Of a stretch of DNA of 64,000 nucleotides, positions 1-64,000 are shown piece after piece. Position 1 is the first letter of the stretch. Each line of letters begins with the position of its first letter. Under the pieces are notes generated by a model, which searched no databases, was not told the DNA's origin, and was given only the letters and a program-made list of their open reading frames with translations. The position numbers and the translations under genes were made by a program. Source of the DNA: Halorussus halophilus (GTDB lineage Archaea; Halobacteriota; Halobacteria; Halobacteriales; Haladaptataceae); assembly GCF_008831545.1 (NCBI RefSeq), contig NZ_CP044523.1:3286001-3350000 (forward strand), in the 5' to 3' direction.

Positions 1-21
1 AGTCGAACCCCCTTCCGAAAT

Positions 22-699
22 CTACTTTCTGCTGAGTTCTCCAGCGAACAGCGTCCACGGGTGGTCGTCTTCGGACTCCGCTTCGCTGGACTCGTCCTCG
101 TCTTCTTCCAGCGTCTCCGGAACGCCCCAACTGTCCGTAATCTCGAAGCCAGCAGTCTCTAATTGCTCCCGCGTCTCGTCCGCGCCCGCAATTTCCCACT
201 GCATCTCGACGCCGCTGTCGAGCCAGTCGGGGTTGTCGCCGACCCACTCGTTGGTGCCTTCACAGACGAGGACTCGGCCACCAGGGCGCAAAACGCGGGC
301 GAATTCATCGATGACAGCCTGATGGTCGTCTATCGGCACGTGAATCAGCGACCAGTAGGCGACGACGGCGTCGAAGCTATCGTCTTCGAACGGCAGTTCC
401 GTCATGTCGCTCTGGAGGAGGGCGGCGTCGGGGGCGTTCTCCGTCGCCAGTCGCAGTTGCTCGCTCGAGAAGTCGATGCCGACAGCAGTCGCGTCCTCGC
501 TGAGTCGTCGCAGAATCGGCGTTCCCTGTCCACAGCCAGCGTCGAGAATGCTGTACGAGTCGCGCTCCGACTCAAGTTCAGCCAGCGAGTCGAGAAACTC
601 CGCGAGTACATCCATCCCGACGCCGTTCTCGGACCGGTACGCGGCGTACGTCTCTGCTAGCTCGTCGTAGGACCGACGGACGGCGTCTTTCTCGACCAT
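22..699 (-). CDS. Class I SAM-dependent methyltransferase (Methyltransf_11 type)
   Basis: A 225-aa soluble methyltransferase that would move a methyl group from S-adenosylmethionine to an unknown substrate. The SAM-binding glycine loop DAGCGQG is at residues 53-59, the acidic ribose-binding region GIDFS at 74-78, SFDAVVAYWSLIHV at 108-121, and the beta4-5 signature FARVLRPGGRVLV at 133-145. The tail (about 195-214) is Glu/Asp/Ser-rich and probably disordered. The ATG keeps the N-terminal helix YDELAETYAAYR intact. It is transcribed leftwards and ends close to the window edge, so any downstream operon partner is out of view. Family is clear; the substrate cannot be told. Confidence 0.85.
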   Translation of the reverse strand: MVEKDAVRRSYDELAETYAAYRSENGVGMDVLAEFLDSLAELESERDSYSILDAGCGQGTPILRRLSEDATAVGIDFSSEQLRLATENAPDAALLQSDMTELPFEDDSFDAVVAYWSLIHVPIDDHQAVIDEFARVLRPGGRVLVCEGTNEWVGDNPDWLDSGVEMQWEIAGADETREQLETAGFEITDSWGVPETLEEDEDESSEAESEDDHPWTLFAGELSRK

Positions 700-749
700 C
701 GGTGGAAGGTATCGAACGGGGTTTGTTCAATCTTTGGCTGGTGTGCTAG

Positions 750-2150
750 TCACTCTGGCGTCTCAGTCGCTTCCCCGCTTCCGCGTTCGGCCATCATGTC
801 GGCGGCGCGAGTCGCCCAGTCGCCCCACTGGAACCCCGCGCCCACGAGAAGTGTCATCCAGACGTAGTAGCAGAAGATGCCCGCGTAGGTGCCAACGACA
901 CCGTATCCGAGGTAAACGCCGACCAGCCACGAGAGACCTACCATGAACCCGACCATACCCGTCGTGCGAGCGACGAAGGGCGTCCGAGTGTCGCTCCCGC
1001 CCTGTAGCGACCCCGAGAGGACGACGAACAGGACGAGAAACGGCGCGGAGAGCCCGTACACTTTGGCGAAATCGATGGCGTACGCGCGGGTCGCGGCGTC
1101 GTCGGTGAAGAGTCGGACGAACCACTCAGCCGCGAAGAAGAGCACGACGCCGACCGTTCCGACCGTCAGCAGTCCGAGAGCGGCCGTAGCCCATCCCTCG
1201 AAGCGTGCCCGGTCCGGGTCGCCCGCGCCGAGTGCCTGCCCGACGACCACGCTGGAGGCGACACTGTAGCCCCGCGAGAGCGGGCCGGTGACCTGCTGGT
1301 ACATCCGGCGACCGATTTGGTAGGCGGCGTTGACCTCGGTGCCGAACGAGAGCAGGATGGCGTTGAAGGGGAACTCCGCGACGGTGGCCACGAGACCCTC
1401 CACGATTTTGGGCGCGCTGATGGTCAGCAGTTGTCGCGTGATGGTGCCGTCCGTAGGACGCGCGAACGACGCGGCGGTCCACCGCCCGCGGATAGCCAAA
1501 ACCAACGCGAGGGCGGTGAAGAGGTTCCCGAACGCGGTGGCGACCCCGACGCCGACGATTTCCCAGCGCGGGAACGGTCCCAGACCGAGACCGAGCGCGG
1601 CCGTCAGCGAGATGTTGAGCAGGTTCGAGACGACGTTGACGTACATCGGCGTCCGGGTGTCGCCGGTTCCCTGCAACGAGCGCGCGGCGACGAGCGCGAC
1701 GTGTCGCGCGGGCGCGGTGGCGAAGATGATGGTGAGGTAGGTGCCCCCCATCGCGGCGACCGCAGTTGGCGCGCCGAGGATGGAGATTGCTTGCTCGCTC
1801 AGGAACGCGCCGAAGAGGACGAACGGAATCCCCGCGAGCGCGCTGACGAGTATCGCCTGCGTAATCGCCTCGTCGCGGTTGGCGAGAGCATCACTCCCCG
1901 TGTCCTGACTGGAGAGCGCGACTGCACCGCCGCCGAGTCCGAGGCCGATGCGGAGCGGCAGGCGCGCGTAGAGGTCCGCGAGACCGATGGCCGCGACGGC
2001 GGCGGGCGAGAAGAGTGCGGTGACGAGAATGTCGGTGGTCCGCATCAGCGTGCGGAGCGTCTGCTCGGCCATCACGGGCCACGAGAGCGCGAGGACGCGC
2101 CGCCAGACCGAGAGCAGACGGGAGCGAACGGCACCAGCGTCATCCGGCAT
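750..2150 (-). CDS. MATE family efflux transporter
   Basis: A 466-aa integral membrane protein, about 12 hydrophobic helices arranged as two six-helix halves, of the multidrug and toxic compound extrusion family (NorM/DinF-like). These pumps export organic cations or metabolites in exchange for Na+ or H+. The first helix region (SWPVMAEQTLRTLMRTTD) and the second-half repeat (LLTISAPKIVEGLVATVAEF) are typical. An in-frame GTG lies 31 codons upstream, but that extension has no membrane character and would run towards the divergent neighbour, so the internal ATG (MPDDAGAVRSRLL) is preferred. Length fits the family. Substrate unknown. A second MATE gene is at 28082. Confidence 0.88.
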   Translation of the reverse strand: MPDDAGAVRSRLLSVWRRVLALSWPVMAEQTLRTLMRTTDILVTALFSPAAVAAIGLADLYARLPLRIGLGLGGGAVALSSQDTGSDALANRDEAITQAILVSALAGIPFVLFGAFLSEQAISILGAPTAVAAMGGTYLTIIFATAPARHVALVAARSLQGTGDTRTPMYVNVVSNLLNISLTAALGLGLGPFPRWEIVGVGVATAFGNLFTALALVLAIRGRWTAASFARPTDGTITRQLLTISAPKIVEGLVATVAEFPFNAILLSFGTEVNAAYQIGRRMYQQVTGPLSRGYSVASSVVVGQALGAGDPDRARFEGWATAALGLLTVGTVGVVLFFAAEWFVRLFTDDAATRAYAIDFAKVYGLSAPFLVLFVVLSGSLQGGSDTRTPFVARTTGMVGFMVGLSWLVGVYLGYGVVGTYAGIFCYYVWMTLLVGAGFQWGDWATRAADMMAERGSGEATETPE

Positions 2151-2268
2151 CTCGTAAGTCCGAGGGACGAGAGCGGTTTCAGTGTACTGGTACGCAGGGT
2201 CGCCTGCCTGTTGTCTGCTCTCGAACTGTCGCAGAAGAACCAAATCGGTAGCCGTCGAACGGCCAGCT

Positions 2269-2664
2269 ATGGACGTGTTCGTCTACGGGACGCTGACCGA
2301 CCCCACGCGAGTCGCACGCGTCGTTTCTGAGTTCGAGTTCCTCGGTGCGGCAGCGTTGGACGGGATGCACAGCGTCGAGGGACAGTATCCGACGCTCGCG
2401 CCCGGCGGGTCGGTGGAGGGGAGAGTGCTTCGAACGACCGACGTCGAAGCACTGGATGCGTACGAAGGAGTCCCCTCCGGGTTGTACTCACGTCTGCAAG
2501 TTCCGAGGGAGGACGACGACCAGAAACCCGTCGAACTCTACGTCGGCGACCCCGAGAAACTCGGGGCGGACGCGTCGTGGCCCGGCGAGGGGTCGCTAAC
2601 CGAGCGAGTCGCCTCCTACGTCCGAGAACAGGGGGTCGTGGTTCGAACCGACGACCGAACGTGA
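2269..2664 (+). CDS. Gamma-glutamylcyclotransferase-like (AIG2/GGCT) protein
   Basis: A 131-aa protein of the GGCT fold. It begins MDVFVYGTLTDP, carrying the VYGTL signature loop at residues 5-9; the likely catalytic glutamate is E66 in DAYEGVPSGLYSR. Family members cleave gamma-glutamyl amides to 5-oxoproline plus the free amine, or act on gamma-glutamylamines; haloarchaea use gamma-glutamylcysteine as their main thiol, so a role in thiol turnover is possible but is inference. The ATG directly before DVFVYGTL is the natural family start, although the frame stays open upstream. It is divergent from the MATE gene, 118 bases away. Confidence 0.82.
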   Translation: MDVFVYGTLTDPTRVARVVSEFEFLGAAALDGMHSVEGQYPTLAPGGSVEGRVLRTTDVEALDAYEGVPSGLYSRLQVPREDDDQKPVELYVGDPEKLGADASWPGEGSLTERVASYVREQGVVVRTDDRT

Positions 2665-2757
2665 CCGGGAGACGGTGTGTAACCGTGGATAGAATCACCG
2701 CGTCTTCGTCTCCGACTCATCGCAATACTTATTTTCAATTGACACAACCTCCACTCC

Positions 2758-3864
2758 ATGCAAATCCGGCGGGTTCGCGCCGACGAGTCGGAAGTAGAAC
2801 GCTACGTTTCGGAGTGTTGGGAACCGTACCACGAGGACTTGAGTGGTGCCGTCGCCGGACACGCTCTGGTGGACGCCAACCGGCGAGCAGTCGTGGAACA
2901 CCACCAACAACTACTCGAATCACCGTCGAGTCGTCTTTGGGTTGCACTGGACGCCGCCAGCGATTCGACTACGGCACTGTCGGCGACCGATGCGACGTTC
3001 GCCGGATTCGTGAGGACGAGCGTCGAGTCGTCACCTCAGACGTTCGACTGGCCCGACCAGCTTGTGATTCACGACCTCTGGGTACGCGAATCGTACCGCG
3101 GGTCGAAAGTCGTCGAAGAACTGGTTGCACGCGCGATTCGACAGGCGCGCGAGAACGGTTGTGAACGTCTGACGCTCAATGTCGGTATCGACAACGAGCG
3201 GGCCGTCACGTTCTTCGAAAAACTCGGCTTCGAGACTCAGGGCTATCGAATGGACGTGTCTCTCGAAGACGTGGCTCTCGAACGGGACGAGAACTCGCTA
3301 CAGAGCGGGAACTCGCTAAGCGATGACGACTCGTCGTTCCATCTTCGCCGACTTCGCGTCGATGAAGACGTGATGCATCGGTTCGTCGAGAAGTGCTGGA
3401 TGCCGTTCTGGCAGGACTTGGGCGAGGCTGTCGGTGAAGAACACCTCAGTCCGGACCTGGACCGAAACCGACTCGTCGAGAACCTGCTCGAAGAGTACGA
3501 CGTGCCGAACCGACGGTGTTGGGTCGTGCTCGACGAGGCCGAGGACCCGACAAAGGGCTTGGACGAAATCGACGCAGTCTTCGCTGGCTGGCTGAACGCC
3601 GGATTCGAACCGACCGACCGGTTTCTCGACGCGCCGGAACGACTGTTCGTCGGGAATCTGTACCTCCAACCGGCGTACCGGGGGTCAGGATTGGCCAACC
3701 GCGTGATGGCGCGGGCCGTGCAGTACGCACGTGAAGAGCGGTGTGTCGAACTGACGCTCGGCGTGGAAACGGACAACGAGCGAGCGAGTGCGTACTACGA
3801 GAAACTCGGCTTCGAACCACGACGACAGCGGATGTCCGTCCCACTCGATTCGATTGAGCTGTGA
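2758..3864 (+). CDS. Tandem GNAT N-acetyltransferase (two fused domains)
   Basis: A 368-aa protein with two consecutive GCN5-related acetyltransferase domains, roughly residues 1-172 and 193-368. Each half has the acetyl-CoA pyrophosphate-binding motif (VRESYRGSKVVEELVARAI; LQPAYRGSGLANRVMARAV) and a matching C-terminal strand (NERAVTFFEKLGFETQGYRM; NERASAYYEKLGFEPRRQRM). The halves are clearly related by internal duplication, with a short acidic, Ser-rich linker between them. The first motif (RGSK) departs more from the usual Q/RxxGxG/A than the second (RGSG). An AT-rich promoter-like stretch (ACTTATTTTC) lies about 30 bases ahead of the ATG. Substrate unknown. Confidence 0.85.
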   Translation: MQIRRVRADESEVERYVSECWEPYHEDLSGAVAGHALVDANRRAVVEHHQQLLESPSSRLWVALDAASDSTTALSATDATFAGFVRTSVESSPQTFDWPDQLVIHDLWVRESYRGSKVVEELVARAIRQARENGCERLTLNVGIDNERAVTFFEKLGFETQGYRMDVSLEDVALERDENSLQSGNSLSDDDSSFHLRRLRVDEDVMHRFVEKCWMPFWQDLGEAVGEEHLSPDLDRNRLVENLLEEYDVPNRRCWVVLDEAEDPTKGLDEIDAVFAGWLNAGFEPTDRFLDAPERLFVGNLYLQPAYRGSGLANRVMARAVQYAREERCVELTLGVETDNERASAYYEKLGFEPRRQRMSVPLDSIEL

Positions 3865-4216
3865 AGCGACCGAGAGCGAGGGGTCGTCGTTCGGGCGCAC
3901 GACTGAGAATGACGGCCGTCATCGCGTCGTCAGACGGGGGTGTGTGCCAGCCGTCAGACATCGAATATTTCCCTTCGCAGTCGTGCGATTTTCACTTTCA
4001 CTCCGTCCACCGGGGCTTTAAGTACCTCCCGCGACTGTCTCCAACTGCGCGTCACACGTTTCGCGCCCATTTCCTCACATTCCCCCCTTCGGACCAAACT
4101 ACCAGAGAGCGTAGCGGTCAGCGAACGACAACACCACTGGCCGGCCCACTGGCAATAACTGACGTGTTCGAAAGCGTTGGTAAAGCATTAAAGAGACACA
4201 CCGACTAGTCGCGTCT
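3865..4216. other. Intergenic region ahead of ilvA
   Basis: About 350 bases with no convincing gene; the open frames present lack the acidic composition of haloarchaeal proteins. Towards the right end an archaeal TATA element (CATTAAAG, 4186-4193) is correctly spaced for leaderless transcription of ilvA. A second AT-rich patch (GCTTTAAGTACC, around 4014-4026) could be an additional promoter. No hairpin terminator stands out. Confidence 0.6.
4186..4193 (+). promoter_or_regulatory. TATA box of ilvA
   Basis: CATTAAAG centred about 28 bases before the ATG at 4217, the distance expected if transcription starts at or next to the start codon. Confidence 0.5.
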
Positions 4217-5428
4217 ATGCTCGAACTCGCGGATATTCTGGATGCCCGCGTCCGGGTGGCGGAGACCGCCCGCCGGACACCACTGGACTACTCCCACACG
4301 TTCTCGGCGATGACCGACGCGAAGGTTCATCTGAAACAGGAGACGTTCCAGCGAACGGGGTCGTTCAAGATTCGCGGCGCGACGAACCGCATCGAGACGC
4401 TTTCGGACGCCGAAAAGGAGGCTGGGGTCGTGACCGCCAGCGCGGGCAACCACGCCCAAGGGGTCGCCTTGGCCGCAACCAAGAGCGGCGTAGACGCCAA
4501 AATCGTCATGCCGGAGAACGCGCCCATCTCGAAGATAAAGGCGACCAGAGACTACGGCGCGACCGTGGTCCTCGACGGCGAGGACTACAACGAAGCGCAG
4601 GCGAAGGCCCACGAAATCGAGGAGACGGAAGGCCGGACGTACGTCCACGCCTTCGACGACGAGAAGGTGATGGCCGGGCAGGGAACCATCGGTCTGGAAA
4701 TCGTCGAGGATTTGCCCGAAGTCGAGACTGTCGTCGTCCCCATCGGCGGCGGCGGACTCATCAGCGGCATCGCTACCGCCGTCAAGGAGCAGAAACCCGA
4801 CGCACGCGTCGTCGGCGTGCAAGCCGAAGGCGCGTCCTCGGTCGCCACCTCGCTGGAGAAAGGCGAAATTCACACGCTCGACAGCGTCGATACCATCGCG
4901 GACGGCATCGCCACTCGAAACGTCGGCACCGACCCGTTCGACGTCATCGAGAAGCACGTTGACGAAGTCGTCACGGTCTCGGACTCCGAAATCGCTGTGG
5001 CGGTCACACACCTTCTGGAGAGGGCGAAGACGCTCGTGGAGGGGGCAGGCGCAGTCCCACTGGCCGCACTGCTCTCTGGCGCTATCGACTACGACGAGGA
5101 CGAAATCATCGTTCCAGTCCTCTCAGGTGGCAACATCGACATGAACACGCTGACGACGGTCATCATGCGCGGTCTCGTGGAGACCGGTCGATACGTGAAG
5201 ATTCGAACCGTCCTCAAGGACCGACCCGGGGCACTCGGCGACCTCCTTGGCGTCATCTCCAGAGAGAAGGCCAACATCTACGGCATCCAGCACGACCGCA
5301 CCTCGCGGGACATCGCGATGAATGCCGCAGAAGTCGAGGTGGACATCGAGACCCGCGGCCACGACCACGTCGAAGAACTGCTCGCGGCACTCCGCGAAGA
5401 CGGGTTCGACGTCGAAGTGCTCGTCTGA
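4217..5428 (+). CDS. ilvA: Threonine ammonia-lyase (threonine dehydratase)
   Basis: A 403-aa PLP enzyme converting threonine to 2-oxobutanoate and ammonia, the first committed step of isoleucine synthesis from threonine. The PLP-binding lysine is K51 in RTGSFKIRGA; the phosphate-cradling loop is IGGGGLISG (about 176-184). The C-terminal 80 residues form a single ACT domain starting near VKIRTVLKDRPGALGDLL, so this is the shorter ACT-containing type rather than the two-ACT E. coli IlvA. A deaminated 2-oxoacid plus the neighbouring RidA (5493), which removes the reactive enamine/imine intermediates that this reaction releases, makes a coherent pair. ilvA and ridA are 64 bases apart with a separate promoter for ridA. 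Confidence 0.93.
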   Translation: MLELADILDARVRVAETARRTPLDYSHTFSAMTDAKVHLKQETFQRTGSFKIRGATNRIETLSDAEKEAGVVTASAGNHAQGVALAATKSGVDAKIVMPENAPISKIKATRDYGATVVLDGEDYNEAQAKAHEIEETEGRTYVHAFDDEKVMAGQGTIGLEIVEDLPEVETVVVPIGGGGLISGIATAVKEQKPDARVVGVQAEGASSVATSLEKGEIHTLDSVDTIADGIATRNVGTDPFDVIEKHVDEVVTVSDSEIAVAVTHLLERAKTLVEGAGAVPLAALLSGAIDYDEDEIIVPVLSGGNIDMNTLTTVIMRGLVETGRYVKIRTVLKDRPGALGDLLGVISREKANIYGIQHDRTSRDIAMNAAEVEVDIETRGHDHVEELLAALREDGFDVEVLV

Positions 5429-5460
5429 GTGCGGAACAATCCAAGCACTCTGCTTGTGTA

Positions 5461-5468
5461 GGTTTAAG
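5461..5468 (+). promoter_or_regulatory. TATA box of ridA
   Basis: GGTTTAAG about 28 bases upstream of the ATG at 5493, consistent with a leaderless transcript independent of ilvA. Confidence 0.5.
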
Positions 5469-5492
5469 TCGGAGAATGAGAAACGTAAGCAT

Positions 5493-5873
5493 ATGAAGCG
5501 AACTATCAGCACGCAGGACGCACCCGCGGCGGTCGGGGCCTACAGCCAAGCGACGACGAACGGCGACCTCGTCTTCACGGCGGGCCAGATTCCGATGACG
5601 CCGGACGGCGACCTACTGGACGACGAAGAAATCGCGGTCCAGACCCGCCAGAGCCTGGAGAACGTCAAGGCCATCCTCGAAGAGGAGGGCCTGACCATGC
5701 AGGACGTGCTGAAGGTATCCGTCTTCTTGGACGACATCGATGACTTCGACCAGATGAACGACACCTACCAAGAGTACTTCCAAGACAATCCGCCCGCCCG
5801 GAGCGCGGTCGAAGTGGCGAACCTCCCGAAGGGCGTCGGCGTCGAAATCGAAGCCATCGCCTCCGGCGAGTGA
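5493..5873 (+). CDS. ridA: RidA family reactive intermediate/imine deaminase
   Basis: A 126-aa protein of the YjgF/YER057c/UK114 family, which forms trimers and hydrolyses 2-aminoacrylate and 2-aminocrotonate enamines or imines made by PLP dehydratases. Diagnostic stretches are the N-terminal DAPAAVGAYSQA, the core GQIPMTPDGDL, and the conserved C-terminal RSAVEVANLPKGVGVEIEAIA holding the catalytic arginine. Length is the family norm. It sits directly behind threonine ammonia-lyase, whose products it would detoxify. The start ATG is set by the TATA box 28 bases upstream; the frame is open further upstream into ilvA but without family similarity. Its stop codon overlaps the next gene's GTG start. 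Confidence 0.93.
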   Translation: MKRTISTQDAPAAVGAYSQATTNGDLVFTAGQIPMTPDGDLLDDEEIAVQTRQSLENVKAILEEEGLTMQDVLKVSVFLDDIDDFDQMNDTYQEYFQDNPPARSAVEVANLPKGVGVEIEAIASGE

Positions 5874-6070
5874 CGCCGCGAAAGAAGTCCGCCCTGCTGT
5901 GGGGCGTCGCCGGTACGCTCGCGTTTCTCGTCCTCTATCAGGGATACGTCGCGCTCGGGAACGAGGGTGTCGGGTTCCTGTCGGCCCTCGGGGTCGGCCT
6001 CCTCGTCGGGGTTGGCGTCGCGCTGGGTGCGTACGTTGGCGAAGCGCGACTGCTCGTCCGCGGGCGGTAA
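5870..6070 (+). CDS. Small membrane protein, two helices
   Basis: A 66-aa hydrophobic protein beginning GTG ACG CCG CGA; the GTG overlaps the ridA stop codon (GTGA), so the two are translationally coupled. Two membrane helices are visible: ALLWGVAGTLAFLVLYQGYV (about 8-27) and a glycine/valine-rich helix GVGLLVGVGVALGAYVG (about 41-57), with basic residues at both ends. No enzymatic motif. The function is unknown; I do not recognise a named family. Confidence 0.7.
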   Translation: MTPRKKSALLWGVAGTLAFLVLYQGYVALGNEGVGFLSALGVGLLVGVGVALGAYVGEARLLVRGR

Positions 6071-6100
6071 CTCGTCTCACTCGCGCCCCGAAACAAAGCG

Positions 6101-6108
6101 GTTAAATG
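6101..6108 (+). promoter_or_regulatory. TATA box of tRNA-Ser
   Basis: GTTAAATG about 28 bases upstream of the tRNA 5' end at 6133, the spacing of an archaeal tRNA promoter. Confidence 0.5.
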
Positions 6109-6132
6109 CGCCACCGGGCAAGTGTTTGTTGA

Positions 6133-6214
6133 GCCAGGATGGCCGAACGGTAAGGCGCACGCCTGGAAAGCGTGTTCCCTTCCGGGATTCAGGGTTCAAA
6201 TCCCTGTCCTGGCG
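6133..6214 (+). tRNA. tRNA-Ser (anticodon GGA)
   Basis: The acceptor arm GCCAGGA (6133-6139) pairs with TCCTGGC (6207-6213), followed by discriminator G. The anticodon stem CACGC/GCGTG (6158-6162 / 6170-6174) encloses the loop CTGGAAA, giving anticodon GGA at 6165-6167. A long variable arm and the T-loop GGTTCAAATCC identify a type II tRNA, as expected for serine. No intron; CCA is not encoded. Confidence 0.95.
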
Positions 6215-6279
6215 TTTCTACAATTTCTATCGGTGAGTCGAGCGAATCACGTAAGACCCTCCCCTCGAATCACAATGAC

Positions 6280-6711
6280 ATGCTCGTGCGGGAACTGATG
6301 ACCACGGACGTCGAGACAGTCGAGCGCGACCGCTCGCTCCGAGACGCCGTGGCAGTCATGTTGAAGCACGGAATCGGAAGCGTCGTCGTCACGAGCGACG
6401 GGGACCCGACTGGCATCGTCACCGAGAACGACGTGCTACAGGCAGGGTACGCCTCTGGGCGACCACTCGACGCGATACCCATTTCGAAGGCGATGAGTCA
6501 CCCGCTTCGGACGGTTTCGCCGACGACCACAGTCCGAAAGGCGGCGAAGAAGATGGGCGACGACGACAGCAAGAAACTCCCTGTCGCGGACGGGATGGAA
6601 CTGGTCGGCATCCTCACGCTGACGGACATCGTGAACAGTCAAGCGGACATTCTCCGAGAGGTTCGACACCTCGATAATCGGCGGGAAGCGTGGGACGACG
6701 ACGGAGTATAG
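6280..6711 (+). CDS. CBS domain-containing protein
   Basis: A 143-aa protein consisting of two CBS motifs, residues about 1-60 (MLVRELMTTDVETVERDRSL to VTENDVLQ) and 68-125 (MSHPLRTVSPTTTVRKAAKK to LTLTDIV). A pair of CBS motifs forms a Bateman module that binds adenosine nucleotides and acts as an energy-status sensor or regulates partner proteins; no catalytic domain is attached. The ATG before LVREL is the usual start for this family; the frame runs upstream into the tRNA, which cannot be coding. The partner is unknown. Confidence 0.85.
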   Translation: MLVRELMTTDVETVERDRSLRDAVAVMLKHGIGSVVVTSDGDPTGIVTENDVLQAGYASGRPLDAIPISKAMSHPLRTVSPTTTVRKAAKKMGDDDSKKLPVADGMELVGILTLTDIVNSQADILREVRHLDNRREAWDDDGV

Positions 6712-6863
6712 TATATAAAACACGCCCGCGACCGTGGGCCAAGCGCCACCCACGCCATGCGAATTGTTCACAACTAATCCGCAGTCAGTGGTCCGGACGC
6801 TGGTTATTTCCCCTGCATTCGTGCGACAGATGGCCATGTCACCAAGTGACGAGGAAATAAAGG

Positions 6864-6871
6864 TTTATATA
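6864..6871 (+). promoter_or_regulatory. TATA box of thermosome gene
   Basis: TTTATATA preceded by the purine-rich BRE-like stretch GAAATAAAGG, about 32 bases before the ATG at 6900. A strong consensus promoter suits a highly expressed heat-inducible chaperonin. Confidence 0.7.
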
Positions 6872-6899
6872 GAAGCACAATCATACTATCTGCTGAACC

Positions 6900-8552
6900 A
6901 TGAGTCAGCGAGGTCAGCGAATGCAAGGCCAGCCGATGATCGTAATGTCCGACGAGTCCCAGCGCGTCAAAGACAAAGACGCCCAGGAACACAACATCAA
7001 CGCGGCGCGTGCCGTTGCAGATGCTGTACGTTCCACACTCGGACCGAAAGGGATGGACAAGATGCTCGTCGATTCGATGGGCGACGTGACCATCACGAAC
7101 GACGGCGTCACCATCCTCAAAGAGATGGACATCGACAACCCGACGGCCGAGATGATTATCGAGGTCGCCGAGACGCAGGAAGACGAAGCCGGTGACGGTA
7201 CGACGACGGCCGTCGCGGTGACTGGCGAACTCCTCAAGAGCGCAGAGGACCTGCTCGAACAGGACATCCACCCGACCGCCATCATCAAGGGCTTCCACCT
7301 CGCCAGCGAGAAGGCCCGCGAGGAAATCGACAACGTCGCAGAGGACGTCAACACCGACGACGAGGAACTGCTCCGCAAGGTCGCAGAGACCTCCATGACC
7401 GGCAAGGGCGCAGAACTCAACAAGGAGCGCCTGAGCGAAATCATCGTGGACGCAGTCCAGCAGGTCACCGTCGAGAACACGGTGGACCTCGAATTCATCA
7501 AGACCGAGACCCAGACCGGTCGCTCCTCCGGCGAGTCCGAACTGCTGAAGGGCGCAGTCATCAGCAAGGACCCCGTCCACGACAACATGCCGTCCAGCGT
7601 CGAGGACGCAGACGTGCTCCTCCTCAACGAAGCGGTCGAAATCGAGGAGACCGACGTGGACACGAGCGTCAACATCGACAACCCCGACCAGCTCCAGAGC
7701 TTCCTCGACCAGGAAGAGAAACAGCTCAAGGAGAAGGTCGAGCAGATCAAGGACACGGGCGCTGACGTCGTCTTCTGCCAGAAGGGCATCGACGACATGG
7801 CCCAGCACTACCTCGCCAAAGAGGGCATCCTCGCGGTCCGCCGCGTCAAGAAGAGCGACGTTGCCTTCCTCAAGGAAGTCCTCGGCGCGAACGTCGTCTC
7901 GGACCTCGACAGTGCCTCCAGCGGCGACCTCGGCCACGGCGACGTGACCCGAGACGATGGCGACGAACTGTTCTACGTCGAAGGCGAGGACAGCCACGGC
8001 GTCACCCTCCTCCTGCGTGGCTCCACCGACCACGTCGTTGACGAACTCGAACGCGGCGTCACCGACGCGCTGGACGTCGTCGCACAGACCGTCTCGGACG
8101 GCCGCGTCGTCGCAGGCGGCGGTGCCATCGAGGTCGAAATCGCCAGCCGACTCCGCGACTACGCCGACTCCGTCTCCGGCCGCGAGCAACTCGCCGTCGA
8201 GGCGTTCGCCGACTCGCTCGAAATCGTGCCTCGCGTCCTCGCGGAGAACGCAGGTCTCGACAGCATCGACACACTCGTGGACCTCCGCGCAGCCCACGAG
8301 GACGGCGACCAGAAGGCTGGTCTGAACGTCTTCAGCAGCGAAGTCGAGGACACCTTCGAAGCTGGCGTCGTCGAGCCCGCCCACGCGAAAGAGCAGGTCG
8401 CGTCCAGTGCCACCGAGGCAGCGAACCTCGTGCTCAAGATCGACGACATCATCTCCGCGGGCGACCTCTCGACCGACAAGGGCGACGACGAGGGTGGCCC
8501 CGGCGGTGCAGGCGGCATGGGCGGTATGGGCGGCATGGGCGGCGCAATGTGA
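6900..8552 (+). CDS. thsA: Thermosome subunit (group II chaperonin)
   Basis: A 550-aa subunit of the archaeal thermosome, the double-ring ATP-driven cytosolic chaperonin. Typical features are LGPKGMDKMLVDSMGDVTITNDG near the N-terminus, the ATP-binding GDGTT motif (about residue 98), and the conserved GGGAIEVEIASRLRDYA near 403. The C-terminus is the repeated GGMGGMGG tail ending in GGAM that projects into the ring cavity. Haloarchaea usually encode several thermosome subunits; which cct/ths number this is cannot be told here, so the symbol is provisional. Downstream of a strong TATA box. Monocistronic by appearance, with 184 bases to the next gene. Confidence 0.96.
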   Translation: MSQRGQRMQGQPMIVMSDESQRVKDKDAQEHNINAARAVADAVRSTLGPKGMDKMLVDSMGDVTITNDGVTILKEMDIDNPTAEMIIEVAETQEDEAGDGTTTAVAVTGELLKSAEDLLEQDIHPTAIIKGFHLASEKAREEIDNVAEDVNTDDEELLRKVAETSMTGKGAELNKERLSEIIVDAVQQVTVENTVDLEFIKTETQTGRSSGESELLKGAVISKDPVHDNMPSSVEDADVLLLNEAVEIEETDVDTSVNIDNPDQLQSFLDQEEKQLKEKVEQIKDTGADVVFCQKGIDDMAQHYLAKEGILAVRRVKKSDVAFLKEVLGANVVSDLDSASSGDLGHGDVTRDDGDELFYVEGEDSHGVTLLLRGSTDHVVDELERGVTDALDVVAQTVSDGRVVAGGGAIEVEIASRLRDYADSVSGREQLAVEAFADSLEIVPRVLAENAGLDSIDTLVDLRAAHEDGDQKAGLNVFSSEVEDTFEAGVVEPAHAKEQVASSATEAANLVLKIDDIISAGDLSTDKGDDEGGPGGAGGMGGMGGMGGAM

Positions 8553-8736
8553 ACTCAGGCGTAACCTGACATCACGCTCTTCCGACCACCCACCGCACCG
8601 CTTGCAGACCAATTCGGAACTCTGTGTTTTCTTTCGTGTCCAGTCGTCCAGTGGCAACACTGGTTGGCTGGCAAACACTGCGCGAATCGGTACGGCTTTA
8701 GGAAAATTATAGTGCCGCGGGCGATTTCGTTCACGT

Positions 8737-9732
8737 ATGGATACGCTGCTGCTGAATCAGGACGCCGTAGACGAAAACACGCAGATGGAGGAACTTATCC
8801 GGGCAATCGAAGACGCGTTCGCCGCCTACGCCCGCGGCGACGCCCAGATGCCCGCGAAGTCCTACATCGACCTGCCACAGTACAACGGCGATTTCCGCTC
8901 GATGCCTGCCTATCTGAAGGCTGACGACTGGGACGCCGCTGGCATCAAGTGGGTCAACGTCCACCCGGACAACCCCGAGAACTTCGACCTGCCGACAGTC
9001 ATGGGTACGATGATTTACTCGGACCCCGAGACGGCGTTCCCGCTGGCTATCATGGACGGCACCGAACTGACGATGAAGCGAACTGGCGCGGCCGCCGCCG
9101 TCGCCACCGACCACCTCGCCGTCGAGGACGCGACGACGATGGGCGTCATCGGCGCTGGCGTGCAGTCGTACACGCAACTGGAAGCGATTTCGAAGGTTCG
9201 ACCCATCGAGGAAGTCGTCGTCAGCGACCTCAGCGAAGAGCGCGTCGCCGCCTTCATCGACTACTTCGACGCCGACTTCGAGGTCCGCGCTGGCTCCATC
9301 GAGGAGGCCGCCCAGTGCGACGTGCTTTCGACGGTCACGCCCGTCGAGGACCCCATCGTCTCCCGCGAAGCAGTCGGCGAACACACCCACGTCAACGCGA
9401 TGGGTGCCGACGCCGAGGGCAAGCACGAACTCGCCGACGAGATTCTGCTCGACGCGAAACTCGTCATCGACGACCACGCCCAGACGACCCACTCGGGCGA
9501 AATCAACGTCCCGTACCACGAGGGCGTCCTCGGGGACGACGACATCGACGCCGAAATCGGCGACATCGTGGTCGGCGACAGCGAGGGTCGCACCGACGCA
9601 GACACGATTACCGTCTTCGACAGCACCGGACTGGCGATTCAGGACGTTGCGGCCGCGCACGTCGTCTACGAGCACGCAGACGAGAACGACAACGGCTACC
9701 CGTTCGACCTCATCGGCAGCGACGTCGAGTAA
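8737..9732 (+). CDS. Ornithine cyclodeaminase / alanine dehydrogenase family protein
   Basis: A 331-aa member of the ornithine cyclodeaminase/mu-crystallin family. The substrate-binding lysines lie in MPAKSY (K41) and KWVNVHP (K71), the catalytic region in RTGAAAAVATDHLA (115-128), and the NAD-binding Rossmann motif is GVIGAGVQSYTQ (136-147). Members include ornithine cyclodeaminase, archaeal alanine dehydrogenase and imine reductases; the sequence does not discriminate. Archaeal alanine dehydrogenases belong to this family, so alanine or a related amino acid is plausible. A TATA-like element (AAATTATAG, 8704-8712) lies about 29 bases ahead of the ATG. No operon partner. Confidence 0.85.
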   Translation: MDTLLLNQDAVDENTQMEELIRAIEDAFAAYARGDAQMPAKSYIDLPQYNGDFRSMPAYLKADDWDAAGIKWVNVHPDNPENFDLPTVMGTMIYSDPETAFPLAIMDGTELTMKRTGAAAAVATDHLAVEDATTMGVIGAGVQSYTQLEAISKVRPIEEVVVSDLSEERVAAFIDYFDADFEVRAGSIEEAAQCDVLSTVTPVEDPIVSREAVGEHTHVNAMGADAEGKHELADEILLDAKLVIDDHAQTTHSGEINVPYHEGVLGDDDIDAEIGDIVVGDSEGRTDADTITVFDSTGLAIQDVAAAHVVYEHADENDNGYPFDLIGSDVE

Positions 9733-9747
9733 GTTTTCGCGATTTTC

Positions 9748-9987
9748 TCAGTCCGCGGTCGTATCCCGACGGAAGACTTCGATTGCTTTCGAGATGACCC
9801 ACACCAGCAGTAGAAACGGCAAGAGTGGAATCAGCAGTATCACCAACCCGAGGAAGTAGGCGAGACCGATGGTCGTCATCTCGGCGTCCGGTCGTCCCCG
9901 ATAGGGCGGTGTCACTGTCCGCATCACTTTCTTCGCTGGTGCTGGCACGACTCCTTCCTCGTCCTGTTCGCTCTCCCCCGAACTCAT
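9748..9987 (-). CDS. DUF7535-like small membrane protein
   Basis: A 79-aa haloarchaeal protein with an acidic N-terminus, the conserved segment VMRTVTPPYRGRPDAEMTTIG and one long hydrophobic helix (GLAYFLGLVILLIPLLPFLL, about 43-62) followed by a short cytoplasmic tail. It resembles a conserved haloarchaeal family of unknown function that I recall as DUF7535; the family name is from memory. The ATG at 9987 (MSSGESEQDEEG) is preferred over an upstream ATG that adds 15 basic residues. It converges with the preceding gene, 15 bases apart. Confidence 0.75.
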   Translation of the reverse strand: MSSGESEQDEEGVVPAPAKKVMRTVTPPYRGRPDAEMTTIGLAYFLGLVILLIPLLPFLLLVWVISKAIEVFRRDTTAD

Positions 9988-10164
9988 GCCACGACGTATC
10001 GACGAGCGGCGGGATAAACATTTGTGAGACAACAGTTTCGTTCACCGACGTGACGACTCGGTTCTACCGGGTTTCGAGTGGAACAACGGAAACGGTGGTG
10101 TCTGACGAGAGTCTGACGTTCGCCAGAAGATTCGCGCCACCGCCTCACCCTCAGAGGTCCCTCA

Positions 10165-11034
10165 TCACCCGTCGTCAGACGGGACTCGGATCAAGAAGTC
10201 CCCATGGCGCATGGTCCGTCGGGAGAGACAACGCCACTGATGGTAGAGCGTCCACGCTTGCCGGTAGGAGTCTTCGGCTTTCAATCCGAGTAGCATCGCG
10301 AGGTAGAACAGCGGGACACCGATCAACGAGAGGAGCACCTGTCGCTCCGAAGAGGGAAGCACCCAATCGGTGTGGTCGACCCAGTCGTACTGGAGGTCCC
10401 GCGCTTCGAGGAGCGATTCAAACCCGCTCCAGGTGCTCAGGTGGTCGATTCGCCACCCTTCCAGCATCCGACGGACGTCGCATCGCGTGTCTCGTGGGTC
10501 GAGGTCGGCGGTGAGCCAACCGTCCGAAACCAAGACTCGGTCTCTCGCCACGCGGAGCAGTTCGTCCAGAGCGAGCGCGTACTCTACGCAGTGGCAGACG
10601 GTCTCGATACCGACGACCGCGTCGAACGCGTCGTCACCGAACGGAAGCCGATGGTAGTCGGCCACGGCGAACGCCCCCGTCTCGACGTGGTCGTCCGCAT
10701 CTCGGAGTACTCGCTCACTGAGGTCGATACCGGTCACGTCGAGTCCTCGGTCGGCGAGTTCGCGACAGAACCCGCCCATCCCGCAACCGACGACGAGGAC
10801 ACGCTCGACGCTCGGACCCAGTCGGTCGGCGTAGTACCGGTTCGAGTTCTCGATGGCCACCGACAACGGTTCGAGCCGCGAGGCGTGGAACCCGTAGTGC
10901 ATCGAGTTCGAGTGCCAGAACGTCCGGTACTCCCACCGCGTCGCGTCGTAGAACCGAGCGACGTCCGGTTGTGACCGCTCGGTACGTTCCTCGGCCTGGA
11001 CGCTCGCCATTGACGACTGTCTTCCCCCCACCAT
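10165..11034 (-). CDS. Class I SAM-dependent methyltransferase
   Basis: A 289-aa methyltransferase. The N-terminal segment DVARFYDATRWEYRTFWHSN is followed by the SAM motif VLVVGCGMGGFCRELADRGL and GIDLS (post-I acidic residue); VVGIETVCHCVEYALALDELLRV is the motif II-III region. The C-terminal hydrophobic stretch LIGVPLFYLAMLLGL suggests contact with a lipid substrate or the membrane, as in sterol/tocopherol-like methyltransferases, but that is inference. The first ATG is chosen because a TATA-like ATAAATT (11058-11064, minus strand) lies about 27 bases upstream, which fits a leaderless message; an ATG 24 bases inside (MASVQAEE) is the alternative. Confidence 0.82.
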   Translation of the reverse strand: MVGGRQSSMASVQAEERTERSQPDVARFYDATRWEYRTFWHSNSMHYGFHASRLEPLSVAIENSNRYYADRLGPSVERVLVVGCGMGGFCRELADRGLDVTGIDLSERVLRDADDHVETGAFAVADYHRLPFGDDAFDAVVGIETVCHCVEYALALDELLRVARDRVLVSDGWLTADLDPRDTRCDVRRMLEGWRIDHLSTWSGFESLLEARDLQYDWVDHTDWVLPSSERQVLLSLIGVPLFYLAMLLGLKAEDSYRQAWTLYHQWRCLSRRTMRHGDFLIRVPSDDG

Positions 11035-11057
11035 CGATGCTGCAGACGAGACGATCC

Positions 11058-11064
11058 AATTTAT
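11058..11064 (-). promoter_or_regulatory. TATA-like box of the 10.2 kb methyltransferase
   Basis: Minus-strand ATAAATT centred about 27 bases before the ATG at 11034. It decides in favour of the outer start codon. Confidence 0.45.
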
Positions 11065-11087
11065 GTGTATCCGTGATTTCTGCGCGG

Positions 11088-13964
11088 CTACTCTAGATGA
11101 ACCGCAGGCCGCAACGGCACCGCGTTCCCAGCTTTGTCGCCGGGGTCGTAGGCGTCCTCGCCCTCCACGTAAATCTCGAAGTCGGCGTCGAACTCGCGCT
11201 CGAAGAATCTCCGGGCGTCCTCGTAGACCGCCGACTCGTCGATTTCGGCCAGCACCTCGACCTCCTCGTCCGGTAGTTCGCGAACGACCGCCACGAGTTC
11301 TTGGACGAGGTCGTTCACTTCGTTGCCCTTCTCGCGCAGACTGTCGTACTGCATCACTTTGCCCATGACTGCGCCCACGTCGGGACCGGATTCAAGCACT
11401 TCTTCGAGGACTTTTCGCTTCCAGTTGGCCGCGACGTACACGCGTACCGTCTCCGGATCGGCGTCGGTGACGCCGACGATGTCCCGAACGTCCGCAGTCA
11501 TGTCAGCAACCAGCGACTCCTCGACTTCGGTCAGGACGCTCTCGAACTCGGGGTCTGGTTCGGGCCAGTTCGCGTCGTCTGCTGGCGCTCCTTCCAGTCG
11601 CTCGTACAGTTCGTTCGCCAAGAAGGGAACGAACGGTTCCAGCAGGCGCAGGCGTGTGCGCAAAACCTCGCGAAGCGTCCACTTCGCGCCCGGTCTGCCG
11701 AGGTCGGTGCGCTTGCGGTACCACTTCAGATGCTCTTCGAAGTCGTAGAAGACCGCTTGGCTGGCGCTCCGGGTTTCGAAGCGTTCCATCGAGTCCGTCG
11801 CGGTACGAACGGTCGATTGGAGCTTCGACAGTAGCCAGCGGTCGATGTGCTTGAGTTCGCGCTCGTCGCTCGGTTGCGAGTCGCTCCGCGCCTCGCCGCC
11901 CTCGATTATCTCGTTGGCCCGGTCCCAGAACCGCGCCAGTTGGTCGTGGGTCGATTGGACCTGTTCTGCCCGCCAGTCGTAGTCCTGCCACGGTTCGGCG
12001 GCGTTCAGCAGGAAGAACCGTACGGTATCCGCGCCGTACGTCTCGATAGCCGTACTCGGCAGGACGACGTGGCCTTTCGAGGACGACATCTTCTCGCCCT
12101 CCAGCAGTCCCATCCCCATGACGGTGATGCCACGGGGCCACTTCGGTTCCTCGAACAGTTCCGCGTGGTGGAAGAGGTAGAACGTGAGGTGGTTGCTGAT
12201 GAGGTCGTTACCCGAGCAACGGTAGTCCACCGGGTACCAGTAGTCCCACTCTTCGCGCAGGTCGAGAGCGGTTGGATTTGGCTTTTCCACGGCTTCAGGG
12301 CCGAAAAAGAGCGTGTCGAAGAACTCCCGGCCCATCTCCTCGACAGGCACGTCGTCCAGTCGGTGCGCGATGGTGTAGTAGGCCATGTAGATGGTCGAGT
12401 CCGACAGCGGTTCGATGACGAACTCGTCGTCCCACGGCAGTCGAGTGCCCAACCCGTAGTTCCGAATCGCTGGCCACTCGTTCAGCCAGTCGATGGTGTG
12501 GTCGTACTGCTCGCGGGTGTTCTCGGGGATGGCGTCCAGTTGCGCGACCGCTCGGTGAGTCTTCGCTTTCCACTCTGAGTCGTTGTACCGCAGAAACCAC
12601 GTCTCCTGCTTGGCGACCTCTACGTCGCCGCCACAGCGACAGACGACTTCTTCGCTGAACTCGTACATGGACCCGAACGCGCCGCGGGACTGGTAGTTCT
12701 CTTTCAACTCGTCTCGGACCTCCTCGACAACTTTCCCCGCGTACTCGCCGTACTCGTCGTGGAGACGGCCACTATGGAACTCGGCTTGATAGAGGTCGGC
12801 CGTCACGTCGTGCAGGTCAGGGTCGTCGCTGTCCTCGATGCCCGCGGTTTCGACGGCGTCCTTCGCCGGAATTTCTCCGTAGCCCTCGATAGTCAGAATC
12901 GGCTTGGGTTCGATAGCGCGGACCGCCTCGGGGTCGATGCCGTACTCGGTGAGGTCTTCTGCCGCGCCGTCGGCCTGTATCTCCCGGAGCGCCACGTAGT
13001 CGTCGGGGCTGTGTGCGGGCACCGACATCACGACGCCAGTCGCGTTGTCCGGGTCCACGAACGACGCCGGGAGCAACAGGATGTCCTCGCCCGTGACGGG
13101 GTTCTCGACGTGGCCGCCGACCAACTCCGAACCAGCGAACTCGTCTTCGACTTCGACAGCGTGGGCTTGTAGTTCGAGTTTTTCCGCGGCTTTGGCACTC
13201 ACGACCCACTCCTCGTCGTCCACGGTCGCCTGCACGTATTCTGCGTCCGGGTCCACGAAAGCGTTCGTCACTCCCCGAACAGTCTCCGGCCGCAGCGTCG
13301 CCATCGGGTAGACGACACCCTCCTCGTCTTGGAATTTGACGAGGGTGTACTCCTGAAACTCTGCCTCCTCGCCTTCCAACAAGTCGTGGGTCGTGACGGG
13401 GTTCTTCTCGACTGTGCAGTACTTCACGGGGTGCAGTCCCTTCTCCAGCAGTCCCCTGTCTCTCAGCGTCTCGTACTGCCACGTGATGAACTTCGAATAG
13501 CGGTCGTCGTTCGTGGTGAACTCGCGCCGCCAGTCGATAGACAGACCGAGCGCCTGCATGTTCTGCTTGTAGTGGTTCTCGATGAAGTAGCGGGCGAACC
13601 CCATCGGTGTCTCCAACTCCTGCAAGGTTTCCTCGGGCACCTCGTAGGTGTCTTTCAGCACCGACAGTTGGTCCGCCTCGCCCTTCTTCAGGCGCTCGAC
13701 GGCACCGATTATCGGAGTCCCCGTGACGTGCCACGCGATGGGAAACAGTACGTTGTTGCCCTGCAAGCGCCGATATCGAGCGTACACGTCCGGGACGGTG
13801 TACGTGCGGGCGTGGCCGATGTGCATCCCGCCGCTGGGGTAGGGGTAGGGAACGGTGACGAAGGTGGCCTCGTCGTCGCTGTCGGAGGGATTTGCTTCGT
13901 ATCGACCCTCCTCCGCCCAGCGATTCTGCCACCTTCGCTCGATGTTCCGTGGGTCGTAGCTCAT
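11088..13964 (-). CDS. leuS: Leucyl-tRNA synthetase
   Basis: A 958-aa class Ia aminoacyl-tRNA synthetase charging tRNA-Leu. The HIGH motif is exact (GMHIGHARTYTVPDVYARY, HIGH at 48-51) and the KMSKS equivalent is KMSSSKGH (about residue 626). Between them is the large CP1 editing domain. WAEEGRYEANPSDSDDEATF at the N-terminus is typical of the archaeal/eukaryotic type, and the length (about 960 aa) matches archaeal LeuRS rather than the shorter bacterial enzyme. The C-terminal anticodon-binding and tail domains are complete. It is divergent from the 14087 gene, with 122 bases between the starts. Confidence 0.97.
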   Translation of the reverse strand: MSYDPRNIERRWQNRWAEEGRYEANPSDSDDEATFVTVPYPYPSGGMHIGHARTYTVPDVYARYRRLQGNNVLFPIAWHVTGTPIIGAVERLKKGEADQLSVLKDTYEVPEETLQELETPMGFARYFIENHYKQNMQALGLSIDWRREFTTNDDRYSKFITWQYETLRDRGLLEKGLHPVKYCTVEKNPVTTHDLLEGEEAEFQEYTLVKFQDEEGVVYPMATLRPETVRGVTNAFVDPDAEYVQATVDDEEWVVSAKAAEKLELQAHAVEVEDEFAGSELVGGHVENPVTGEDILLLPASFVDPDNATGVVMSVPAHSPDDYVALREIQADGAAEDLTEYGIDPEAVRAIEPKPILTIEGYGEIPAKDAVETAGIEDSDDPDLHDVTADLYQAEFHSGRLHDEYGEYAGKVVEEVRDELKENYQSRGAFGSMYEFSEEVVCRCGGDVEVAKQETWFLRYNDSEWKAKTHRAVAQLDAIPENTREQYDHTIDWLNEWPAIRNYGLGTRLPWDDEFVIEPLSDSTIYMAYYTIAHRLDDVPVEEMGREFFDTLFFGPEAVEKPNPTALDLREEWDYWYPVDYRCSGNDLISNHLTFYLFHHAELFEEPKWPRGITVMGMGLLEGEKMSSSKGHVVLPSTAIETYGADTVRFFLLNAAEPWQDYDWRAEQVQSTHDQLARFWDRANEIIEGGEARSDSQPSDERELKHIDRWLLSKLQSTVRTATDSMERFETRSASQAVFYDFEEHLKWYRKRTDLGRPGAKWTLREVLRTRLRLLEPFVPFLANELYERLEGAPADDANWPEPDPEFESVLTEVEESLVADMTADVRDIVGVTDADPETVRVYVAANWKRKVLEEVLESGPDVGAVMGKVMQYDSLREKGNEVNDLVQELVAVVRELPDEEVEVLAEIDESAVYEDARRFFEREFDADFEIYVEGEDAYDPGDKAGNAVPLRPAVHLE

Positions 13965-14086
13965 GTACAGAGAATGGTTACCCAGCTAAAAGAACGCTCA
14001 CACCTGACTGGTCCACCTGTTCGATAGCGGCAAAAGTTGCCCAGCAGTCGAAACGTTGAGGTGTCATCCGTGAGTTCGCCCAGCTC

Positions 14087-14554
14087 GTGGGCGAGTTCGC
14101 CGACGACGTGCGCGACAAACTCCGCGACGACCTCCGAGAGCGACGGCCGAGTCTCGACTGGGAGACCGAACATCGGGTTCGTCGCACGCCAGTAGACGTT
14201 GTCGGAGAAAATGACGAGCGATTCGTCGCCGTCGAATTGGAGTGGCGTCGCGCCGACCCGGCGAACAATACTGCGAAACTGTTCTACTACGTCTCGGAGG
14301 GCGAGTTAGAAGGCTACGACGAAATCCTCGTCTGTCAGGTGTTCACCGGCTACTACGACCTCGCGTCCGGGGGTGTATCTTCGAAGCGCGAAGTCGCGGA
14401 GTTCGTCGGCAAGACTGCGGCGGACGCCTTCGACCACGTCGAATTCCATCCCGTCACGTTCCCGCTCGAACCGCCCAAGCGAGGTGGCGAACGACCAGAA
14501 AACTGGCAGTCGCTGGTCGGCGAAACTGCCGACGAAATCGAGTCGCTCCTCTAA
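14087..14554 (+). CDS. Uncharacterised protein with possible PD-(D/E)XK nuclease fold
   Basis: A 155-aa acidic soluble protein not assigned to a named family here. It begins GTG (GEFADDVRDKLRDD); no ATG gives a longer product in this frame. The pattern RTPVDVV (D37) followed after 12 residues by VAVELEWRRADPANN (E50, E52) resembles the D...ExE/Q active-site strand of BglII/BstYI-like restriction endonuclease folds, and KLFYYVSEGELEGYDEILVCQVF continues as alternating helix and strand. This is motif reading only. No methyltransferase or specificity partner lies next to it, so a restriction-modification system is not indicated. It converges tightly (2 bases) with the peroxiredoxin gene. Confidence 0.6.
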   Translation: MGEFADDVRDKLRDDLRERRPSLDWETEHRVRRTPVDVVGENDERFVAVELEWRRADPANNTAKLFYYVSEGELEGYDEILVCQVFTGYYDLASGGVSSKREVAEFVGKTAADAFDHVEFHPVTFPLEPPKRGGERPENWQSLVGETADEIESLL

Positions 14555-14556
14555 AT

Positions 14557-15009
14557 TCAATCCAGCACGACCAGACCGTCGTCCAACATGTCACCGAGTA
14601 CGTCGCGGGCGTGGCCGTCGGGTTCGACGCCGGAGTAGACGGCTTTCACTTTGCCGCCGTCGAGGACGAACGTGACTCGCTCTGCGGCCCCACGAGACGT
14701 ATCGACGCCGAACGCCTCCGCGATTTCGCTATCGGGGTCCGCAAGCAGGTCGAACCCGAGGTCGTACTTCTCGGCGAACTCCTCGTGGCTCGCTACGTCG
14801 TCTGTCGAGACGCCGTAGACGGCGACGCCTGCGTCTTCGTAGGTCTCTAGCTCCGTGTTGAACTGCTTGGCCTCCACAGTGCAACCCGGCGTGTCGTCGC
14901 GCGGGTAGAAGTACAGCACCGTCGGCGCTTGGAAGTCGAGCGAGACGGTTTCGCCGCGCTGGTTGGTCGCTTCCACGGTCGGCGCGCCGTCGCCTGCGTC
15001 GAGTGTCAT
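14557..15009 (-). CDS. bcp: Peroxiredoxin, Bcp/PrxQ type
   Basis: A 150-aa thiol peroxidase reducing H2O2 and organic hydroperoxides. The peroxidatic cysteine is C43 in YPRDDTPGCTVEAKQF. The resolving cysteine found five residues later in many Bcp proteins is replaced (sequence EAKQF), and I see no other cysteine in the protein, so it should work as a 1-Cys enzyme recycled by an external thiol. Other family blocks, VSTDDVASHEEFAEKYDLGF and RVTFVLDGGKVKAVY, are intact. Start ATG before TLDAGDGAP is the family norm. Confidence 0.93.
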   Translation of the reverse strand: MTLDAGDGAPTVEATNQRGETVSLDFQAPTVLYFYPRDDTPGCTVEAKQFNTELETYEDAGVAVYGVSTDDVASHEEFAEKYDLGFDLLADPDSEIAEAFGVDTSRGAAERVTFVLDGGKVKAVYSGVEPDGHARDVLGDMLDDGLVVLD

Positions 15010-15081
15010 ACCCGACGATTCGTCTAGCGCGGTAAGCCATTTGTGCTTGCGGCGACTCGGCGAGGTATCTTCCCTAGTCGG

Positions 15082-15528
15082 CTACCCGATGTCGATGTGC
15101 GTCGAGTCCTCCTCTTCAGCCTCCATCTTCGGGAGCGTCACCGTCAGGACGCCGTTCGTGTACGTCGCGGAGACGCCCGTCTCGTCTACGCTCTCGGGAA
15201 GCGTCACGGAGCGACTGGCCGACTGGTGGCGGCGTTCCTGCCGGAGATACCGACCGTCGTCTTCCTCGGCTTCCTCCGTCTCTTCTGCGTGTTCCGCGCT
15301 AATCGTGAGTACGTCCTCGCGCAGCGATACGTCGATGTCGTCCTGCTCGAAACCGGGCAGGTCCGCGGTGACGACGTACTCGTCGCCGTGGTCGGCCACG
15401 TCCATCGACATCTCGGCGCGCCCGCCGAACTTGGTCCAGTCGCCGCTGGACATCGAGTCCTCGAATTGGCGACTCATTCGGTCTATCATCTCTTCGAGTT
15501 CGTCGAACGGATTTCTACGTCGTGCCAT
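15082..15528 (-). CDS. hsp20: Hsp20/alpha-crystallin small heat shock protein
   Basis: A 148-aa ATP-independent holdase chaperone. The N-terminal arm is MARRRNPFDELEEMIDRMSRQ; the alpha-crystallin domain runs from about residue 45 to 135, includes DEYVVTADLPGFEQDDIDVSL and ends with the signature YTNGVLTVTLPK (A-x-x-x-n-GVL type). An IxI-like element (HIDIG) closes the C-terminus, as used for oligomer assembly. It lies between the peroxiredoxin and prephenate dehydratase genes on the same strand, with separate intergenic gaps of about 70 bases. Stress functions (peroxiredoxin, Hsp20) are neighbours. Confidence 0.94.
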   Translation of the reverse strand: MARRRNPFDELEEMIDRMSRQFEDSMSSGDWTKFGGRAEMSMDVADHGDEYVVTADLPGFEQDDIDVSLREDVLTISAEHAEETEEAEEDDGRYLRQERRHQSASRSVTLPESVDETGVSATYTNGVLTVTLPKMEAEEEDSTHIDIG

Positions 15529-15597
15529 AGTACCCCCATCGGGCGGTCTTTGCCCATCGGACGTTCGACGCGTTTCGTCTTAAAAATTCAGCTCCGT

Positions 15598-16404
15598 TCA
15601 GTACAGGACGTGTTCGGTGTCGTAGGAACCGAGGCGGCGGACCCAACCGTTCTCGGCGATGGATTCGATGTCGGCGATTGCCTCCTGTGCGCGGTCCTCG
15701 TACAGGCCCGCCGCGAAATCGACGTGGAAGACGTAGTCGCCGAGGCGTTCGCCGCTCGGGCGGGACTCGACGCGGGTGAGGTTGATGTCCCGGTCGGCGA
15801 ACGGTTCGAGCAGTTCGAGCAGGAGACCGGGGTAGTTGGCGTTCGGATAGACGACTATCGAGGACTTCCCGCCCGCTTGGGAGGACTGGTCGGTGGGCGC
15901 GACGACGAAAAAGCGCGTGGCGTTCGACGTGCGGTCTTGGATGCCCTCGGCGATGACTTGCAGGTCCTCGCCCGCGTTGTCGGGGTGACCGATACCTGCC
16001 ACGTCGCGATTCTCGCGGGCGTGTTCGACGCCGCGAGCGGTGCTGGCGACCGCTTCGAGGTCCGCATCGGGATACTCGGCTTCGAGGTACGACCGGCACT
16101 GCGCCAGAGCCTGTGAGTGACTGGCGACGACAGAGAACTCCTCGGACTGGGCGAGCAAGGCGTGACGAATCGGCGTGACGATTTCCTTGACCGCGGACAC
16201 CTCGTGGTCGGCGATGGCGTCCAGCGTCTCGGTGACGCTCCCCTCGATGCTGTTCTCGATGGGGACCACGCCGCGGTCGAACTCCGATTCGGCGACTGCT
16301 TCGACGATGCTCGTGACCGACTCGCGGAACGCCACCTCGTCGGCGACTGCGCTGGCCGCGCGATGGGAGTAGGTCCCCTCGGGACCGAGCGTGACTGCCT
16401 TCAT
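15598..16404 (-). CDS. pheA: Prephenate dehydratase
   Basis: A 268-aa monofunctional prephenate dehydratase making phenylpyruvate for phenylalanine synthesis. The catalytic domain (about 1-180) opens with VTLGPEGTYSHRAA and contains VPIENSIEGSVTETLDAI and the catalytic TRF motif in SNATRFFVVAP. The C-terminal ACT domain (about 190-268) has LTRVESRPSGERLGDYVFHVDF, the ESRP motif that binds phenylalanine for feedback inhibition. No chorismate mutase domain is fused, as usual in archaea. The ATG sits directly before KAVTLGPEGTY. Confidence 0.95.
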   Translation of the reverse strand: MKAVTLGPEGTYSHRAASAVADEVAFRESVTSIVEAVAESEFDRGVVPIENSIEGSVTETLDAIADHEVSAVKEIVTPIRHALLAQSEEFSVVASHSQALAQCRSYLEAEYPDADLEAVASTARGVEHARENRDVAGIGHPDNAGEDLQVIAEGIQDRTSNATRFFVVAPTDQSSQAGGKSSIVVYPNANYPGLLLELLEPFADRDINLTRVESRPSGERLGDYVFHVDFAAGLYEDRAQEAIADIESIAENGWVRRLGSYDTEHVLY

Positions 16405-16684
16405 GGGCGTGTGTTTTGCGGAACAGGGTAAAAGGGCGTCGGGTGTGACAGAACCCGGTGTTCGTCGCCCCGTATGTCCTCGGGTTCGACGGTCCCCGCG
16501 TCGAGCGAGAATCCGCCTCGACGACTACGAGATTATCGCGCTCACGGACCACTTTCCTTCGGGGAGTAACCGAACCGACGGTGACGATTCGAAGCACGTG
16601 GCGAGGTTGCGACGGTTTCAAGAAAAATGCTCGAAAGCCCCGCGCGGTCCACAGACGTGCGCCTTGCTGTGCGTTTCTCGTCGC

Positions 16685-17056
16685 TCAGGAATCGTTCGCT
16701 TCGAGACGAGTAGCGTAATCTACCAGGTCTTCAACGCGCGTTCTACCACGGTAGCGAACAGTTCCACTCTGTGCGTCGTATTCCACGACCCCTGCACTGG
16801 TCAGTTTCGGTAGCGCGGAGTGATGCAAGTGCGTCGCCACCCGCTTTCTGCGCTCGGCTTTCGTCTGCTTCTCGTCTGACACGATGTGGTCGACGAGCGT
16901 CTCGAGCGATGCGGTCGAGTCGGACGACGTGCGGAAGTAGTCGATGACGCCACGCCGCTGTGCACTCGATACGACCGAGAATAGTCGATCGACGTCGGCA
17001 GCATCGTGCGCTTGCCGATCACGCGTCGGTGACATTGGAGCGGATATGTGTTCCAC
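16685..17056 (-). CDS. DUF7344-type winged-helix regulator
   Basis: A 123-aa protein with an ArsR-like winged helix: DVDRLFSVVSSAQRRGVIDYF, then LETLVDHIVSDE, then RVATHLHHSALPKLTSAGVVEYD as recognition helix and wing, then YRGRTRVEDLVDYATRLE. This matches the haloarchaeal family of short HTH proteins now called DUF7344 (name from memory). Two starts are possible, GTG at 17056 and ATG at 17035 (MSPTRDRQAHDAADV). A TATA box TATTTAATAG (17092-17101) and an inverted repeat TTGTT-5-AACAA (17077-17091) lie just upstream. It follows another regulator on the same strand. Confidence 0.75.
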   Translation of the reverse strand: MEHISAPMSPTRDRQAHDAADVDRLFSVVSSAQRRGVIDYFRTSSDSTASLETLVDHIVSDEKQTKAERRKRVATHLHHSALPKLTSAGVVEYDAQSGTVRYRGRTRVEDLVDYATRLEANDS

Positions 17057-17076
17057 GTAGAGGAGTAATAGACTGT

Positions 17077-17101
17077 TTGTTGAACGAACAACTCTATTAA
17101 A
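17077..17101 (-). promoter_or_regulatory. Promoter and inverted repeat of the DUF7344 regulator
   Basis: Minus-strand TATA element TATTTAATAG (17092-17101) followed directly downstream by TTGTT GAACG AACAA (17077-17091), a 5+5+5 inverted repeat positioned over the expected transcription start. The location would suit autorepression by a dimeric winged-helix protein. Confidence 0.4.
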
Positions 17102-17104
17102 TAC

Positions 17105-17764
17105 TTAGCCCAAGTCAGAAGCCGAAGTCACCAGGACCGCCCGCAGGACCTGTTCCGTCCCTCGCCGAATCCGATTGGACATTGCCTGTTGCGACACCTC
17201 GAACTGCTCGGCGAGCGCTTCGAGATTCGTCTCCTTCGGCGTGGAGAGATACCCTTGTTGTAGTGCTGCGACGAGGGCTTCGCGCTGCTCTTGCGAGAGG
17301 TCGAACGTTCGTCCGTACTCGGTCTTTTCGGTGAGCGTGTACGTTCTGTCTATGTGAATCGAGATCTCGTTTTCCGTGCACGTGTTGTAAAACTCCGAGA
17401 GCATCTCGTGATTCGGAAACCGTAACCGGAACTCCCAGCCATTGTTCCCGTATCCTTCGAGAATGGTCGCGCCAGCGTCGGCGAGATACTGAATCAAGTC
17501 GTCGTCTTCTCCGACCCACTCGATGCGATACAGCGTGTGGTCGCGGACGCGATCGACTGCGACGATCTCCTGAATCGACGGGTTGTTTACAGCGTGGTTT
17601 TCGAAGACTTCGAAATCACCACCGCTGACCCACACGAATGGAACGACGGAATCAGCCAGCGGAACGATTCGTTCGAATTCGATATCCATCCCTGGAGGTT
17701 CAGCGAGCGCCCTCCCAAGAGTAAATTCGTCGCTCTCGATAGAGAACTCTACGATGACGCTCAT
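17105..17764 (-). CDS. Bacterio-opsin activator (Bat)-like HTH transcriptional regulator
   Basis: A 219-aa regulator with an N-terminal beta-rich sensor domain (about 1-155) of the type fused to HTH_10 in haloarchaea, and a C-terminal HTH_10 domain (about 160-215): FDLSQEQREALVAALQQGYL, PKETNLEALAEQFEVSQQ, AMSNRIRRGTEQVL. The conserved QEQREALVAAL..GYF/L motif is diagnostic of the bacterio-opsin-activator HTH family. The ligand is unknown. A TATA element on the minus strand (CTTTATG, 17791-17797) about 30 bases upstream supports leaderless translation from this ATG, and an imperfect palindrome lies next to it. Confidence 0.88.
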   Translation of the reverse strand: MSVIVEFSIESDEFTLGRALAEPPGMDIEFERIVPLADSVVPFVWVSGGDFEVFENHAVNNPSIQEIVAVDRVRDHTLYRIEWVGEDDDLIQYLADAGATILEGYGNNGWEFRLRFPNHEMLSEFYNTCTENEISIHIDRTYTLTEKTEYGRTFDLSQEQREALVAALQQGYLSTPKETNLEALAEQFEVSQQAMSNRIRRGTEQVLRAVLVTSASDLG

Positions 17765-17790
17765 TAATTAACTGCGATTTCGAAAGTTGC

Positions 17791-17819
17791 CCATAAAGTG
17801 ATGATGCCTGATAATCACT
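17791..17819 (-). promoter_or_regulatory. TATA box with adjoining imperfect palindrome (HTH_10 gene)
   Basis: Minus-strand CTTTATG (17791-17797) is 30 bases ahead of the ATG at 17764. Abutting it is AGTGAT(11 bases)ATCACT (17797-17819), an imperfect 23-base palindrome at the BRE side of the TATA box, a position where a bound protein could activate or block TFB binding. Confidence 0.4.
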
Positions 17820-18001
17820 GCACGGTAGCCCGCTGTCGGGACTGCACGTCACGTTTACACGAGACCACTTCGACCGTCTCACCCCGTCGAAACCGCTAAA
17901 CAAAGTTATCGAGAAACTCACTCTCCGAGTGTTACACCTGACGAGGAAGCCTGACTAGGCAAGTAGGCTCGAAACAGACGTGCGAGAGACTATAGAGTCT
18001 G

Positions 18002-19426
18002 TTACCGATTCAGCGTGTGAATCGCGTGCCCCAACGCATTCTCCGCCGCTTCCATCACAGCCTCGCCCAAGGTCGGGTGCGTGTGAATCGTCGCCGCAAC
18101 GTCCTCCAGCGTGGCACCCATCTCGATTGCGAGTCCAATCTCGGCAATCAACTCGGAGGCTTCTGGTCCCACAATCTGGGCGCCCAGAATGAAACCGCTC
18201 GGTTCGTCCGCAACAATCCGCACGAAGCCGTCCGCGTGGCCCGTCGTCAGCGCGCGACCGGAGGCGTTGAACGGGAACTTGCCGACCGCTGGCTCGAAGC
18301 CCTGCTCTTCGGCCTCGGCCTCAGTAAGTCCCACAGTACCGATTTCGGGGTCGGTGAAGACGGCCGCCGGAACTGCTTGGTAGTCCAGCGCCGAGGGTTC
18401 GCCTGCGATGACCTCAGCGGCGACCTGCCCTTCCTTGCTGGCCTTGTGCGCGAGCATCGGTTCGCCCGCCACGTCGCCGATGGCGTAGATGTGGTCTTTC
18501 TCGGTGCGAGCGCGGTTGTCCGTCTCGATGAAGCCAGCCTCGTTCGTCTCGATGCCAGCGTTGTCGAGTTCGAGCGTGTCCGTGACCGGACTGCGACCGA
18601 CCGCGACCAGCACCTTCTCCGCGCCATATTCCGCGACGTTGCCGTCTTCGTCCTCGGTCATGACGGTGATGCCGTCGCCGGACTCCTCCCACTCGCTTGC
18701 GCCTTCGCCGAAGTGGAAGTCGATGCCGAGTTCGTCGGCTTTCTTTTTGACAGGGCGCGCGAGGTCGTCTTCGTAGCCCGGCAGCACGGAGTCGAGCATC
18801 TCCACGACCGTAACGTCGGTGCCGAGTTTGGCGAAGACGCCCGCGAGTTCCATGCCGATGTAGCCCGCGCCGACGATGACGAGGCTCTCCGGGACTTCGT
18901 CCAGCGCGAGTGCCTGCCGGGAGTCCAGCACAGGGTCGTCGCTGAACGAGAAGCCGGGAATCTCGATTGGGCGACTTCCAGTCGAAATAATGGCCTCCTC
19001 GAACTCGACGGTCTCGGAGCCTTGACCCTCGCCGCCGTGGACGATTCGGGCACTGTTCTCGTTGGCGAACTCCGCGCGGCCCTCCATCAGCGAGACGCCG
19101 TTGGCCTTGCAGAGCTTCTCGACGCCGCCGGTGAGTTGGTCCACGACGCCGTCTTTCCAGCCGACCATCTCGTCCATCTCGACGTCGGGGTCGGCGTAGA
19201 TGCCCATCTCCTCGGCGTCGCCCGCCTCGTGGGCGAGGTCCGAGGCCGTAATCATCGCCTTCGACGGGATACAGCCGTAGTTCAGACAAGTCCCACCGTA
19301 GGCGTCCTTTTCGACCAGCGTTACGTCCTTGCCGAGTTGGCCCGCGCGAATCGCGGCGACGTAGCCGCCCGGTCCCGCGCCGATGACCAACACGTCCGTT
19401 CCAGTAGAGATGTCTCCAACGACCAT
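18002..19426 (-). CDS. lpdA: Dihydrolipoyl dehydrogenase (E3)
   Basis: A 474-aa FAD disulfide oxidoreductase that reoxidises dihydrolipoamide on the E2 subunit of 2-oxoacid dehydrogenase complexes, passing electrons to NAD+. The FAD-binding motif is VLVIGAGPGGYVAAIRAGQLG (GAGPGG 16-21); the redox-active disulfide is C47/C52 in GGTCLNYGCIPSKAMI; the NAD-binding motif is VIVGAGYIGMELAGVFAKLG; the catalytic His-Glu pair is in HTHPTLGEAVMEA. Complete. It lies about 3 kb downstream of the E1/E2 operon on the same strand, separated by an acyl-CoA dehydrogenase and an opposite-strand methyltransferase gene, so it is probably transcribed on its own. Confidence 0.96.
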   Translation of the reverse strand: MVVGDISTGTDVLVIGAGPGGYVAAIRAGQLGKDVTLVEKDAYGGTCLNYGCIPSKAMITASDLAHEAGDAEEMGIYADPDVEMDEMVGWKDGVVDQLTGGVEKLCKANGVSLMEGRAEFANENSARIVHGGEGQGSETVEFEEAIISTGSRPIEIPGFSFSDDPVLDSRQALALDEVPESLVIVGAGYIGMELAGVFAKLGTDVTVVEMLDSVLPGYEDDLARPVKKKADELGIDFHFGEGASEWEESGDGITVMTEDEDGNVAEYGAEKVLVAVGRSPVTDTLELDNAGIETNEAGFIETDNRARTEKDHIYAIGDVAGEPMLAHKASKEGQVAAEVIAGEPSALDYQAVPAAVFTDPEIGTVGLTEAEAEEQGFEPAVGKFPFNASGRALTTGHADGFVRIVADEPSGFILGAQIVGPEASELIAEIGLAIEMGATLEDVAATIHTHPTLGEAVMEAAENALGHAIHTLNR

Positions 19427-19983
19427 CTACGTGGAAAATCGGGCTTCTGTGTGAAAAATCAGGCGGATTTTGCGGTGGGAAGTGTGTGTTATCGTAGCAC
19501 GCATAGCGGCCACGAATTCGGTTGCTCGGTGCGTTCCGACCGCGAACCTTCGGTCACCGTTCACTCTCCGAACGGGAATGTTTTAGTTACAAGTGAGAAA
19601 AGCAGTTGATACGTTGAACAACGGCTACGGGTCGAACTCGTAACTGCGGGCACTCGCAGAACGAGGTCGGCTGACTCGCCAACTGTGGGCGGTTCGACGA
19701 CACGACCGAACGTGAGCGGTCGTGATTCAGTCGGGCCGTCACGCTGTTTGGTACTTGGCTCCGCGCCCTGCGCGTAGCTGTGTCTGTGCCGCTTCTCTCG
19801 GTCACGACGCTTCGCGTAGCGCGTGGGTTGCTTCGTTCGTCAACAGCCCGAAGTTAGCCGACTCAACGCAATGCACGCAACCGTTCGACTACGACAGCAC
19901 CGCCACCGACAGCACCCCGTCAACCGACTTCCGACAGACGACGCCGAGACGGAGAGCCAGCAATCGAACCGGGGGTGGAAACA
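19427..19983. other. Intergenic region, no gene recognised
   Basis: About 560 bases between divergently transcribed lpdA and the RsmC-like gene. Open frames on both strands are Arg/Ser-rich, low in Asp/Glu, and look like non-coding haloarchaeal DNA. A TATA-like GTTTTAGTTAC at 19578-19588 is far from either start. No tRNA, repeat array or strong hairpin was seen. The region could hide a small RNA, which I cannot test. Confidence 0.5.
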
Positions 19984-21111
19984 ATGAGGCACGCGCCCTA
20001 CGAACTCGCCCTCGAATCACACGTCACCGACGCCCGGTCACAGTACTTGTTTCACACTGCCGACGGCGTCGTCTCGAAGCAGTCGTTTCGAGACGCAGAA
20101 CTGCTGATACTCGAATCGCTATGGGACCGTGAACTTGGGCATGTTCTCTGTCCGCAAGCGAACTACGGCGTCGTCGGCGTAATTCTCGCCGACACCGCCG
20201 ACAGCGTCGAGATGACAGAGACCAGTGCCCGTGCTTCCCGACTGTGCGAGCGCAACGTTCGAGAAAACGACGTCGAAGCATCAGTCTCCCTCCGTGCGGA
20301 CCTCACGACGCTCGAACCGAAGTTCGACACAGTCGCCTACGCTCCCAAGCGATACACGCCAATCACAGTCGGAAAGCAGCGCATCGCGGACGCACTCTCC
20401 GTGCTTCGACCCGGTGGGAGCCTCTACCTCGCCGCGTCGAAGGAAACCGGACTCAACAGGTACGAGGAGCAACTGTGCGACATAGCGGGGAGCGTTACCT
20501 GCCTCGCCGACCGGAACGGCTATCGACTGTTCGAAGCGACCCGACCCCGAGTCTTCGAACCACCGTCCTACGTCACGTTCCGAACGCTCGAACCGACTGT
20601 CGCTGGCGAAGGCCTCCAACTCGTGACGACGCCCGGACTGTTCGCTGCGGACGGACTCGACGATGGGACGCGGTTGTTGCTGGAGAGTAGCACCGTCGAG
20701 GAAGGTGACCGCGTCCTCGACATCGCCTGCGGTTACGGTGCAATCGGGACCTACGTCGCGCTCGCCGTAGACTGCGAGGTCTGGCTCAGCGACGATGACG
20801 TGGTCGCAACTTCGTGCGCAAAGCGGAGCCTTCGAGCGTCAGGAGCGGAGGGGACAGTCGTGACCGCAGACTGCACCGAGGGAGTCGCAGGCGCGACCTT
20901 CGACAAGGTCTTCAGCAACCCGCCGACATACGCGGGCAACGGTGTCCTCTCCGAGTTGTTCGCAGGTGTCCACGACGTACTCGCTCCGGATGGAGAGTTA
21001 ACCTTCGTCCGTCACGAAGCACTTTCTCTCCGAGAGCATCTTTCCCAGTTCAGCGTCGTCGAACGACTGCGTACCGGCCGAGAACACGAGGTGGTCTGCG
21101 CGAGACCGTAA
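19984..21111 (+). CDS. RsmC/RlmG-like methyltransferase (duplicated MTase fold)
   Basis: A 375-aa protein with the two-domain plan of 16S/23S rRNA guanine-N2 methyltransferases. The N-terminal half is a degenerate methyltransferase-like domain; the C-terminal half is catalytic, with SAM motif VLDIACGYGAIGTYVALAV and substrate motif VFSNPPTYAGNGVLSELFAGVHDVL. The NPPT at the active site (usually NPPF in RsmC) is the expected N-P-P-x type for methylating an exocyclic amine. GTG at 19975 is possible, but the ATG at 19984 is preferred. It is transcribed opposite to the dehydrogenase genes on either side and is functionally unrelated to them as far as can be seen. Confidence 0.8.
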   Translation: MRHAPYELALESHVTDARSQYLFHTADGVVSKQSFRDAELLILESLWDRELGHVLCPQANYGVVGVILADTADSVEMTETSARASRLCERNVRENDVEASVSLRADLTTLEPKFDTVAYAPKRYTPITVGKQRIADALSVLRPGGSLYLAASKETGLNRYEEQLCDIAGSVTCLADRNGYRLFEATRPRVFEPPSYVTFRTLEPTVAGEGLQLVTTPGLFAADGLDDGTRLLLESSTVEEGDRVLDIACGYGAIGTYVALAVDCEVWLSDDDVVATSCAKRSLRASGAEGTVVTADCTEGVAGATFDKVFSNPPTYAGNGVLSELFAGVHDVLAPDGELTFVRHEALSLREHLSQFSVVERLRTGREHEVVCARP

Positions 21112-21154
21112 CCAGGATACTCCGTTCTCCCACTCCCTCCGACAAAACACCCTT

Positions 21155-22285
21155 TCAGCCGTCGTACACCGCGTCCGCCAGCGTATTCCGATGCAGTTCG
21201 TTCGGCCCGCCAGCGATGGTCAGCAATCTGGCGTCCCGTAGGTACCGTTCGACGTGATGCTCCTTCGTGTATCCCTTCCCACCGTGGAGTTGCATCGCGT
21301 CGTTGGCGTTGTCCACGGCGGCCTCTGTCGCGTGAACTTTCGCCATCGCGAACTCGCGGGTCGGGTCCTCACCGCGGTCTGCTCTATCGGCGGCGCGGAG
21401 CGTCAGCAAGCGCGCCGAATCGACCCGCTGAGCCATCTCGCCGACGCGCCACCGGACGCCCTGAAAGTCGCCGATAGACTGGTCGAACTGCTCGCGCTCG
21501 CTGGTGTAGGCCACAGTATCCTCCAGCGCGGCGCGGGCGATGCCGACGCCGCGCGCCGGGACGTTGACGCCGTTGTGAATCTGGCCGCGCTGGCGGAGGG
21601 CGTGCCCCTCTTCGCCGACGAGGTTCTCTGCGGGGACGCGAACGTCTTCGAGTCGGACGCGAGGGGATTTCACCGTGCGAGCGCCGAGCGTCTCCCACAC
21701 TTCCTCGACTTCGAACTGCTCGGTGGGAACCAGAAACGCGCTGACGTTCTGGGACGTGTCGCTATCGACACCGGTCTTCGCGTAGGTCAGGACGACATCC
21801 GCGTGCAGGAAGTTCGTCACCCACTGTTTGTGGCCGTTCAGCACCCACTCGCCGCCTTCCTTGGTGGCTGTGGTCTCCATCCGGGACTTGTCCGACCCGG
21901 CGTTTGCTTCCGTCAATCCCAGGACGCCGACGGTTTCGTAGGTCGCCATCTCGGGGAGATACTGCTCTTTCTGCGCCTCGGTTCCGAACCGCTCGATTAC
22001 GGTGGCGACGCCGAGATTCAACGCGAGCGCACTGGCGACGGTCATCTGTCCAGCGGCGAGTTCTTCGGTGAGGACGACCAGTTCGACCAGTCCCTCGCCG
22101 CGGCCGCCGTACTCCTCAGGGAGCGTGAGACCGGTGTATTTCCGGTCGCCGAGTTTCTGGAGTATCTCTTCGGGATACTCCTCGTTTCGGTCGGCTTCGA
22201 TAGCTTTCGGCCGGATTTCGCGCTCGGTGAACTCCCGAACTTCCTCGCGGAGCGTTCGCTGGGGCTCTGTCAGTTGGAAGGGCAT
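21155..22285 (-). CDS. Acyl-CoA dehydrogenase
   Basis: A 376-aa FAD enzyme introducing the alpha-beta double bond into acyl-CoA. Recognisable blocks: N-terminal FQLTEPQRTLREEVREFTEREI, FAD-contact GVLGLTEANAGSDKSRMET, the middle beta domain with WVTNFLHADVVLTYAKT, and the C-terminal MQLHGGKGYTKEHHVERYLRDAR. An in-frame upstream extension of 21 residues looks non-coding; a TATA-like GCTATTAC lies about 30 bases before the ATG at 22285. It sits 114 bases downstream of the E2 gene on the same strand. Together with a branched-chain-type 2-oxoacid dehydrogenase it would be the next step in valine/isoleucine/leucine breakdown; chain specificity is inference from context. Confidence 0.92.
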   Translation of the reverse strand: MPFQLTEPQRTLREEVREFTEREIRPKAIEADRNEEYPEEILQKLGDRKYTGLTLPEEYGGRGEGLVELVVLTEELAAGQMTVASALALNLGVATVIERFGTEAQKEQYLPEMATYETVGVLGLTEANAGSDKSRMETTATKEGGEWVLNGHKQWVTNFLHADVVLTYAKTGVDSDTSQNVSAFLVPTEQFEVEEVWETLGARTVKSPRVRLEDVRVPAENLVGEEGHALRQRGQIHNGVNVPARGVGIARAALEDTVAYTSEREQFDQSIGDFQGVRWRVGEMAQRVDSARLLTLRAADRADRGEDPTREFAMAKVHATEAAVDNANDAMQLHGGKGYTKEHHVERYLRDARLLTIAGGPNELHRNTLADAVYDG

Positions 22286-22399
22286 GCGCCGACACACGGC
22301 GGGCAGGCAGTAATAGCTTCGCCAGCAGAGAATGACCACCGCGAGCAACAGCGACGAAGAACGAAAACAGGTAGAGAAGTCAGACGGGAGCGACCGAAC

Positions 22400-23902
22400 T
22401 CACTCCAGCAGGAGCAGGTTCGGGTTGTGCAGGTACTCCAGCACCGTGTTGGCGAACTCCGCCGCCACCGCGCCGTCGATGATGCGGTGGTCGATGGACA
22501 GGGAAATCGGGAGCGTGTAGCGCGCTTCGACTTCGCCGTCCACGACGGTTGGACGCTGTTTGAGTTCTCCCAGACCCATGATGGCCACCTCCGGGTGGTT
22601 GATAATCGGCGTCGCGTACTCGCCGCCGATGGCACCGAAGTTGGTGATTGTGAAGGTGCCGCCCTGCATCTCCTCGCGGGCGATGGAGCGGTCCCGGGCC
22701 TTCTGGACCTTCTCGTTCATGTCCGAGGCGATTTGGAGCATATCCTTCTTGTCCACGTCGTCCACGACGGGAACCATCAGGCCGTGGTCCGTGCCGACGG
22801 CCACGCCGATGTTGTAGTAGTTCTTCAGGACGATTTCGTCGTTCTCCTCGTCCAGCGCGGAGTTGAGGTAGGGGTACTCCTTGAGCGCGGCCACGATGGC
22901 CTTCATGATGAACGGCATGTAGGTCAGGTGGATACCCCGCTCTTCGGCGACTTCCTTCAGGTCCGCGCGCGTCTCGACCAGTTCCGTCACGTCGATGGAG
23001 TCGTGGTGGGTGACGTGGGGCGCGGTGTACTTCGAGTTCTCCATCTGCTTGCCGATGGTGCGTCGGATACCCTTGTAGGCCACGCGCTCCTCGCGCGGGC
23101 CTGTCTCGCCAGCGGCGAGTGCGGCGGAGTCCGCGGCTTGGGCCTGCTGTTGAGCCTCGGCGTACTCCGTGACCGCTTCGGGCGTGACGAACGCTTGGCC
23201 GTCTCGCTCCTCGGTCGAGGGCACGGCGTTGATATCGATGCCCTGCTCCTCGGCCATGCGTCGGGTCGCAGGTGCGGCCAGCGTCTTCTCACGGTCTGCG
23301 GATTCGACCTGTGCGGGTGCGCCACCCGCGGCCCCGCCTGCGGCCGACGCTGGTGGTTCCTCGACTTCAGCCGGTTCGAAGTCGCTCTCGTCGTCGGACT
23401 CCGCTGCGTCTGCGGTCGCTGCGTCCTCGCCACCGGATTCCGCCGCAGTTCGAACGTCGTTCTCGGTCACGCGGCCGCTCGGGCCGGTTCCCTCGACTGT
23501 CGTGATGTCTACGCCGAGTTCGCGGGCCAATCGGCGCGCGCTCGGTGCGGCGAAGACACGGCCGTCACTAGTCGAGGTTTCTTCGGATTCTTCGTCCGCC
23601 GAGACTTCCGGCTCTTCGGAGACTTCTTCCTGCGATTCTGCGGTCTCGCTCGTGTCGTCTTCGCCTTCGACGTTGAAGGTGATGATGACCGAGCCGACCT
23701 TGACCATCTCGCCCTCGTCGGGGATGATTTCGCGGACCGTGCCGTTGACCGGCGACGGGACCTCCACGATGGCCTTGTCGGTCTCGACTTCGGCGACCGC
23801 TTGGTCTTCGGAGACTTCGTCGCCCTCCTCGACCAGCCAACTGACGATTTCGCCCTCTGCGACACCTTCGCCAACGTCGGGAAGCTTGAACTCGCGTACC
23901 AT
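22400..23902 (-). CDS. pdhC: 2-oxoacid dehydrogenase E2 (dihydrolipoyl acyltransferase)
   Basis: A 500-aa core component that carries acyl groups on lipoyl-lysine and transfers them to CoA. The lipoyl domain (1-80) has VETDKAIVEVPSP with lipoylated K43. Then come acidic linkers and two peripheral-subunit-binding-like segments: AAPSARRLARELGVDITTVE (118-137, followed by GTGPSGRVTENDV) and AAPATRRMAEEQGIDINAVP (208-227). The catalytic domain (about 265-500) ends with SLSIDHRIIDGAVAAEF, catalytic H472. It is one base downstream of the E1beta stop, thus co-transcribed. The duplicate E1/E3-binding segment is unusual. Whether the substrate is pyruvate or a branched-chain 2-oxoacid cannot be read; symbol follows general usage. 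Confidence 0.94.
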   Translation of the reverse strand: MVREFKLPDVGEGVAEGEIVSWLVEEGDEVSEDQAVAEVETDKAIVEVPSPVNGTVREIIPDEGEMVKVGSVIITFNVEGEDDTSETAESQEEVSEEPEVSADEESEETSTSDGRVFAAPSARRLARELGVDITTVEGTGPSGRVTENDVRTAAESGGEDAATADAAESDDESDFEPAEVEEPPASAAGGAAGGAPAQVESADREKTLAAPATRRMAEEQGIDINAVPSTEERDGQAFVTPEAVTEYAEAQQQAQAADSAALAAGETGPREERVAYKGIRRTIGKQMENSKYTAPHVTHHDSIDVTELVETRADLKEVAEERGIHLTYMPFIMKAIVAALKEYPYLNSALDEENDEIVLKNYYNIGVAVGTDHGLMVPVVDDVDKKDMLQIASDMNEKVQKARDRSIAREEMQGGTFTITNFGAIGGEYATPIINHPEVAIMGLGELKQRPTVVDGEVEARYTLPISLSIDHRIIDGAVAAEFANTVLEYLHNPNLLLLE

Positions 23903-23903
23903 G

Positions 23904-24908
23904 TTAGAAGTTCACCGCGTCGCGGATGCCTTCCTTGATGCGGGCCGGTTCTGGCAGGTAGTAGTCTTCGAGCGCGTACAGCGGGAACGGCGTGTCGAAA
24001 CCGGTGATGCGTTCGATGGGAGCCTCCTGATAGAGGAGCGCTTCCTCCTGAATCGTCGCGGCGATTTCGCCAGCGAGACCGCCCGTCTTGGGTGCCTCGT
24101 GGACGACTGCCGCGCGACCCGTCTTCTTGAACGACTCGACAATGGTGTCGGTGTCGAGCGGCGAGACGGTGCGGATGTCCACGACTTCCACGTCGATTTC
24201 GCCTTCCAACTGCTCTGCGGCTTCCATCGTCGGTCGAGTCATCGCACCCCACGTGAACACCGAGATGTCGGTGCCTTCCTTGCGGGTCGCGGCCTCACCG
24301 AGCGGCACTTCGTAGTCCTCCTCGGGCACGTCACCGCGGAACGCGCGGTAGATGAGCTTCGGTTCGAGGAAGATGACCGGGTCCGGGTCGCGGATGGCCG
24401 AGATGAGCATCCCCTTCGTGTCGTAGGGCGTACTCGGCATGGCGACTTTCAGACCGGGCTGGTGGGTGTAGAACGCCTCCATCGACTCGGAGTGGTGCTC
24501 CGGCGCGCGGATGCCACCGCCGTACGGTGCGCGAACGACCATCGGACAGGTGAACCGACCGCGACTCCGGGTACGGAGACGTGCGGCGTGACTGACTATT
24601 TGGTCGAACGCGGGGTACATGAACCCGGAGAACTGCATCTCGGGGACCGGCTTTAGGCCGTAGGCGGCCATGCCGATTGCGGTGCCGACGATGCCGGATT
24701 CCGCGAGCGGCGTGTCGATGACGCGGTCCTCGCCGAACTCCTCGTAGAGGCCCTCGGTGGCGCGGAAGACGCCGCCGTTCTTCCCGACGTCCTCGCCCAT
24801 CACGAGCACGTCTTCGTCCTGCTTCATTTCGGTGTACAGACCGTCTCGAACGGCCTGCACGAGCGTGAGATTCTGCGTCTCTTGTTCGTGGTCCTGAGTT
24901 TGACTCAT
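23904..24908 (-). CDS. pdhB: 2-oxoacid dehydrogenase E1 component, beta subunit
   Basis: A 334-aa partner of E1alpha in the thiamine diphosphate-dependent decarboxylase of the complex. Typical blocks: LTLVQAVRDGLYTEMKQDEDV, VMGEDVGKNGGVFRAT, FGEDRVIDTPLAESGIVGTAIGMA, and the C-terminal ITGFDTPFPLYALEDYYLPE. A Shine-Dalgarno-like GGAGGAG at the very end of the E1alpha gene is about 6 bases ahead of this ATG, unusual in a genome with many leaderless genes and fitting for an internal operon cistron. The intergenic gaps on either side are 1-3 bases. Confidence 0.95.
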   Translation of the reverse strand: MSQTQDHEQETQNLTLVQAVRDGLYTEMKQDEDVLVMGEDVGKNGGVFRATEGLYEEFGEDRVIDTPLAESGIVGTAIGMAAYGLKPVPEMQFSGFMYPAFDQIVSHAARLRTRSRGRFTCPMVVRAPYGGGIRAPEHHSESMEAFYTHQPGLKVAMPSTPYDTKGMLISAIRDPDPVIFLEPKLIYRAFRGDVPEEDYEVPLGEAATRKEGTDISVFTWGAMTRPTMEAAEQLEGEIDVEVVDIRTVSPLDTDTIVESFKKTGRAAVVHEAPKTGGLAGEIAATIQEEALLYQEAPIERITGFDTPFPLYALEDYYLPEPARIKEGIRDAVNF

Positions 24909-24911
24909 AGA

Positions 24912-26021
24912 TTACTCCTCCAGCATCGCTTCGTCGCCGTACTGTTCACGGATTCGCTCGAACCAGTCGAGTTGCTGTTCCAGTCGCTTGGGCATGTCCG
25001 CGTAGACCTGCGTGAATATCTCTGCGGGGTCGGGTCGCTCGACTGCTTCTGCCTCGTCGATGGCGTCGGCGACCTTCTCTTGAATGTCCGCCTCGATTTC
25101 TTCGACTGTCTCGTCGTCCAGAATGCCCTCGCCACGGAGGTACTTCTCCAGTCGCGGAATCGGGTCCTTCTGCTTCCACTCCTCGACTTCGTCCTCGTCG
25201 CGGTAGACGGAGGGGTCGTCGGCAGTCGTGTGCGCACCGAAGCGGTACTGGACCGCCTCGATGAGCGTCGGGCGAAGTTCGCCCTCGTCCGGGTCTTTCG
25301 CCTTGTCGAGTGCTTCTTTCGTCGCCTTGTAGACGGCGAGCGGGTCCATTCCGTCAACCTGAACGCCTTGGAAACCGTACGCTTCTGCCTTCTGAGCGAT
25401 GGTCTCGCTGGCGGTCTGTCGCTCGCGGGGCACCGAGATAGCCCACTGGTTGTTGTTACAGAAGAACACCGTCGGCGTGTCGAAGACGCCCGCGAAGTTC
25501 AGTCCCTCGTGGAAGTCACCCTCGCTCGTCGCGCCGTCGCCGAAGTAGCAGAGGAACCCTTTGTTCTCGCCCTTCAACTTCGATGCCCACGACGCGCCCG
25601 TCGCGTGGGGAATCTGGGTCGCAATCGGCACTGCGACGGTGAAGATGTTCGCGTCGTCGGGGATGGCGTTGCCCTGTTCGTGGCCCATCCAGTACAGGAG
25701 CGTCTGTTTCAGCGACAGGCCGCGGTTGAGTGCGGCACCGTGTTCGCGGTAACTCGGGAATAGCCAGTCGTCGTCGGCCAGCGCGAACGCGCTCCCGATT
25801 TGGGCACCCTCTTGGCCCGACAGCGGCGGATACGTACCCATCCGGCCCTGTCGTTGCAGACTGACTGCTCGCTCGTCGAAGTGGCGAGCCAGTCGCATCT
25901 GGCGGTACATCGTGATGAGCTCCTCATCGGAGAGGTCGGGGACTTCCGCGCCCTCTACTACGTTGCCGTCCTCGTCCAAGACCTGTACGCGGTCTTGGGG
26001 GTCTTGGTGTACAACACTCAC
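24912..26021 (-). CDS. pdhA: 2-oxoacid dehydrogenase E1 component, alpha subunit
   Basis: A 369-aa subunit carrying the thiamine diphosphate fold: [17 protein letters not shown] (161-177) to [11 protein letters not shown] (186-196) is the GDG...NN TPP/Mg motif. [18 protein letters not shown] and [13 protein letters not shown] are standard. The gene starts with GTG right behind a TATA box embedded in a 23-base palindrome, so transcription begins at or near the start codon; this is the first gene of the E1alpha-E1beta-E2 operon. Haloarchaea oxidise pyruvate mainly by ferredoxin oxidoreductases, and a Haloferax 2-oxoacid dehydrogenase complex has been linked to growth on isoleucine, so a branched-chain role is likely. 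Confidence 0.95.
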
Positions 26022-26033
26022 GGTCGAACCCGT

Positions 26034-26056
26034 CCTGACATATTAGATAAGTCAGG
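26034..26056 (-). promoter_or_regulatory. Palindromic operator overlapping the E1/E2 operon TATA box
   Basis: CCTGACATATTAGATAAGTCAGG: 9 of 11 base pairs are Watson-Crick complementary around the central base, with six-base GC-containing arms CCTGAC/GTCAGG. The minus-strand TATA element (TTATCTAATA, 26041-26050) lies inside it, about 25 bases before the GTG start. A dimeric repressor bound here would exclude TBP. Confidence 0.55.
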
Positions 26057-26436
26057 CGCGCGCATTATAGGGTTTTCGTAACCAACTTTCCATAGGTATT
26101 ATTCTCCCGCCATTTTCCGGTGGAAATCCACAGTAACACCGGCGTGAAAACTTAACTTCCGCAATTATATCGGTGAATATCCACGTTCGTCTAACGGTAA
26201 TGGTCGTTCGGTGGGGTTGGGTGGACGAACGGCAAGAATTGCGTGATTTTCGCCAATTTCGGTAGACGGGAACGGATTCGAATGTGAATAGCTACCACAG
26301 TCCAGCTTGATTTAGAAAGTGAGGTGGTGGCGTGCAGAATTCGAAGTCTCGTAAGTGAGCGGCGCGTTCTCAGGCGCAGGGAGAAAGATTACACCGAAGC
26401 CCTTCGAGCTTCCCTTCTCACGGCTTCGCCGTTCGC
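26057..26436. other. Intergenic region between pdhA promoter and lipA
   Basis: No gene seen. It holds a short inverted repeat TTTCC-GGT-GGAAA (26114-26126), AT-rich patches (CAATTATATCGG, around 26163), and from about 26394 on a cluster of hairpin-forming stretches with CTTCG-like loops that runs into the 3' end of lipA. Those hairpins may end lipA transcripts. Confidence 0.5.
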
Positions 26437-27375
26437 CTATACGGAAGCCCTACGGGCTTCCCTCCTCGCCTGCTCGATAGACTTCCCATCTCGGACCACC
26501 GCGTCCACGAACAACTCGCCCGCTTTGTACGACGAGCGGACCATCGGGCCGCTCGCACAGTAGAGGAAGTCGAGTTCGTCCTCGGCAACGTCGCGCCACG
26601 TGTCGAACTTCGAGGGGTGGACGTACTCGTCCACGTCGAGATGCGTGCGCGACGGCTGGAGATACTGGCCGAGCGTGACGATGTCCACTTCTGCCTCCCG
26701 GAGGTCCGAGAGCGTCTGGTACACCTCGTGGTCGTACTCGCCGAGACCGAGCATGATGGAAGTCTTGGTGTAGATGTCCGACTCGCGCTCTACCTGTTCG
26801 AGGACCTGCAAGCTCTGTTCGTAGCCCGCGCGAGGGTCCCGAACGGGCTGTTGAATCCGCTCGACGGTCTCGATGTTGTGTGCGATGACGTCGGGTTGGG
26901 CGTCGATAATCTTGCGGATGAGGTCGGCTTCGCCTTGGAAGTCCGGAATCAGCACCTCCACGAGAATCGAGGAGTCGCGCTTCTTGATTTCCCGAATGGT
27001 CTGGGCGAAGTGCGCCGCACCCATACCATCCAAGTCGTCGCGGTCCACGGAGGTGAGGACGACGTAGTCGAGGCCGATTTCCGCGACGGCGCTCGCCACG
27101 TTCTCCGGTTCGTCGGGGTCCAGCGGTTCGCCACCACCGGTCGCCACGTCGCAGAATCCGCAGTTGCGGGTGCAGTGGTCGCCCATCAGCATGAACGTCG
27201 CCGTCCCGCCCGCCTCGGAGTTTCGACCGCTCCAACACTCGCCCAAGTTGGGGCAGTTAGCCTCCTCGCAGACGGTGTGCAGGTCGTGGTCCCGAAGGGT
27301 CTGTTTGATGCCCGTGAACTCCCGTCCGGCGGGCGGCTGTATCTTCAGCCAGTCGGGTTTCCGACGGCGACTCAT
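26437..27375 (-). CDS. lipA: Lipoyl synthase
   Basis: A 312-aa radical SAM enzyme inserting two sulfurs into octanoyl groups to make the lipoyl cofactor that the E2 subunit needs. Both iron-sulfur cluster motifs are intact: the LipA-specific C36-x4-C41-x5-C47 (CEEANCPNLGEC) and the radical SAM C68-x3-C72-x2-C75 (CTRNCGFC). The C-terminal serine ligand motif RSSY is present in GPMVRSSYKAGE. Located upstream of the dehydrogenase operon on the same strand, about 415 bases before pdhA, linking cofactor and complex. The 3' end of the gene runs into hairpin-rich sequence (REARRASV stop). No octanoyltransferase gene is visible in the window. Confidence 0.96.
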   Translation of the reverse strand: MSRRRKPDWLKIQPPAGREFTGIKQTLRDHDLHTVCEEANCPNLGECWSGRNSEAGGTATFMLMGDHCTRNCGFCDVATGGGEPLDPDEPENVASAVAEIGLDYVVLTSVDRDDLDGMGAAHFAQTIREIKKRDSSILVEVLIPDFQGEADLIRKIIDAQPDVIAHNIETVERIQQPVRDPRAGYEQSLQVLEQVERESDIYTKTSIMLGLGEYDHEVYQTLSDLREAEVDIVTLGQYLQPSRTHLDVDEYVHPSKFDTWRDVAEDELDFLYCASGPMVRSSYKAGELFVDAVVRDGKSIEQARREARRASV

Positions 27376-27555
27376 TGGTTAGTGGTTGGATTGGGGTCGT
27401 GAAAAGGGTGGGGTATTCCAATCTGGGGTCACGCCTCGGTTGGTTCGTTAACTACTCTCACTTGCGTCACCCGCTGACTTTCTCCATCAGGGCAACGTCC
27501 CACTTCCGTTCGTAGCCGCCCAATAACAAAGCACGCCAAATCCGAACGCCTTTGC

Positions 27556-27906
27556 ATGAAGACCAACGCTTTCGACTGGCTCGCACTCTTGCTAGTGATT
27601 TTCGGCGCGGTAACGTGGGGTATCATCGGCGTGACCGGGTTCACAGGCGACGAGGTGAACGTCCTCGTGCTGGCGCTCGACCCGGTGTTCAGACCGGCGG
27701 CCGCGGAGGTCGTCCGCAACCTCGTCTACGTACTGGTCGGCGTCGCGGGCGTCTACCTCCTCTACACGAGTTACAAGATGGGGCGCGCGAGTCGCCGCGC
27801 CGCGCGAACGAGCCGAACGCCAACACGAGTGGAGTCCACTGACACGTCGAACCGACCAAACGACACTTCTGGCCGGTCCGAGACGCCCGAAAACACCGAT
27901 TCGTAG
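27556..27906 (+). CDS. DUF378 family membrane protein
   Basis: A 116-aa protein whose first 75 residues match the DUF378 family: a first helix FDWLALLLVIFGAVTWGIIGVTGF, a polar loop, and a second helix VVRNLVYVLVGVAGVYLLYTSYK. The last 40 residues are a Ser/Thr/Asn/Arg-rich tail (TSNRPNDTSGRSETPENT) that is probably disordered and soluble. Function unknown in the family. It is divergent from lipA, about 180 bases away, and is followed by a MATE exporter with its own promoter region. Confidence 0.8.
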   Translation: MKTNAFDWLALLLVIFGAVTWGIIGVTGFTGDEVNVLVLALDPVFRPAAAEVVRNLVYVLVGVAGVYLLYTSYKMGRASRRAARTSRTPTRVESTDTSNRPNDTSGRSETPENTDS

Positions 27907-27972
27907 TTTTCTTACCATCTGAGCGATAGATGGAAAAAGTCAAATATATATTCTACCCATACCCCAGTTAGC

Positions 27973-27989
27973 GTGAACCATACGTTCAC
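27973..27989 (+). promoter_or_regulatory. Inverted repeat upstream of MATE gene
   Basis: GTGAAC-CATAC-GTTCAC, a perfect 6+5+6 inverted repeat, lies about 28 bases downstream of a TATA-like AAATATATATTC (27943-27954) and 93 bases before the exporter ATG. A second TATA-like AAATATAA (28034-28041) is nearer the gene. The palindrome could be a site for a drug-responsive repressor. Confidence 0.4.
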
Positions 27990-28081
27990 CGTACCATGGG
28001 AGTAATCTCCGTTACGCGAGCAGTAGTTGGTACAAATATAAGTACTCGTGTGATTTTAGCACAAGGGAAGACGGAACAATC

Positions 28082-29542
28082 ATGCTAGACGTCTCACGGG
28101 AAGATATCACCGACGGCTCGCTCGTCCACGCGATGCTGGTGCTGGCGACGCCACTCGTCGTTCAAAACGTCGTTCACGTCGTCCAGAGCATCGTAGACAC
28201 GTTCTGGGTCGGCCGCCTCGGGGAAGACGCTGTCGCCGCGGTCGGTGCGAGTTTTCCCGTGATTGCGTTGATAGCGAGCGTCACGGTCGTCGTTTTCAGT
28301 GGTACACAAGTTCTCGTCTCGCAACGAGCGGGGTCGGAGAATCTCGACGGTGCCCGCCGCGCGACGTTCCACGGACTCACCTTGGGACTGGTTGCTGGAA
28401 CTACCGTCGCTGCTCTCGTTTTCCTCGGCGTCGACACCATCGTCGAAATCGTTCTCACTGGTAACGACGTCGCCCCGCTCGCGGCGACGTACATCGCCAC
28501 GCTCGTTCTCGTGTTTCCTTTCATGGGGATGAGCGACGCTATCGAAGGCGGATTCGTCGGGTGGGGAGATTCACAAGCCGCGATGTACGTCAACGTCGTC
28601 GCGGTCGCAGTCAACATCACGCTCGACCCGTTCCTCATCTTCGGGTTCACCGAGAACCCGCTGTTCGCTATGCTTGGACTCGGCGGCCTGCAGTCGTCTC
28701 TCTACGCGAGTACTGGCTTTTCGGGATTCGAAATCGCAGGTGCCGCGATGGCGACCGCTATCGGCTACTTTGTCGGGTTCTTGCTCGCCCTAGCGATGTA
28801 CGTCCGCGGCCGCGACGGCTTCACAGTCACTTCCGATGTCATCGGGTTCGAAACCGAAGAGTACCGAGAGATACTCGACATCGGGCTTCCCTCGGGCGGA
28901 CAGACCGTCGCCGCTCAATCAGTCCGCGTGCTCATCATCGCCGTTATCTCGGCCGTCGGTGCGTCCGCCGGTCTCGCGGCGTACAACGTCGGAGCTCAGG
29001 TTGCGACAGTCGCGTTCGTTCCCGCGCAGGGCCTGCGAGACGCCGCCCAGAGCGTCGTCGGGCAGAACCTCGGTGCAGACAACCCCGAGCGCGCCCAGCG
29101 AGCGACGTGGACCGGGGCGACAATCGCGGCCGTCGGACTGACCCTCGTCGGCGTCTTCCAGTGGGTCGCTCCCGAGTTCCTCGTCAACCTGTTCGTACCG
29201 GCCATGTCGCCCGACGGCTTCGAGTTGGCCGTCGATTACCTGCGTATCCTCGTCTTGGGCTACTGGGGCATCGGCGCGATGTACCTGTTCAACGCGGGCT
29301 TCAACGGCGCTCGCAAGACCAAGGTGAGCATGATGGCGTCGCTGTTGAAGTACTGGGCCGTTCGACTCCCCATCGCGGCAGTCGGCGCGATGTGGCTCGA
29401 CTTGGGCGTTCGGGCGGTCTTCTGGGGAGTCACGATTTCGAACGTCGTCGGTGCCGTCGGATTGGGTCTCTACTACTACTACACGACGAACAACGGAATG
29501 TTGCGACGAGCGGCCGACAAGGTGTCGAGTCCCGCAGACTGA
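28082..29542 (+). CDS. MATE family efflux transporter
   Basis: A 486-aa polytopic protein of the MATE family with 12 predicted helices. The amino end (DGSLVHAMLVLATPLVVQNVVHVVQSIVDTFWVGRLGEDAVAAVG) is the classical MATE opening with the V-D-x-x-W/x-V-G segment, and the second half repeats it (GLPSGGQTVAAQSVRVLIIAV). It is distinct from the 750-2150 transporter. An inverted repeat and two TATA-like elements lie upstream, which is the arrangement of a regulated exporter. Substrate unknown. Confidence 0.9.
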   Translation: MLDVSREDITDGSLVHAMLVLATPLVVQNVVHVVQSIVDTFWVGRLGEDAVAAVGASFPVIALIASVTVVVFSGTQVLVSQRAGSENLDGARRATFHGLTLGLVAGTTVAALVFLGVDTIVEIVLTGNDVAPLAATYIATLVLVFPFMGMSDAIEGGFVGWGDSQAAMYVNVVAVAVNITLDPFLIFGFTENPLFAMLGLGGLQSSLYASTGFSGFEIAGAAMATAIGYFVGFLLALAMYVRGRDGFTVTSDVIGFETEEYREILDIGLPSGGQTVAAQSVRVLIIAVISAVGASAGLAAYNVGAQVATVAFVPAQGLRDAAQSVVGQNLGADNPERAQRATWTGATIAAVGLTLVGVFQWVAPEFLVNLFVPAMSPDGFELAVDYLRILVLGYWGIGAMYLFNAGFNGARKTKVSMMASLLKYWAVRLPIAAVGAMWLDLGVRAVFWGVTISNVVGAVGLGLYYYYTTNNGMLRRAADKVSSPAD

Positions 29543-29584
29543 CCCGACGATAGAGTTAGTGGCCCACCGCACGAACTGGGTAGC

Positions 29585-30058
29585 GTGCCAACACTCCGAC
29601 TATCTCCCGCCGAATCGAGCGACCGCGAGTACGTCGAGACGATACTCGAAGCGAACGACCTCCCGACGGCCGACCTCGACGCGGCGTTCCCCGCACTGTT
29701 CGTCTGCGTCGGCGAGTCGGAGCGTAGTGACTTGGAGAGTCGTGAAACAGAACGCCGAATCGGAGTCGCAGGTCTCGAAGTCGAGGGAAACGTCGGATTA
29801 CTGCGCTCGGTCGCGGTCGAACAGTCCGCCAGAGGACGAGGGTTCGGAACCGCTATCTGCGAGCAGTTGCTCGACCGGGCGCGCGCCGAGAACCTCGACA
29901 CGGTGTATCTGTTGACGACGACTGCGGCGGAGTTCTTCGCCGACCTCGGATTCGAGGCCGTCGAGCGGGAGACCGTCCCAAAAGCGATTCGGGACACCGC
30001 GGAGTTTAGCGACCTCTGTCCGACGAGCGCGACCTGCATGAAGAAGTCGCTCTCCTGA
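29585..30058 (+). CDS. ArsN2-like GNAT acetyltransferase
   Basis: A 157-aa single-domain acetyltransferase starting with GTG (PTLRLSPAESSD). The acetyl-CoA loop is RSVAVEQSARGRGFGTAICEQLL. The C-terminal block YLLTTTAAEFFADLGFEAV followed by VPKAIRDTAEFSDLCPTSATCMKK is characteristic of the ArsN2 group associated with arsenic or organoarsenical resistance, including the two late cysteines. No other ars gene is seen nearby, so an arsenical substrate is only suggested by similarity. It follows the MATE exporter by 42 bases and could share its transcript; exporter plus N-acetyltransferase would make a detoxification pair. Confidence 0.8.
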   Translation: MPTLRLSPAESSDREYVETILEANDLPTADLDAAFPALFVCVGESERSDLESRETERRIGVAGLEVEGNVGLLRSVAVEQSARGRGFGTAICEQLLDRARAENLDTVYLLTTTAAEFFADLGFEAVERETVPKAIRDTAEFSDLCPTSATCMKKSLS

Positions 30059-30081
30059 TTCGGTTCACTGCACCGAACCGG

Positions 30082-32424
30082 TCACTCGACCTGTACCGTC
30101 CGCGAGTCCGTCGTCGGCACTAGTGGCAAGTCGGGGAAGACGACTTCGACGGTGTACTCCATCTCGTCGTCAGTGCCGCCGAAGACCCCAACTGGAACGG
30201 TCGTCTCGCCGTCGAGGTACGTCGTCGTTTCGGTCATCTCGACGCCGTTGACAGTCACGCGGATGCCGACGGTTCGGCCGTCGCCAGCGTTTCGGACGAC
30301 GACTTCCCGCATGTCGTTTTCGCCCTGCGCGACTTCGCTGGGGAACGACCCCCACTCGATTTTGGCGCGCGGGAGGTCGCTCGCGCTTCCGAGAACCTGT
30401 TCGGCGACGCCCGAGGTGAGACCCGCGTCCACGAGTCCATCGACGCCTGCCGCGCGAACGTCTGCGGGCGTTGCGAGCCCTTCTTGGGCGAGTTTGCTCG
30501 CTCGGCCAGACCCCACGCCGTCGATGGCAGTCAGGCCGACGGCGTCGTCGCTGACGCCGTGTTCGATTCGTGCTTCGACCCGACTGGCGAGGTTCGCGGC
30601 CTGTGGACAGTCGAATCGTTCGAGGAACGCCCGAAGCGCGGCGAGCAGTCGGAGCGCGTTCTGCGTGATGACCCACGCGTCGCTTCGCAGTTCGCCGGGG
30701 GTCGCGCCCGTCATCGAGGAGTGCAGGATAGCGAGTACTTTCCGGGGACCTGCTTCGAGGTCGCCCGTCTCCTGACCGACGAGGACGGAGTTCACCGCCT
30801 CGCGCTCGGATTGCCGTGCGCTCACGCTGTCGAACTCCGCGGCGTCTGCGACGGCTTGGAGAATGTCGGAGGTCCTGACTTCGTCTTGCTGGGCGACCTC
30901 GTGGAACTGCTCTGCGGTCTCCATCCGGAGGTAGAACTTCGAAGCGAGGCGGCCGAGCGGCGACCCTGAAACCGAGAGGTCCTCGCCAGTTTCGACGAAC
31001 CCCCTATCGACGAGGCGGTTGAGTTTCGTTCGAACGCGCTCGCGCAGACTCTCGAAGTCGTACTCGTCGGGGTTGTTCTTCGCACGGACGTAGTAGAACG
31101 TCGTCTCCAACCAGTCCATCACGTCTTCGAGGCCCCGGATGGTCCCCATCGCGATTTCGGCGTTCAGATGCGCGTCTAAATCTTCGTCCAGTCTCGACTC
31201 TATCTCCTTGCCTTCCTCGAGAAGTCGCCGGTACTTGTCGGCCTCCGAGCGGTCGCAGACGACCCACCCGTAGCCCACGTCGTCGTACTTCGGTCGCCCA
31301 GCCCGCCCGAGCATCTGGAGGATGTCGAGCGGACTCATGTCCACCTCGCCCTCCAAGGGGTCGTGGAGCTTCGTGTCCCGGAGGACGACGCAGCGCGCGG
31401 GGAGGTTGACGCCCCACGCGAGCGTGGAGGTGGAGAACAGGAGTTGTATTTTGTCCTCCTTGAACCACTGTTCCACTTTGTCCTTGTCGGCCTTCGAGAG
31501 TCCGGCGTGGTGGAACGCCACGCCGTCGAGGACGGACTTTCGCAGGGTGTCGTTCTGGAGTTCCTTCGCGTCGTTGTGGAAGTCGTAGTCGCCGCGCGCG
31601 CCGACGGGGATGTCGCGCTCACCGATTTCGTCGCGGGCCTTCTTCGCGGCCTGCACGGTGTCCTGCCGAGACGAGACGAAGACGAGTGCTTGGCCGTCGT
31701 CGCGGATGTGCGGTTCGGCGAGGTCCAGCGCGCGATACAGTCGGCGGTACTTGTCGGCGAAGGAGTTGTCTCCGTGCGTGTACGTTTCGACGCCCGAGTG
31801 GAGGTCTACCGGGCGGTAGTCGTCGCCGAACTCGAAGGTGTTCTCCGGCGGGGCGTCGAGCCACTCGGCCACGTCTTCGACGTTCGGCATGGTCGCCGAG
31901 AGCGCGACGACGCGCGGGTCACAGAGTCGCCGCATCCGGGAGATGGTCACTTCGAGGACGCTCCCGCGCTTCTCGGAGTCGAGCAGGTGGACCTCGTCGA
32001 TGACGACGCAGTCAACGTCCCGGATGAACGAGTAGCGCCGCGAGTCGTGTTTTCGAGTCGCCGAGTCGGTCTTCTCTGGCGTCATCACGAGGATGTCGGC
32101 GCGCTCGGCGCGCCGGGGGTTCAGGTCGCGCTCGCCCGTGACGACGTAGACAGAGTAGCCCAATTCCTCGAAGCGTTCCCATTCGCTCTCCTTCTCGTTG
32201 GTGAGCGCGCGCATCGGCGCGACGAACAGGGCGGTGCCGCCCTCCTGTAGCGTCCGACAGATTGCCAGTTCGGCCAGCGCGGTCTTCCCGCTGGCGGTCG
32301 GCGCGCTCGCGACGACGTTCTCCTCGCCCTCCAACAGCGCGGGGACGACCTCGCGCTGCATCGGGTTGAACTCCTCGAAGGGGAACGCCTCGGTGAACTT
32401 GGGGACGACCTCGGCGACTTCCAT
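30082..32424 (-). CDS. Ski2/Hel308-class DEAD/DEAH-box helicase
   Basis: A 780-aa superfamily 2 helicase. Walker A is APTASGKT (41-48), motif II DEVH (143-146), motif III SATMPN (176-181), and the RecA2 motifs include LFSTSTLAWGVNLPARCVVL and QMLGRAGRPKYDD. A winged-helix and ratchet region follows, then a helix-hairpin-helix (AIDGVGSGRASKLAQEGLATPADV, about 640-663) and a C-terminal immunoglobulin-like domain (EMTETTTYLDGETTVPVGVF) that classical Hel308 lacks. The domain set resembles Hel308/Brr2-type translocases. Role in repair or RNA processing cannot be decided. The ATG at 32424 (MEVAEVVPKF) is preferred over one four codons upstream. Confidence 0.9.
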   Translation of the reverse strand: MEVAEVVPKFTEAFPFEEFNPMQREVVPALLEGEENVVASAPTASGKTALAELAICRTLQEGGTALFVAPMRALTNEKESEWERFEELGYSVYVVTGERDLNPRRAERADILVMTPEKTDSATRKHDSRRYSFIRDVDCVVIDEVHLLDSEKRGSVLEVTISRMRRLCDPRVVALSATMPNVEDVAEWLDAPPENTFEFGDDYRPVDLHSGVETYTHGDNSFADKYRRLYRALDLAEPHIRDDGQALVFVSSRQDTVQAAKKARDEIGERDIPVGARGDYDFHNDAKELQNDTLRKSVLDGVAFHHAGLSKADKDKVEQWFKEDKIQLLFSTSTLAWGVNLPARCVVLRDTKLHDPLEGEVDMSPLDILQMLGRAGRPKYDDVGYGWVVCDRSEADKYRRLLEEGKEIESRLDEDLDAHLNAEIAMGTIRGLEDVMDWLETTFYYVRAKNNPDEYDFESLRERVRTKLNRLVDRGFVETGEDLSVSGSPLGRLASKFYLRMETAEQFHEVAQQDEVRTSDILQAVADAAEFDSVSARQSEREAVNSVLVGQETGDLEAGPRKVLAILHSSMTGATPGELRSDAWVITQNALRLLAALRAFLERFDCPQAANLASRVEARIEHGVSDDAVGLTAIDGVGSGRASKLAQEGLATPADVRAAGVDGLVDAGLTSGVAEQVLGSASDLPRAKIEWGSFPSEVAQGENDMREVVVRNAGDGRTVGIRVTVNGVEMTETTTYLDGETTVPVGVFGGTDDEMEYTVEVVFPDLPLVPTTDSRTVQVE

Positions 32425-32532
32425 TACCGGATGCACAGTGAGGGGGGAAGAAAGGCGTTTCTTTACCGGTTCGACAAGTTGCCGAAACTATCCGAAAAGA
32501 GAGCCCACGCTAGCAGAGTAGTTCGGACTCGA

Positions 32533-33177
32533 TTAGCCGAGCAGTTCGTCTCGGAGCGCGTCGGGAGAATCGACAACGGCGTCCGCTTCCGACAAGTCCA
32601 GCACTTCCTCGGACTTGTTCCGGTAACCGATACAGGCCATTCCCGCGGCTTTCGCGGCCGCGATGCCGTTTTCGGAGTCCTCGACTGCGACGCACTCTTC
32701 GGGTTCCACCCCGACTTCGACCGCGGCGTGTTCGTAGATGTCGGGGGCCGGTTTGCCGTCGCCCGCGATATGTTCGGCGCTGATGACCTCGTCGAACGCG
32801 TCGTGGAGGTCGAAGCGGTCGAGCATGCGCTCTATCCAGTCCGGTGGCGACGAGGAGACCAGCGCGATTTGCACACCCTCCGCGCGAAGGTCGGCCACGA
32901 GGTCCTCGAATCCGGTCATCAGCTCGACCTTCTCGCCGTAGATGTCGCGGGCGGCCTCCTCGTAGCGTTCTACGAACGCGTCCTTTTCGACGGTCGTCTC
33001 GTAGTTCGCGTCGAGGTAGTCGTAGATCTCTCGGAAGTTCATCCCGGTCGTCTCGTCGGTGGGCGTTCCGTCCGCCACCACGTCGGGGAAGATTTCCTCC
33101 TCCTCGGTCGGGACCCAGTGGCGCTCGGAATCGACGATGACGCCGTCCATGTCGAACAGCACAGCCTTCGATTTCAC
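32533..33177 (-). CDS. HAD family phosphatase (beta-phosphoglucomutase-like)
   Basis: A 214-aa haloacid dehalogenase-superfamily hydrolase. Motif I is VLFDMDGVIVDSE (nucleophile and acid Asp pair), motif II VSSSPPDWIERML, motif III lysine in GDGKPAPDIYEHAA, motif IV VAVEDSENGIAAAKAAGM. An alpha-helical cap (subclass I) lies between motifs I and II. Substrate may be a sugar phosphate or phosphoglycolate; this cannot be decided. The GTG start (VKSKAVLFDMDG) is chosen because all upstream in-frame residues lack similarity to the family. It is upstream of the helicase on the same strand, and divergent from the zinc-ribbon gene. Confidence 0.88.
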   Translation of the reverse strand: MKSKAVLFDMDGVIVDSERHWVPTEEEEIFPDVVADGTPTDETTGMNFREIYDYLDANYETTVEKDAFVERYEEAARDIYGEKVELMTGFEDLVADLRAEGVQIALVSSSPPDWIERMLDRFDLHDAFDEVISAEHIAGDGKPAPDIYEHAAVEVGVEPEECVAVEDSENGIAAAKAAGMACIGYRNKSEEVLDLSEADAVVDSPDALRDELLG

Positions 33178-33287
33178 GAGCGGACAGACGATAGCAATCG
33201 AGTTAGTAGTTCGCCAACCAGCGGGTCGTGCGAGTACACGCCGACCGACGCGAACGTTCAAGTACCAAGCCGGGACCAACCCGGCCC

Positions 33288-34067
33288 ATGTCCGAGACAG
33301 TCAGTCTCCTCGCCGGAGAGTGTACGACGGAGTATCAGGGTCGCTCGACGGCCGACGACCGAACGCAACGCGGTCGCGTGGTCGTCGTCCACAAGCCAGA
33401 CGACACGGTCCTCGTCCACGACGCAGAGGGGTACCAGCCAGTGGCGTGGCTCACCCGCGCCGACGCAGTGTACCGCGAGCAGAGTCAGAGCGAACAGGGT
33501 AATAACCAAATCGCACTCGTCGCGGTGAAGGACGGCGAACGCCTCCGCGTGCAGGCCCACGACGTAGAACAGGTGGAGATGGAAGGAACCGCCGCAGGTA
33601 GTCCAGTCGGCACCTGCCCGAACTGTCGCTCGCCACTCGTCCGCGCTCGCGGCGCAGTGACGTGCCTCGGCTGTGAGACGGAACACGGCCTGCCACGAGA
33701 CGCGGCCGTCCTCGAAACGACGTGCGACTGCGGCCTGCCGGAGATGACCGTCGAGCGCGGCGACCGCTTCGAACTCTGCGTGGACCGCACCTGCGAGAAT
33801 CTGGACGAAGCCATCCGCAAGCGGTTCGACCGCGAGTGGCCTTGTCCCGACTGCGACGGCGACCTACGAGTGCTTCGGGAGGGCGCGCTGTTTCTGGGCT
33901 GTGAGAACTATCCCGACTGCGACGCGTCGTTGGGACTGCCGAAAGAACGGGTCGTCGGGACTTGTGAGTGTGGCCTTCCGAAAGTCGGGTCGGGAGTCGG
34001 GTCAGACAGTGACGGCGATGCAGGCCCGCGCTGTCTCGGCGACTGCGGGGAGACGGCAGAAACGTAG
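33288..34067 (+). CDS. NucS N-terminal-like domain with topoisomerase-type zinc ribbons
   Basis: A 259-aa protein. Residues 8-57 (GECTTEYQGRS, RVVVVHKPDDTVLVHDAEGYQPVAW) closely resemble the N-terminal DNA-binding half of NucS mismatch endonucleases, but the nuclease half is absent. Instead there are four cysteine clusters: C110/C113/C126/C129; C146/C148/C164/C169; C186/C189/C205/C211, the last in the CPDCDGDL..LGCENYPDCD pattern of the topoisomerase I C4 zinc finger; and C226/C228/C249/C253. A nucleic-acid-binding role is likely. ATG at 33288 fits the domain start. It is 45 bases upstream of the tRNA endonuclease gene and probably co-transcribed. Confidence 0.8.
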   Translation: MSETVSLLAGECTTEYQGRSTADDRTQRGRVVVVHKPDDTVLVHDAEGYQPVAWLTRADAVYREQSQSEQGNNQIALVAVKDGERLRVQAHDVEQVEMEGTAAGSPVGTCPNCRSPLVRARGAVTCLGCETEHGLPRDAAVLETTCDCGLPEMTVERGDRFELCVDRTCENLDEAIRKRFDREWPCPDCDGDLRVLREGALFLGCENYPDCDASLGLPKERVVGTCECGLPKVGSGVGSDSDGDAGPRCLGDCGETAET

Positions 34068-34112
34068 TTCCGGACCGGAAACCGTTTGACTCGCCCGACG
34101 CGACGGTAGAGT

Positions 34113-35156
34113 ATGGACGGACGCCTCCGGGACGGGGAAGTGGTCGTGGGTGGCGACGCCCGCCAGCGGTACTACGATTCGAGCGGCTACGGCCGCCCGT
34201 TGCAAGGGAACGAAATCGCGCTCTCACGGGTCGAAGCGGCTTACCTGCTGTTCAAGGGCGATTTGGACGAGGTGGTACGGGAGGAAGACGGCACGTCGAT
34301 GGACTTCCGCGAGTTCTTCGCCGACGCCGGCGGCGAGATAACGACGCGGTTTCTGGTCTACGCCGATTTGCGAGACCGGGGGTTCTACCTGTCGCCCGAC
34401 CGCGAATCGTGGGTCGGTGCGCCCCGAAGCGATTCGGACTTCGTGGTCTACCCGCGCGGCAAGGGACCGTGGGACGACGCCGTCCTCTACCGAATCCGCG
34501 TGGTCGGCGAGCGTGAGGACGTGGCCGCCGAGGACCTCGGAAACGTCGTGCTGGCCGTCGTGGACGAAGAGAGCGAGATAACCTACCTCGACACCGAGCG
34601 CGCCGACGTCCGCGGCAGTTCCGAGAGCGACCTGCCCGAACGCGTCCCTGCCGACCTGCTCGGCGAGCGCGTGCTGGCGTGGGACCCGCCCGCCGAACTC
34701 CACGAGTCGGCATTCTACGGGCAACTGCTCGCCGACCGACCCGGAGAAAACCGACCACGCGCGCTCCAGTTGTCGCTCGTGGAGGCGACGCACCTCGCCG
34801 CGGAGGGACGATTGGGAGTCGATGCCGAGACAGTGCGCGCCCGCGGTCTCGAAGTCGAGGGCGACCGCTTCGTCCGCCGACTCCGGGTGTACCGCGCGCT
34901 CCGTGAACGCGGCGTGGTGCCAAAGACGGGGTTCAAGTTCGGTGCTGACTTCCGGACCTACGCCGACGTGGAGTCTATCGACGACTTGGGTCATTCCGAG
35001 TGTCTCGTGCGAGTGCTTCCCGGCGAGCACGTCTTCGAACCGCGGGACCTCGCGCTCGACGTTCGACTTGCCCACGGTGTCCGCAAGCGGGTGGTGTACG
35101 GACTGACCGATGGCGAGAAGGTATCGTGGCTAGAAGTGTCGCGATTGACGCCCTGA
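34113..35156 (+). CDS. endA: tRNA-splicing endonuclease
   Basis: A 347-aa archaeal endonuclease that cuts introns from pre-tRNA (and pre-rRNA) at bulge-helix-bulge motifs. It is the duplicated form: residues about 1-170 are a degenerate copy, 171-347 the active one. The catalytic residues are visible in the second half as tyrosine in KFGADFRTYADV, histidine in GHSECLVRVLP, and lysine in LAHGVRKRVVYG. The N-terminal copy has the same scaffold (LSRVEAAYLLFKGDLDEV matching LSLVEATHLAAEGRLGVD) but no matching triad. The rRNA processing stems at 42-47 kb are natural substrates of this enzyme. Confidence 0.94.
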   Translation: MDGRLRDGEVVVGGDARQRYYDSSGYGRPLQGNEIALSRVEAAYLLFKGDLDEVVREEDGTSMDFREFFADAGGEITTRFLVYADLRDRGFYLSPDRESWVGAPRSDSDFVVYPRGKGPWDDAVLYRIRVVGEREDVAAEDLGNVVLAVVDEESEITYLDTERADVRGSSESDLPERVPADLLGERVLAWDPPAELHESAFYGQLLADRPGENRPRALQLSLVEATHLAAEGRLGVDAETVRARGLEVEGDRFVRRLRVYRALRERGVVPKTGFKFGADFRTYADVESIDDLGHSECLVRVLPGEHVFEPRDLALDVRLAHGVRKRVVYGLTDGEKVSWLEVSRLTP

Positions 35157-35177
35157 TAGGGGAGTTGCGGTTCTCTC

Positions 35178-35819
35178 CTACTTCTTCGCGTAGACGGTCG
35201 GCCACTGGTCTTTGGCGAGTTCTTCGGCATCGACCGCCTTCCAATAGTCGCGCACTTCGGTGCCGATTCCGCGCGATACGTCCGTTTCGGTGAGGACGTT
35301 CTGGCCGTTCCGGACGAGTTCGAAGGCTTCGCGCTTTCGACCCTCGAAGGAGTCGGCCGCTTTGCGGAGTTCGTCGTTCGGGTAGTTGACGACGAGCGAT
35401 CCACCGTCTCGAACCCGGTCGAAGAGGCTTTCGAGGGCTTCCTCGGGGTCCGCGACGAAGAACAGCGTCGCTACGCAGTACACCACGTCGAAAGTGCGGT
35501 CGATGTCGAGCGACGGGAGTGCATCCACTTCGAAGTGGAGGTTTGGCTGGTCGGTGGCTTTCTTCTGATTGTCCTCGATTACGGTCTCGGACACGTCGTA
35601 GCCGTAGAACTCGGTCCTTGGGAAACGCTCCGCGAGGTCGAACAGCGTGACGGCGGGACCGCAACCGACAGAGGCGACGTCTTCGGGGAAGGTGTCGCCC
35701 CCTCCCCGCGCTTCGCGCTCGAAGAATCGTGCGAGCAGGTCTGCCATCTCCTCGCCCGCGAGGTAGACACAGCGGTCGTAGTCGGCGTTGCGGTAGAACT
35801 GCTCCCAGTCCCAATCCAT
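35178..35819 (-). CDS. Class I SAM-dependent methyltransferase
   Basis: A 213-aa methyltransferase. It starts MDWDWEQFYRNADYDRCVYL; SAM motif I is ASVGCGPAVTLFDLAERFP, post-I YGYDVSE, motif II region FDVVYCVATLFFVADPEEAL, then VRDGGSLVVNYPND. The C-terminus is unusual in keeping a conserved DYWKAVDAEELAKDQWPTVYAKK. An alternative ATG 60 bases upstream (MYRSGRDPQERRP) would add a basic, disordered leader. Substrate unknown. It converges on endA, 21 bases apart. Confidence 0.83.
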   Translation of the reverse strand: MDWDWEQFYRNADYDRCVYLAGEEMADLLARFFEREARGGGDTFPEDVASVGCGPAVTLFDLAERFPRTEFYGYDVSETVIEDNQKKATDQPNLHFEVDALPSLDIDRTFDVVYCVATLFFVADPEEALESLFDRVRDGGSLVVNYPNDELRKAADSFEGRKREAFELVRNGQNVLTETDVSRGIGTEVRDYWKAVDAEELAKDQWPTVYAKK

Positions 35820-35919
35820 CGCGGTTGGCTTCTCTCGGACGGGCCTTCGCTCTTGTGGGTCTCGTCCACTTCGGTACATTTCGACAACAGTTAACCGGCC
35901 GCAGTTGCTGAGTCGATGT

Positions 35920-36120
35920 ATGGCAACAGCGACTTCGGACAGACTCCAACCGCTCGGACTCGGCGTGGGCGTCCTCCTCGTCCTCGTCGGCATCGCAACG
36001 CTCGTCGGCACGCCGTGGGCCCAGAAGTCCGGCGGCGCGCTCGTCATGGTCGGTCAGATAGTCGGCGCGCTCTCGGCGGTGGCTATCGGTGCAGGTCTCG
36101 CGTGGATAGCGAAAGAATAG
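35920..36120 (+). CDS. Small two-helix membrane protein
   Basis: A 66-aa hydrophobic protein: helix 1 PLGLGVGVLLVLVGIATLVGTPW (about 11-33), helix 2 GALVMVGQIVGALSAVAIGAGLAWIA (about 39-64), ending KE. No functional motif. The ATG of MATATSDRLQ is used. It converges with the exported glycoprotein gene 9 bases downstream. Function unknown. Confidence 0.65.
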   Translation: MATATSDRLQPLGLGVGVLLVLVGIATLVGTPWAQKSGGALVMVGQIVGALSAVAIGAGLAWIAKE

Positions 36121-36129
36121 ACTGTTTTT

Positions 36130-36960
36130 CTACTTGTTCGGCAGGAACGCCATCCCGAGCAGCAGGACGACCGTCAGGAAACTGAGTATGACGACGCCCC
36201 AGAGACCGGCGATGCGCTCGTTGAAGTGGCTGATTTCGTTCTCCTGCGTCTGGTACTCGCCCGTCTGCGGCGAGAGGACGAACCCGTCGCTGTTGCTCGG
36301 GAAGTACGCGACGTAACTCGTGTTCTGTCCCGTCGGTCCGAGACTGACGTTCGCGCCAGCACTGACCGACACCGTGTTGACTCTCGGTGCGGTCCACGTC
36401 AGCGTCGCGGAGTCGGCCGTGATGTTGCTCACGGTCGTCTGGTTGCCCTCGTACTGGAAGGTCTGGCCTTCGTTGTACGTCCGGTTCTCGGGCGTGCCGA
36501 ACTGCTGACGTTTGTACTCGTCAACCGGGACGAGCGACTTGTTGCCCTCGCTCTGGTTGCCGTCGGTCTCGTTGACGACGACGTACGTCGTCCCACCCTG
36601 CTGCACCGTGGTGGTATTGTCGCTCAGGTTGAACTCCTGGCGGAGCGTGAACTGGCCGGGGTCGGACTCGTTCGGGATGAGGACCCGGTAGGTCTCGTTG
36701 TTGGCCATCTGGACGGTCGTGTTGTTCGACCACGTCGCAGAGTAGGCTGCCGACTCGTTCGTCCATTCGAGCGTTCCTTCGCCGTCGCTTGCGGACGCCA
36801 CGGTGTAGGTGCGCCCGCCTTCCGTTATCGTGTCGTTCTGAGCGTACGATTGCCCTTGAACGTCGATTTGGGGCTCCTCGGCCGCACCGATGAGGGCGTA
36901 CGCGCCAGCAGCGACTACGAGAAAGAGGACGGCGTACACCGCCGCTGCTCGTCGTTGCAT
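36130..36960 (-). CDS. Cell-surface protein, N- and C-terminal membrane anchors, N-glycosylated
   Basis: A 276-aa protein with a membrane segment or signal anchor at 5-25 (AAAVYAVLFLVVAAGAYALIG), a large extracellular part and a C-terminal helix (AGLWGVVILSFLTVVLLLGMAFL). The outer part is rich in N-x-S/T sequons (for example NESA, NNTT, NETY, NLSD, NNTT, NETD, NQSE, NKSL, NRTY, NQTT, NITA, NVSL, NTSY), about a dozen, pointing to heavy N-glycosylation. The start ATG is defined by MQRRAAAVYAV; the frame is open upstream without membrane-protein logic. Function unknown. It is divergent from the molybdopterin oxidoreductase gene, 139 bases apart. Confidence 0.75.
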   Translation of the reverse strand: MQRRAAAVYAVLFLVVAAGAYALIGAAEEPQIDVQGQSYAQNDTITEGGRTYTVASASDGEGTLEWTNESAAYSATWSNNTTVQMANNETYRVLIPNESDPGQFTLRQEFNLSDNTTTVQQGGTTYVVVNETDGNQSEGNKSLVPVDEYKRQQFGTPENRTYNEGQTFQYEGNQTTVSNITADSATLTWTAPRVNTVSVSAGANVSLGPTGQNTSYVAYFPSNSDGFVLSPQTGEYQTQENEISHFNERIAGLWGVVILSFLTVVLLLGMAFLPNK

Positions 36961-37099
36961 ATCCGAGGCGACGGACGCGCGCCGTTTAATGGTTACTTTT
37001 TGGCGGGAGGAAGCGAGGGGACGAGACCAGTGTGCGAGTGGAGCGAAGTGGAACGAAATTGGAAGAACGCCTTTGTCGGCTTCGTGCGATGCACCCGCT

Positions 37100-38593
37100 A
37101 TGGACGTGACGCGAGCAGAAGTTGCGACGAGCGCGGCCGCAGGAGTCGCGGGTGTCGCTGGGTCGTTCGCCGCCGCGGGACGGACGCCCGCGTTCGTCGC
37201 CGCACCGCTCGCCAGTGCGCTCGTGAACGCCGCTCCGGGCGAAGTGACGACCGCAGTCGTGCAGAATCTCGGCGAGTTCGGGCACACGCTGGCGCTCACT
37301 GTCGCGCTCGTGCTGTCGGTCGGAGTCTTCGCCGCGATTGCATTAGGAGCCACCCGCGTCGGGAGTCGCTCGGAGGTGCCCTACACTGCGGTCTTGGCCG
37401 CTGGACTCGGCGGTTGGCTGTTCGCCCTCGCCGTGGCACGCGCGCCAGAAACCGCACTCTGGTCGGCGGTTCCGGTCGGTGGCGTCGTCGCAGTGGCCGA
37501 GCGCGGGTTCGCGGTCGGACGGCGACGACCCGTCTCGCGGACGCGCCGACAGACGCTCGCGGCAGTCGGCGCGTTGGCTGGATTCCTCGGCGTCGCGGGC
37601 TATCGCGGCCGGAACATCACCGGCGCGGAACCGGGACCGATTAGCGACGTGACCGATGCCGAGACTCAAAGTGAAGCCGAGCAACTGCTCGGCCTCGCGG
37701 CGGAACGGTCTCTCGACGTGCCGGAGCTAGCACCGCTCGTCACCGAAATCGGCGGGTTCTACGAAGTCGATATCAACGGTGTGAACCCGAACCTCAGCGA
37801 CGGTCGCTGGGAACTGTCCGTGACCGGTGCCGTCGAAGAGTCGTTCTCACTCGACTACGCGGAATTGACCGAAATGGTAGAAAGCATCGAGCATCGGTTC
37901 GTCACGCTCCGTTGTGTCGGCGAGGGACTGAACGGCAAGAAGATGGACACCGCGCTCTGGACCGGCGTGCCGGTTAGTCGTCTGCTCGAACGGGCAGGCG
38001 TCCCGGAATCCTCGACCTGCTGTGTGATGCTTCGGGCCGCAGACGGCTACTACGAGGAGTTTCCGCTGGCCGCGCTCGAAGACGGCTTCCTCGCGTTCGG
38101 CATGAACGGCCGCCGTCTGCCGCGGGCGCACGGCTACCCAGTTCGAGCGCTCGTGCCGGGCCACTGGGGCGAAATCAACGTGAAGTGGCTCACCGAAATC
38201 GAGGTGCTGAAAGAGGAACAAGAGGGCTACTGGGAGAAGCGTGGCTGGCACGGAACTGGTCCGGTCGAGACCGTCGCCAAGCTTCACACCGTCGAGAAGT
38301 TGGACGACGGGAAGATTCGTCTCGGTGGGCACGCCTACGCCGGGACGCGAGGGATTCAGCGAGTCGAGATTTCGACCGACGGGCAGGCGACCTGGCAGGA
38401 CGCGACGCTCTCGGAACCGCTCCCGGGTGAAGACGTGTGGCGACAGTGGACCTACGAGTGGCAGGCCGAACCGGGCGAACACGAGGTCGTCGTCCGGGCG
38501 ACGGACGGCACCGGAACCTTGCAACCGGAGTCGTTCTCACAACCGTATCCGAGCGGGCCGACGGGATGGGTCTCTCGTACCGTCGATAACTGA
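37100..38593 (+). CDS. Membrane-anchored sulfite-oxidase-like molybdopterin oxidoreductase
   Basis: A 497-aa protein. The first 170 residues form five or six hydrophobic helices (for example TLALTVALVLSVGVFAAIALGA, YTAVLAAGLGGWLFALAVA, TLAAVGALAGFLGVAGY), followed by an extracytoplasmic molybdopterin domain of the sulfite oxidase/YedY type. The molybdenum-ligating cysteine is C272 in HRFVTLRCVGEGLNGKKMD; WTGVPVSRLLERAGV and ARALPHGYPVRALVPG-like sequence (residues about 338-352) are family blocks; a C-terminal Ig-like dimerisation domain follows. Substrate unknown. The ATG at 37100 precedes a membrane segment; the frame extends upstream without support. Confidence 0.88.
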   Translation: MDVTRAEVATSAAAGVAGVAGSFAAAGRTPAFVAAPLASALVNAAPGEVTTAVVQNLGEFGHTLALTVALVLSVGVFAAIALGATRVGSRSEVPYTAVLAAGLGGWLFALAVARAPETALWSAVPVGGVVAVAERGFAVGRRRPVSRTRRQTLAAVGALAGFLGVAGYRGRNITGAEPGPISDVTDAETQSEAEQLLGLAAERSLDVPELAPLVTEIGGFYEVDINGVNPNLSDGRWELSVTGAVEESFSLDYAELTEMVESIEHRFVTLRCVGEGLNGKKMDTALWTGVPVSRLLERAGVPESSTCCVMLRAADGYYEEFPLAALEDGFLAFGMNGRRLPRAHGYPVRALVPGHWGEINVKWLTEIEVLKEEQEGYWEKRGWHGTGPVETVAKLHTVEKLDDGKIRLGGHAYAGTRGIQRVEISTDGQATWQDATLSEPLPGEDVWRQWTYEWQAEPGEHEVVVRATDGTGTLQPESFSQPYPSGPTGWVSRTVDN

Positions 38594-38754
38594 CCGTTCT
38601 TGCATTTTTGGAGTCGGAATAGCTGGTAGGGTTCGTCTTCTTCCAGTTGTGAGCATTGAACGCGAGTAAAGTCGAACCTAGGACCCGACAGCCTGCGTTG
38701 AACGACCGAACTATCGACTCCGCTTAAGCCGTTCGTCGTTGCCTTACAGCGGTG

Positions 38755-39750
38755 ATGTACGAGAAGAATCGAGTCACAGCGGTAATCGTAGCCGTTCTCA
38801 TGCTCGTTGGAGCCTCGACGCTCGTCCTCGGCGGCTCGGTGGGCGACACAGGCCCAGCAGCAGTCGGCGCGCAAGAGACGACAGTAAACGAAACGGTCGG
38901 AGTCAACGAGACGACGACAGTAACTGAAACGACAGAGTTCAACGAGACCACTGCAGTTGGGGAGAACGAGACGACAGTCTTCGGTACGACGGTCGGTGCG
39001 AACGAGACGACGGCAGTAAACGAGACCACTGCCGTCGCGGGTAACGAAACCGTGAGCGAGGGCGAAGAGGCACTGTTGGAGAGAGACAGCCTCTTCGTCG
39101 AGAATCTGACGCTCCGCAACGTGGTCGTAGAGAACGTCACCGTCAGGGAACTGACCCTCCCGAACGGGAACACGCTTGTCAACGTGACACTTCCCGCAGT
39201 CAGGATGACTGGGTCGTTCCAAGCCGTGACGCTGGAGAACATCTCTATCGACGAGCAAGCGCTCGCCGAACGGGTTGACCGGGCCGGACAGAGTCCCACT
39301 CGGTTCGTCATCGAAGACCGAACGATTAGCGGCGTCACCATCGACCAAGCGGCGGTGTTCACGAGCAACTTCGTCACGTTCGAGCGCCGTGCCGTCGAGA
39401 GCATCCCGACGGACGAAGAGACGGCGGCCGAAGGCGCGAACGAGACCCAAGCGACCCAGAGCGTCGAAATCGGGTCGGTGAACGCCGAATCGGCACTCGT
39501 CCGAGAACTCACTCTCTTCGTCTCCGGAGTCGAACCGGGAACCGAGACGACGGTCGGTGCGAACGAGACGACAGTCTTCGGCACGACGGTCGGTGCGAAC
39601 GAGACGACCGGAAACGCAACGACTGGGACTACCTCGTTCGAAACGACCGCGAACGAGACAGGCAACGAGACGACGATGTTCGAGACGACGGTCTTCGAGA
39701 CGACTACCGCTGATAACGAAACAGTGGTCGAGGGAACGACGACCGCCTAA
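38755..39750 (+). CDS. Secreted mucin-like Thr/Asn-rich glycoprotein
   Basis: A 331-aa exported protein: a signal peptide (MYEKNRVTAVIVAVLMLVGA, likely cut near AVGA-QETT), then a Thr/Glu/Asn-rich repeat region, a more ordered centre (about 110-245, with LTLRNVVVENVTVRELTLPN), and a second repeat region. More than 20 NET/NVT/NAT sequons occur. The block GANETTVFGTTVGANETT is found near both ends; DNA repeats at about 38970-39015 and 39553-39608 encode it. No PGF-CTERM sorting signal or C-terminal anchor is visible, so it may be released. GTG-ATG at 38752-38757 gives two overlapping starts; the ATG is chosen. Function unknown. Confidence 0.75.
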   Translation: MYEKNRVTAVIVAVLMLVGASTLVLGGSVGDTGPAAVGAQETTVNETVGVNETTTVTETTEFNETTAVGENETTVFGTTVGANETTAVNETTAVAGNETVSEGEEALLERDSLFVENLTLRNVVVENVTVRELTLPNGNTLVNVTLPAVRMTGSFQAVTLENISIDEQALAERVDRAGQSPTRFVIEDRTISGVTIDQAAVFTSNFVTFERRAVESIPTDEETAAEGANETQATQSVEIGSVNAESALVRELTLFVSGVEPGTETTVGANETTVFGTTVGANETTGNATTGTTSFETTANETGNETTMFETTVFETTTADNETVVEGTTTA

Positions 39751-39809
39751 CGACTGGGTACGTTCGGAGAGTACCCACACTTTTGCCCGGAACGCCCGAT
39801 ACGTCGGAC

Positions 39810-40787
39810 ATGAACTTCGGAATCATCAGCACCGCTAACATCGGACGCGCAGTCATTCCCGGCATCGCAGCGACCGACCACGAAGTGACGGCCGTCGCCT
39901 CGCGCGACAGAACGAAGGCCGAGACGTTCGCCGACGAGTTCGGCATCGCGAACGCCTACGGCTCCTACGAAGCACTACTGGCGGACGACGACCTCGACGC
40001 AGTGTACAACCCGCTCCCGAACGCGCTCCACGCCGAGTGGACGAAACGGGCCGCAGACGCTGGCCTGCACGTCCTCTGTGAGAAACCGCTGGCGAGCGAT
40101 GCAAAGGAAGCCCGCGAAGTGAGTGAGTACTGTGCAGAACAGGGCGTGACGCTGATGGAGGCGTTCATGTATCGCTACCACCCTCGAACCGAGCGCGCCG
40201 CCGAAGTCGTGCGAGAAGAACTGGGCGACGTTCGGTCAGTGAAGTCGTCGTTTCAGTTCCCGTTGGACGACCCCGAGGACGTTCGACTCAACCCCGACCT
40301 CGCCGGTGGGAGTCTGATGGATGTTGGCTGCTACGCCGTCAGTGCCGCACGATTGTTCCTCGGAGAGCCACGACGGGCCTACGCGACGACTCACGACGCG
40401 GGCGACTACGGCGTGGACACGAAACTGGCGGGCGTGTTGGAGTACGACGACGGGCGAACTGCGCAGGTGTCCTGCGGGTTCGAGACGAGCGACACCCAGT
40501 ACTATCGCGTCGAAACCGAGGATGGGTGGCTCGAAGCACCGAGCGCGTTCGTTCCGCGAGATGACAGCGGGGGAACGATAGAGTACGAGGTTGACGGCCG
40601 TCACGTCATCGAGGAGTTCGACTCGACAGACCAGTACCGACTGGAGGTCGAACACTTCGCCGACTGTGTCGAATCTGGGGCGACCCCGAACACCGACGGC
40701 GACGAGGCAGTTCGGAACCTGGCGGTCATCGACGCGCTGTACGAGAGCGCGGAGAAGGGTGAATCGGTCGCTGTGGAGCAGCAGTGA
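39810..40787 (+). CDS. Gfo/Idh/MocA family oxidoreductase
   Basis: A 325-aa NAD(P)-dependent dehydrogenase. The Rossmann motif is FGIISTANIGRAVIPGIA (3-20, GxxxxANIG type), the cofactor/substrate motif CEKPLASDAKEA has EKP at 91-93, and MDVGCYAVSAARLFLG holds the central catalytic-region residues. Relatives include glucose-fructose oxidoreductase, dihydrodiol dehydrogenase and haloarchaeal D-xylose 1-dehydrogenase; sequence alone does not settle which. The ATG at 39810 precedes the first beta strand. It overlaps nothing but is only 3 bases from the folate cyclo-ligase gene, so the two form an operon. Confidence 0.87.
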   Translation: MNFGIISTANIGRAVIPGIAATDHEVTAVASRDRTKAETFADEFGIANAYGSYEALLADDDLDAVYNPLPNALHAEWTKRAADAGLHVLCEKPLASDAKEAREVSEYCAEQGVTLMEAFMYRYHPRTERAAEVVREELGDVRSVKSSFQFPLDDPEDVRLNPDLAGGSLMDVGCYAVSAARLFLGEPRRAYATTHDAGDYGVDTKLAGVLEYDDGRTAQVSCGFETSDTQYYRVETEDGWLEAPSAFVPRDDSGGTIEYEVDGRHVIEEFDSTDQYRLEVEHFADCVESGATPNTDGDEAVRNLAVIDALYESAEKGESVAVEQQ

Positions 40788-40790
40788 GTC

Positions 40791-41501
40791 ATGAGCAAAC
40801 AGCAACTCCGCGAGCGAATCTGGGACGCCCTCGAAGCTGAGGGTATCGCTCGGTTCCCCTTCCCGCCTCACGACCGAATCCCGAATTTTTCGGGTGCCGA
40901 GGACGCCGCCGAGCGACTCGCCGACACGGGCGAGTGGGAGAACGCCGACGCTATCAAGGCGAATCCCGACGCGCCCCAGTTACCCGTTCGACGGCGAGCG
41001 CTCCACGAAGGCAAGACCGTCTACATGGCTGTTCCGCGCCTGCGCGACGAGAACCCGTTCTACGAACTTGACCCCGAAGCGATTCCGGACGACGAACTCG
41101 ACAGCGCCCCGACCATCTCGCACGTCGAGGAGTACGCCCGGCAGGTCGGTCCCGAGCAAGTACCAGCCATCGACCTCGTCGTTTCGGGAAGCGTCGCCGT
41201 CACCGAAGACGGTGCCCGAGTCGGCAAAGGCGAAGGCTACAGCGACCTCGAATACGCGATACTACGAGAGTTGGAACTGGTCGGCGACGAGACTCCCATC
41301 GCGACGACGGTTCACGACCTGCAAGTCGTCGAAGACGACGTGGCCGTCGAAGCCCACGACGTGCCAATGGACCTCGTCGTCACCCCGACGCGGACGATTC
41401 GCACCGAAACGGAGTACGAGCGTCCGAGCGGCGTGTTCTGGGACGACCTCTCGGACGAGCGACTCGCGGAGATTCCAGTACTGAAAGAGCGGCAGGGCTG
41501 A
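40791..41501 (+). CDS. 5-formyltetrahydrofolate cyclo-ligase-like protein
   Basis: A 236-aa haloarchaeal member of the MTHFS family, which converts 5-formyl-tetrahydrofolate to 5,10-methenyl-tetrahydrofolate with ATP. Typical elements: KQQLRERIWDALEAEGIARFPFPPHDRIPNF at the amino end, ADAIKANPDAPQLPVRRRAL, GKTVYMAVPRL, and the C-terminal ATP/Mg loop VGKGEGYSDLEYAIL. The family name is secure; catalytic activity on folate is not certain for the archaeal branch. Directly downstream of the Gfo/Idh/MocA gene. The downstream 280 bases are full of hairpins. Confidence 0.85.
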   Translation: MSKQQLRERIWDALEAEGIARFPFPPHDRIPNFSGAEDAAERLADTGEWENADAIKANPDAPQLPVRRRALHEGKTVYMAVPRLRDENPFYELDPEAIPDDELDSAPTISHVEEYARQVGPEQVPAIDLVVSGSVAVTEDGARVGKGEGYSDLEYAILRELELVGDETPIATTVHDLQVVEDDVAVEAHDVPMDLVVTPTRTIRTETEYERPSGVFWDDLSDERLAEIPVLKERQG

Positions 41502-41784
41502 CGCTGTGCGGGGCGGTTGCTGTGCGGTAGTCGTGTATGTGACCCTGAACGCGAGCGAAGCGACCCGCGAAGCGGCCTCGCTGAGCGAGCATCGACGTTT
41601 TTGGTGTCTTCGTGAGCGAAGTCGTTCGAAAGGGCGAAGCCCTTTCGTGATGACGAGAGAGCTTTGCTCTCTCGAACCACGAACGAAGGCTCGTCAGAAC
41701 TTGCTCTGACGGAGCAGATTTTTGCGAGGTGAGTGACAGAGGCGCGAAGCGCCTCGTCGTCACTCACCGAAGTAAAAAGGTGCA
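41502..41784. repeat. Cluster of intergenic hairpin palindromes
   Basis: Non-coding. At least three perfect hairpins follow one another: CGAAAGGGCGAAGCCCTTTCG (41628-41648), GAGAGAGCTTTGCTCTCTC (41663-41681) and GAGGCGCGAAGCGCCTC (41740-41756), together with weaker ones (GTCAGAACTTGCTCTGAC around 41693-41710). Loops are mostly GAA/CGAAG or CTTTG. Similar but not identical palindromes occur at 26394-26470 and 53400-53500. They could be transcription terminators between convergent genes or remnants of small repetitive palindromic elements. Confidence 0.6.
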
Positions 41785-41860
41785 AGCCAAGGGCCGGATT
41801 TGAACCGGCGATGGGCGGCTCTGCAGGCCGCTGCGTTCGGCCGGACTCTGCCACCTTGGC
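41785..41860 (-). tRNA. tRNA-Cys (anticodon GCA)
   Basis: On the minus strand the acceptor GCCAAGG pairs with CCTTGGC; the anticodon stem GCGGC/GCCGC encloses CTGCAGA, giving GCA; T-arm GGTTCAAATCC. Downstream of 5S rRNA as in other haloarchaeal rrn operons. The discriminator base reads T; CCA is not encoded. Confidence 0.95.
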
Positions 41861-41885
41861 GCGAGTTCTGCTAATCGCTCGTCGC

Positions 41886-41895
41886 GCTTAAACAT
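41886..41895 (-). promoter_or_regulatory. Probable own promoter of tRNA-Cys
   Basis: Minus-strand ATGTTTAAGC centred about 30 bases before the tRNA-Cys 5' end. Because a terminator-like hairpin lies between 5S and this point, tRNA-Cys may be transcribed separately. Confidence 0.45.
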
Positions 41896-41929
41896 AGCGG
41901 TCTCTGGTCGTTTCGAGCGGTGTAAATGC

Positions 41930-41966
41930 AAAAATCCCCGGTTAGCGCCGCAGCTAACCGAGGATT
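41930..41966 (-). terminator. rrn operon terminator hairpin
   Basis: CGGTTAGC (41939-41946) pairs with GCTAACCG (41953-41960) around GCCGCA, and outer AATCC/GGATT (41933-41937/41962-41966) extends the stem. On the minus strand it is followed by TTTTTGCATTT. It lies just downstream of the 5S rRNA 3' end. Confidence 0.7.
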
Positions 41967-41980
41967 GAATGTGGTATAAG

Positions 41981-42103
41981 TGGAGGCGGCGAAGTGGGTC
42001 TCCCAGAGGCTCGCGCACTCCAGTACTCACCACAACGCAGACAGGCTTATCTTCCGTGTTCGGGATGGGTACGGGAGTGACCCTGCCGCTATGGCCGCCT
42101 TAA
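41981..42103 (-). rRNA. rrf: 5S rRNA
   Basis: The minus strand begins TTAAGGCGGCCATAGCGG, contains ACTCCCGTACCCATCCCGAAC and GAGTACTGGAGTGCGCGAGCC, and ends CGCCGCCTCC, pairing with the 5' end. About 123 bases, typical for a haloarchaeal 5S. Confidence 0.95.
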
Positions 42104-42167
42104 CGCCGACACGCGGAATCGAACCGCGTCTAATACGCCAGTATCGGTGGTTCAACTGTGACCGTAA

Positions 42168-42237
42168 TGTACGTGCAATCCAGTTCGCGCCTGGATCCGA
42201 GTGCGGTACTCGAATCGCAGTGCGGTGCAACTGATGA
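42168..42237 (-). other. 3' arm of pre-23S processing stem
   Basis: Starts TGTACGTGCAATCCAG and continues CTGGATCCGAGTGCGGTACT; it is complementary over about 70 bases to the arm at 45153-45229. It flanks 23S and would form the long helix with the bulge-helix-bulge site cut by EndA during maturation. Confidence 0.8.
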
Positions 42238-42238
42238 A

Positions 42239-45151
<2,913 letters not shown>

Positions 45152-45152
45152 C

Positions 45153-45229
45153 TTGTGGTTGAATTGTTGCATTCACTGTGACCCGGAGTTCCGTACTCGG
45201 ATCCAGTGGACGCCTGGATTGCACGTACA
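45153..45229 (-). other. 5' arm of pre-23S processing stem
   Basis: Reverse complement of the 42168-42237 arm: the outer end GCACGTACA (45221-45229), then TGGATT, ATCCAG and TACTCGGATCC all pair with it, with a few bulges. Confidence 0.8.
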
Positions 45230-45320
45230 TACGGTCGTCATCGAACGCCCTGCAGGTGAAGCAGTCGCGTTCGTCGAACCCTTCCCATCCGCGCTTGCAC
45301 GGGATGGTGCATCGGTTGTA

Positions 45321-45392
45321 TGGACCCACTGGGATTTGAACCCAGGGCATCCTCCTTGCAAAGGAGGCACTCTACCACTGAGCTATGGGCCC
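45321..45392 (-). tRNA. tRNA-Ala (anticodon TGC) in the 16S-23S spacer
   Basis: Minus strand GGGCCCATAGCTCAGTGG at the 5' end, anticodon stem CCTCC/GGAGG around TTTGCAA (anticodon TGC), T-arm GGGTTCAAATCCC and acceptor TGGGTCC with discriminator A. Its position between 16S and 23S is the haloarchaeal norm. Confidence 0.97.
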
Positions 45393-45412
45393 GACTCCCC
45401 TTGGGGGAGATG

Positions 45413-45480
45413 TGTTAACCCTGGCAGTTCGAAGGTGCCCGACCACCGAAGTGGTCGAGGTCGCCGAGGAACCCTCGTCC
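45413..45480 (-). other. 3' arm of pre-16S processing stem
   Basis: TTAACCCTGGCAGTTCG...CCCGACCA...TGGTCGAGGTCGCCGA is complementary to 47065-47132 beyond the 16S 5' end. About 65 bases with interruptions, the usual location of the 16S bulge-helix-bulge. Confidence 0.75.
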
Positions 45481-45535
45481 GTCGCACGATGCGACGGGTG
45501 AAATGGGCCAGACGTGAAGTCTGGTCCCGTTCGTT

Positions 45536-47007
<1,472 letters not shown>

Positions 47008-47064
47008 GGGTTCCGAGCACAATGCTCGGGGGTCTGGCGGAGACACATCTATCAGATGTATCAA

Positions 47065-47132
47065 GGTCCGTCAGTTCGGCGACGTCGAACCAAATCGTTG
47101 GTCGGGTGTCACCGAACTGCCAGGGCTAACAT
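47065..47132 (-). other. 5' arm of pre-16S processing stem
   Basis: GGTCCGTCAGTTCGGCGAC, GTCGAACCAAATCGTTGGTCGGG and GAACTGCCAGGGCTAA pair with the arm at 45413-45480. Confidence 0.75.
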
Positions 47133-47207
47133 CAGATCCCATCGTGTACGGCGGACCGCAGGGGTGGAATCCTCATTTCCTTCGGACTTGAACGTAGTCT
47201 TCGGTGA

Positions 47208-47224
47208 GTCATAAACCCATCGAA
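47208..47224 (-). promoter_or_regulatory. Proximal rrn promoter (P2)
   Basis: Minus strand TTCGATGGGTTTATGAC: a TTCGAyGG block directly upstream of a TATA-like TTTATG, the same pattern as published haloarchaeal rRNA promoters. Transcription would begin near 47185, about 50 bases ahead of the pre-16S stem. Confidence 0.6.
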
Positions 47225-47302
47225 GTTCGCGCCAGGTCCGAGACTGTGGAGCGGTTTGAACGCCCACACGAATCTCGTTGATTCATTTTCCGCAACAGAG
47301 TC

Positions 47303-47327
47303 AAAAACGCCGAACGGTCGTTCGGCG
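47303..47327 (-). terminator. Terminator-like hairpin in the rrn leader
   Basis: CGCCGAACG-GT-CGTTCGGCG (47308-47327), a nine-pair perfect stem, followed on the minus strand by five T. It lies between the two rrn promoters, upstream of 16S. Confidence 0.5.
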
Positions 47328-47397
47328 TCGAACTCTAATCGGCTTCGGTGGGGGATGACCCCCGAAGCCACCTTCGTACTCCTACGAATGCCCGTCG

Positions 47398-47416
47398 TAC
47401 ATTTAAGGCCGTCGAA
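47398..47416 (-). promoter_or_regulatory. Distal rrn promoter (P1)
   Basis: Minus strand TTCGACGGCCTTAAATGTA, matching the haloarchaeal rRNA promoter pattern (TTCGACGG then TATA-like element). Start expected near 47378. Confidence 0.65.
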
Positions 47417-47755
47417 CGTAGACGGCTTCGGGGTGCAGTGACGTACCACCGAGTAGCACTCGTCGAACGAACGACAGTATCGACTACAATCGAGATTCGT
47501 GCGCGTGCGGTTCGGATGTCTACTGTAGAGACGGTCTACCCTGTCAGTCACTTCGAAGAAGACGAACGACAGCACAGCGGCGACTCGGCCACCGATATCG
47601 CGCGGGCGGAGAACGGCCGTTCATCCTGCGCGTCGTGCGCGTCGTCACGGTGAGTGTTTCCCGCGCACCTGGGCGTAGATTCGGGACGAACAAAAGGCTA
47701 CTCACGTCGAGCGTCGGCGTCACGACCGTCAGAAAAGTATGAGCGGTACGGCCCG
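47417..47755. other. Region upstream of the rrn promoters
   Basis: About 340 bases between the distal rrn promoter and the MC1 gene. No gene recognised. A further TTCGACG block on the minus strand (47461-47467) lacks a TATA element next to it and may be a decayed promoter. No other structure noticed. Confidence 0.45.
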
Positions 47756-48064
47756 CTACTCATCGAGGTGTTCGATACCCTGCTTCGAGACGTTGGCTTC
47801 GGTAATCTCGTTGGGCATCCAATCCGGCTTGTCGTCGGGAGCAGTCTCGTGCCACGCCCAACCCTCGTAGATGTGGACCTTGTCGGTCCCCTTCTCTCGA
47901 AGGCGTAGTTCGGTTCGATCCGCGGAGTCTTCCGAGGAAGCCGGGTCGAGACGCCGGGCAGCTTTCAGTGCTGCTTGTCGAGGAGTGTTCCCCGAAAAGA
48001 CGCTCTCCTCGTCTCCGTTCGAACCGCGCAGTGCGAAGTTTCGCTTACCGTCCTCACGTACCAT
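47756..48064 (-). CDS. Non-histone chromosomal protein MC1
   Basis: A 102-aa DNA-bending architectural protein of the MC1 family. The full family signature is present: MVREDGKRNFALRGSNGDEE, VFSGNTPRQAALKAARRLDP, RTELRLREKGTDKVHIYEGW, then PDDKPDWMPNEITEANVSKQ and GIEHLDE. It binds DNA as a monomer with sharp bending. The ATG at 48064 is preceded by GGAGG with 7-base spacing and gives the family start MVRED; an upstream in-frame ATG at 48079 (MEEKT) lies at the predicted transcription start and could be used leaderlessly. A strong TATA (48101-48112) precedes it. It is divergent from the AbrB-like gene. Confidence 0.93.
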   Translation of the reverse strand: MVREDGKRNFALRGSNGDEESVFSGNTPRQAALKAARRLDPASSEDSADRTELRLREKGTDKVHIYEGWAWHETAPDDKPDWMPNEITEANVSKQGIEHLDE

Positions 48065-48100
48065 GGTTTTCTCCTCCATGCCAACCCAGCACAGGACCTG

Positions 48101-48112
48101 ATATAAATATAT
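48101..48112 (-). promoter_or_regulatory. TATA box of MC1 gene
   Basis: Minus strand GATATATTTATAT, centred about 27 bases before 48079, predicting transcription start at or near the outer ATG. A similar AT-rich element in the opposite orientation (CGATACATTTATATG, 48135-48149) lies 22 bases further away. Confidence 0.65.
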
Positions 48113-48275
48113 CGCCGATATGAGCCGTTCTCAGCGATACATTTATATGTAAGGCCGAACCCGTCGCGCGATTTCCGGTCGAATCTGCGCGGTCTGCGCG
48201 GTTCGACCGCACAACGTAAGTCCTCGGAACACATACGCCGTTCACAACCGGAGCGCAGTCGCCCGGTAGAAAACA

Positions 48276-48285
48276 CTTAAGTATA
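48276..48285 (+). promoter_or_regulatory. TATA box of the AbrB-like gene
   Basis: CTTAAGTATA about 37 bases before the ATG at 48318, predicting a short leader of about 10 bases. Confidence 0.5.
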
Positions 48286-48317
48286 TTCTCTGGCGAACGT
48301 ACGCATAGGATACCGCG

Positions 48318-48515
48318 ATGGTACGGAAAAAGAAGCTCAGTCCCAGTGGCGCGAAAGGCGAGGACGGCGAGTACCACAACGTCCACATCAATCTGCACGA
48401 GGACGAGCTGGCTGTAGCTGGGATGGACATCGGTGACGAAGTGTTCGTTCGCGTCCGAGAGGACAAGATCATCATCCAAAAAGCCGACAAGGACGAGGTC
48501 GAACACGAATTCTAG
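48318..48515 (+). CDS. Small AbrB/SpoVT-like protein
   Basis: A 65-aa protein with the swapped-hairpin AbrB-type pattern: VRKKKLSPSGAKGEDGEYHNVHINLHEDELAVAG, then MDIGDEVFVRVREDKIIIQKA, ending EVEHEF. AbrB-fold proteins bind DNA as dimers, so a transcription or chromatin role is likely; the basic start and acidic end are typical for haloarchaeal members. It stands immediately ahead of pyrD (46 bases) and may share its transcript. The specific target is unknown. Confidence 0.75.
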   Translation: MVRKKKLSPSGAKGEDGEYHNVHINLHEDELAVAGMDIGDEVFVRVREDKIIIQKADKDEVEHEF

Positions 48516-48561
48516 CGCCACTCCAGGGGCTTTTTCTCCCTACGCGCGCGGTCGTTCAACG

Positions 48562-49614
48562 ATGAACTACTACGAGTTACTCAAACCGCTTCTCTTTAGA
48601 CTCCCACCAGAGACGGCTCACGACATGGTCCACGCGGGATTACGAGCAGTACAGAACACACCAGTAGCCGACGTTCTCCGGGACCACTACACCGTTGCCG
48701 ACGAACGCCTCCACGTCGAAGCGTTCGGCCAACAGTTCTCGAATCCGGTCGGCGTCGCGGCCGGGTTCGACAAGAACGCGGAGATTCCGACTGCGCTCGC
48801 GAGTCTCGGATTCGGTGCCGTCGAAGTCGGCGGCGTCACTGCAGACCCCCAATCGGGAAATCTTCGCCCGCGGATGTTTCGCCTCCGCGAAGACGAAGGC
48901 ATCGTGAACCGAATGGGACTGAACAACCACGGCGCGGACGTGGTCGGCGAGCGTCTGGCGAACACGAACGCTCCCGTCCCGGTGGGCGTCAACCTCGCGA
49001 AGACCGAAACCGTCTCGACCGAAGACGCCCCGGCAGACTACCGCTACACCTACGAGCGAGTCGCAGAGGGCGGCGATTTCTTCGTCGTCAACGTCTCGTG
49101 CCCGAACTCCGAAGGGTTCCGCGACCTCCAGAACCGCGATTCGATGGAAGCCATCCTCACGGAACTACAGGACGCGGGCGCGAGTCCGCTCCTCGTGAAA
49201 CTCTCACCAGACCTCCCGGACCCGGCCGTCGAGGACGCACTGGACCTCGTGAACGAACTCGAACTTGACGGCGTCATCGCCACCAACACGACGACAGAAC
49301 GTCCCGATACCCTGCAGAGCCACAACCGCGCGGAGGACGGCGGTCTCTCCGGAAAACCCATCGAGGAACGTTCGACCGAGATGGTCCGGTTCGTCGCCGA
49401 ACGCGTGGACGTGCCGGTCGTCGGCGTCGGCGGCGTCTCCACCGCACTCGACGCCTACAGAAAGATTCGTGCGGGCGCACACGTAGTCCAACTTTACTCT
49501 GGCCTCGTCTTCCGTGGCCCGTCCATCGCGCGCGACATCAACGAAGGCTTACTCGAACTGCTCGAAGCAGACGACTTCGAGTCTGTCGAGGACGCCATCG
49601 GCGCGGACCTCTAA
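48562..49614 (+). CDS. pyrD: Dihydroorotate dehydrogenase, class 2-like
   Basis: A 350-aa FMN enzyme oxidising dihydroorotate to orotate in pyrimidine synthesis. The N-terminal helices (MNYYELLKPLLFRLPPETAH) and GFDKNAEIPTALASLGFGAVE, GLNNHGADVV, TNTTTERP, GGLSGKPI, GVGGVSTALDAYRKIRAGA, VQLYSGLVF follow the class 2 (quinone-linked, membrane-associated) type. The catalytic-base segment reads NVSCPNSEGFRDL: the position that is Ser in E. coli class 2 (NISSPNTPG) is Cys, as in class 1 enzymes. The ATG at 48562 gives the family start. Confidence 0.93.
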   Translation: MNYYELLKPLLFRLPPETAHDMVHAGLRAVQNTPVADVLRDHYTVADERLHVEAFGQQFSNPVGVAAGFDKNAEIPTALASLGFGAVEVGGVTADPQSGNLRPRMFRLREDEGIVNRMGLNNHGADVVGERLANTNAPVPVGVNLAKTETVSTEDAPADYRYTYERVAEGGDFFVVNVSCPNSEGFRDLQNRDSMEAILTELQDAGASPLLVKLSPDLPDPAVEDALDLVNELELDGVIATNTTTERPDTLQSHNRAEDGGLSGKPIEERSTEMVRFVAERVDVPVVGVGGVSTALDAYRKIRAGAHVVQLYSGLVFRGPSIARDINEGLLELLEADDFESVEDAIGADL

Positions 49615-49642
49615 AACGAATCAGAAAGTGGAGACTTGAGCG

Positions 49643-51400
49643 CTATTCTAACGCGTCCAGTCGGAACTCGAACGCCGCGACTGGCAGTTCGAGGTCGTGT
49701 TCGACCAGCACCTCGGGGTGAATCTCGCCAATGACGCCGACAGTCTCGCCGTCGAGCACGACGGACGCAGCGCGGCCGTCGATGAAACTCGGATGGTCGG
49801 TCGGCGGTGTCTCCAGTCCGGCGTCGAAGTTGCGCGCGATGGCCTGAAGTCGAGCCTTCGCGTCCTCGTAGGAGGCGTCGTGACGCGCAAGGACGCCTGC
49901 CACCGTTCGATGCTCGGCGACGCCCGTGTTCTCCGACTCGTCTACCTGTGCTGCGAGACCTATTTCGGCGAGGTCCTGCGGATACGCCCGGTGGGTGTTG
50001 TTCTCCAAGACCATCATCAGCGAGGGGAGCGCCCACGTGCGGAGCATCGTGTAGTCCTCGCTGTAGGGTTCCATGATGGTCGCAGGTGTGGCCGCACCAA
50101 CGACGCCGTCTTTGGCGTATTCTCCGGACTCGATTTCCTCGGAGTGAATACCCATCCGCTCGAAGTTCTCTGCCTCGTTTATCATGTGGAAGTTCAGCAG
50201 GTCCTCGAAGCCGAGACCCACCAACACTTCGCGCGCGGCGTCTTCCAACTTCGAACGGTCGTGGCGACCGCCGACCGTCCCGACATCGGGATACCGCGGT
50301 TCGAGGTCGTTGAAGCCGTAGGCCCGACCCACGTCGTCCACGATGTCCAGCGGATGCAGCACGTCCACGCGGTACGGCGGCACCTCGACCTCGTACGCAA
50401 TTTCGTCGTCACCAACTTCCTCCGTCGTCGCGTCGAGACCCGACCGCTCCATGAGGTCGATTACCTTCTCGCCGCTCAGGTCGATGCCCAGCATCTGCTC
50501 GATGCGTTCGTGGGTCACCGTCTTCTCCCGGACTTCGAAGTCGGGGCGAACGAGGTCGGGACCGTCAGCGTACTCGACCTCGACCTCTTCGATGGTCGCC
50601 CCGCGGGCGTCCAGCGCGTAGCAGATGATGTTGCACATGTGGTCGATGGTCCACTGGTCGGTGCCGGTCAACTCGACGAACAGGTCACGGGAGTCAGTCG
50701 TCACCTCGGTCCGGCGGCCGTTGATGACCGGCGGGAACGAGAACAGACCGATGTCGTCGTAGATGGCCGGATATCGCTCGTACTCGCTGACGAGGTCGGC
50801 GTACGTCTCGCCGGTCGGGTGGTCCGCCAAGACCTGTGCGGGCGTCATCTCCGCGTCGGAGTCCAGTGGGACGAACCGGTCACCGTCGGGTTCGACACCG
50901 CGGTAACTGATGGCGTTACGAGCGTCTGCGCCCTCCTCGCTTGTTGCGATACGCCCCTTCAGCATCGTCAGGTCGTGAATCCCGATGGCACCCTTTGCGC
51001 GCTTTCGACCCATCGTCGCGTGCAACTTCTCCTGCAATTGGATGAGGGAGTCGAGTGCGTCCTCGTCCAGATTCACGCCGCGGACGACTGCGCCTGTGAC
51101 GTACGGGCGCTCGTCGGGCACCGACGAATCGACTTCGATAGTCCAATCGGCGTTGTTCGTGTTCGGGACGTAGACGCCCCGGTCGTCGCCGTACTGGTAG
51201 CGAAGTGAGCGCGCGACACCTTCGACCGACAGCCTATCCAGTCGGTCCGGCGCGAATTCCAGTTGGAGGTCGCCGTCCTCGGTTTCACCTTCGTACTCCA
51301 GTCCGAGGGCAAACATGTCGTCGATGAGTTCGTCGTCGCTCTTCTCGTCGTGGCCGGTGAGTTCGCGGAGTTCGTCGGGGTTTACGTCTACGACTGGCAT
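49643..51400 (-). CDS. pheT: Phenylalanyl-tRNA synthetase beta subunit
   Basis: A 585-aa subunit of the archaeal-type heterotetrameric PheRS. Starts MPVVDVNPDELRELTGHDEK; contains the B3/4 editing-like domain (about 90-270), B5 (about 270-350) and the degenerate class II catalytic-like domain (GLGFEDLLNFHMINEAENFERM to the C-terminus SRRSSSDW-free end VAAFEFRLDALE). Length (about 550-590 aa) is typical for the archaeal/eukaryotic beta chain, shorter than the bacterial one. Its ATG overlaps the pheS stop (ATGA), so the two are translationally coupled. Confidence 0.96.
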   Translation of the reverse strand: MPVVDVNPDELRELTGHDEKSDDELIDDMFALGLEYEGETEDGDLQLEFAPDRLDRLSVEGVARSLRYQYGDDRGVYVPNTNNADWTIEVDSSVPDERPYVTGAVVRGVNLDEDALDSLIQLQEKLHATMGRKRAKGAIGIHDLTMLKGRIATSEEGADARNAISYRGVEPDGDRFVPLDSDAEMTPAQVLADHPTGETYADLVSEYERYPAIYDDIGLFSFPPVINGRRTEVTTDSRDLFVELTGTDQWTIDHMCNIICYALDARGATIEEVEVEYADGPDLVRPDFEVREKTVTHERIEQMLGIDLSGEKVIDLMERSGLDATTEEVGDDEIAYEVEVPPYRVDVLHPLDIVDDVGRAYGFNDLEPRYPDVGTVGGRHDRSKLEDAAREVLVGLGFEDLLNFHMINEAENFERMGIHSEEIESGEYAKDGVVGAATPATIMEPYSEDYTMLRTWALPSLMMVLENNTHRAYPQDLAEIGLAAQVDESENTGVAEHRTVAGVLARHDASYEDAKARLQAIARNFDAGLETPPTDHPSFIDGRAASVVLDGETVGVIGEIHPEVLVEHDLELPVAAFEFRLDALE

Positions 51401-52908
51401 CAGTGAAGCACCTCCGTGTCCCGCAGCAGTTCGAGGTCACACAGCGTCCCGTGCACGTCGCGGATGTCTTCGAAGCCGTACATCAGCATGAGCAGTCGCT
51501 CTAGGGCGAGTCCCCACGCCATCACGTCGCACTCGACGCCGAGCGGTTCCAGCACTTCCTCGCGGAACATGCCCGAGTTCCCGATTTCGACCATCTCGCC
51601 GGTCGTGGGGTGTGTGCCGAACAACTCGAAGCTCGGTTCCGTGTAGGGGTTGTAGTGGGGCTTGAACTCGATGTCGGTGATACCGAACTGGGCGTAGAAC
51701 TCCTCGAAAGTGCCCATCAGGTCGCGTACCGACAAGTCTTCGGCCATGACCCAGCCTTCTATCTGGTAGAACTCCAGCAGGTGCGTCGGATCGAGCGTGT
51801 CGTTGCGGTACACCTTCTCGACGCTGAACCGACGCTGTGGCGGTTCAAGGTCGCCCTCGGCGTAGCCCGAGAGGTAGCGCATCGACAGCGAGGTGGTGTG
51901 ACCTCGTAGGTCGATACCCCGTGCGACTTTCTCGGTCCACGGCGAGTGGTATCCTTCGCCGTCCTCGCCGACACCCTCGCGGTGCGCCTGCTCGACCTTC
52001 TCCACGAGTTCTTCGGGAAGCGAGTCGATTTCCCGTGGATTCGACAGCGCGAACTGGTCCCAGTGAGTTCGCGCGGGGTGGTCTTGAGGCATGAACAGAC
52101 AGTCGTTGATCCAGAATTCCGCGTCCGCGTGTGGGCCTTCCATCTCTTGGAAGCCCATTCCCACGAGGGTGTCTTTGACCTGATTCGCGGTCTGGCGCAG
52201 GATGTGAGTCTTCCCACCGTCCAGGCGTTCGGCGTCGGCTTCGACGTTGTACTCGGCGAATTCCACGTCCGCCCACTCGCCGGAGGTGAGCATCTCGGGT
52301 GTGAGTTGGCCGACCGTCTGGGCGGCTTCGACGCCCTCCATCAGCGCGGTCACGCCGTCGTCGCTCAGCGTCACCGAGCGGACGGTCGATTCGGAAATTT
52401 CGATGAGACCGCGACTCTCCAACTGGTCCAACACGTCCTCGTCGGCGACCGGTTCGCCGAGTTCGAGCGCGGATAGCGCGGCGGCTTCCTCGTCGTTCTC
52501 GGGGTCTGCGTCTGCGTTCGCCGTAATCTCGCCGCTGTCGATGACGCCGTATCCCTTCCGGGCGTAGTTCGACAGCGCGATGTCCACCTGCGGGCCTTCG
52601 AGACCGGACTGTCCGATAACCCGGCCCATCTGCACGGCTTCGTCGTCCGCTCCTGCGTCGAGGGCGGCCTCGTAGAGCCGAATTTCTGGGAGGAGGTCTT
52701 CGAGGTACTCCTCTGCCTCGTCGGTGAGGGAGATGCGCTCCTCGACGGATTCGGCGACGGCGAGGAGACCTTCGGATTCGAGTTCGAAGGCGGCCCCAGT
52801 GACAGTTTCCGGTTTGAGACCGGTCTCGTCGGCCAATTGGTCTATCGTCTGTGCTTCGTTCGCGTCCGCGGCCTGTAGTACCGCGACCTGTGACTCTGGT
52901 AGTTTCAT
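51400..52908 (-). CDS. pheS: Phenylalanyl-tRNA synthetase alpha subunit
   Basis: A 502-aa catalytic subunit. N-terminal winged-helix repeats (MKLPESQVAVLQAADANEAQ..., about 1-220) are the tRNA/DNA-binding-like extension of the archaeal/eukaryotic type. The class II core has motif 2 region (VEKVYRNDTLDPTHLLEFYQIEGWV) and motif 3 GLALERLLMLMYGFEDIRD. The long open frame continues upstream, but the ATG at 52908 (MKLPESQV) is the family start; the upstream part has atypical composition. Promoter region not obvious: GGATAAG at 52951-52957 is a weak candidate. Confidence 0.96.
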   Translation of the reverse strand: MKLPESQVAVLQAADANEAQTIDQLADETGLKPETVTGAAFELESEGLLAVAESVEERISLTDEAEEYLEDLLPEIRLYEAALDAGADDEAVQMGRVIGQSGLEGPQVDIALSNYARKGYGVIDSGEITANADADPENDEEAAALSALELGEPVADEDVLDQLESRGLIEISESTVRSVTLSDDGVTALMEGVEAAQTVGQLTPEMLTSGEWADVEFAEYNVEADAERLDGGKTHILRQTANQVKDTLVGMGFQEMEGPHADAEFWINDCLFMPQDHPARTHWDQFALSNPREIDSLPEELVEKVEQAHREGVGEDGEGYHSPWTEKVARGIDLRGHTTSLSMRYLSGYAEGDLEPPQRRFSVEKVYRNDTLDPTHLLEFYQIEGWVMAEDLSVRDLMGTFEEFYAQFGITDIEFKPHYNPYTEPSFELFGTHPTTGEMVEIGNSGMFREEVLEPLGVECDVMAWGLALERLLMLMYGFEDIRDVHGTLCDLELLRDTEVLH

Positions 52909-53507
52909 CGTGTCTGCTGGCTTTGTGTGGTACGTCCCTGTGCGCCCGCTTATCCCTTCTGAAGCGCGCTCGTGTGTTTGGTGGATTGACGCGCTCTCGT
53001 GCGCGCCGACGGTCGGCGCGCTTCGAGCGGTTTCGTCTCCGAGCGTGGGTTCGGTCCTCGGGGAGTCCGCCGCTCGCTCAGGCCGCGAAGAAAAAGCCGA
53101 ACCCTCTGCGTAGGCGTTGCTCGTCCGTGATACTGCCACTGTGGGGTTCGGATGGCATACTCGAAGGTTTCGCTCGATTGGTCAAAAAGGTTCGGGAGAT
53201 AGGAAATACAGGTGTGGTTTGCATTCGGTGCGGCGGTTGCGTGGTGGTTAAGTTCGAAGTGAAGCTAGCTACTCCCGATACCGAGAAGGCCGCACCGCGC
53301 CGCACAGTGCCGCGAGCGCCGGCGGACAATCCGCGTCCGCCGAGGTCACACTCGCTTCGCTCGCGTGACAGCCACATCCCTCCCCACCCGACTGCGGTCC
53401 TCAGTACAGAAGACGCGACACGTCGCGTCTTCTGGGCTTGCGGTCCTCATCCCTCGCGCGGAGTTTGGCGCGACACGCTTCGCGGTCGCGCCAGCGCGCG
53501 CCGTGAT
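52909..53507. other. Intergenic region between pheS and the aspartate kinase gene
   Basis: About 600 bases. Open frames on both strands look non-coding (Arg/Ser/Pro-rich or lacking acid residues). The left end carries the pheS promoter. From about 53335 the sequence is palindrome-rich: for example CTCGCTTCGCTCGCG, AGAAGACGCGACACGTCGCGTCTTCT (53408-53433) and GCGCGACACGCTTCGCGGTCGCGCC (53469-53493), similar in style to the clusters at 26.4 and 41.6 kb. One of these may terminate transcription downstream of the aspartate kinase gene. Confidence 0.55.
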
Positions 53508-54689
53508 TCACGACAGGTGGTCTTGAATAATCTCTAAGGTCCGTTCCCTGTCGTCCCACGCCACGAACAGCGCGACGCTGGTCGCGCTGGTGATGAGGTC
53601 GTGGATGTTGATGTGGGCCTCCGCCAGCGGATTGACCAGACCGCTGATGATACCCGGTTGATTCGGCAGTTCGCCACCCATCACCCGGATGACCGCCACG
53701 TCGTCGTCCACGGTGACACTCGACAGCGTGCCCTCGTCGATGACTTCCTGATGGAGGATGTTTTCGGCGCGTTCGGCGACCGTCTCGTCCACGTAGAAGG
53801 TGATGGAGTCCATCCCACTCGCGACTGCATCGACGTTGATGTCGCTGTCACCGAGCGCACTCGATAGTTCCGAGAGGATGCCCGGCCGATTTCGCATGGC
53901 CCGACCAGCCACGGTCAGGCAGGCCAGCGGTTCCTCGCGCATGTCGATGAGGCTCTCGAACTCGCCGACGACGTTCGTCCCGCCGCCCAACAAATCGCCG
54001 TGCTGGTAGTGGACGACTCGGACGTCGAGTCGGTCGCTCTTGTACGAGAGCGCACTGGGTGCGACGACTTCCGCACCGCGGAACGAGAGGTTTCGCAGTT
54101 CGTCCACCGATATTTCGGCGACGTTTCGCGCACCTTCGACCACATGGGGGTCACCGGTCATGACACCCTCCACGTCGGTGACGATGACGACTTCGTCGGC
54201 GGACATGTAGTTGCCGAGCATCACGGCCGTCGTGTCGGACCCACCGCGACCGAGCGTCGTCACGCCGCCTTCTGCCCCTTCGGCGAGGAAACCGGTGATG
54301 ACCGGAACGACGTTGTCAAGATCTGCCGCGAGGTCTGCCGCGGCTTCTTTCGTCCGCTCGGCGTCTACTTCACCGAGTTCGTCCGTGAACACCGGCCAGC
54401 GGTCGCTCCCCGGTTCGAGGAAGATAGCTTCGACGCCGCGCGCCGAGAGGGCGGCTTTCAGCATCCGGACGCTGGTTCGTTCGCCCATGCTGACAATTTC
54501 GGCGCGGTCGGGGTCGGCCGCGTCGAACTGAATCTCTTCGAGCAGGTCGTCGGTGGTGTTACCCATCGCACTCGCGACGACCGCGATTTCGTGTCCCTCG
54601 GCGACGGCCGCGGCGATAGAGTCGGCCGCGCGATTGATTCGGTCGCCACTGCCGAGACTCGTGCCGCCGAACTTTGCGACTACGCGCAT
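53508..54689 (-). CDS. Aspartate kinase
   Basis: A 393-aa kinase phosphorylating aspartate, the first step towards threonine, methionine and (where present) lysine. The amino acid kinase domain starts MRVVAKFGGTSLGSGDRI; VITGFLAEGAEGGVTTLGRGGSDTTAVML is the nucleotide/substrate loop. Two ACT domains follow (about 255-393, including VAGRAMRNRPGILSELSSALGDS and RVMGGELPNQPGIISGLVNP), the usual site of feedback control. Start at the ATG before RVVAKFGG. With ilvA at 4.2 kb the window holds two steps of aspartate-family metabolism, far apart. Confidence 0.94.
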   Translation of the reverse strand: MRVVAKFGGTSLGSGDRINRAADSIAAAVAEGHEIAVVASAMGNTTDDLLEEIQFDAADPDRAEIVSMGERTSVRMLKAALSARGVEAIFLEPGSDRWPVFTDELGEVDAERTKEAAADLAADLDNVVPVITGFLAEGAEGGVTTLGRGGSDTTAVMLGNYMSADEVVIVTDVEGVMTGDPHVVEGARNVAEISVDELRNLSFRGAEVVAPSALSYKSDRLDVRVVHYQHGDLLGGGTNVVGEFESLIDMREEPLACLTVAGRAMRNRPGILSELSSALGDSDINVDAVASGMDSITFYVDETVAERAENILHQEVIDEGTLSSVTVDDDVAVIRVMGGELPNQPGIISGLVNPLAEAHINIHDLITSATSVALFVAWDDRERTLEIIQDHLS

Positions 54690-54845
54690 ACGAACACCCG
54701 TTCCTGTCGTCCGTCGGGCCCCCGCGCGTGACTCCTGTGCATGACAGTGGATAGCTCTGGGGACCAGATAACTGCTTTCATGTCTGAGAAGCTTGCCACC
54801 GTCGCCTGCCGGTGATTCGACACGTCTCCGTGGCGGTAGCTTCGG

Positions 54846-56018
54846 CTACTGCTTTCTGTCGTGACTCGATTCCCCGCGCCCATCGCCAGGTGGACGAACG
54901 CGTCCGCCGTCGTCCGGTGGTTGGGTCGTCTCGGCCGACTCGGGAGCGTCCGACGGTTGGTCGGGACCGCCCGACTCTTCGTCAGACCCGTCGTCGTAGG
55001 TGTCGTCCATCTCCGCTATCGGGTCGAAGGTGACGAGTCCTTTTCCAGCGGTGAACTCGTAGGTGGTCCACTCCGGGATGGCCAGAACGCCGCTCATCTT
55101 CCGGATTCGGAGTCGCTTGAGCAGCGTGTCCTTCACGATGGTGCCGTTCAGTTCGAGGTCCACGACGCCGTCCACGGCGTACCCCAAGTCGTGAGGGAAC
55201 GTCTCTTCGTTACCGGTGTAGGTCGCGCCAGCGAAGATGGGGACGAACCGACCCTTGCAGATGTCTGCGCGGATGTCCTTGACGAAGTTGTACGCCTGCA
55301 CCGGTTGGACGAGCGTGCCGAACTCCGTCAGCGAGTCGATGACGACGACGCCTCGGTCGCTCATCTCCAACCCCTCCAAGCAGTTGTCGAGTTTGTTCTG
55401 AAGTTCGCTCACGTCGCTAGGGTCTCGAATCGTCTCGGTCACGTCCTCGGTAATCTGCAAGAGGTGGCGGTTCCACTCGTTCATGCGCTCGAACATCCGA
55501 CTGCGCTCGCTCACTCGATAGGTGAAACAATCGGCGATGTGGATTTGTCCGTCTTCGAGATACGGCAATATATTCCAGTCCAACGAGAGGAACTGCTCGA
55601 CTACCGAAATCGGTGGCTCAGTGAAGGTGACGACGACGGCGGGTTCCTCGCGCTGGAGCGCGCGCCAGACGAGTTCGGCCAACAGTGCCGTCTCACGGGT
55701 TCCGGAACTGCCCGAGAGGAGGACGAAGGAGTTCCGAGGCAACCCCTGTGGAAGCGAGTTGTCGAACCCCGCGACGCCCGTCTCGAAGCGCCGAAAGCCG
55801 TGGTACTCGGTGAAGACGCGGTCGCTCTCTTTCATCGCGGTGCGACACGCTTCGGAACAGAACTCGTACGTCGCCCCGTCGCGTTCGAGGATGACCGACT
55901 CCTTCGAACGCGGCAGTCGGCAGAAGTCACAGAGGTCCGGGTCGGTTTCGCCGGGCTCGGTCTCCTCCGCGTCGTTGAGGGAAGAGTCGCCCGATTCAGG
56001 AGCGTCCGCGTCAACCAT
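54846..56018 (-). CDS. RAD55/KaiC-like protein with N-terminal zinc finger and degenerate Walker A
   Basis: A 390-aa protein. Residues 30-58 (CDFCRLPRSKESVILERDGATYEFCSEAC, with C30/C33 and C54/C58) form a TRASH/YHS-like treble-clef zinc site. A RecA/KaiC-like core follows from about 78 (TGVAGFDNSLPQGLPRNSFVLLSG), with the Walker A position reading GSSGTRET (103-110) instead of GxxGxGKT/S: the lysine is missing. The Walker B-like strand GVVVIDSLTEFG is intact. The tail (about 355-390) is Ser/Asp/Pro-rich. Relatives annotated as RAD55 family ATPases are common in haloarchaea. ATP hydrolysis is doubtful; a sensor or scaffold role is inference. The ATG at 56018 is used. Confidence 0.8.
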   Translation of the reverse strand: MVDADAPESGDSSLNDAEETEPGETDPDLCDFCRLPRSKESVILERDGATYEFCSEACRTAMKESDRVFTEYHGFRRFETGVAGFDNSLPQGLPRNSFVLLSGSSGTRETALLAELVWRALQREEPAVVVTFTEPPISVVEQFLSLDWNILPYLEDGQIHIADCFTYRVSERSRMFERMNEWNRHLLQITEDVTETIRDPSDVSELQNKLDNCLEGLEMSDRGVVVIDSLTEFGTLVQPVQAYNFVKDIRADICKGRFVPIFAGATYTGNEETFPHDLGYAVDGVVDLELNGTIVKDTLLKRLRIRKMSGVLAIPEWTTYEFTAGKGLVTFDPIAEMDDTYDDGSDEESGGPDQPSDAPESAETTQPPDDGGRVRPPGDGRGESSHDRKQ

Positions 56019-56175
56019 ACACCCGGTTAGGACCGAGGTGTCAAAGGTCCTCCGTGCGGACGAACCCAACGGGACAGCGTAGCCGAACCGGACGGGTGGC
56101 GAGGTTGAACCGAACGAACGACGACACCGATTTGCCCGCGAAGTTTAACTTTACGGACGATAGAGTGTGCCAACA

Positions 56176-56652
56176 ATGCGCGTACGAGATGCAGTCGAAG
56201 ACGACGGGGAGGCGCTCGGTGACCTCGCCGACGCTCCGGCAGAGGTGATGCGCAACGTTGTCCACGACCGAACGGTGTGCGTGGCAGTGCGCGAGTCAGC
56301 TGGCGGAAGCGATGACGAGGACGGAGACGACGAGGAGAGAGCGAGCGAAAGTGACGGCGAGGTGAGTACGAACGAACGCACCGAAATCGAGGGCTTCGTC
56401 GGCTTCGACGCCGACCGCGAGGCAGTTCGAGTTACCTACCTTCGTGGCTCTCGGGACGCACGAGAGCAACTGCTCGAAGAGCCGTTGCGGTTCGCCCGCA
56501 AGGAGTCGATGCCCGTCGAAGTGCTGGTTCCCGACGACCAAGACGAAGAGCAGTCTGTCGTAGAGGACGCCGGATTCGAGCAGGTCGGCAACGGTCCCCG
56601 ATTCGAAGGCAAGCGAACGCTACGCTACCGTCTCGACGACCCGAGCGAATAG
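56176..56652 (+). CDS. GNAT-like acetyltransferase family protein
   Basis: A 158-aa protein with the fold of GNAT acetyltransferases: MRVRDAVEDDGEALGDLADAPAEVM at the start, FVGFDADREAVRVTYLRGSRDAREQLLEEPLRFARKE in the middle and SVVEDAGFEQVGNGPRFEGKRTLRYR at the end. The acetyl-CoA loop (RGSRDAREQL) is poorly conserved and an acidic Asp/Glu/Ser insertion (about 45-72) interrupts it. It may be an inactive or divergent member. A TATA-like GTTTAACTTT (56143-56152) predicts transcription from just before the ATG at 56176; a GTG three codons upstream is the alternative. Confidence 0.7.
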   Translation: MRVRDAVEDDGEALGDLADAPAEVMRNVVHDRTVCVAVRESAGGSDDEDGDDEERASESDGEVSTNERTEIEGFVGFDADREAVRVTYLRGSRDAREQLLEEPLRFARKESMPVEVLVPDDQDEEQSVVEDAGFEQVGNGPRFEGKRTLRYRLDDPSE

Positions 56653-56681
56653 TTCGAATCGCGTGAGTAGTGAACGATTCG

Positions 56682-56701
56682 ACCCCCTCGTTTCAGGTGG
56701 A
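56682..56701 (+). promoter_or_regulatory. ORB-like element A (downstream of DP1 gene)
   Basis: ACCCCCTCGTTTCAGGTGGA, matching the haloarchaeal origin recognition box (its reverse complement is the G-rich TCCACCTGAAACGAxGGGGT type). It lies in the 71-base gap between the convergent GNAT and DP1 genes. Confidence 0.6.
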
Positions 56702-56723
56702 AACGTGGCGGAAATCGGGAGTT

Positions 56724-58400
56724 TTAGCTGAACTGCCGAACGGTCATGTCCAACGTGTCGAGGTCGAGAATCGGCGCGAACCCGGCGTCGGGGTCGATGT
56801 TGACAGACTTCTGGAACTCCGTCTGGGCCTGCCAACAGCCCGAGTTGACCGCGAGGACGTTGTGGTACTTGCCCCATCCCAACTTGTGGACGTGGCCGGT
56901 GTGGAACACGTCCGGCACCTCGTCCATGACGAGATAGTCCTTCTCTTCGGGTGCGAGGCGCGTCTTGCCGCCGAACTGCGGGGCGACGTGGCGCTTCTTC
57001 AGTAGCTGGTACATCGCCTTGTGCGGTTCGTCGTAGCTCGCTTTCTCCTCGGGCAACTCGGCGATGACCTCGTCCAGCGAGACGCCGTGGTACATCAGGA
57101 TGTTCACGCCCTCTACGTCCACCATCGACGGGTTCCCCGTAATCCGGGCGTCGTGAGCCGACATGATGTCACGAAGTTCCTCGTCGAAGCCGGGTTGCGG
57201 TTCGGCGAGTCGCACCGCGTCGTGGTTGCCCGGAATCATCAGAATCTCCATGTCGCCGGGCACTTCCTTCAGATACTCCGAGAACTGCTCGTACTGGTCG
57301 TAGATGTCGATGATGTCGAGTTCGTCGTCTTGGTTCGGGTAGACGCCGACGCCTTCGACCATGTCGCCCGCGACGAGCAGGTACTCGATGCGTTCTGCCT
57401 CCTCGGTGTGGAGCCAGTCGGCGAAACTCGACCACGCGTCGGCCATGAACTCTTGGCTACCGACGTGTACGTCGCTGATGAGCGCGGCCTGCACGTGGCG
57501 GTCTGCGGTGTTCGGCTTGTAGGTGCGGGGCACGTCCGGGAAGTAGAGGTCGTCTACGAACAGAATGCCGTCGCCGTCGTCGTTGTCGTCCGAGAGCGTC
57601 CCTTCGACTGCGATGACCTCGTCGTGGAGCAGTTCGTCAACCGCGTCGGCGAAGTCGCGGTCCTTCATGACGAGACAAGGGTACGTTCCGCTCGTGTCTT
57701 CTAGCTCGATTAGCCAGTGACCGCTCGCCGTCGAGCGAATGTCGCTGACCATCCCGACGATGGCGGTGTCACCACCACCGGGCATCTTCTGGATTGCCGA
57801 CGTCGGGCGAGCGTTGACCCGAGACCGAAGCTGTTTCGAGAGTCGCTGGAACCGGTCGCGGAACACGGAGACGAAGTCCTTGTACTCGCCAGTTCCCGTA
57901 CTCTCACCGGTGATGTCCTCCATGACTTCTAGCGAGCGCGCGTCGAAGTCGGGGTTCCGAACCGATTCGTCAGGTCGGGTTACGTCGGTGGTCGCGCCTG
58001 AATCTGGCCCGCTCGACCGTCCGGAGGCCGAGGAACCGCCCGATTCGACCCCCTTCGTTTCAGGTGGAGAGGTAGAACTAGTCGCTGAAATTTCTCCGGA
58101 ATTAGCTCCATTCGAACTACTGGTAGTCGAACTACTGGAGGTAGTTTCACGCGAAGTGGCGTTGTTTGCAGTCGTTCCGTTGTTGTTTCCAGTCGCTCCG
58201 TTCTGGTCCAGTTCGGCCAGTACGGAGCGAACGTGAGACGCCGAGAGTATCAATGCGTCCTCGGGTGCGTTCTCCACGACGGCCTCCACCGCGGCGGTGG
58301 GGTCGTCTGTACCTGCGATGAGTGTCACCGCTTCGCGGTCGGCGTTGTAACCGCGACTGGTGAGTTCACTGACGATACGAACCGGCGTCTCCAGCGGCAC
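56724..58400 (-). CDS. polB: DNA polymerase D small subunit (DP1)
   Basis: A 558-aa small subunit of the archaeal replicative polymerase PolD, with 3'-5' exonuclease activity from a calcineurin-like phosphoesterase core. Metal-binding motifs are SDVHVG (309-314), GDMVEG (345-350), GNHD (391-394), MYHGVSL and HTGHVHKLG near the C-terminus. An OB-fold domain precedes it (about 205-290). The N-terminal domain (1-65) is joined by a long low-complexity linker (66-148) rich in Asn, Ser and Thr; inside it SPPETKGVE (111-119) is encoded by an origin recognition box (58048-58068). It starts with GTG, 120 bases from the divergent signal peptidase gene. Confidence 0.95.
   Translation of the reverse strand: MPLETPVRIVSELTSRGYNADREAVTLIAGTDDPTAAVEAVVENAPEDALILSASHVRSVLAELDQNGATGNNNGTTANNATSRETTSSSSTTSSSNGANSGEISATSSTSPPETKGVESGGSSASGRSSGPDSGATTDVTRPDESVRNPDFDARSLEVMEDITGESTGTGEYKDFVSVFRDRFQRLSKQLRSRVNARPTSAIQKMPGGGDTAIVGMVSDIRSTASGHWLIELEDTSGTYPCLVMKDRDFADAVDELLHDEVIAVEGTLSDDNDDGDGILFVDDLYFPDVPRTYKPNTADRHVQAALISDVHVGSQEFMADAWSSFADWLHTEEAERIEYLLVAGDMVEGVGVYPNQDDELDIIDIYDQYEQFSEYLKEVPGDMEILMIPGNHDAVRLAEPQPGFDEELRDIMSAHDARITGNPSMVDVEGVNILMYHGVSLDEVIAELPEEKASYDEPHKAMYQLLKKRHVAPQFGGKTRLAPEEKDYLVMDEVPDVFHTGHVHKLGWGKYHNVLAVNSGCWQAQTEFQKSVNIDPDAGFAPILDLDTLDMTVRQFS
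58048..58068 (+). promoter_or_regulatory. ORB-like element B (inside the DP1 coding sequence)
   Basis: ACCCCCTTCGTTTCAGGTGGA: one extra C compared with the 20-base ORBs near cdc6, otherwise an excellent match. It lies in the disordered-linker part of DP1, where the protein would tolerate it. Confidence 0.65.
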
Positions 58401-58520
58401 AGACGACCAAACAAGCGGTGAGTAAAAAAGTCCTCTCTTCTGTGGACAGGTCGGTGGGGAGTCGAATCAATTCGGTCGGTACCCGAAAGTTGACTGTCAC
58501 TGAAACGAAATCCAGACCCA

Positions 58521-59282
58521 ATGAGCCCTCCTGGAGATAAATCCTCCTCGGACGATGGCGATTCCTCCCCCTCGGACAGTAGTGGTTTCGCTCCGCTATT
58601 CTACGTGCGGCAGTTCCGCGACAGCGACAACGAGGCCGTCGTGTTCGTTCGCGAGATACTGAGTAGTGCTGGAATCGTCCTCGCCATCGGACTCCTGCTG
58701 TTCGCCATCAGTGGCGTTTGGCCTCCGATGGTCGCCGTCGAGAGTCCGAGCATGGAGCCACAGATGGAGCGTGGTGACCTGATTTTCGTCATGGAGGAAC
58801 ATCGTCTCGCGCCGGACGCGGCGACGGATGGGACGGGCGTCGTGACATACCAGCGAGGTCAGCAAGCGGACCACCAGAGCTTCAACAAGGCCGGAGATGT
58901 GATCATCTTCAGACCGGACGGAAGTAGGCGAGAGACGCCTATCATCCACCGTGCGCGGTTCTGGGTCGAAGAGGGAGAGAACTGGTACGAGAAGGCGAAC
59001 GAGTCGCACCTTCCTGCTGGCGTCGATAACTGCGAAGAGTTGCGCGCCTGTCCTGCTCCCCACGCAGGATTCATCACGAAAGGTGACAACAACGAACACT
59101 ACGACCAAGCCGGTGGCATCGTCGGCGAACCGGTCAAGCCGGAGTGGATTCGGGCCACCGCCGAGGTGAGGATTCCGTGGCTCGGTCACCTCAGGCTGTT
59201 CTTCGCGCAATCGAGCGTTCCCAGCGAGCCCTCCGTTTCGAATCGAGTGCCGATCGACCTCGTGCCGGACCCGGAAAATTGA
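58521..59282 (+). CDS. sec11: Signal peptidase I, Sec11 type (copy 1)
   Basis: A 253-aa membrane protease cutting signal peptides from secreted proteins. After an Asp/Ser-rich cytoplasmic N-terminus comes one membrane helix (about 49-70, AGIVLAIGLLLFAISGVWP), then the active site: Ser77 in ESPSMEP, the histidine that replaces the bacterial lysine, H143 in IIHRARFW, and D189 in TKGDNNEHY, the archaeal Ser-His-Asp arrangement. C171 and C177 may form a disulfide. It heads a two-gene operon with an almost duplicate gene 26 bases downstream. Confidence 0.92.
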   Translation: MSPPGDKSSSDDGDSSPSDSSGFAPLFYVRQFRDSDNEAVVFVREILSSAGIVLAIGLLLFAISGVWPPMVAVESPSMEPQMERGDLIFVMEEHRLAPDAATDGTGVVTYQRGQQADHQSFNKAGDVIIFRPDGSRRETPIIHRARFWVEEGENWYEKANESHLPAGVDNCEELRACPAPHAGFITKGDNNEHYDQAGGIVGEPVKPEWIRATAEVRIPWLGHLRLFFAQSSVPSEPSVSNRVPIDLVPDPEN

Positions 59283-59308
59283 CAACCGCTGAAAGATAAG
59301 TGGACCCA

Positions 59309-60064
59309 ATGAGTTCTCCCGGTGACGACCATTCGTCGGATAGTGAGACGCGGCCCGATGCCAGCGAACGAGATTCTCGTCGGGCCGCCTCCGACGGCGG
59401 CGGACGGTCGCAGGGCGACCACGGTTCGGGTCCGATGTCGTACGTGCGGCAGTTCCGCGACAGCGACAACGAGGCCGTCGTGTTCGTCCGCGAGATGCTG
59501 AGCAGTGCTGGAATCGTCCTCGCCATCGGACTCCTGCTGTTCGCCATCAGCGGCGTCTGGCCTCCGATGGTCGCCATCGAGAGCGGTAGCATGAACCCGC
59601 ACATGCAGAAAGGCGACCTCGTCTTTATCATGGAGGAAGGCCGACTCGCGCCCGCTGCGGCCCACGGCGATACCGGAGTCGTGACCTACCAGAGAGGCCA
59701 GCAAACGGGCTACACGAAGTTCAAGGAACCCGGCGACGTCATCGTCTACGAACCTGACGGCAAGAGTTACGCGACCCCGATAATCCATCGCGCGCGGTTC
59801 TGGGTGGACGAGGGCGACAACTGGTACGAGATGGCGGACAAGGAGTACATCGGTAGTAACGTGGATAGCTGCGAGGAGCTAGCGAATTGTCCCGCACCGA
59901 ACTCGGGATTCATAACGAAGGGTGACGCGAACCAGTACTACGACCAGTCTAATAGGATGGGTCCGATCAGCGATCCAGTAGAACCGGAATGGATTCGCGG
60001 CACTGCCGAGGTTCGCATCCCGTGGCTCGGTTGGGTCCGACTCCAGTTCTCCGGCGCGGCGTAG
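59309..60064 (+). CDS. Signal peptidase I, Sec11 type (copy 2)
   Basis: A 251-aa paralogue of the preceding gene with the same layout: long polar N-terminus (about 1-45, Ser/Asp/Arg-rich), membrane helix at 67-84, S94 in ESGSMNP, H160 in IIHRARFW, D206 in TKGDANQYY, and the cysteine pair C188/C194. All catalytic residues are present in both copies. A 135-base stretch (59441-59575) is nearly identical to copy 1 while the rest has diverged. The ATG context CCCAATGAG is the same as copy 1; a GTG nine bases upstream is discounted. Confidence 0.92.
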   Translation: MSSPGDDHSSDSETRPDASERDSRRAASDGGGRSQGDHGSGPMSYVRQFRDSDNEAVVFVREMLSSAGIVLAIGLLLFAISGVWPPMVAIESGSMNPHMQKGDLVFIMEEGRLAPAAAHGDTGVVTYQRGQQTGYTKFKEPGDVIVYEPDGKSYATPIIHRARFWVDEGDNWYEMADKEYIGSNVDSCEELANCPAPNSGFITKGDANQYYDQSNRMGPISDPVEPEWIRGTAEVRIPWLGWVRLQFSGAA

Positions 60065-60090
60065 CTCGAAGTGCTTCCTTCGACCCCCGA

Positions 60091-60110
60091 ACCCCTCTGT
60101 TTCGAGTCGA
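60091..60110 (+). promoter_or_regulatory. ORB-like element C (between signal peptidase and cdc6)
   Basis: ACCCCTCTGTTTCGAGTCGA, one base different from the box at 62739-62758. It is in the 63-base gap between the convergent sec11 copy 2 and cdc6 genes. Confidence 0.6.
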
Positions 60111-60127
60111 GAGCGAAAAGTAAATAG

Positions 60128-61618
60128 TCAGTTTTCGAAGCGCGCCTGTACGAACGGCTGGATGTTCTCGATGTCGCCGAGTCGAGAGTCCGACATCAGG
60201 ACGGCTTCGGTTTCGTCGATGGGTACCGAGAGACTGATTTCCTTCGTCCGTCCGTAGCGACCCTTGCTGACCACGACGGCGTTGACGATGCCGAGCATGT
60301 CGAGTTCGCTGATAAGGTCGGTGACGCGGCGCTGCGTGAGCACGTCGGCGTCGATTTCCTCGCAGAGTCGCTTGTAGATGTTGTACACCTCGCCCGTGTT
60401 GATGTTGTGGACGCCGTTCTTCTCCAAGGAGATGATGGAGAAGAGGACCAGTTTCGATTGGGTCGGTAGAGTTCGGACGACTTCGACCACGCGGTCCAGT
60501 TCTATCTTCTCCTGAGCCTTCCGGACGTGTTTCTCGTTGACGCCCTCGGCTTGGTCACGCTCGGCGAGTTCGCCTGCGGTTCTGAGGAGGTCGAGCGCAC
60601 GCCGGGCGTCACCGTGTTCCTGCGCGGCGAAGGCGGCACAGAGCGGAATCACGTCGTCCGACAGCACGTCGGTCTTGAACGCCACGTCAGAGCGGTGCTG
60701 AAGGATGTCTCGGAGCTGGTTGGCGTCGTACGGTGGGAAGACGATTTCCTCCTCTCCGAGCGACGATTTGACTCTGGGGTCGAGGAAGTCGGTAAACTTC
60801 AGGTCGTTGCTGATACCGATGATAGACACGCGCGAATTGTCCAACTCGGAGTTCATCCGCGAGAGATTGTAGAGGGTGTCGTCGCCGGACTTCTCGACCA
60901 GTTTGTCGATTTCGTCCAGCATGATGACGACGACCCGCTCCTCGTAATCGACGGCCTCGAAGAACGTGTTGTAGACGCGGTCGGTCGGCCACCCTGTCAT
61001 CGGGACGGGTTCCATCTCCTCGCGGTCGGCCTTCCGTTCCTCGATTCGGCCCTCTATTTCGTCTGGAGCGTCGAATTCGGTGTCGTCCAAGGCACTCGGA
61101 TTGCTCTGGGCTTCTTCACGCAGTCCTTCGAGTTCCTCGATTCGGTCGGTGATGAACTCGCGGTTGTTCTCGATGAACTTGTTCGCCAACTGCGCGAGGA
61201 CGCGGTACTGCGTGTCCGTCACTTCGCAGTTGATGTACTCGACGTTGCAGGGTACCTTGTACTTCTGGGAGGTGCTCTCCAGTTCCTTGCTGACGAACTT
61301 CGCGCTCGCCGTCTTGCCGGTCCCAGTCTTGCCGTAAATGAGGATGTTCGACGGCGTCTCACCGCGGAGCGCGGCGACGAGAATCGTCGCCATGTTGTTG
61401 ATCTGGTCCTTACGGTGTGGGAGTTCGTGTGGAGTGTAGGACGGCCGAAGGACCTCCTTGTTCTCGAAAATCGGTTCGCCGCTGAGTAGGTCGTCGAACA
61501 GCCCTTGGTCGCCGTCGTCGTCGTCGAGGACCACGTCGTCTAAATCGACGTTGTCGAAACTTCGGTCTGGACTGACTTCGACCGTCTCGTCCGTCGATTG
61601 TGTATCTTCGTCCGTCAT
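60128..61618 (-). CDS. cdc6: Orc1/Cdc6 origin-binding initiator
   Basis: A 496-aa AAA+ initiator protein that binds ORBs and loads the MCM helicase. Walker A is GKTGTGKT (96-103), Walker B MLDEID (233-238), sensor I IIGISNDLKF and the initiator-specific linker. The C-terminal winged helix (from about 390, RVVEVVRTLPTQSKLVLFSI) contacts the ORB. An acidic insert (about 155-205) is longer than in Sulfolobus Orc1-1, as in haloarchaeal Orc1. Start at the ATG of MTDEDTQ; a GTG 75 bases upstream is an in-frame alternative. It faces an origin region with ORBs, so it is the origin-linked Orc1 of this replicon. Confidence 0.95.
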   Translation of the reverse strand: MTDEDTQSTDETVEVSPDRSFDNVDLDDVVLDDDDGDQGLFDDLLSGEPIFENKEVLRPSYTPHELPHRKDQINNMATILVAALRGETPSNILIYGKTGTGKTASAKFVSKELESTSQKYKVPCNVEYINCEVTDTQYRVLAQLANKFIENNREFITDRIEELEGLREEAQSNPSALDDTEFDAPDEIEGRIEERKADREEMEPVPMTGWPTDRVYNTFFEAVDYEERVVVIMLDEIDKLVEKSGDDTLYNLSRMNSELDNSRVSIIGISNDLKFTDFLDPRVKSSLGEEEIVFPPYDANQLRDILQHRSDVAFKTDVLSDDVIPLCAAFAAQEHGDARRALDLLRTAGELAERDQAEGVNEKHVRKAQEKIELDRVVEVVRTLPTQSKLVLFSIISLEKNGVHNINTGEVYNIYKRLCEEIDADVLTQRRVTDLISELDMLGIVNAVVVSKGRYGRTKEISLSVPIDETEAVLMSDSRLGDIENIQPFVQARFEN

Positions 61619-61626
61619 GTGGTTCG

Positions 61627-61646
61627 ACCCCTTCGTTTCGGGTGGA
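61627..61646 (+). promoter_or_regulatory. ORB element D (upstream of the cdc6 start codon)
   Basis: ACCCCTTCGTTTCGGGTGGA, 8 bases upstream of the cdc6 ATG. If transcription starts at the TATA near 61770 the box lies in the leader; a bound initiator there could limit its own expression. Confidence 0.7.
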
Positions 61647-61869
61647 GTTCGCGCGGCGCGCCGGTGGATTCCGCCGAGTTCGGAGCGTAACACCGAAGAT
61701 TCGGCCAGCAGAAGACGCGAGCGCGTCCAAATGATGCAGGAGAACTAAAGGTTGGGGAAGGTATTAAAATCTTTCTTTGTTTAGACGAGTCTACTGTCCA
61801 GAACCGTCGTGGCGTTCGTAATTCCGACAATCGTCGAATCACGGGGAGGGTTTCGCTTGGAATCGCCCG

Positions 61870-61913
61870 ACTGGGCACCTGGTCACGAGACACTGGGCAC
61901 CTGGTCACGAGAC
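61870..61913. repeat. 22-base direct repeat, two copies
   Basis: ACTGGGCACCTGGTCACGAG plus AC, repeated exactly twice without spacer. It lies in the origin region. Confidence 0.9.
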
Positions 61914-61992
61914 CCTTCCTGTGGGCGGAGCGAACGAAAGCGAACGCTAACCGTTCGAAGTTGTCGGGTAATGGCTCGACCACCATCGACTG

Positions 61993-62052
61993 GCTACTAG
62001 CGACTGGCCCATTAGCGACTGACCCATTAGCGACTAACCCACTAGCGACTGA
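61993..62052. repeat. 15-base tandem repeat, four copies
   Basis: Units of type CCATTAGCGACTGAC: CTACTAGCGACTGGC, CCATTAGCGACTGAC, CCATTAGCGACTAAC and CCACTAGCGACTGAC. The conserved core is TAGCGACT. Confidence 0.9.
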
Positions 62053-62256
62053 CCCAGCAACGGTTCGAACAGTTCGTTCTCGTGGAATTTTCTCGTACGG
62101 TACCGTCGCAGAGGGATTGTGTATTCGTGCGAACACCATATGTCGAGAATTCGGTATATCGGTGTTCGTACGTCTCGAAAACAGACCGATACCACGAAAG
62201 TCCGTTCTGCACGAGATTTCGGCCACAATTATTCCCGGCGTGGGAGAGCGGTTGAG

Positions 62257-62330
<74 letters not shown>

Positions 62331-62399
62331 CAAGGGTGAGGAAAATGGTGAGAGGAATTGGTGAAGAGAGTTGGCGAGGGGAGACCACCCCTGCCCCCC

Positions 62400-62419
62400 A
62401 CCCCATTGTTTCGGGTGGA
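62400..62419 (+). promoter_or_regulatory. ORB element E (left of the AT-rich segment)
   Basis: ACCCCATTGTTTCGGGTGGA, extended on its left by a C-rich run (the G-string on the other strand, about 62387-62404). It faces away from the AT-rich segment. Confidence 0.75.
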
Positions 62420-62460
62420 ACGTCGAGAAGGGCCGGGGAGGGGTGGGGTGTCTAGAGAAC

Positions 62461-62545
62461 ACGAAGATTTAATACAATCCCAATTAAACAATATCCGCGA
62501 ACCAAAGAGAATAGTTATTTTTGAGTTGGGATAGTGTAGAATGAA
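62461..62545. other. AT-rich candidate duplex unwinding element
   Basis: An 85-base segment of low G+C in an otherwise GC-rich region (for example GATTTAATACAATCCCAATT and ATAGTTATTTTTGAGTT), lying between inverted ORBs E and F. This is the arrangement seen at archaeal origins. Confidence 0.7.
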
Positions 62546-62593
62546 TCGGCTACCCACCACTGCGTCCCCTCCCCACCCAGACGGTTCCACCGC

Positions 62594-62613
62594 TCCACCT
62601 GAAACGAAGGGGT
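62594..62613 (-). promoter_or_regulatory. ORB element F (right of the AT-rich segment, inverted)
   Basis: TCCACCTGAAACGAAGGGGT on the plus strand, the reverse orientation of all others; extended on the right by GGGGGTG (62613-62620). With element E it brackets the AT-rich segment at a spacing of 174 bases. Confidence 0.8.
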
Positions 62614-62738
62614 GGGGGTGTCCCGGATTCGCCACCGCTCCGAGTTTCCACCTCGAATCTTACCTGAACGTTCCCTAGTTTTCTCGATATCGACCGTTCC
62701 TTACCACCCCCACGGTAACGACTGCTCGTTTCTCCGTC

Positions 62739-62758
62739 ACCCCTCTGTTTCGAGTGGA
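62739..62758 (+). promoter_or_regulatory. ORB element G
   Basis: ACCCCTCTGTTTCGAGTGGA, same orientation as E and 125 bases beyond F. Confidence 0.7.
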
Positions 62759-62832
62759 ATGGCGATTCGCTGAAGTTGCGGACGAACCATGCCAGGGGTG
62801 AACCCCTCCGGTCTTTGGTTTCGTCTGGTTGG

Positions 62833-62866
62833 TGGTGCCGTCGGGTCGCTGGTGCCGTCGGGTCGT
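62833..62866. repeat. 17-base duplication
   Basis: TGGTGCCGTCGGGTCGC followed directly by TGGTGCCGTCGGGTCGT (one difference). Confidence 0.85.
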
Positions 62867-62902
62867 TGACCGGTCGGAGCCTCCCACTGGAATTGCATAC
62901 AC

Positions 62903-62997
62903 GGTTACCACCTACACGGCTACTACTTACGCAGTTACCACCTACGCGGTTACCATCTCCTCGACTACCACTTACGGAGAAACTACCACTTACGGGT
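62903..62997. repeat. 15-base imperfect tandem repeat, five to six copies
   Basis: Units such as GGTTACCACCTACAC, GGCTACTACTTACGC, AGTTACCACCTACGC, GGTTACCATCTCCTC and GACTACCACTTACGG. A distinct family from the left-hand 15-base repeat. Confidence 0.8.
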
Positions 62998-63271
62998 GAA
63001 ACTCCACACGCGAGCGTGCGAAACAACAAACTAGATTTCCCAGCTTCAGATCCACAGAACCTTTGCTTTGTGTCCGATTTCCCACTCTCGAACCCCTCTT
63101 CTACGTCTCACGCTACCAGAGTCTCGGTTCGGGAATTCTTCCACGAAACTAGACACGTCATTTCCCCAGACTAATGTCTGACGTAGGTATTAAGTAGATG
63201 GGGTAAAGTGGTTCGGGCAACAGCCCCCTCACACCGGTTTTGACGCCGATAGTGGGGTCTGGGAGGTAAGG

Positions 63272-63913
63272 ATGGGATTGTTCACTGGACTCAAAGACAG
63301 CGTATCACGCGTTACGGACAAGCTCTTCTCCGCCCAAGAGCCCAAGCGCATCGGTATCTACGGCCCTCCGAACGCCGGGAAGACGACTCTCGCGAACCGC
63401 ATCGCCCGCGATTGGACTGGCGACGCGGTTGGCCCGGAGAGCCACATTCCACACGAGACCCGACGCGCTCGGCGCAAGGAGAACGTCGAAATCGAGCGAG
63501 ACGGTAGTACTGTCTCCATCGACATCGTGGACACACCGGGTGTCACGACGAAGGTCGATTACGAGGAGTTCCTCGACCACGACATGGAGAAAGAAGACGC
63601 CGTGCGTCGCTCGCGCGAGGCCACCGAAGGCGTCGCTGAAGCAATGCACTGGCTCCGCGAGGACGTGGACGGCGTTATCTACGTCCTCGACAGCACGACC
63701 GACCCGTTCACGCAGGTCAACACGATGCTCATCGGCATCATCGAGAGCCAAGACCTGCCGGTACTCATTTTGGCTAACAAGACAGACCTGGATGACTCCA
63801 GCGTCCAACGTATCCGGAATGCGTACCCGCAGCACGAGACGATTCCGCTCTCGGCACTGGAAGGGAGTAACATGGACGAAGTGTACGACAAAATAGCGAA
63901 GTACTTCGGGTGA
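63272..63913 (+). CDS. oapB: Era-like GTP-binding protein (origin-associated)
   Basis: A 213-aa small GTPase. G1 is GPPNAGKTT (31-39), G3 DTPG (in VDIVDTPGVTTKV), G4 NKTD (ILANKTDLDD), and the C-terminal SALEGSNMDEVYDKI matches G5. Between them DHDMEKEDAVRRSREATEGVAEAM is specific to this archaeal group. It resembles the GTPase conserved beside the Orc1-linked origin in haloarchaea (called OapB in Haloferax as I recall; the symbol is from memory). Function unproven. The downstream DUF2073 gene begins 4 bases after the stop, so they form an operon. Confidence 0.9.
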   Translation: MGLFTGLKDSVSRVTDKLFSAQEPKRIGIYGPPNAGKTTLANRIARDWTGDAVGPESHIPHETRRARRKENVEIERDGSTVSIDIVDTPGVTTKVDYEEFLDHDMEKEDAVRRSREATEGVAEAMHWLREDVDGVIYVLDSTTDPFTQVNTMLIGIIESQDLPVLILANKTDLDDSSVQRIRNAYPQHETIPLSALEGSNMDEVYDKIAKYFG

Positions 63914-63917
63914 TTCG

Positions 63918-64000
63918 ATGCCGGAAGTCAAACCCGACGGCTCGAACGGTGTACAAATCGACCTCATCGGTGCCAACCGAATGGAAGGCATGGCGTCGAT
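63918..64000 (+). CDS. DUF2073 protein (partial, cut by the window end)
   Basis: Only the first 27 codons are in the window: MPEVKPDGSNGVQIDLIGAN then RMEGMAS. The pattern VQIDLIG/S...RM matches the start of the archaeal DUF2073 family, which is usually encoded directly after the Era-like GTPase. The rest continues beyond the right edge. Function unknown. Confidence 0.7.
   Translation, partial: MPEVKPDGSNGVQIDLIGANRMEGMAS

Follow-up and report, generated by a model that had tools for sequence, protein, structure and literature searches.

The DP1 gene (polD1) of haloarchaea, which encodes the small subunit of PolD, carries ORB sequences in the region coding for its linker, typically as an inverted pair with fixed spacing, and these sequences are preserved at the DNA level. 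Comparison of sequences indicates that the pair is probably a conserved non-origin Orc1-binding site, which would regulate either the availability of the initiator or the expression of DP1. The DNA-level preservation of the boxes thus points to a previously undescribed use of the origin-binding protein by the cell; no description of ORBs in DP1 was found in the open-licence papers, the scope of our search.

The ORB in the DP1 gene of Halorussus halophilus

The window analyzed here is a stretch of 64,000 nucleotides from the genome of Halorussus halophilus. DP1 is encoded on its minus strand (56724..58400; an ORF of 558 amino acids, with the linker at approximately residues 69-150) and was recognized by matches to the Pfam profiles DNA_pol_E_B, Metallophos and OB fold, that is, by the combination of an OB fold with a calcineurin-like phosphoesterase domain, the OB match falling marginally under its cut-off. 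The first-pass annotation of this DNA had placed an ORB inside the DP1 coding sequence, encoding SPPETKGVE in the linker, and both statements are borne out. The box reads ACCCCCTTCGTTTCAGGTGGA on the plus strand of the window (58048-58068) and TCCACCTGAAACGAAGGGGGT on the coding strand of DP1, where the codons TCT CCA CCT GAA ACG AAG GGG GTC GAA specify residues 111-119. It corresponds to a core ORB, TCCACCTGAAACGAAGGGG (58050..58068, minus strand), which we denote the right arm, and this 19-mer is a perfect copy of the right ORB of oriC1, GGGGTGGGGG (62594..62612, plus strand). Both this oriC1 ORB and the left one, GGGGTGGGGGG (62401..62419, minus strand), include the halophile G-string. The candidate binder is the product of the orc1/cdc6 gene of oriC1 (60128..61618, minus strand; Pfam matches Cdc6_C, Cdc6_lid and AAA), to which the identity of the DP1 motif with the oriC1 ORBs points.

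With up to 3 mismatches allowed, the window contains 5 ORB matches, whereas shuffled sequences give an expectation of 0.01, and the whole 4.45 Mb genome contains 10, all inside one stretch of ~113 kb around oriC1. These counts, together with the complete lack of hits in the reversed-pattern control described below, rule out a chance origin of the DP1 box. On a scoring matrix trained on 278 oriC1 ORBs, in which an arm was counted when it exceeded 5 bits, the right arm of the window scores 28 bits. The left arm, which is inverted and spaced 57 bp from the right one, is intact in many relatives, and at its place the window has a degenerate sequence with 7 mismatches, TCCATTCGAACTACTGGTA (58107..58125, plus strand); the DP1 gene of the window has kept a strong right arm and lost most of the left one. 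The linker is tentatively predicted to be unstructured, with pLDDT of ~25-30 for residues 71-150 compared with 71-92 for the first 70, in a model that was built from a shallow alignment and is poor beyond the N-terminal domain.

An inverted ORB pair preserved in haloarchaeal DP1 genes

We compared 221 distinct DP1 genes, from loci collected in named genomes and in 145 genomes drawn across the class. Among the first 90 DP1 linkers scanned, the box was present in an identical reading frame in nearly all, and most linkers contained a second box on the opposite strand, its start 57 bp from that of the first. In the complete set, the right arm exceeds 5 bits in 196/221 genes, the left arm in 160/221, and both in 144/221; the spacing in these 144 two-arm genes is 57 bp in 130, 54 bp in 10, 69 bp in 3 and 72 bp in 1. 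The arms are 19-20 bp each, with the G-strings facing outward, as at oriC1, and the right arms score as core ORBs (median of 25.3 bits, compared with a median of 36.6 and a minimum of 22.3 for the oriC1 ORBs). Rather than a single box, the ancestral feature of DP1 is a pair of inverted ORBs held at a fixed distance.

A 76-bp pattern representing the pair, searched with at most 3 mismatches, was detected in 120 of 194 haloarchaeal genomes, with a single occurrence in 117, and the reversed control yielded 0; the pattern was not found in any of the 164 non-haloarchaeal relatives searched, which represent other classes of the same phylum. Of the 3 genomes with two copies, 2 hold a true second site inside orc1 and 1 reflects a duplicated contig end. 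By these searches, the DP1 pair is effectively single-copy per genome and haloarchaea-wide. One or both arms exceed 5 bits in 134/143 genomes, and the remaining 9/143 imply that the pair can be lost. Both arms are well preserved in the Haloarcula genomes analyzed, and they are weaker in most Haloferax.

The first-pass annotation had further proposed that selection acts on the DNA sequence rather than on the protein, a view that would fall if synonymous sites within the motif evolved as freely as those around them. Across the 221 genes, this is not the case. For each linker, 100 synonymous versions were generated with the codon usage of the species; the real right arm outscored all 100 in 207/221 genes, the left arm in 187, and either arm in 217. 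The third bases of the right arm scarcely vary (T 99, A 99, A 100, G 99 and G 97 percent), and those of the left arm are C 89, T 87, T 84 and A 83 percent; codon usage predicts less than 10 percent at five of the fixed third-base codons, and the fixed base usually runs against codon bias. Divergence of third positions from the codon usage of the species amounts to 1.8-3.7 bits at seven motif codons, compared with maxima of 1.03 bits in 397 core codon columns and 0.45 bits in the remaining linker. For this column analysis, genes entered the right-arm set if that arm exceeded 5 bits (196/221), which entails mild selection, and the left arm was unselected. The genomes are related and, hence, not independent; the core codon columns share the same history and so serve as a control. 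Beyond the boxes, the column-by-column analysis of third bases detected no conserved DNA element in the linker.

The amino acids vary where these third bases are frozen. Codon 5 encodes K, E, G or R, yet is nearly always RRG, and codon 0 encodes S, V, T, A or P, yet ends in T in 99% of the genes; proline is nearly always CCA. It could be argued that the linker motifs PSVSTG and PxETxG are conserved as protein, with the likeness to ORBs a by-product, given that some residues are nearly constant (the E encoded by GAA, and a G), as are the frame and the spacing. The chance of this is next to negligible, considering that residues change where the DNA does not and that synonymous recodings lose the ORB, and we rejected a protein-level motif as the selected feature on these grounds. 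The phase of the box is identical in all DP1 genes that carry it; other reading frames could yield a stop or basic and aromatic residues, which would explain the constant frame. Selection for an RNA or DNA hairpin formed between the arms, which are inverted repeats and perfect ones in some genomes, is extremely improbable as well: most of the variable positions pair no better than in arms exchanged at random among genomes, with a modest excess at positions 6 and 12 only, so that the arms do not covary convincingly, and the hairpin was rejected.

Core ORBs, oriC1 and the location of orc1

Two kinds of ORB can be distinguished. In the ORBs of oriC1, the core is followed by TGGGGG, with 85-100% conservation at each position; the core and, mostly, the T also occur in the DP1 arms and in the boxes located after DP1 and between oriC1 and orc1, where the G-run is lacking. 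After the core, the DP1 arms mostly continue with T and then C, and so differ from the full haloarchaeal ORB. In Haloarcula hispanica, the extended halophile G-string is essential at oriC1 (PMC3936714). We infer that Orc1 may bind the core boxes without these serving as origins. The NNN triplet of a DP1 arm agrees with that of the oriC1 of the same genome at a level of 0.23, compared with 0.154 in shuffled pairs (sd 0.03), a weak signal that could reflect phylogeny.

It is very unlikely that the pair is a secondary or backup origin, an oriC1-like arrangement able to load MCM. The inverted orientation and the outward G-strings do match oriC1, but the pair is devoid of the G-string that is essential in H. 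hispanica, its arms are 57 bp apart, whereas those of oriC1 have a median separation of 226 bp, and it lies within coding sequence around a 38-bp spacer of 64% GC, only slightly below the linker as a whole (0.64 and 0.69, respectively). In a replication origin, by contrast, the inverted ORBs would enclose an AT-rich unwinding region in intergenic DNA beside orc1.

Core ORBs also occur elsewhere near and inside replication genes. In the window, one, TCCACCCGAAACGAAGGGG (61628..61646, minus strand), lies 10-28 bp ahead of the start codon of orc1, without the halophile G-string; across genomes, the core ORBs between oriC1 and orc1 are oriented toward orc1 in 132 cases versus 4, a bias that suggests autoregulation. 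Another core ORB, TCCACCTGAAACGAGGGGG (56683..56701, minus strand), is located just past the DP1 stop codon, with an equivalent site in most Halorussus. Beyond the right box of oriC1, there is one more core-type ORB without the G-string, TCCACTCGAAACAGAGGGG (62740-62758). In genomes of the Natrialbaceae type (a family assigned by its named members), orc1 has a low-complexity insertion in the AAA+ region, for example, in loci L135 (761-2593) and L139 (412-2229). This insertion includes a core ORB whose codons are frozen in the same way, which came to light through the tracing of second copies of the pair and not by design. Among orc1 insertions of at least 100 amino acids, the ORB is in the same phase in 38/44, and 42/44 beat 50 recodings; a second arm, weak in score, often accompanies the box at 48 bp.

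In 120/143 genomes, orc1 and DP1 share a strand and are no more than 6 kb apart. In the other 23, DP1 is on the opposite strand, on another contig or 11-193 kb away, some of these separations being only apparent and caused by contig ends. Of these 23 genomes, 21 retain one or both arms above 5 bits; hence, the pair travels with the DP1 gene, and its loss upon unlinking from orc1 was not seen in most cases. In genome G061, ~1.5 Mb separates the DP1 pair from what appear to be the ORBs of oriC1. Persistence of the pair at tens of kilobases from orc1, and at ~1.5 Mb in this genome, fits titration or gene regulation rather than a role that depends on proximity in cis. The same genome contains an inverted ORB pair with oriC1-like spacing (G061:C1:1776722-1777057), ~1.35 Mb from orc1 (430977), as if the origin and the initiator gene were separated. 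Two similar tandem genes, which look like signal peptidases, occupy the space between orc1 and DP1 in the window (58521-59282 and 59300-60064).

Complete scans of 14 genomes gave 128 ORB matches, of which 110 fall within 150 kb of orc1, against ~10 expected. Outside the window, more ORB-like sites are found in genome G000 (contig C1, at 3354350, 3354684, 3358116, 3431538, 3443976 and 3455343), up to ~110 kb from orc1, and the scatter around orc1 is similar in other genomes. A scatter of this kind in the 14 genomes would be compatible with a different DNA-binding protein that shares the motif, such as a segregation or nucleoid factor acting like ParB on parS within genes near bacterial origins. 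However, the core and the T after GGGG closely match the oriC1 ORBs, and we know of no segregation or nucleoid factor with an ORB-like motif in haloarchaea, so that we consider this alternative highly improbable.

Possible roles of the DP1 pair and comparison with known systems

In the mechanism that we propose, the oriC1-type Orc1/Cdc6 would bind the inverted pair in polD1 without replication starting there. The pair would then sequester Orc1, or feed the level of Orc1 back on replication genes, acting alongside the core ORB before orc1 and, in one family, the core ORB inside orc1. In its broader form, the proposal is that haloarchaea keep dedicated non-origin Orc1 sites around oriC1, partly within polD1 and orc1, which set initiator availability or couple occupancy to the expression of replisome genes; we consider the chances of this generalization to be about even.

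The main rival is local control of polD1, whereby Orc1 on the pair would block or slow RNA polymerase within the gene, so that the synthesis of DP1 would be coupled to free Orc1; this would be gene regulation, distinct from titration of Orc1 for the origin. Such control would accord with the retention of the pair in DP1 genes that have moved or been inverted with respect to orc1, with its location a few hundred base pairs into the gene, and with the core ORB before orc1, which suggests a shared regulatory box. An operator, however, would usually be found at the promoter, and the linker contains no other conserved DNA element. On balance, we regard local control as possible but rather doubtful.

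The limits on Orc1/Cdc6-dependent initiation in archaea are poorly known, and titration has so far been suggested on the basis of a single intergenic cluster of ORBs. The pair in polD1, an essential polymerase gene, is class-wide and single-copy, with its synonymous sites frozen, and offers a precise, readily changed target that can be recoded with the protein unaltered. Searches confined to intergenic DNA beside orc1/cdc6 miss conserved ORBs of this kind.

Bacterial parS sites lie inside genes near oriC and resemble the DP1 boxes in being a DNA motif preserved in coding sequence near an origin; the protein and the role differ. The haloarchaeal oriC1 ORBs, which are Cdc6A/Orc1/Orc7-dependent (PMC3528665, PMC3936714), have in common with the DP1 pair the core TCCANNNGAAACG(A/G)AGGGGT, the inverted arrangement and the outward G-strings, whereas the DP1 pair is inside coding sequence, has its arms 57 bp apart rather than about 200-340, and is without the extended halophile G-string. 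In Haloarcula hispanica, oriC2D, a cluster of ORBs downstream of cdc6E, limits oriC2, likely via Cdc6 titration (PMC3936714). Here, too, ORBs are located away from the origin proper, and initiator titration has been proposed; however, oriC2D is intergenic, comprises 11 ORBs and belongs to another origin/initiator pair, whereas the DP1 module consists of two boxes in a gene. In Escherichia coli, datA and the DnaA boxes of the dnaA promoter (cited in PMC3936714) are non-origin initiator sites that limit initiation or initiator synthesis. They provide a working analogy only; the initiator is unrelated, and these boxes are not known to be embedded in replisome coding sequence in a similar manner. 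If the proposed role is correct, the DP1 pair would be an archaeal counterpart of control by datA and DnaA boxes.
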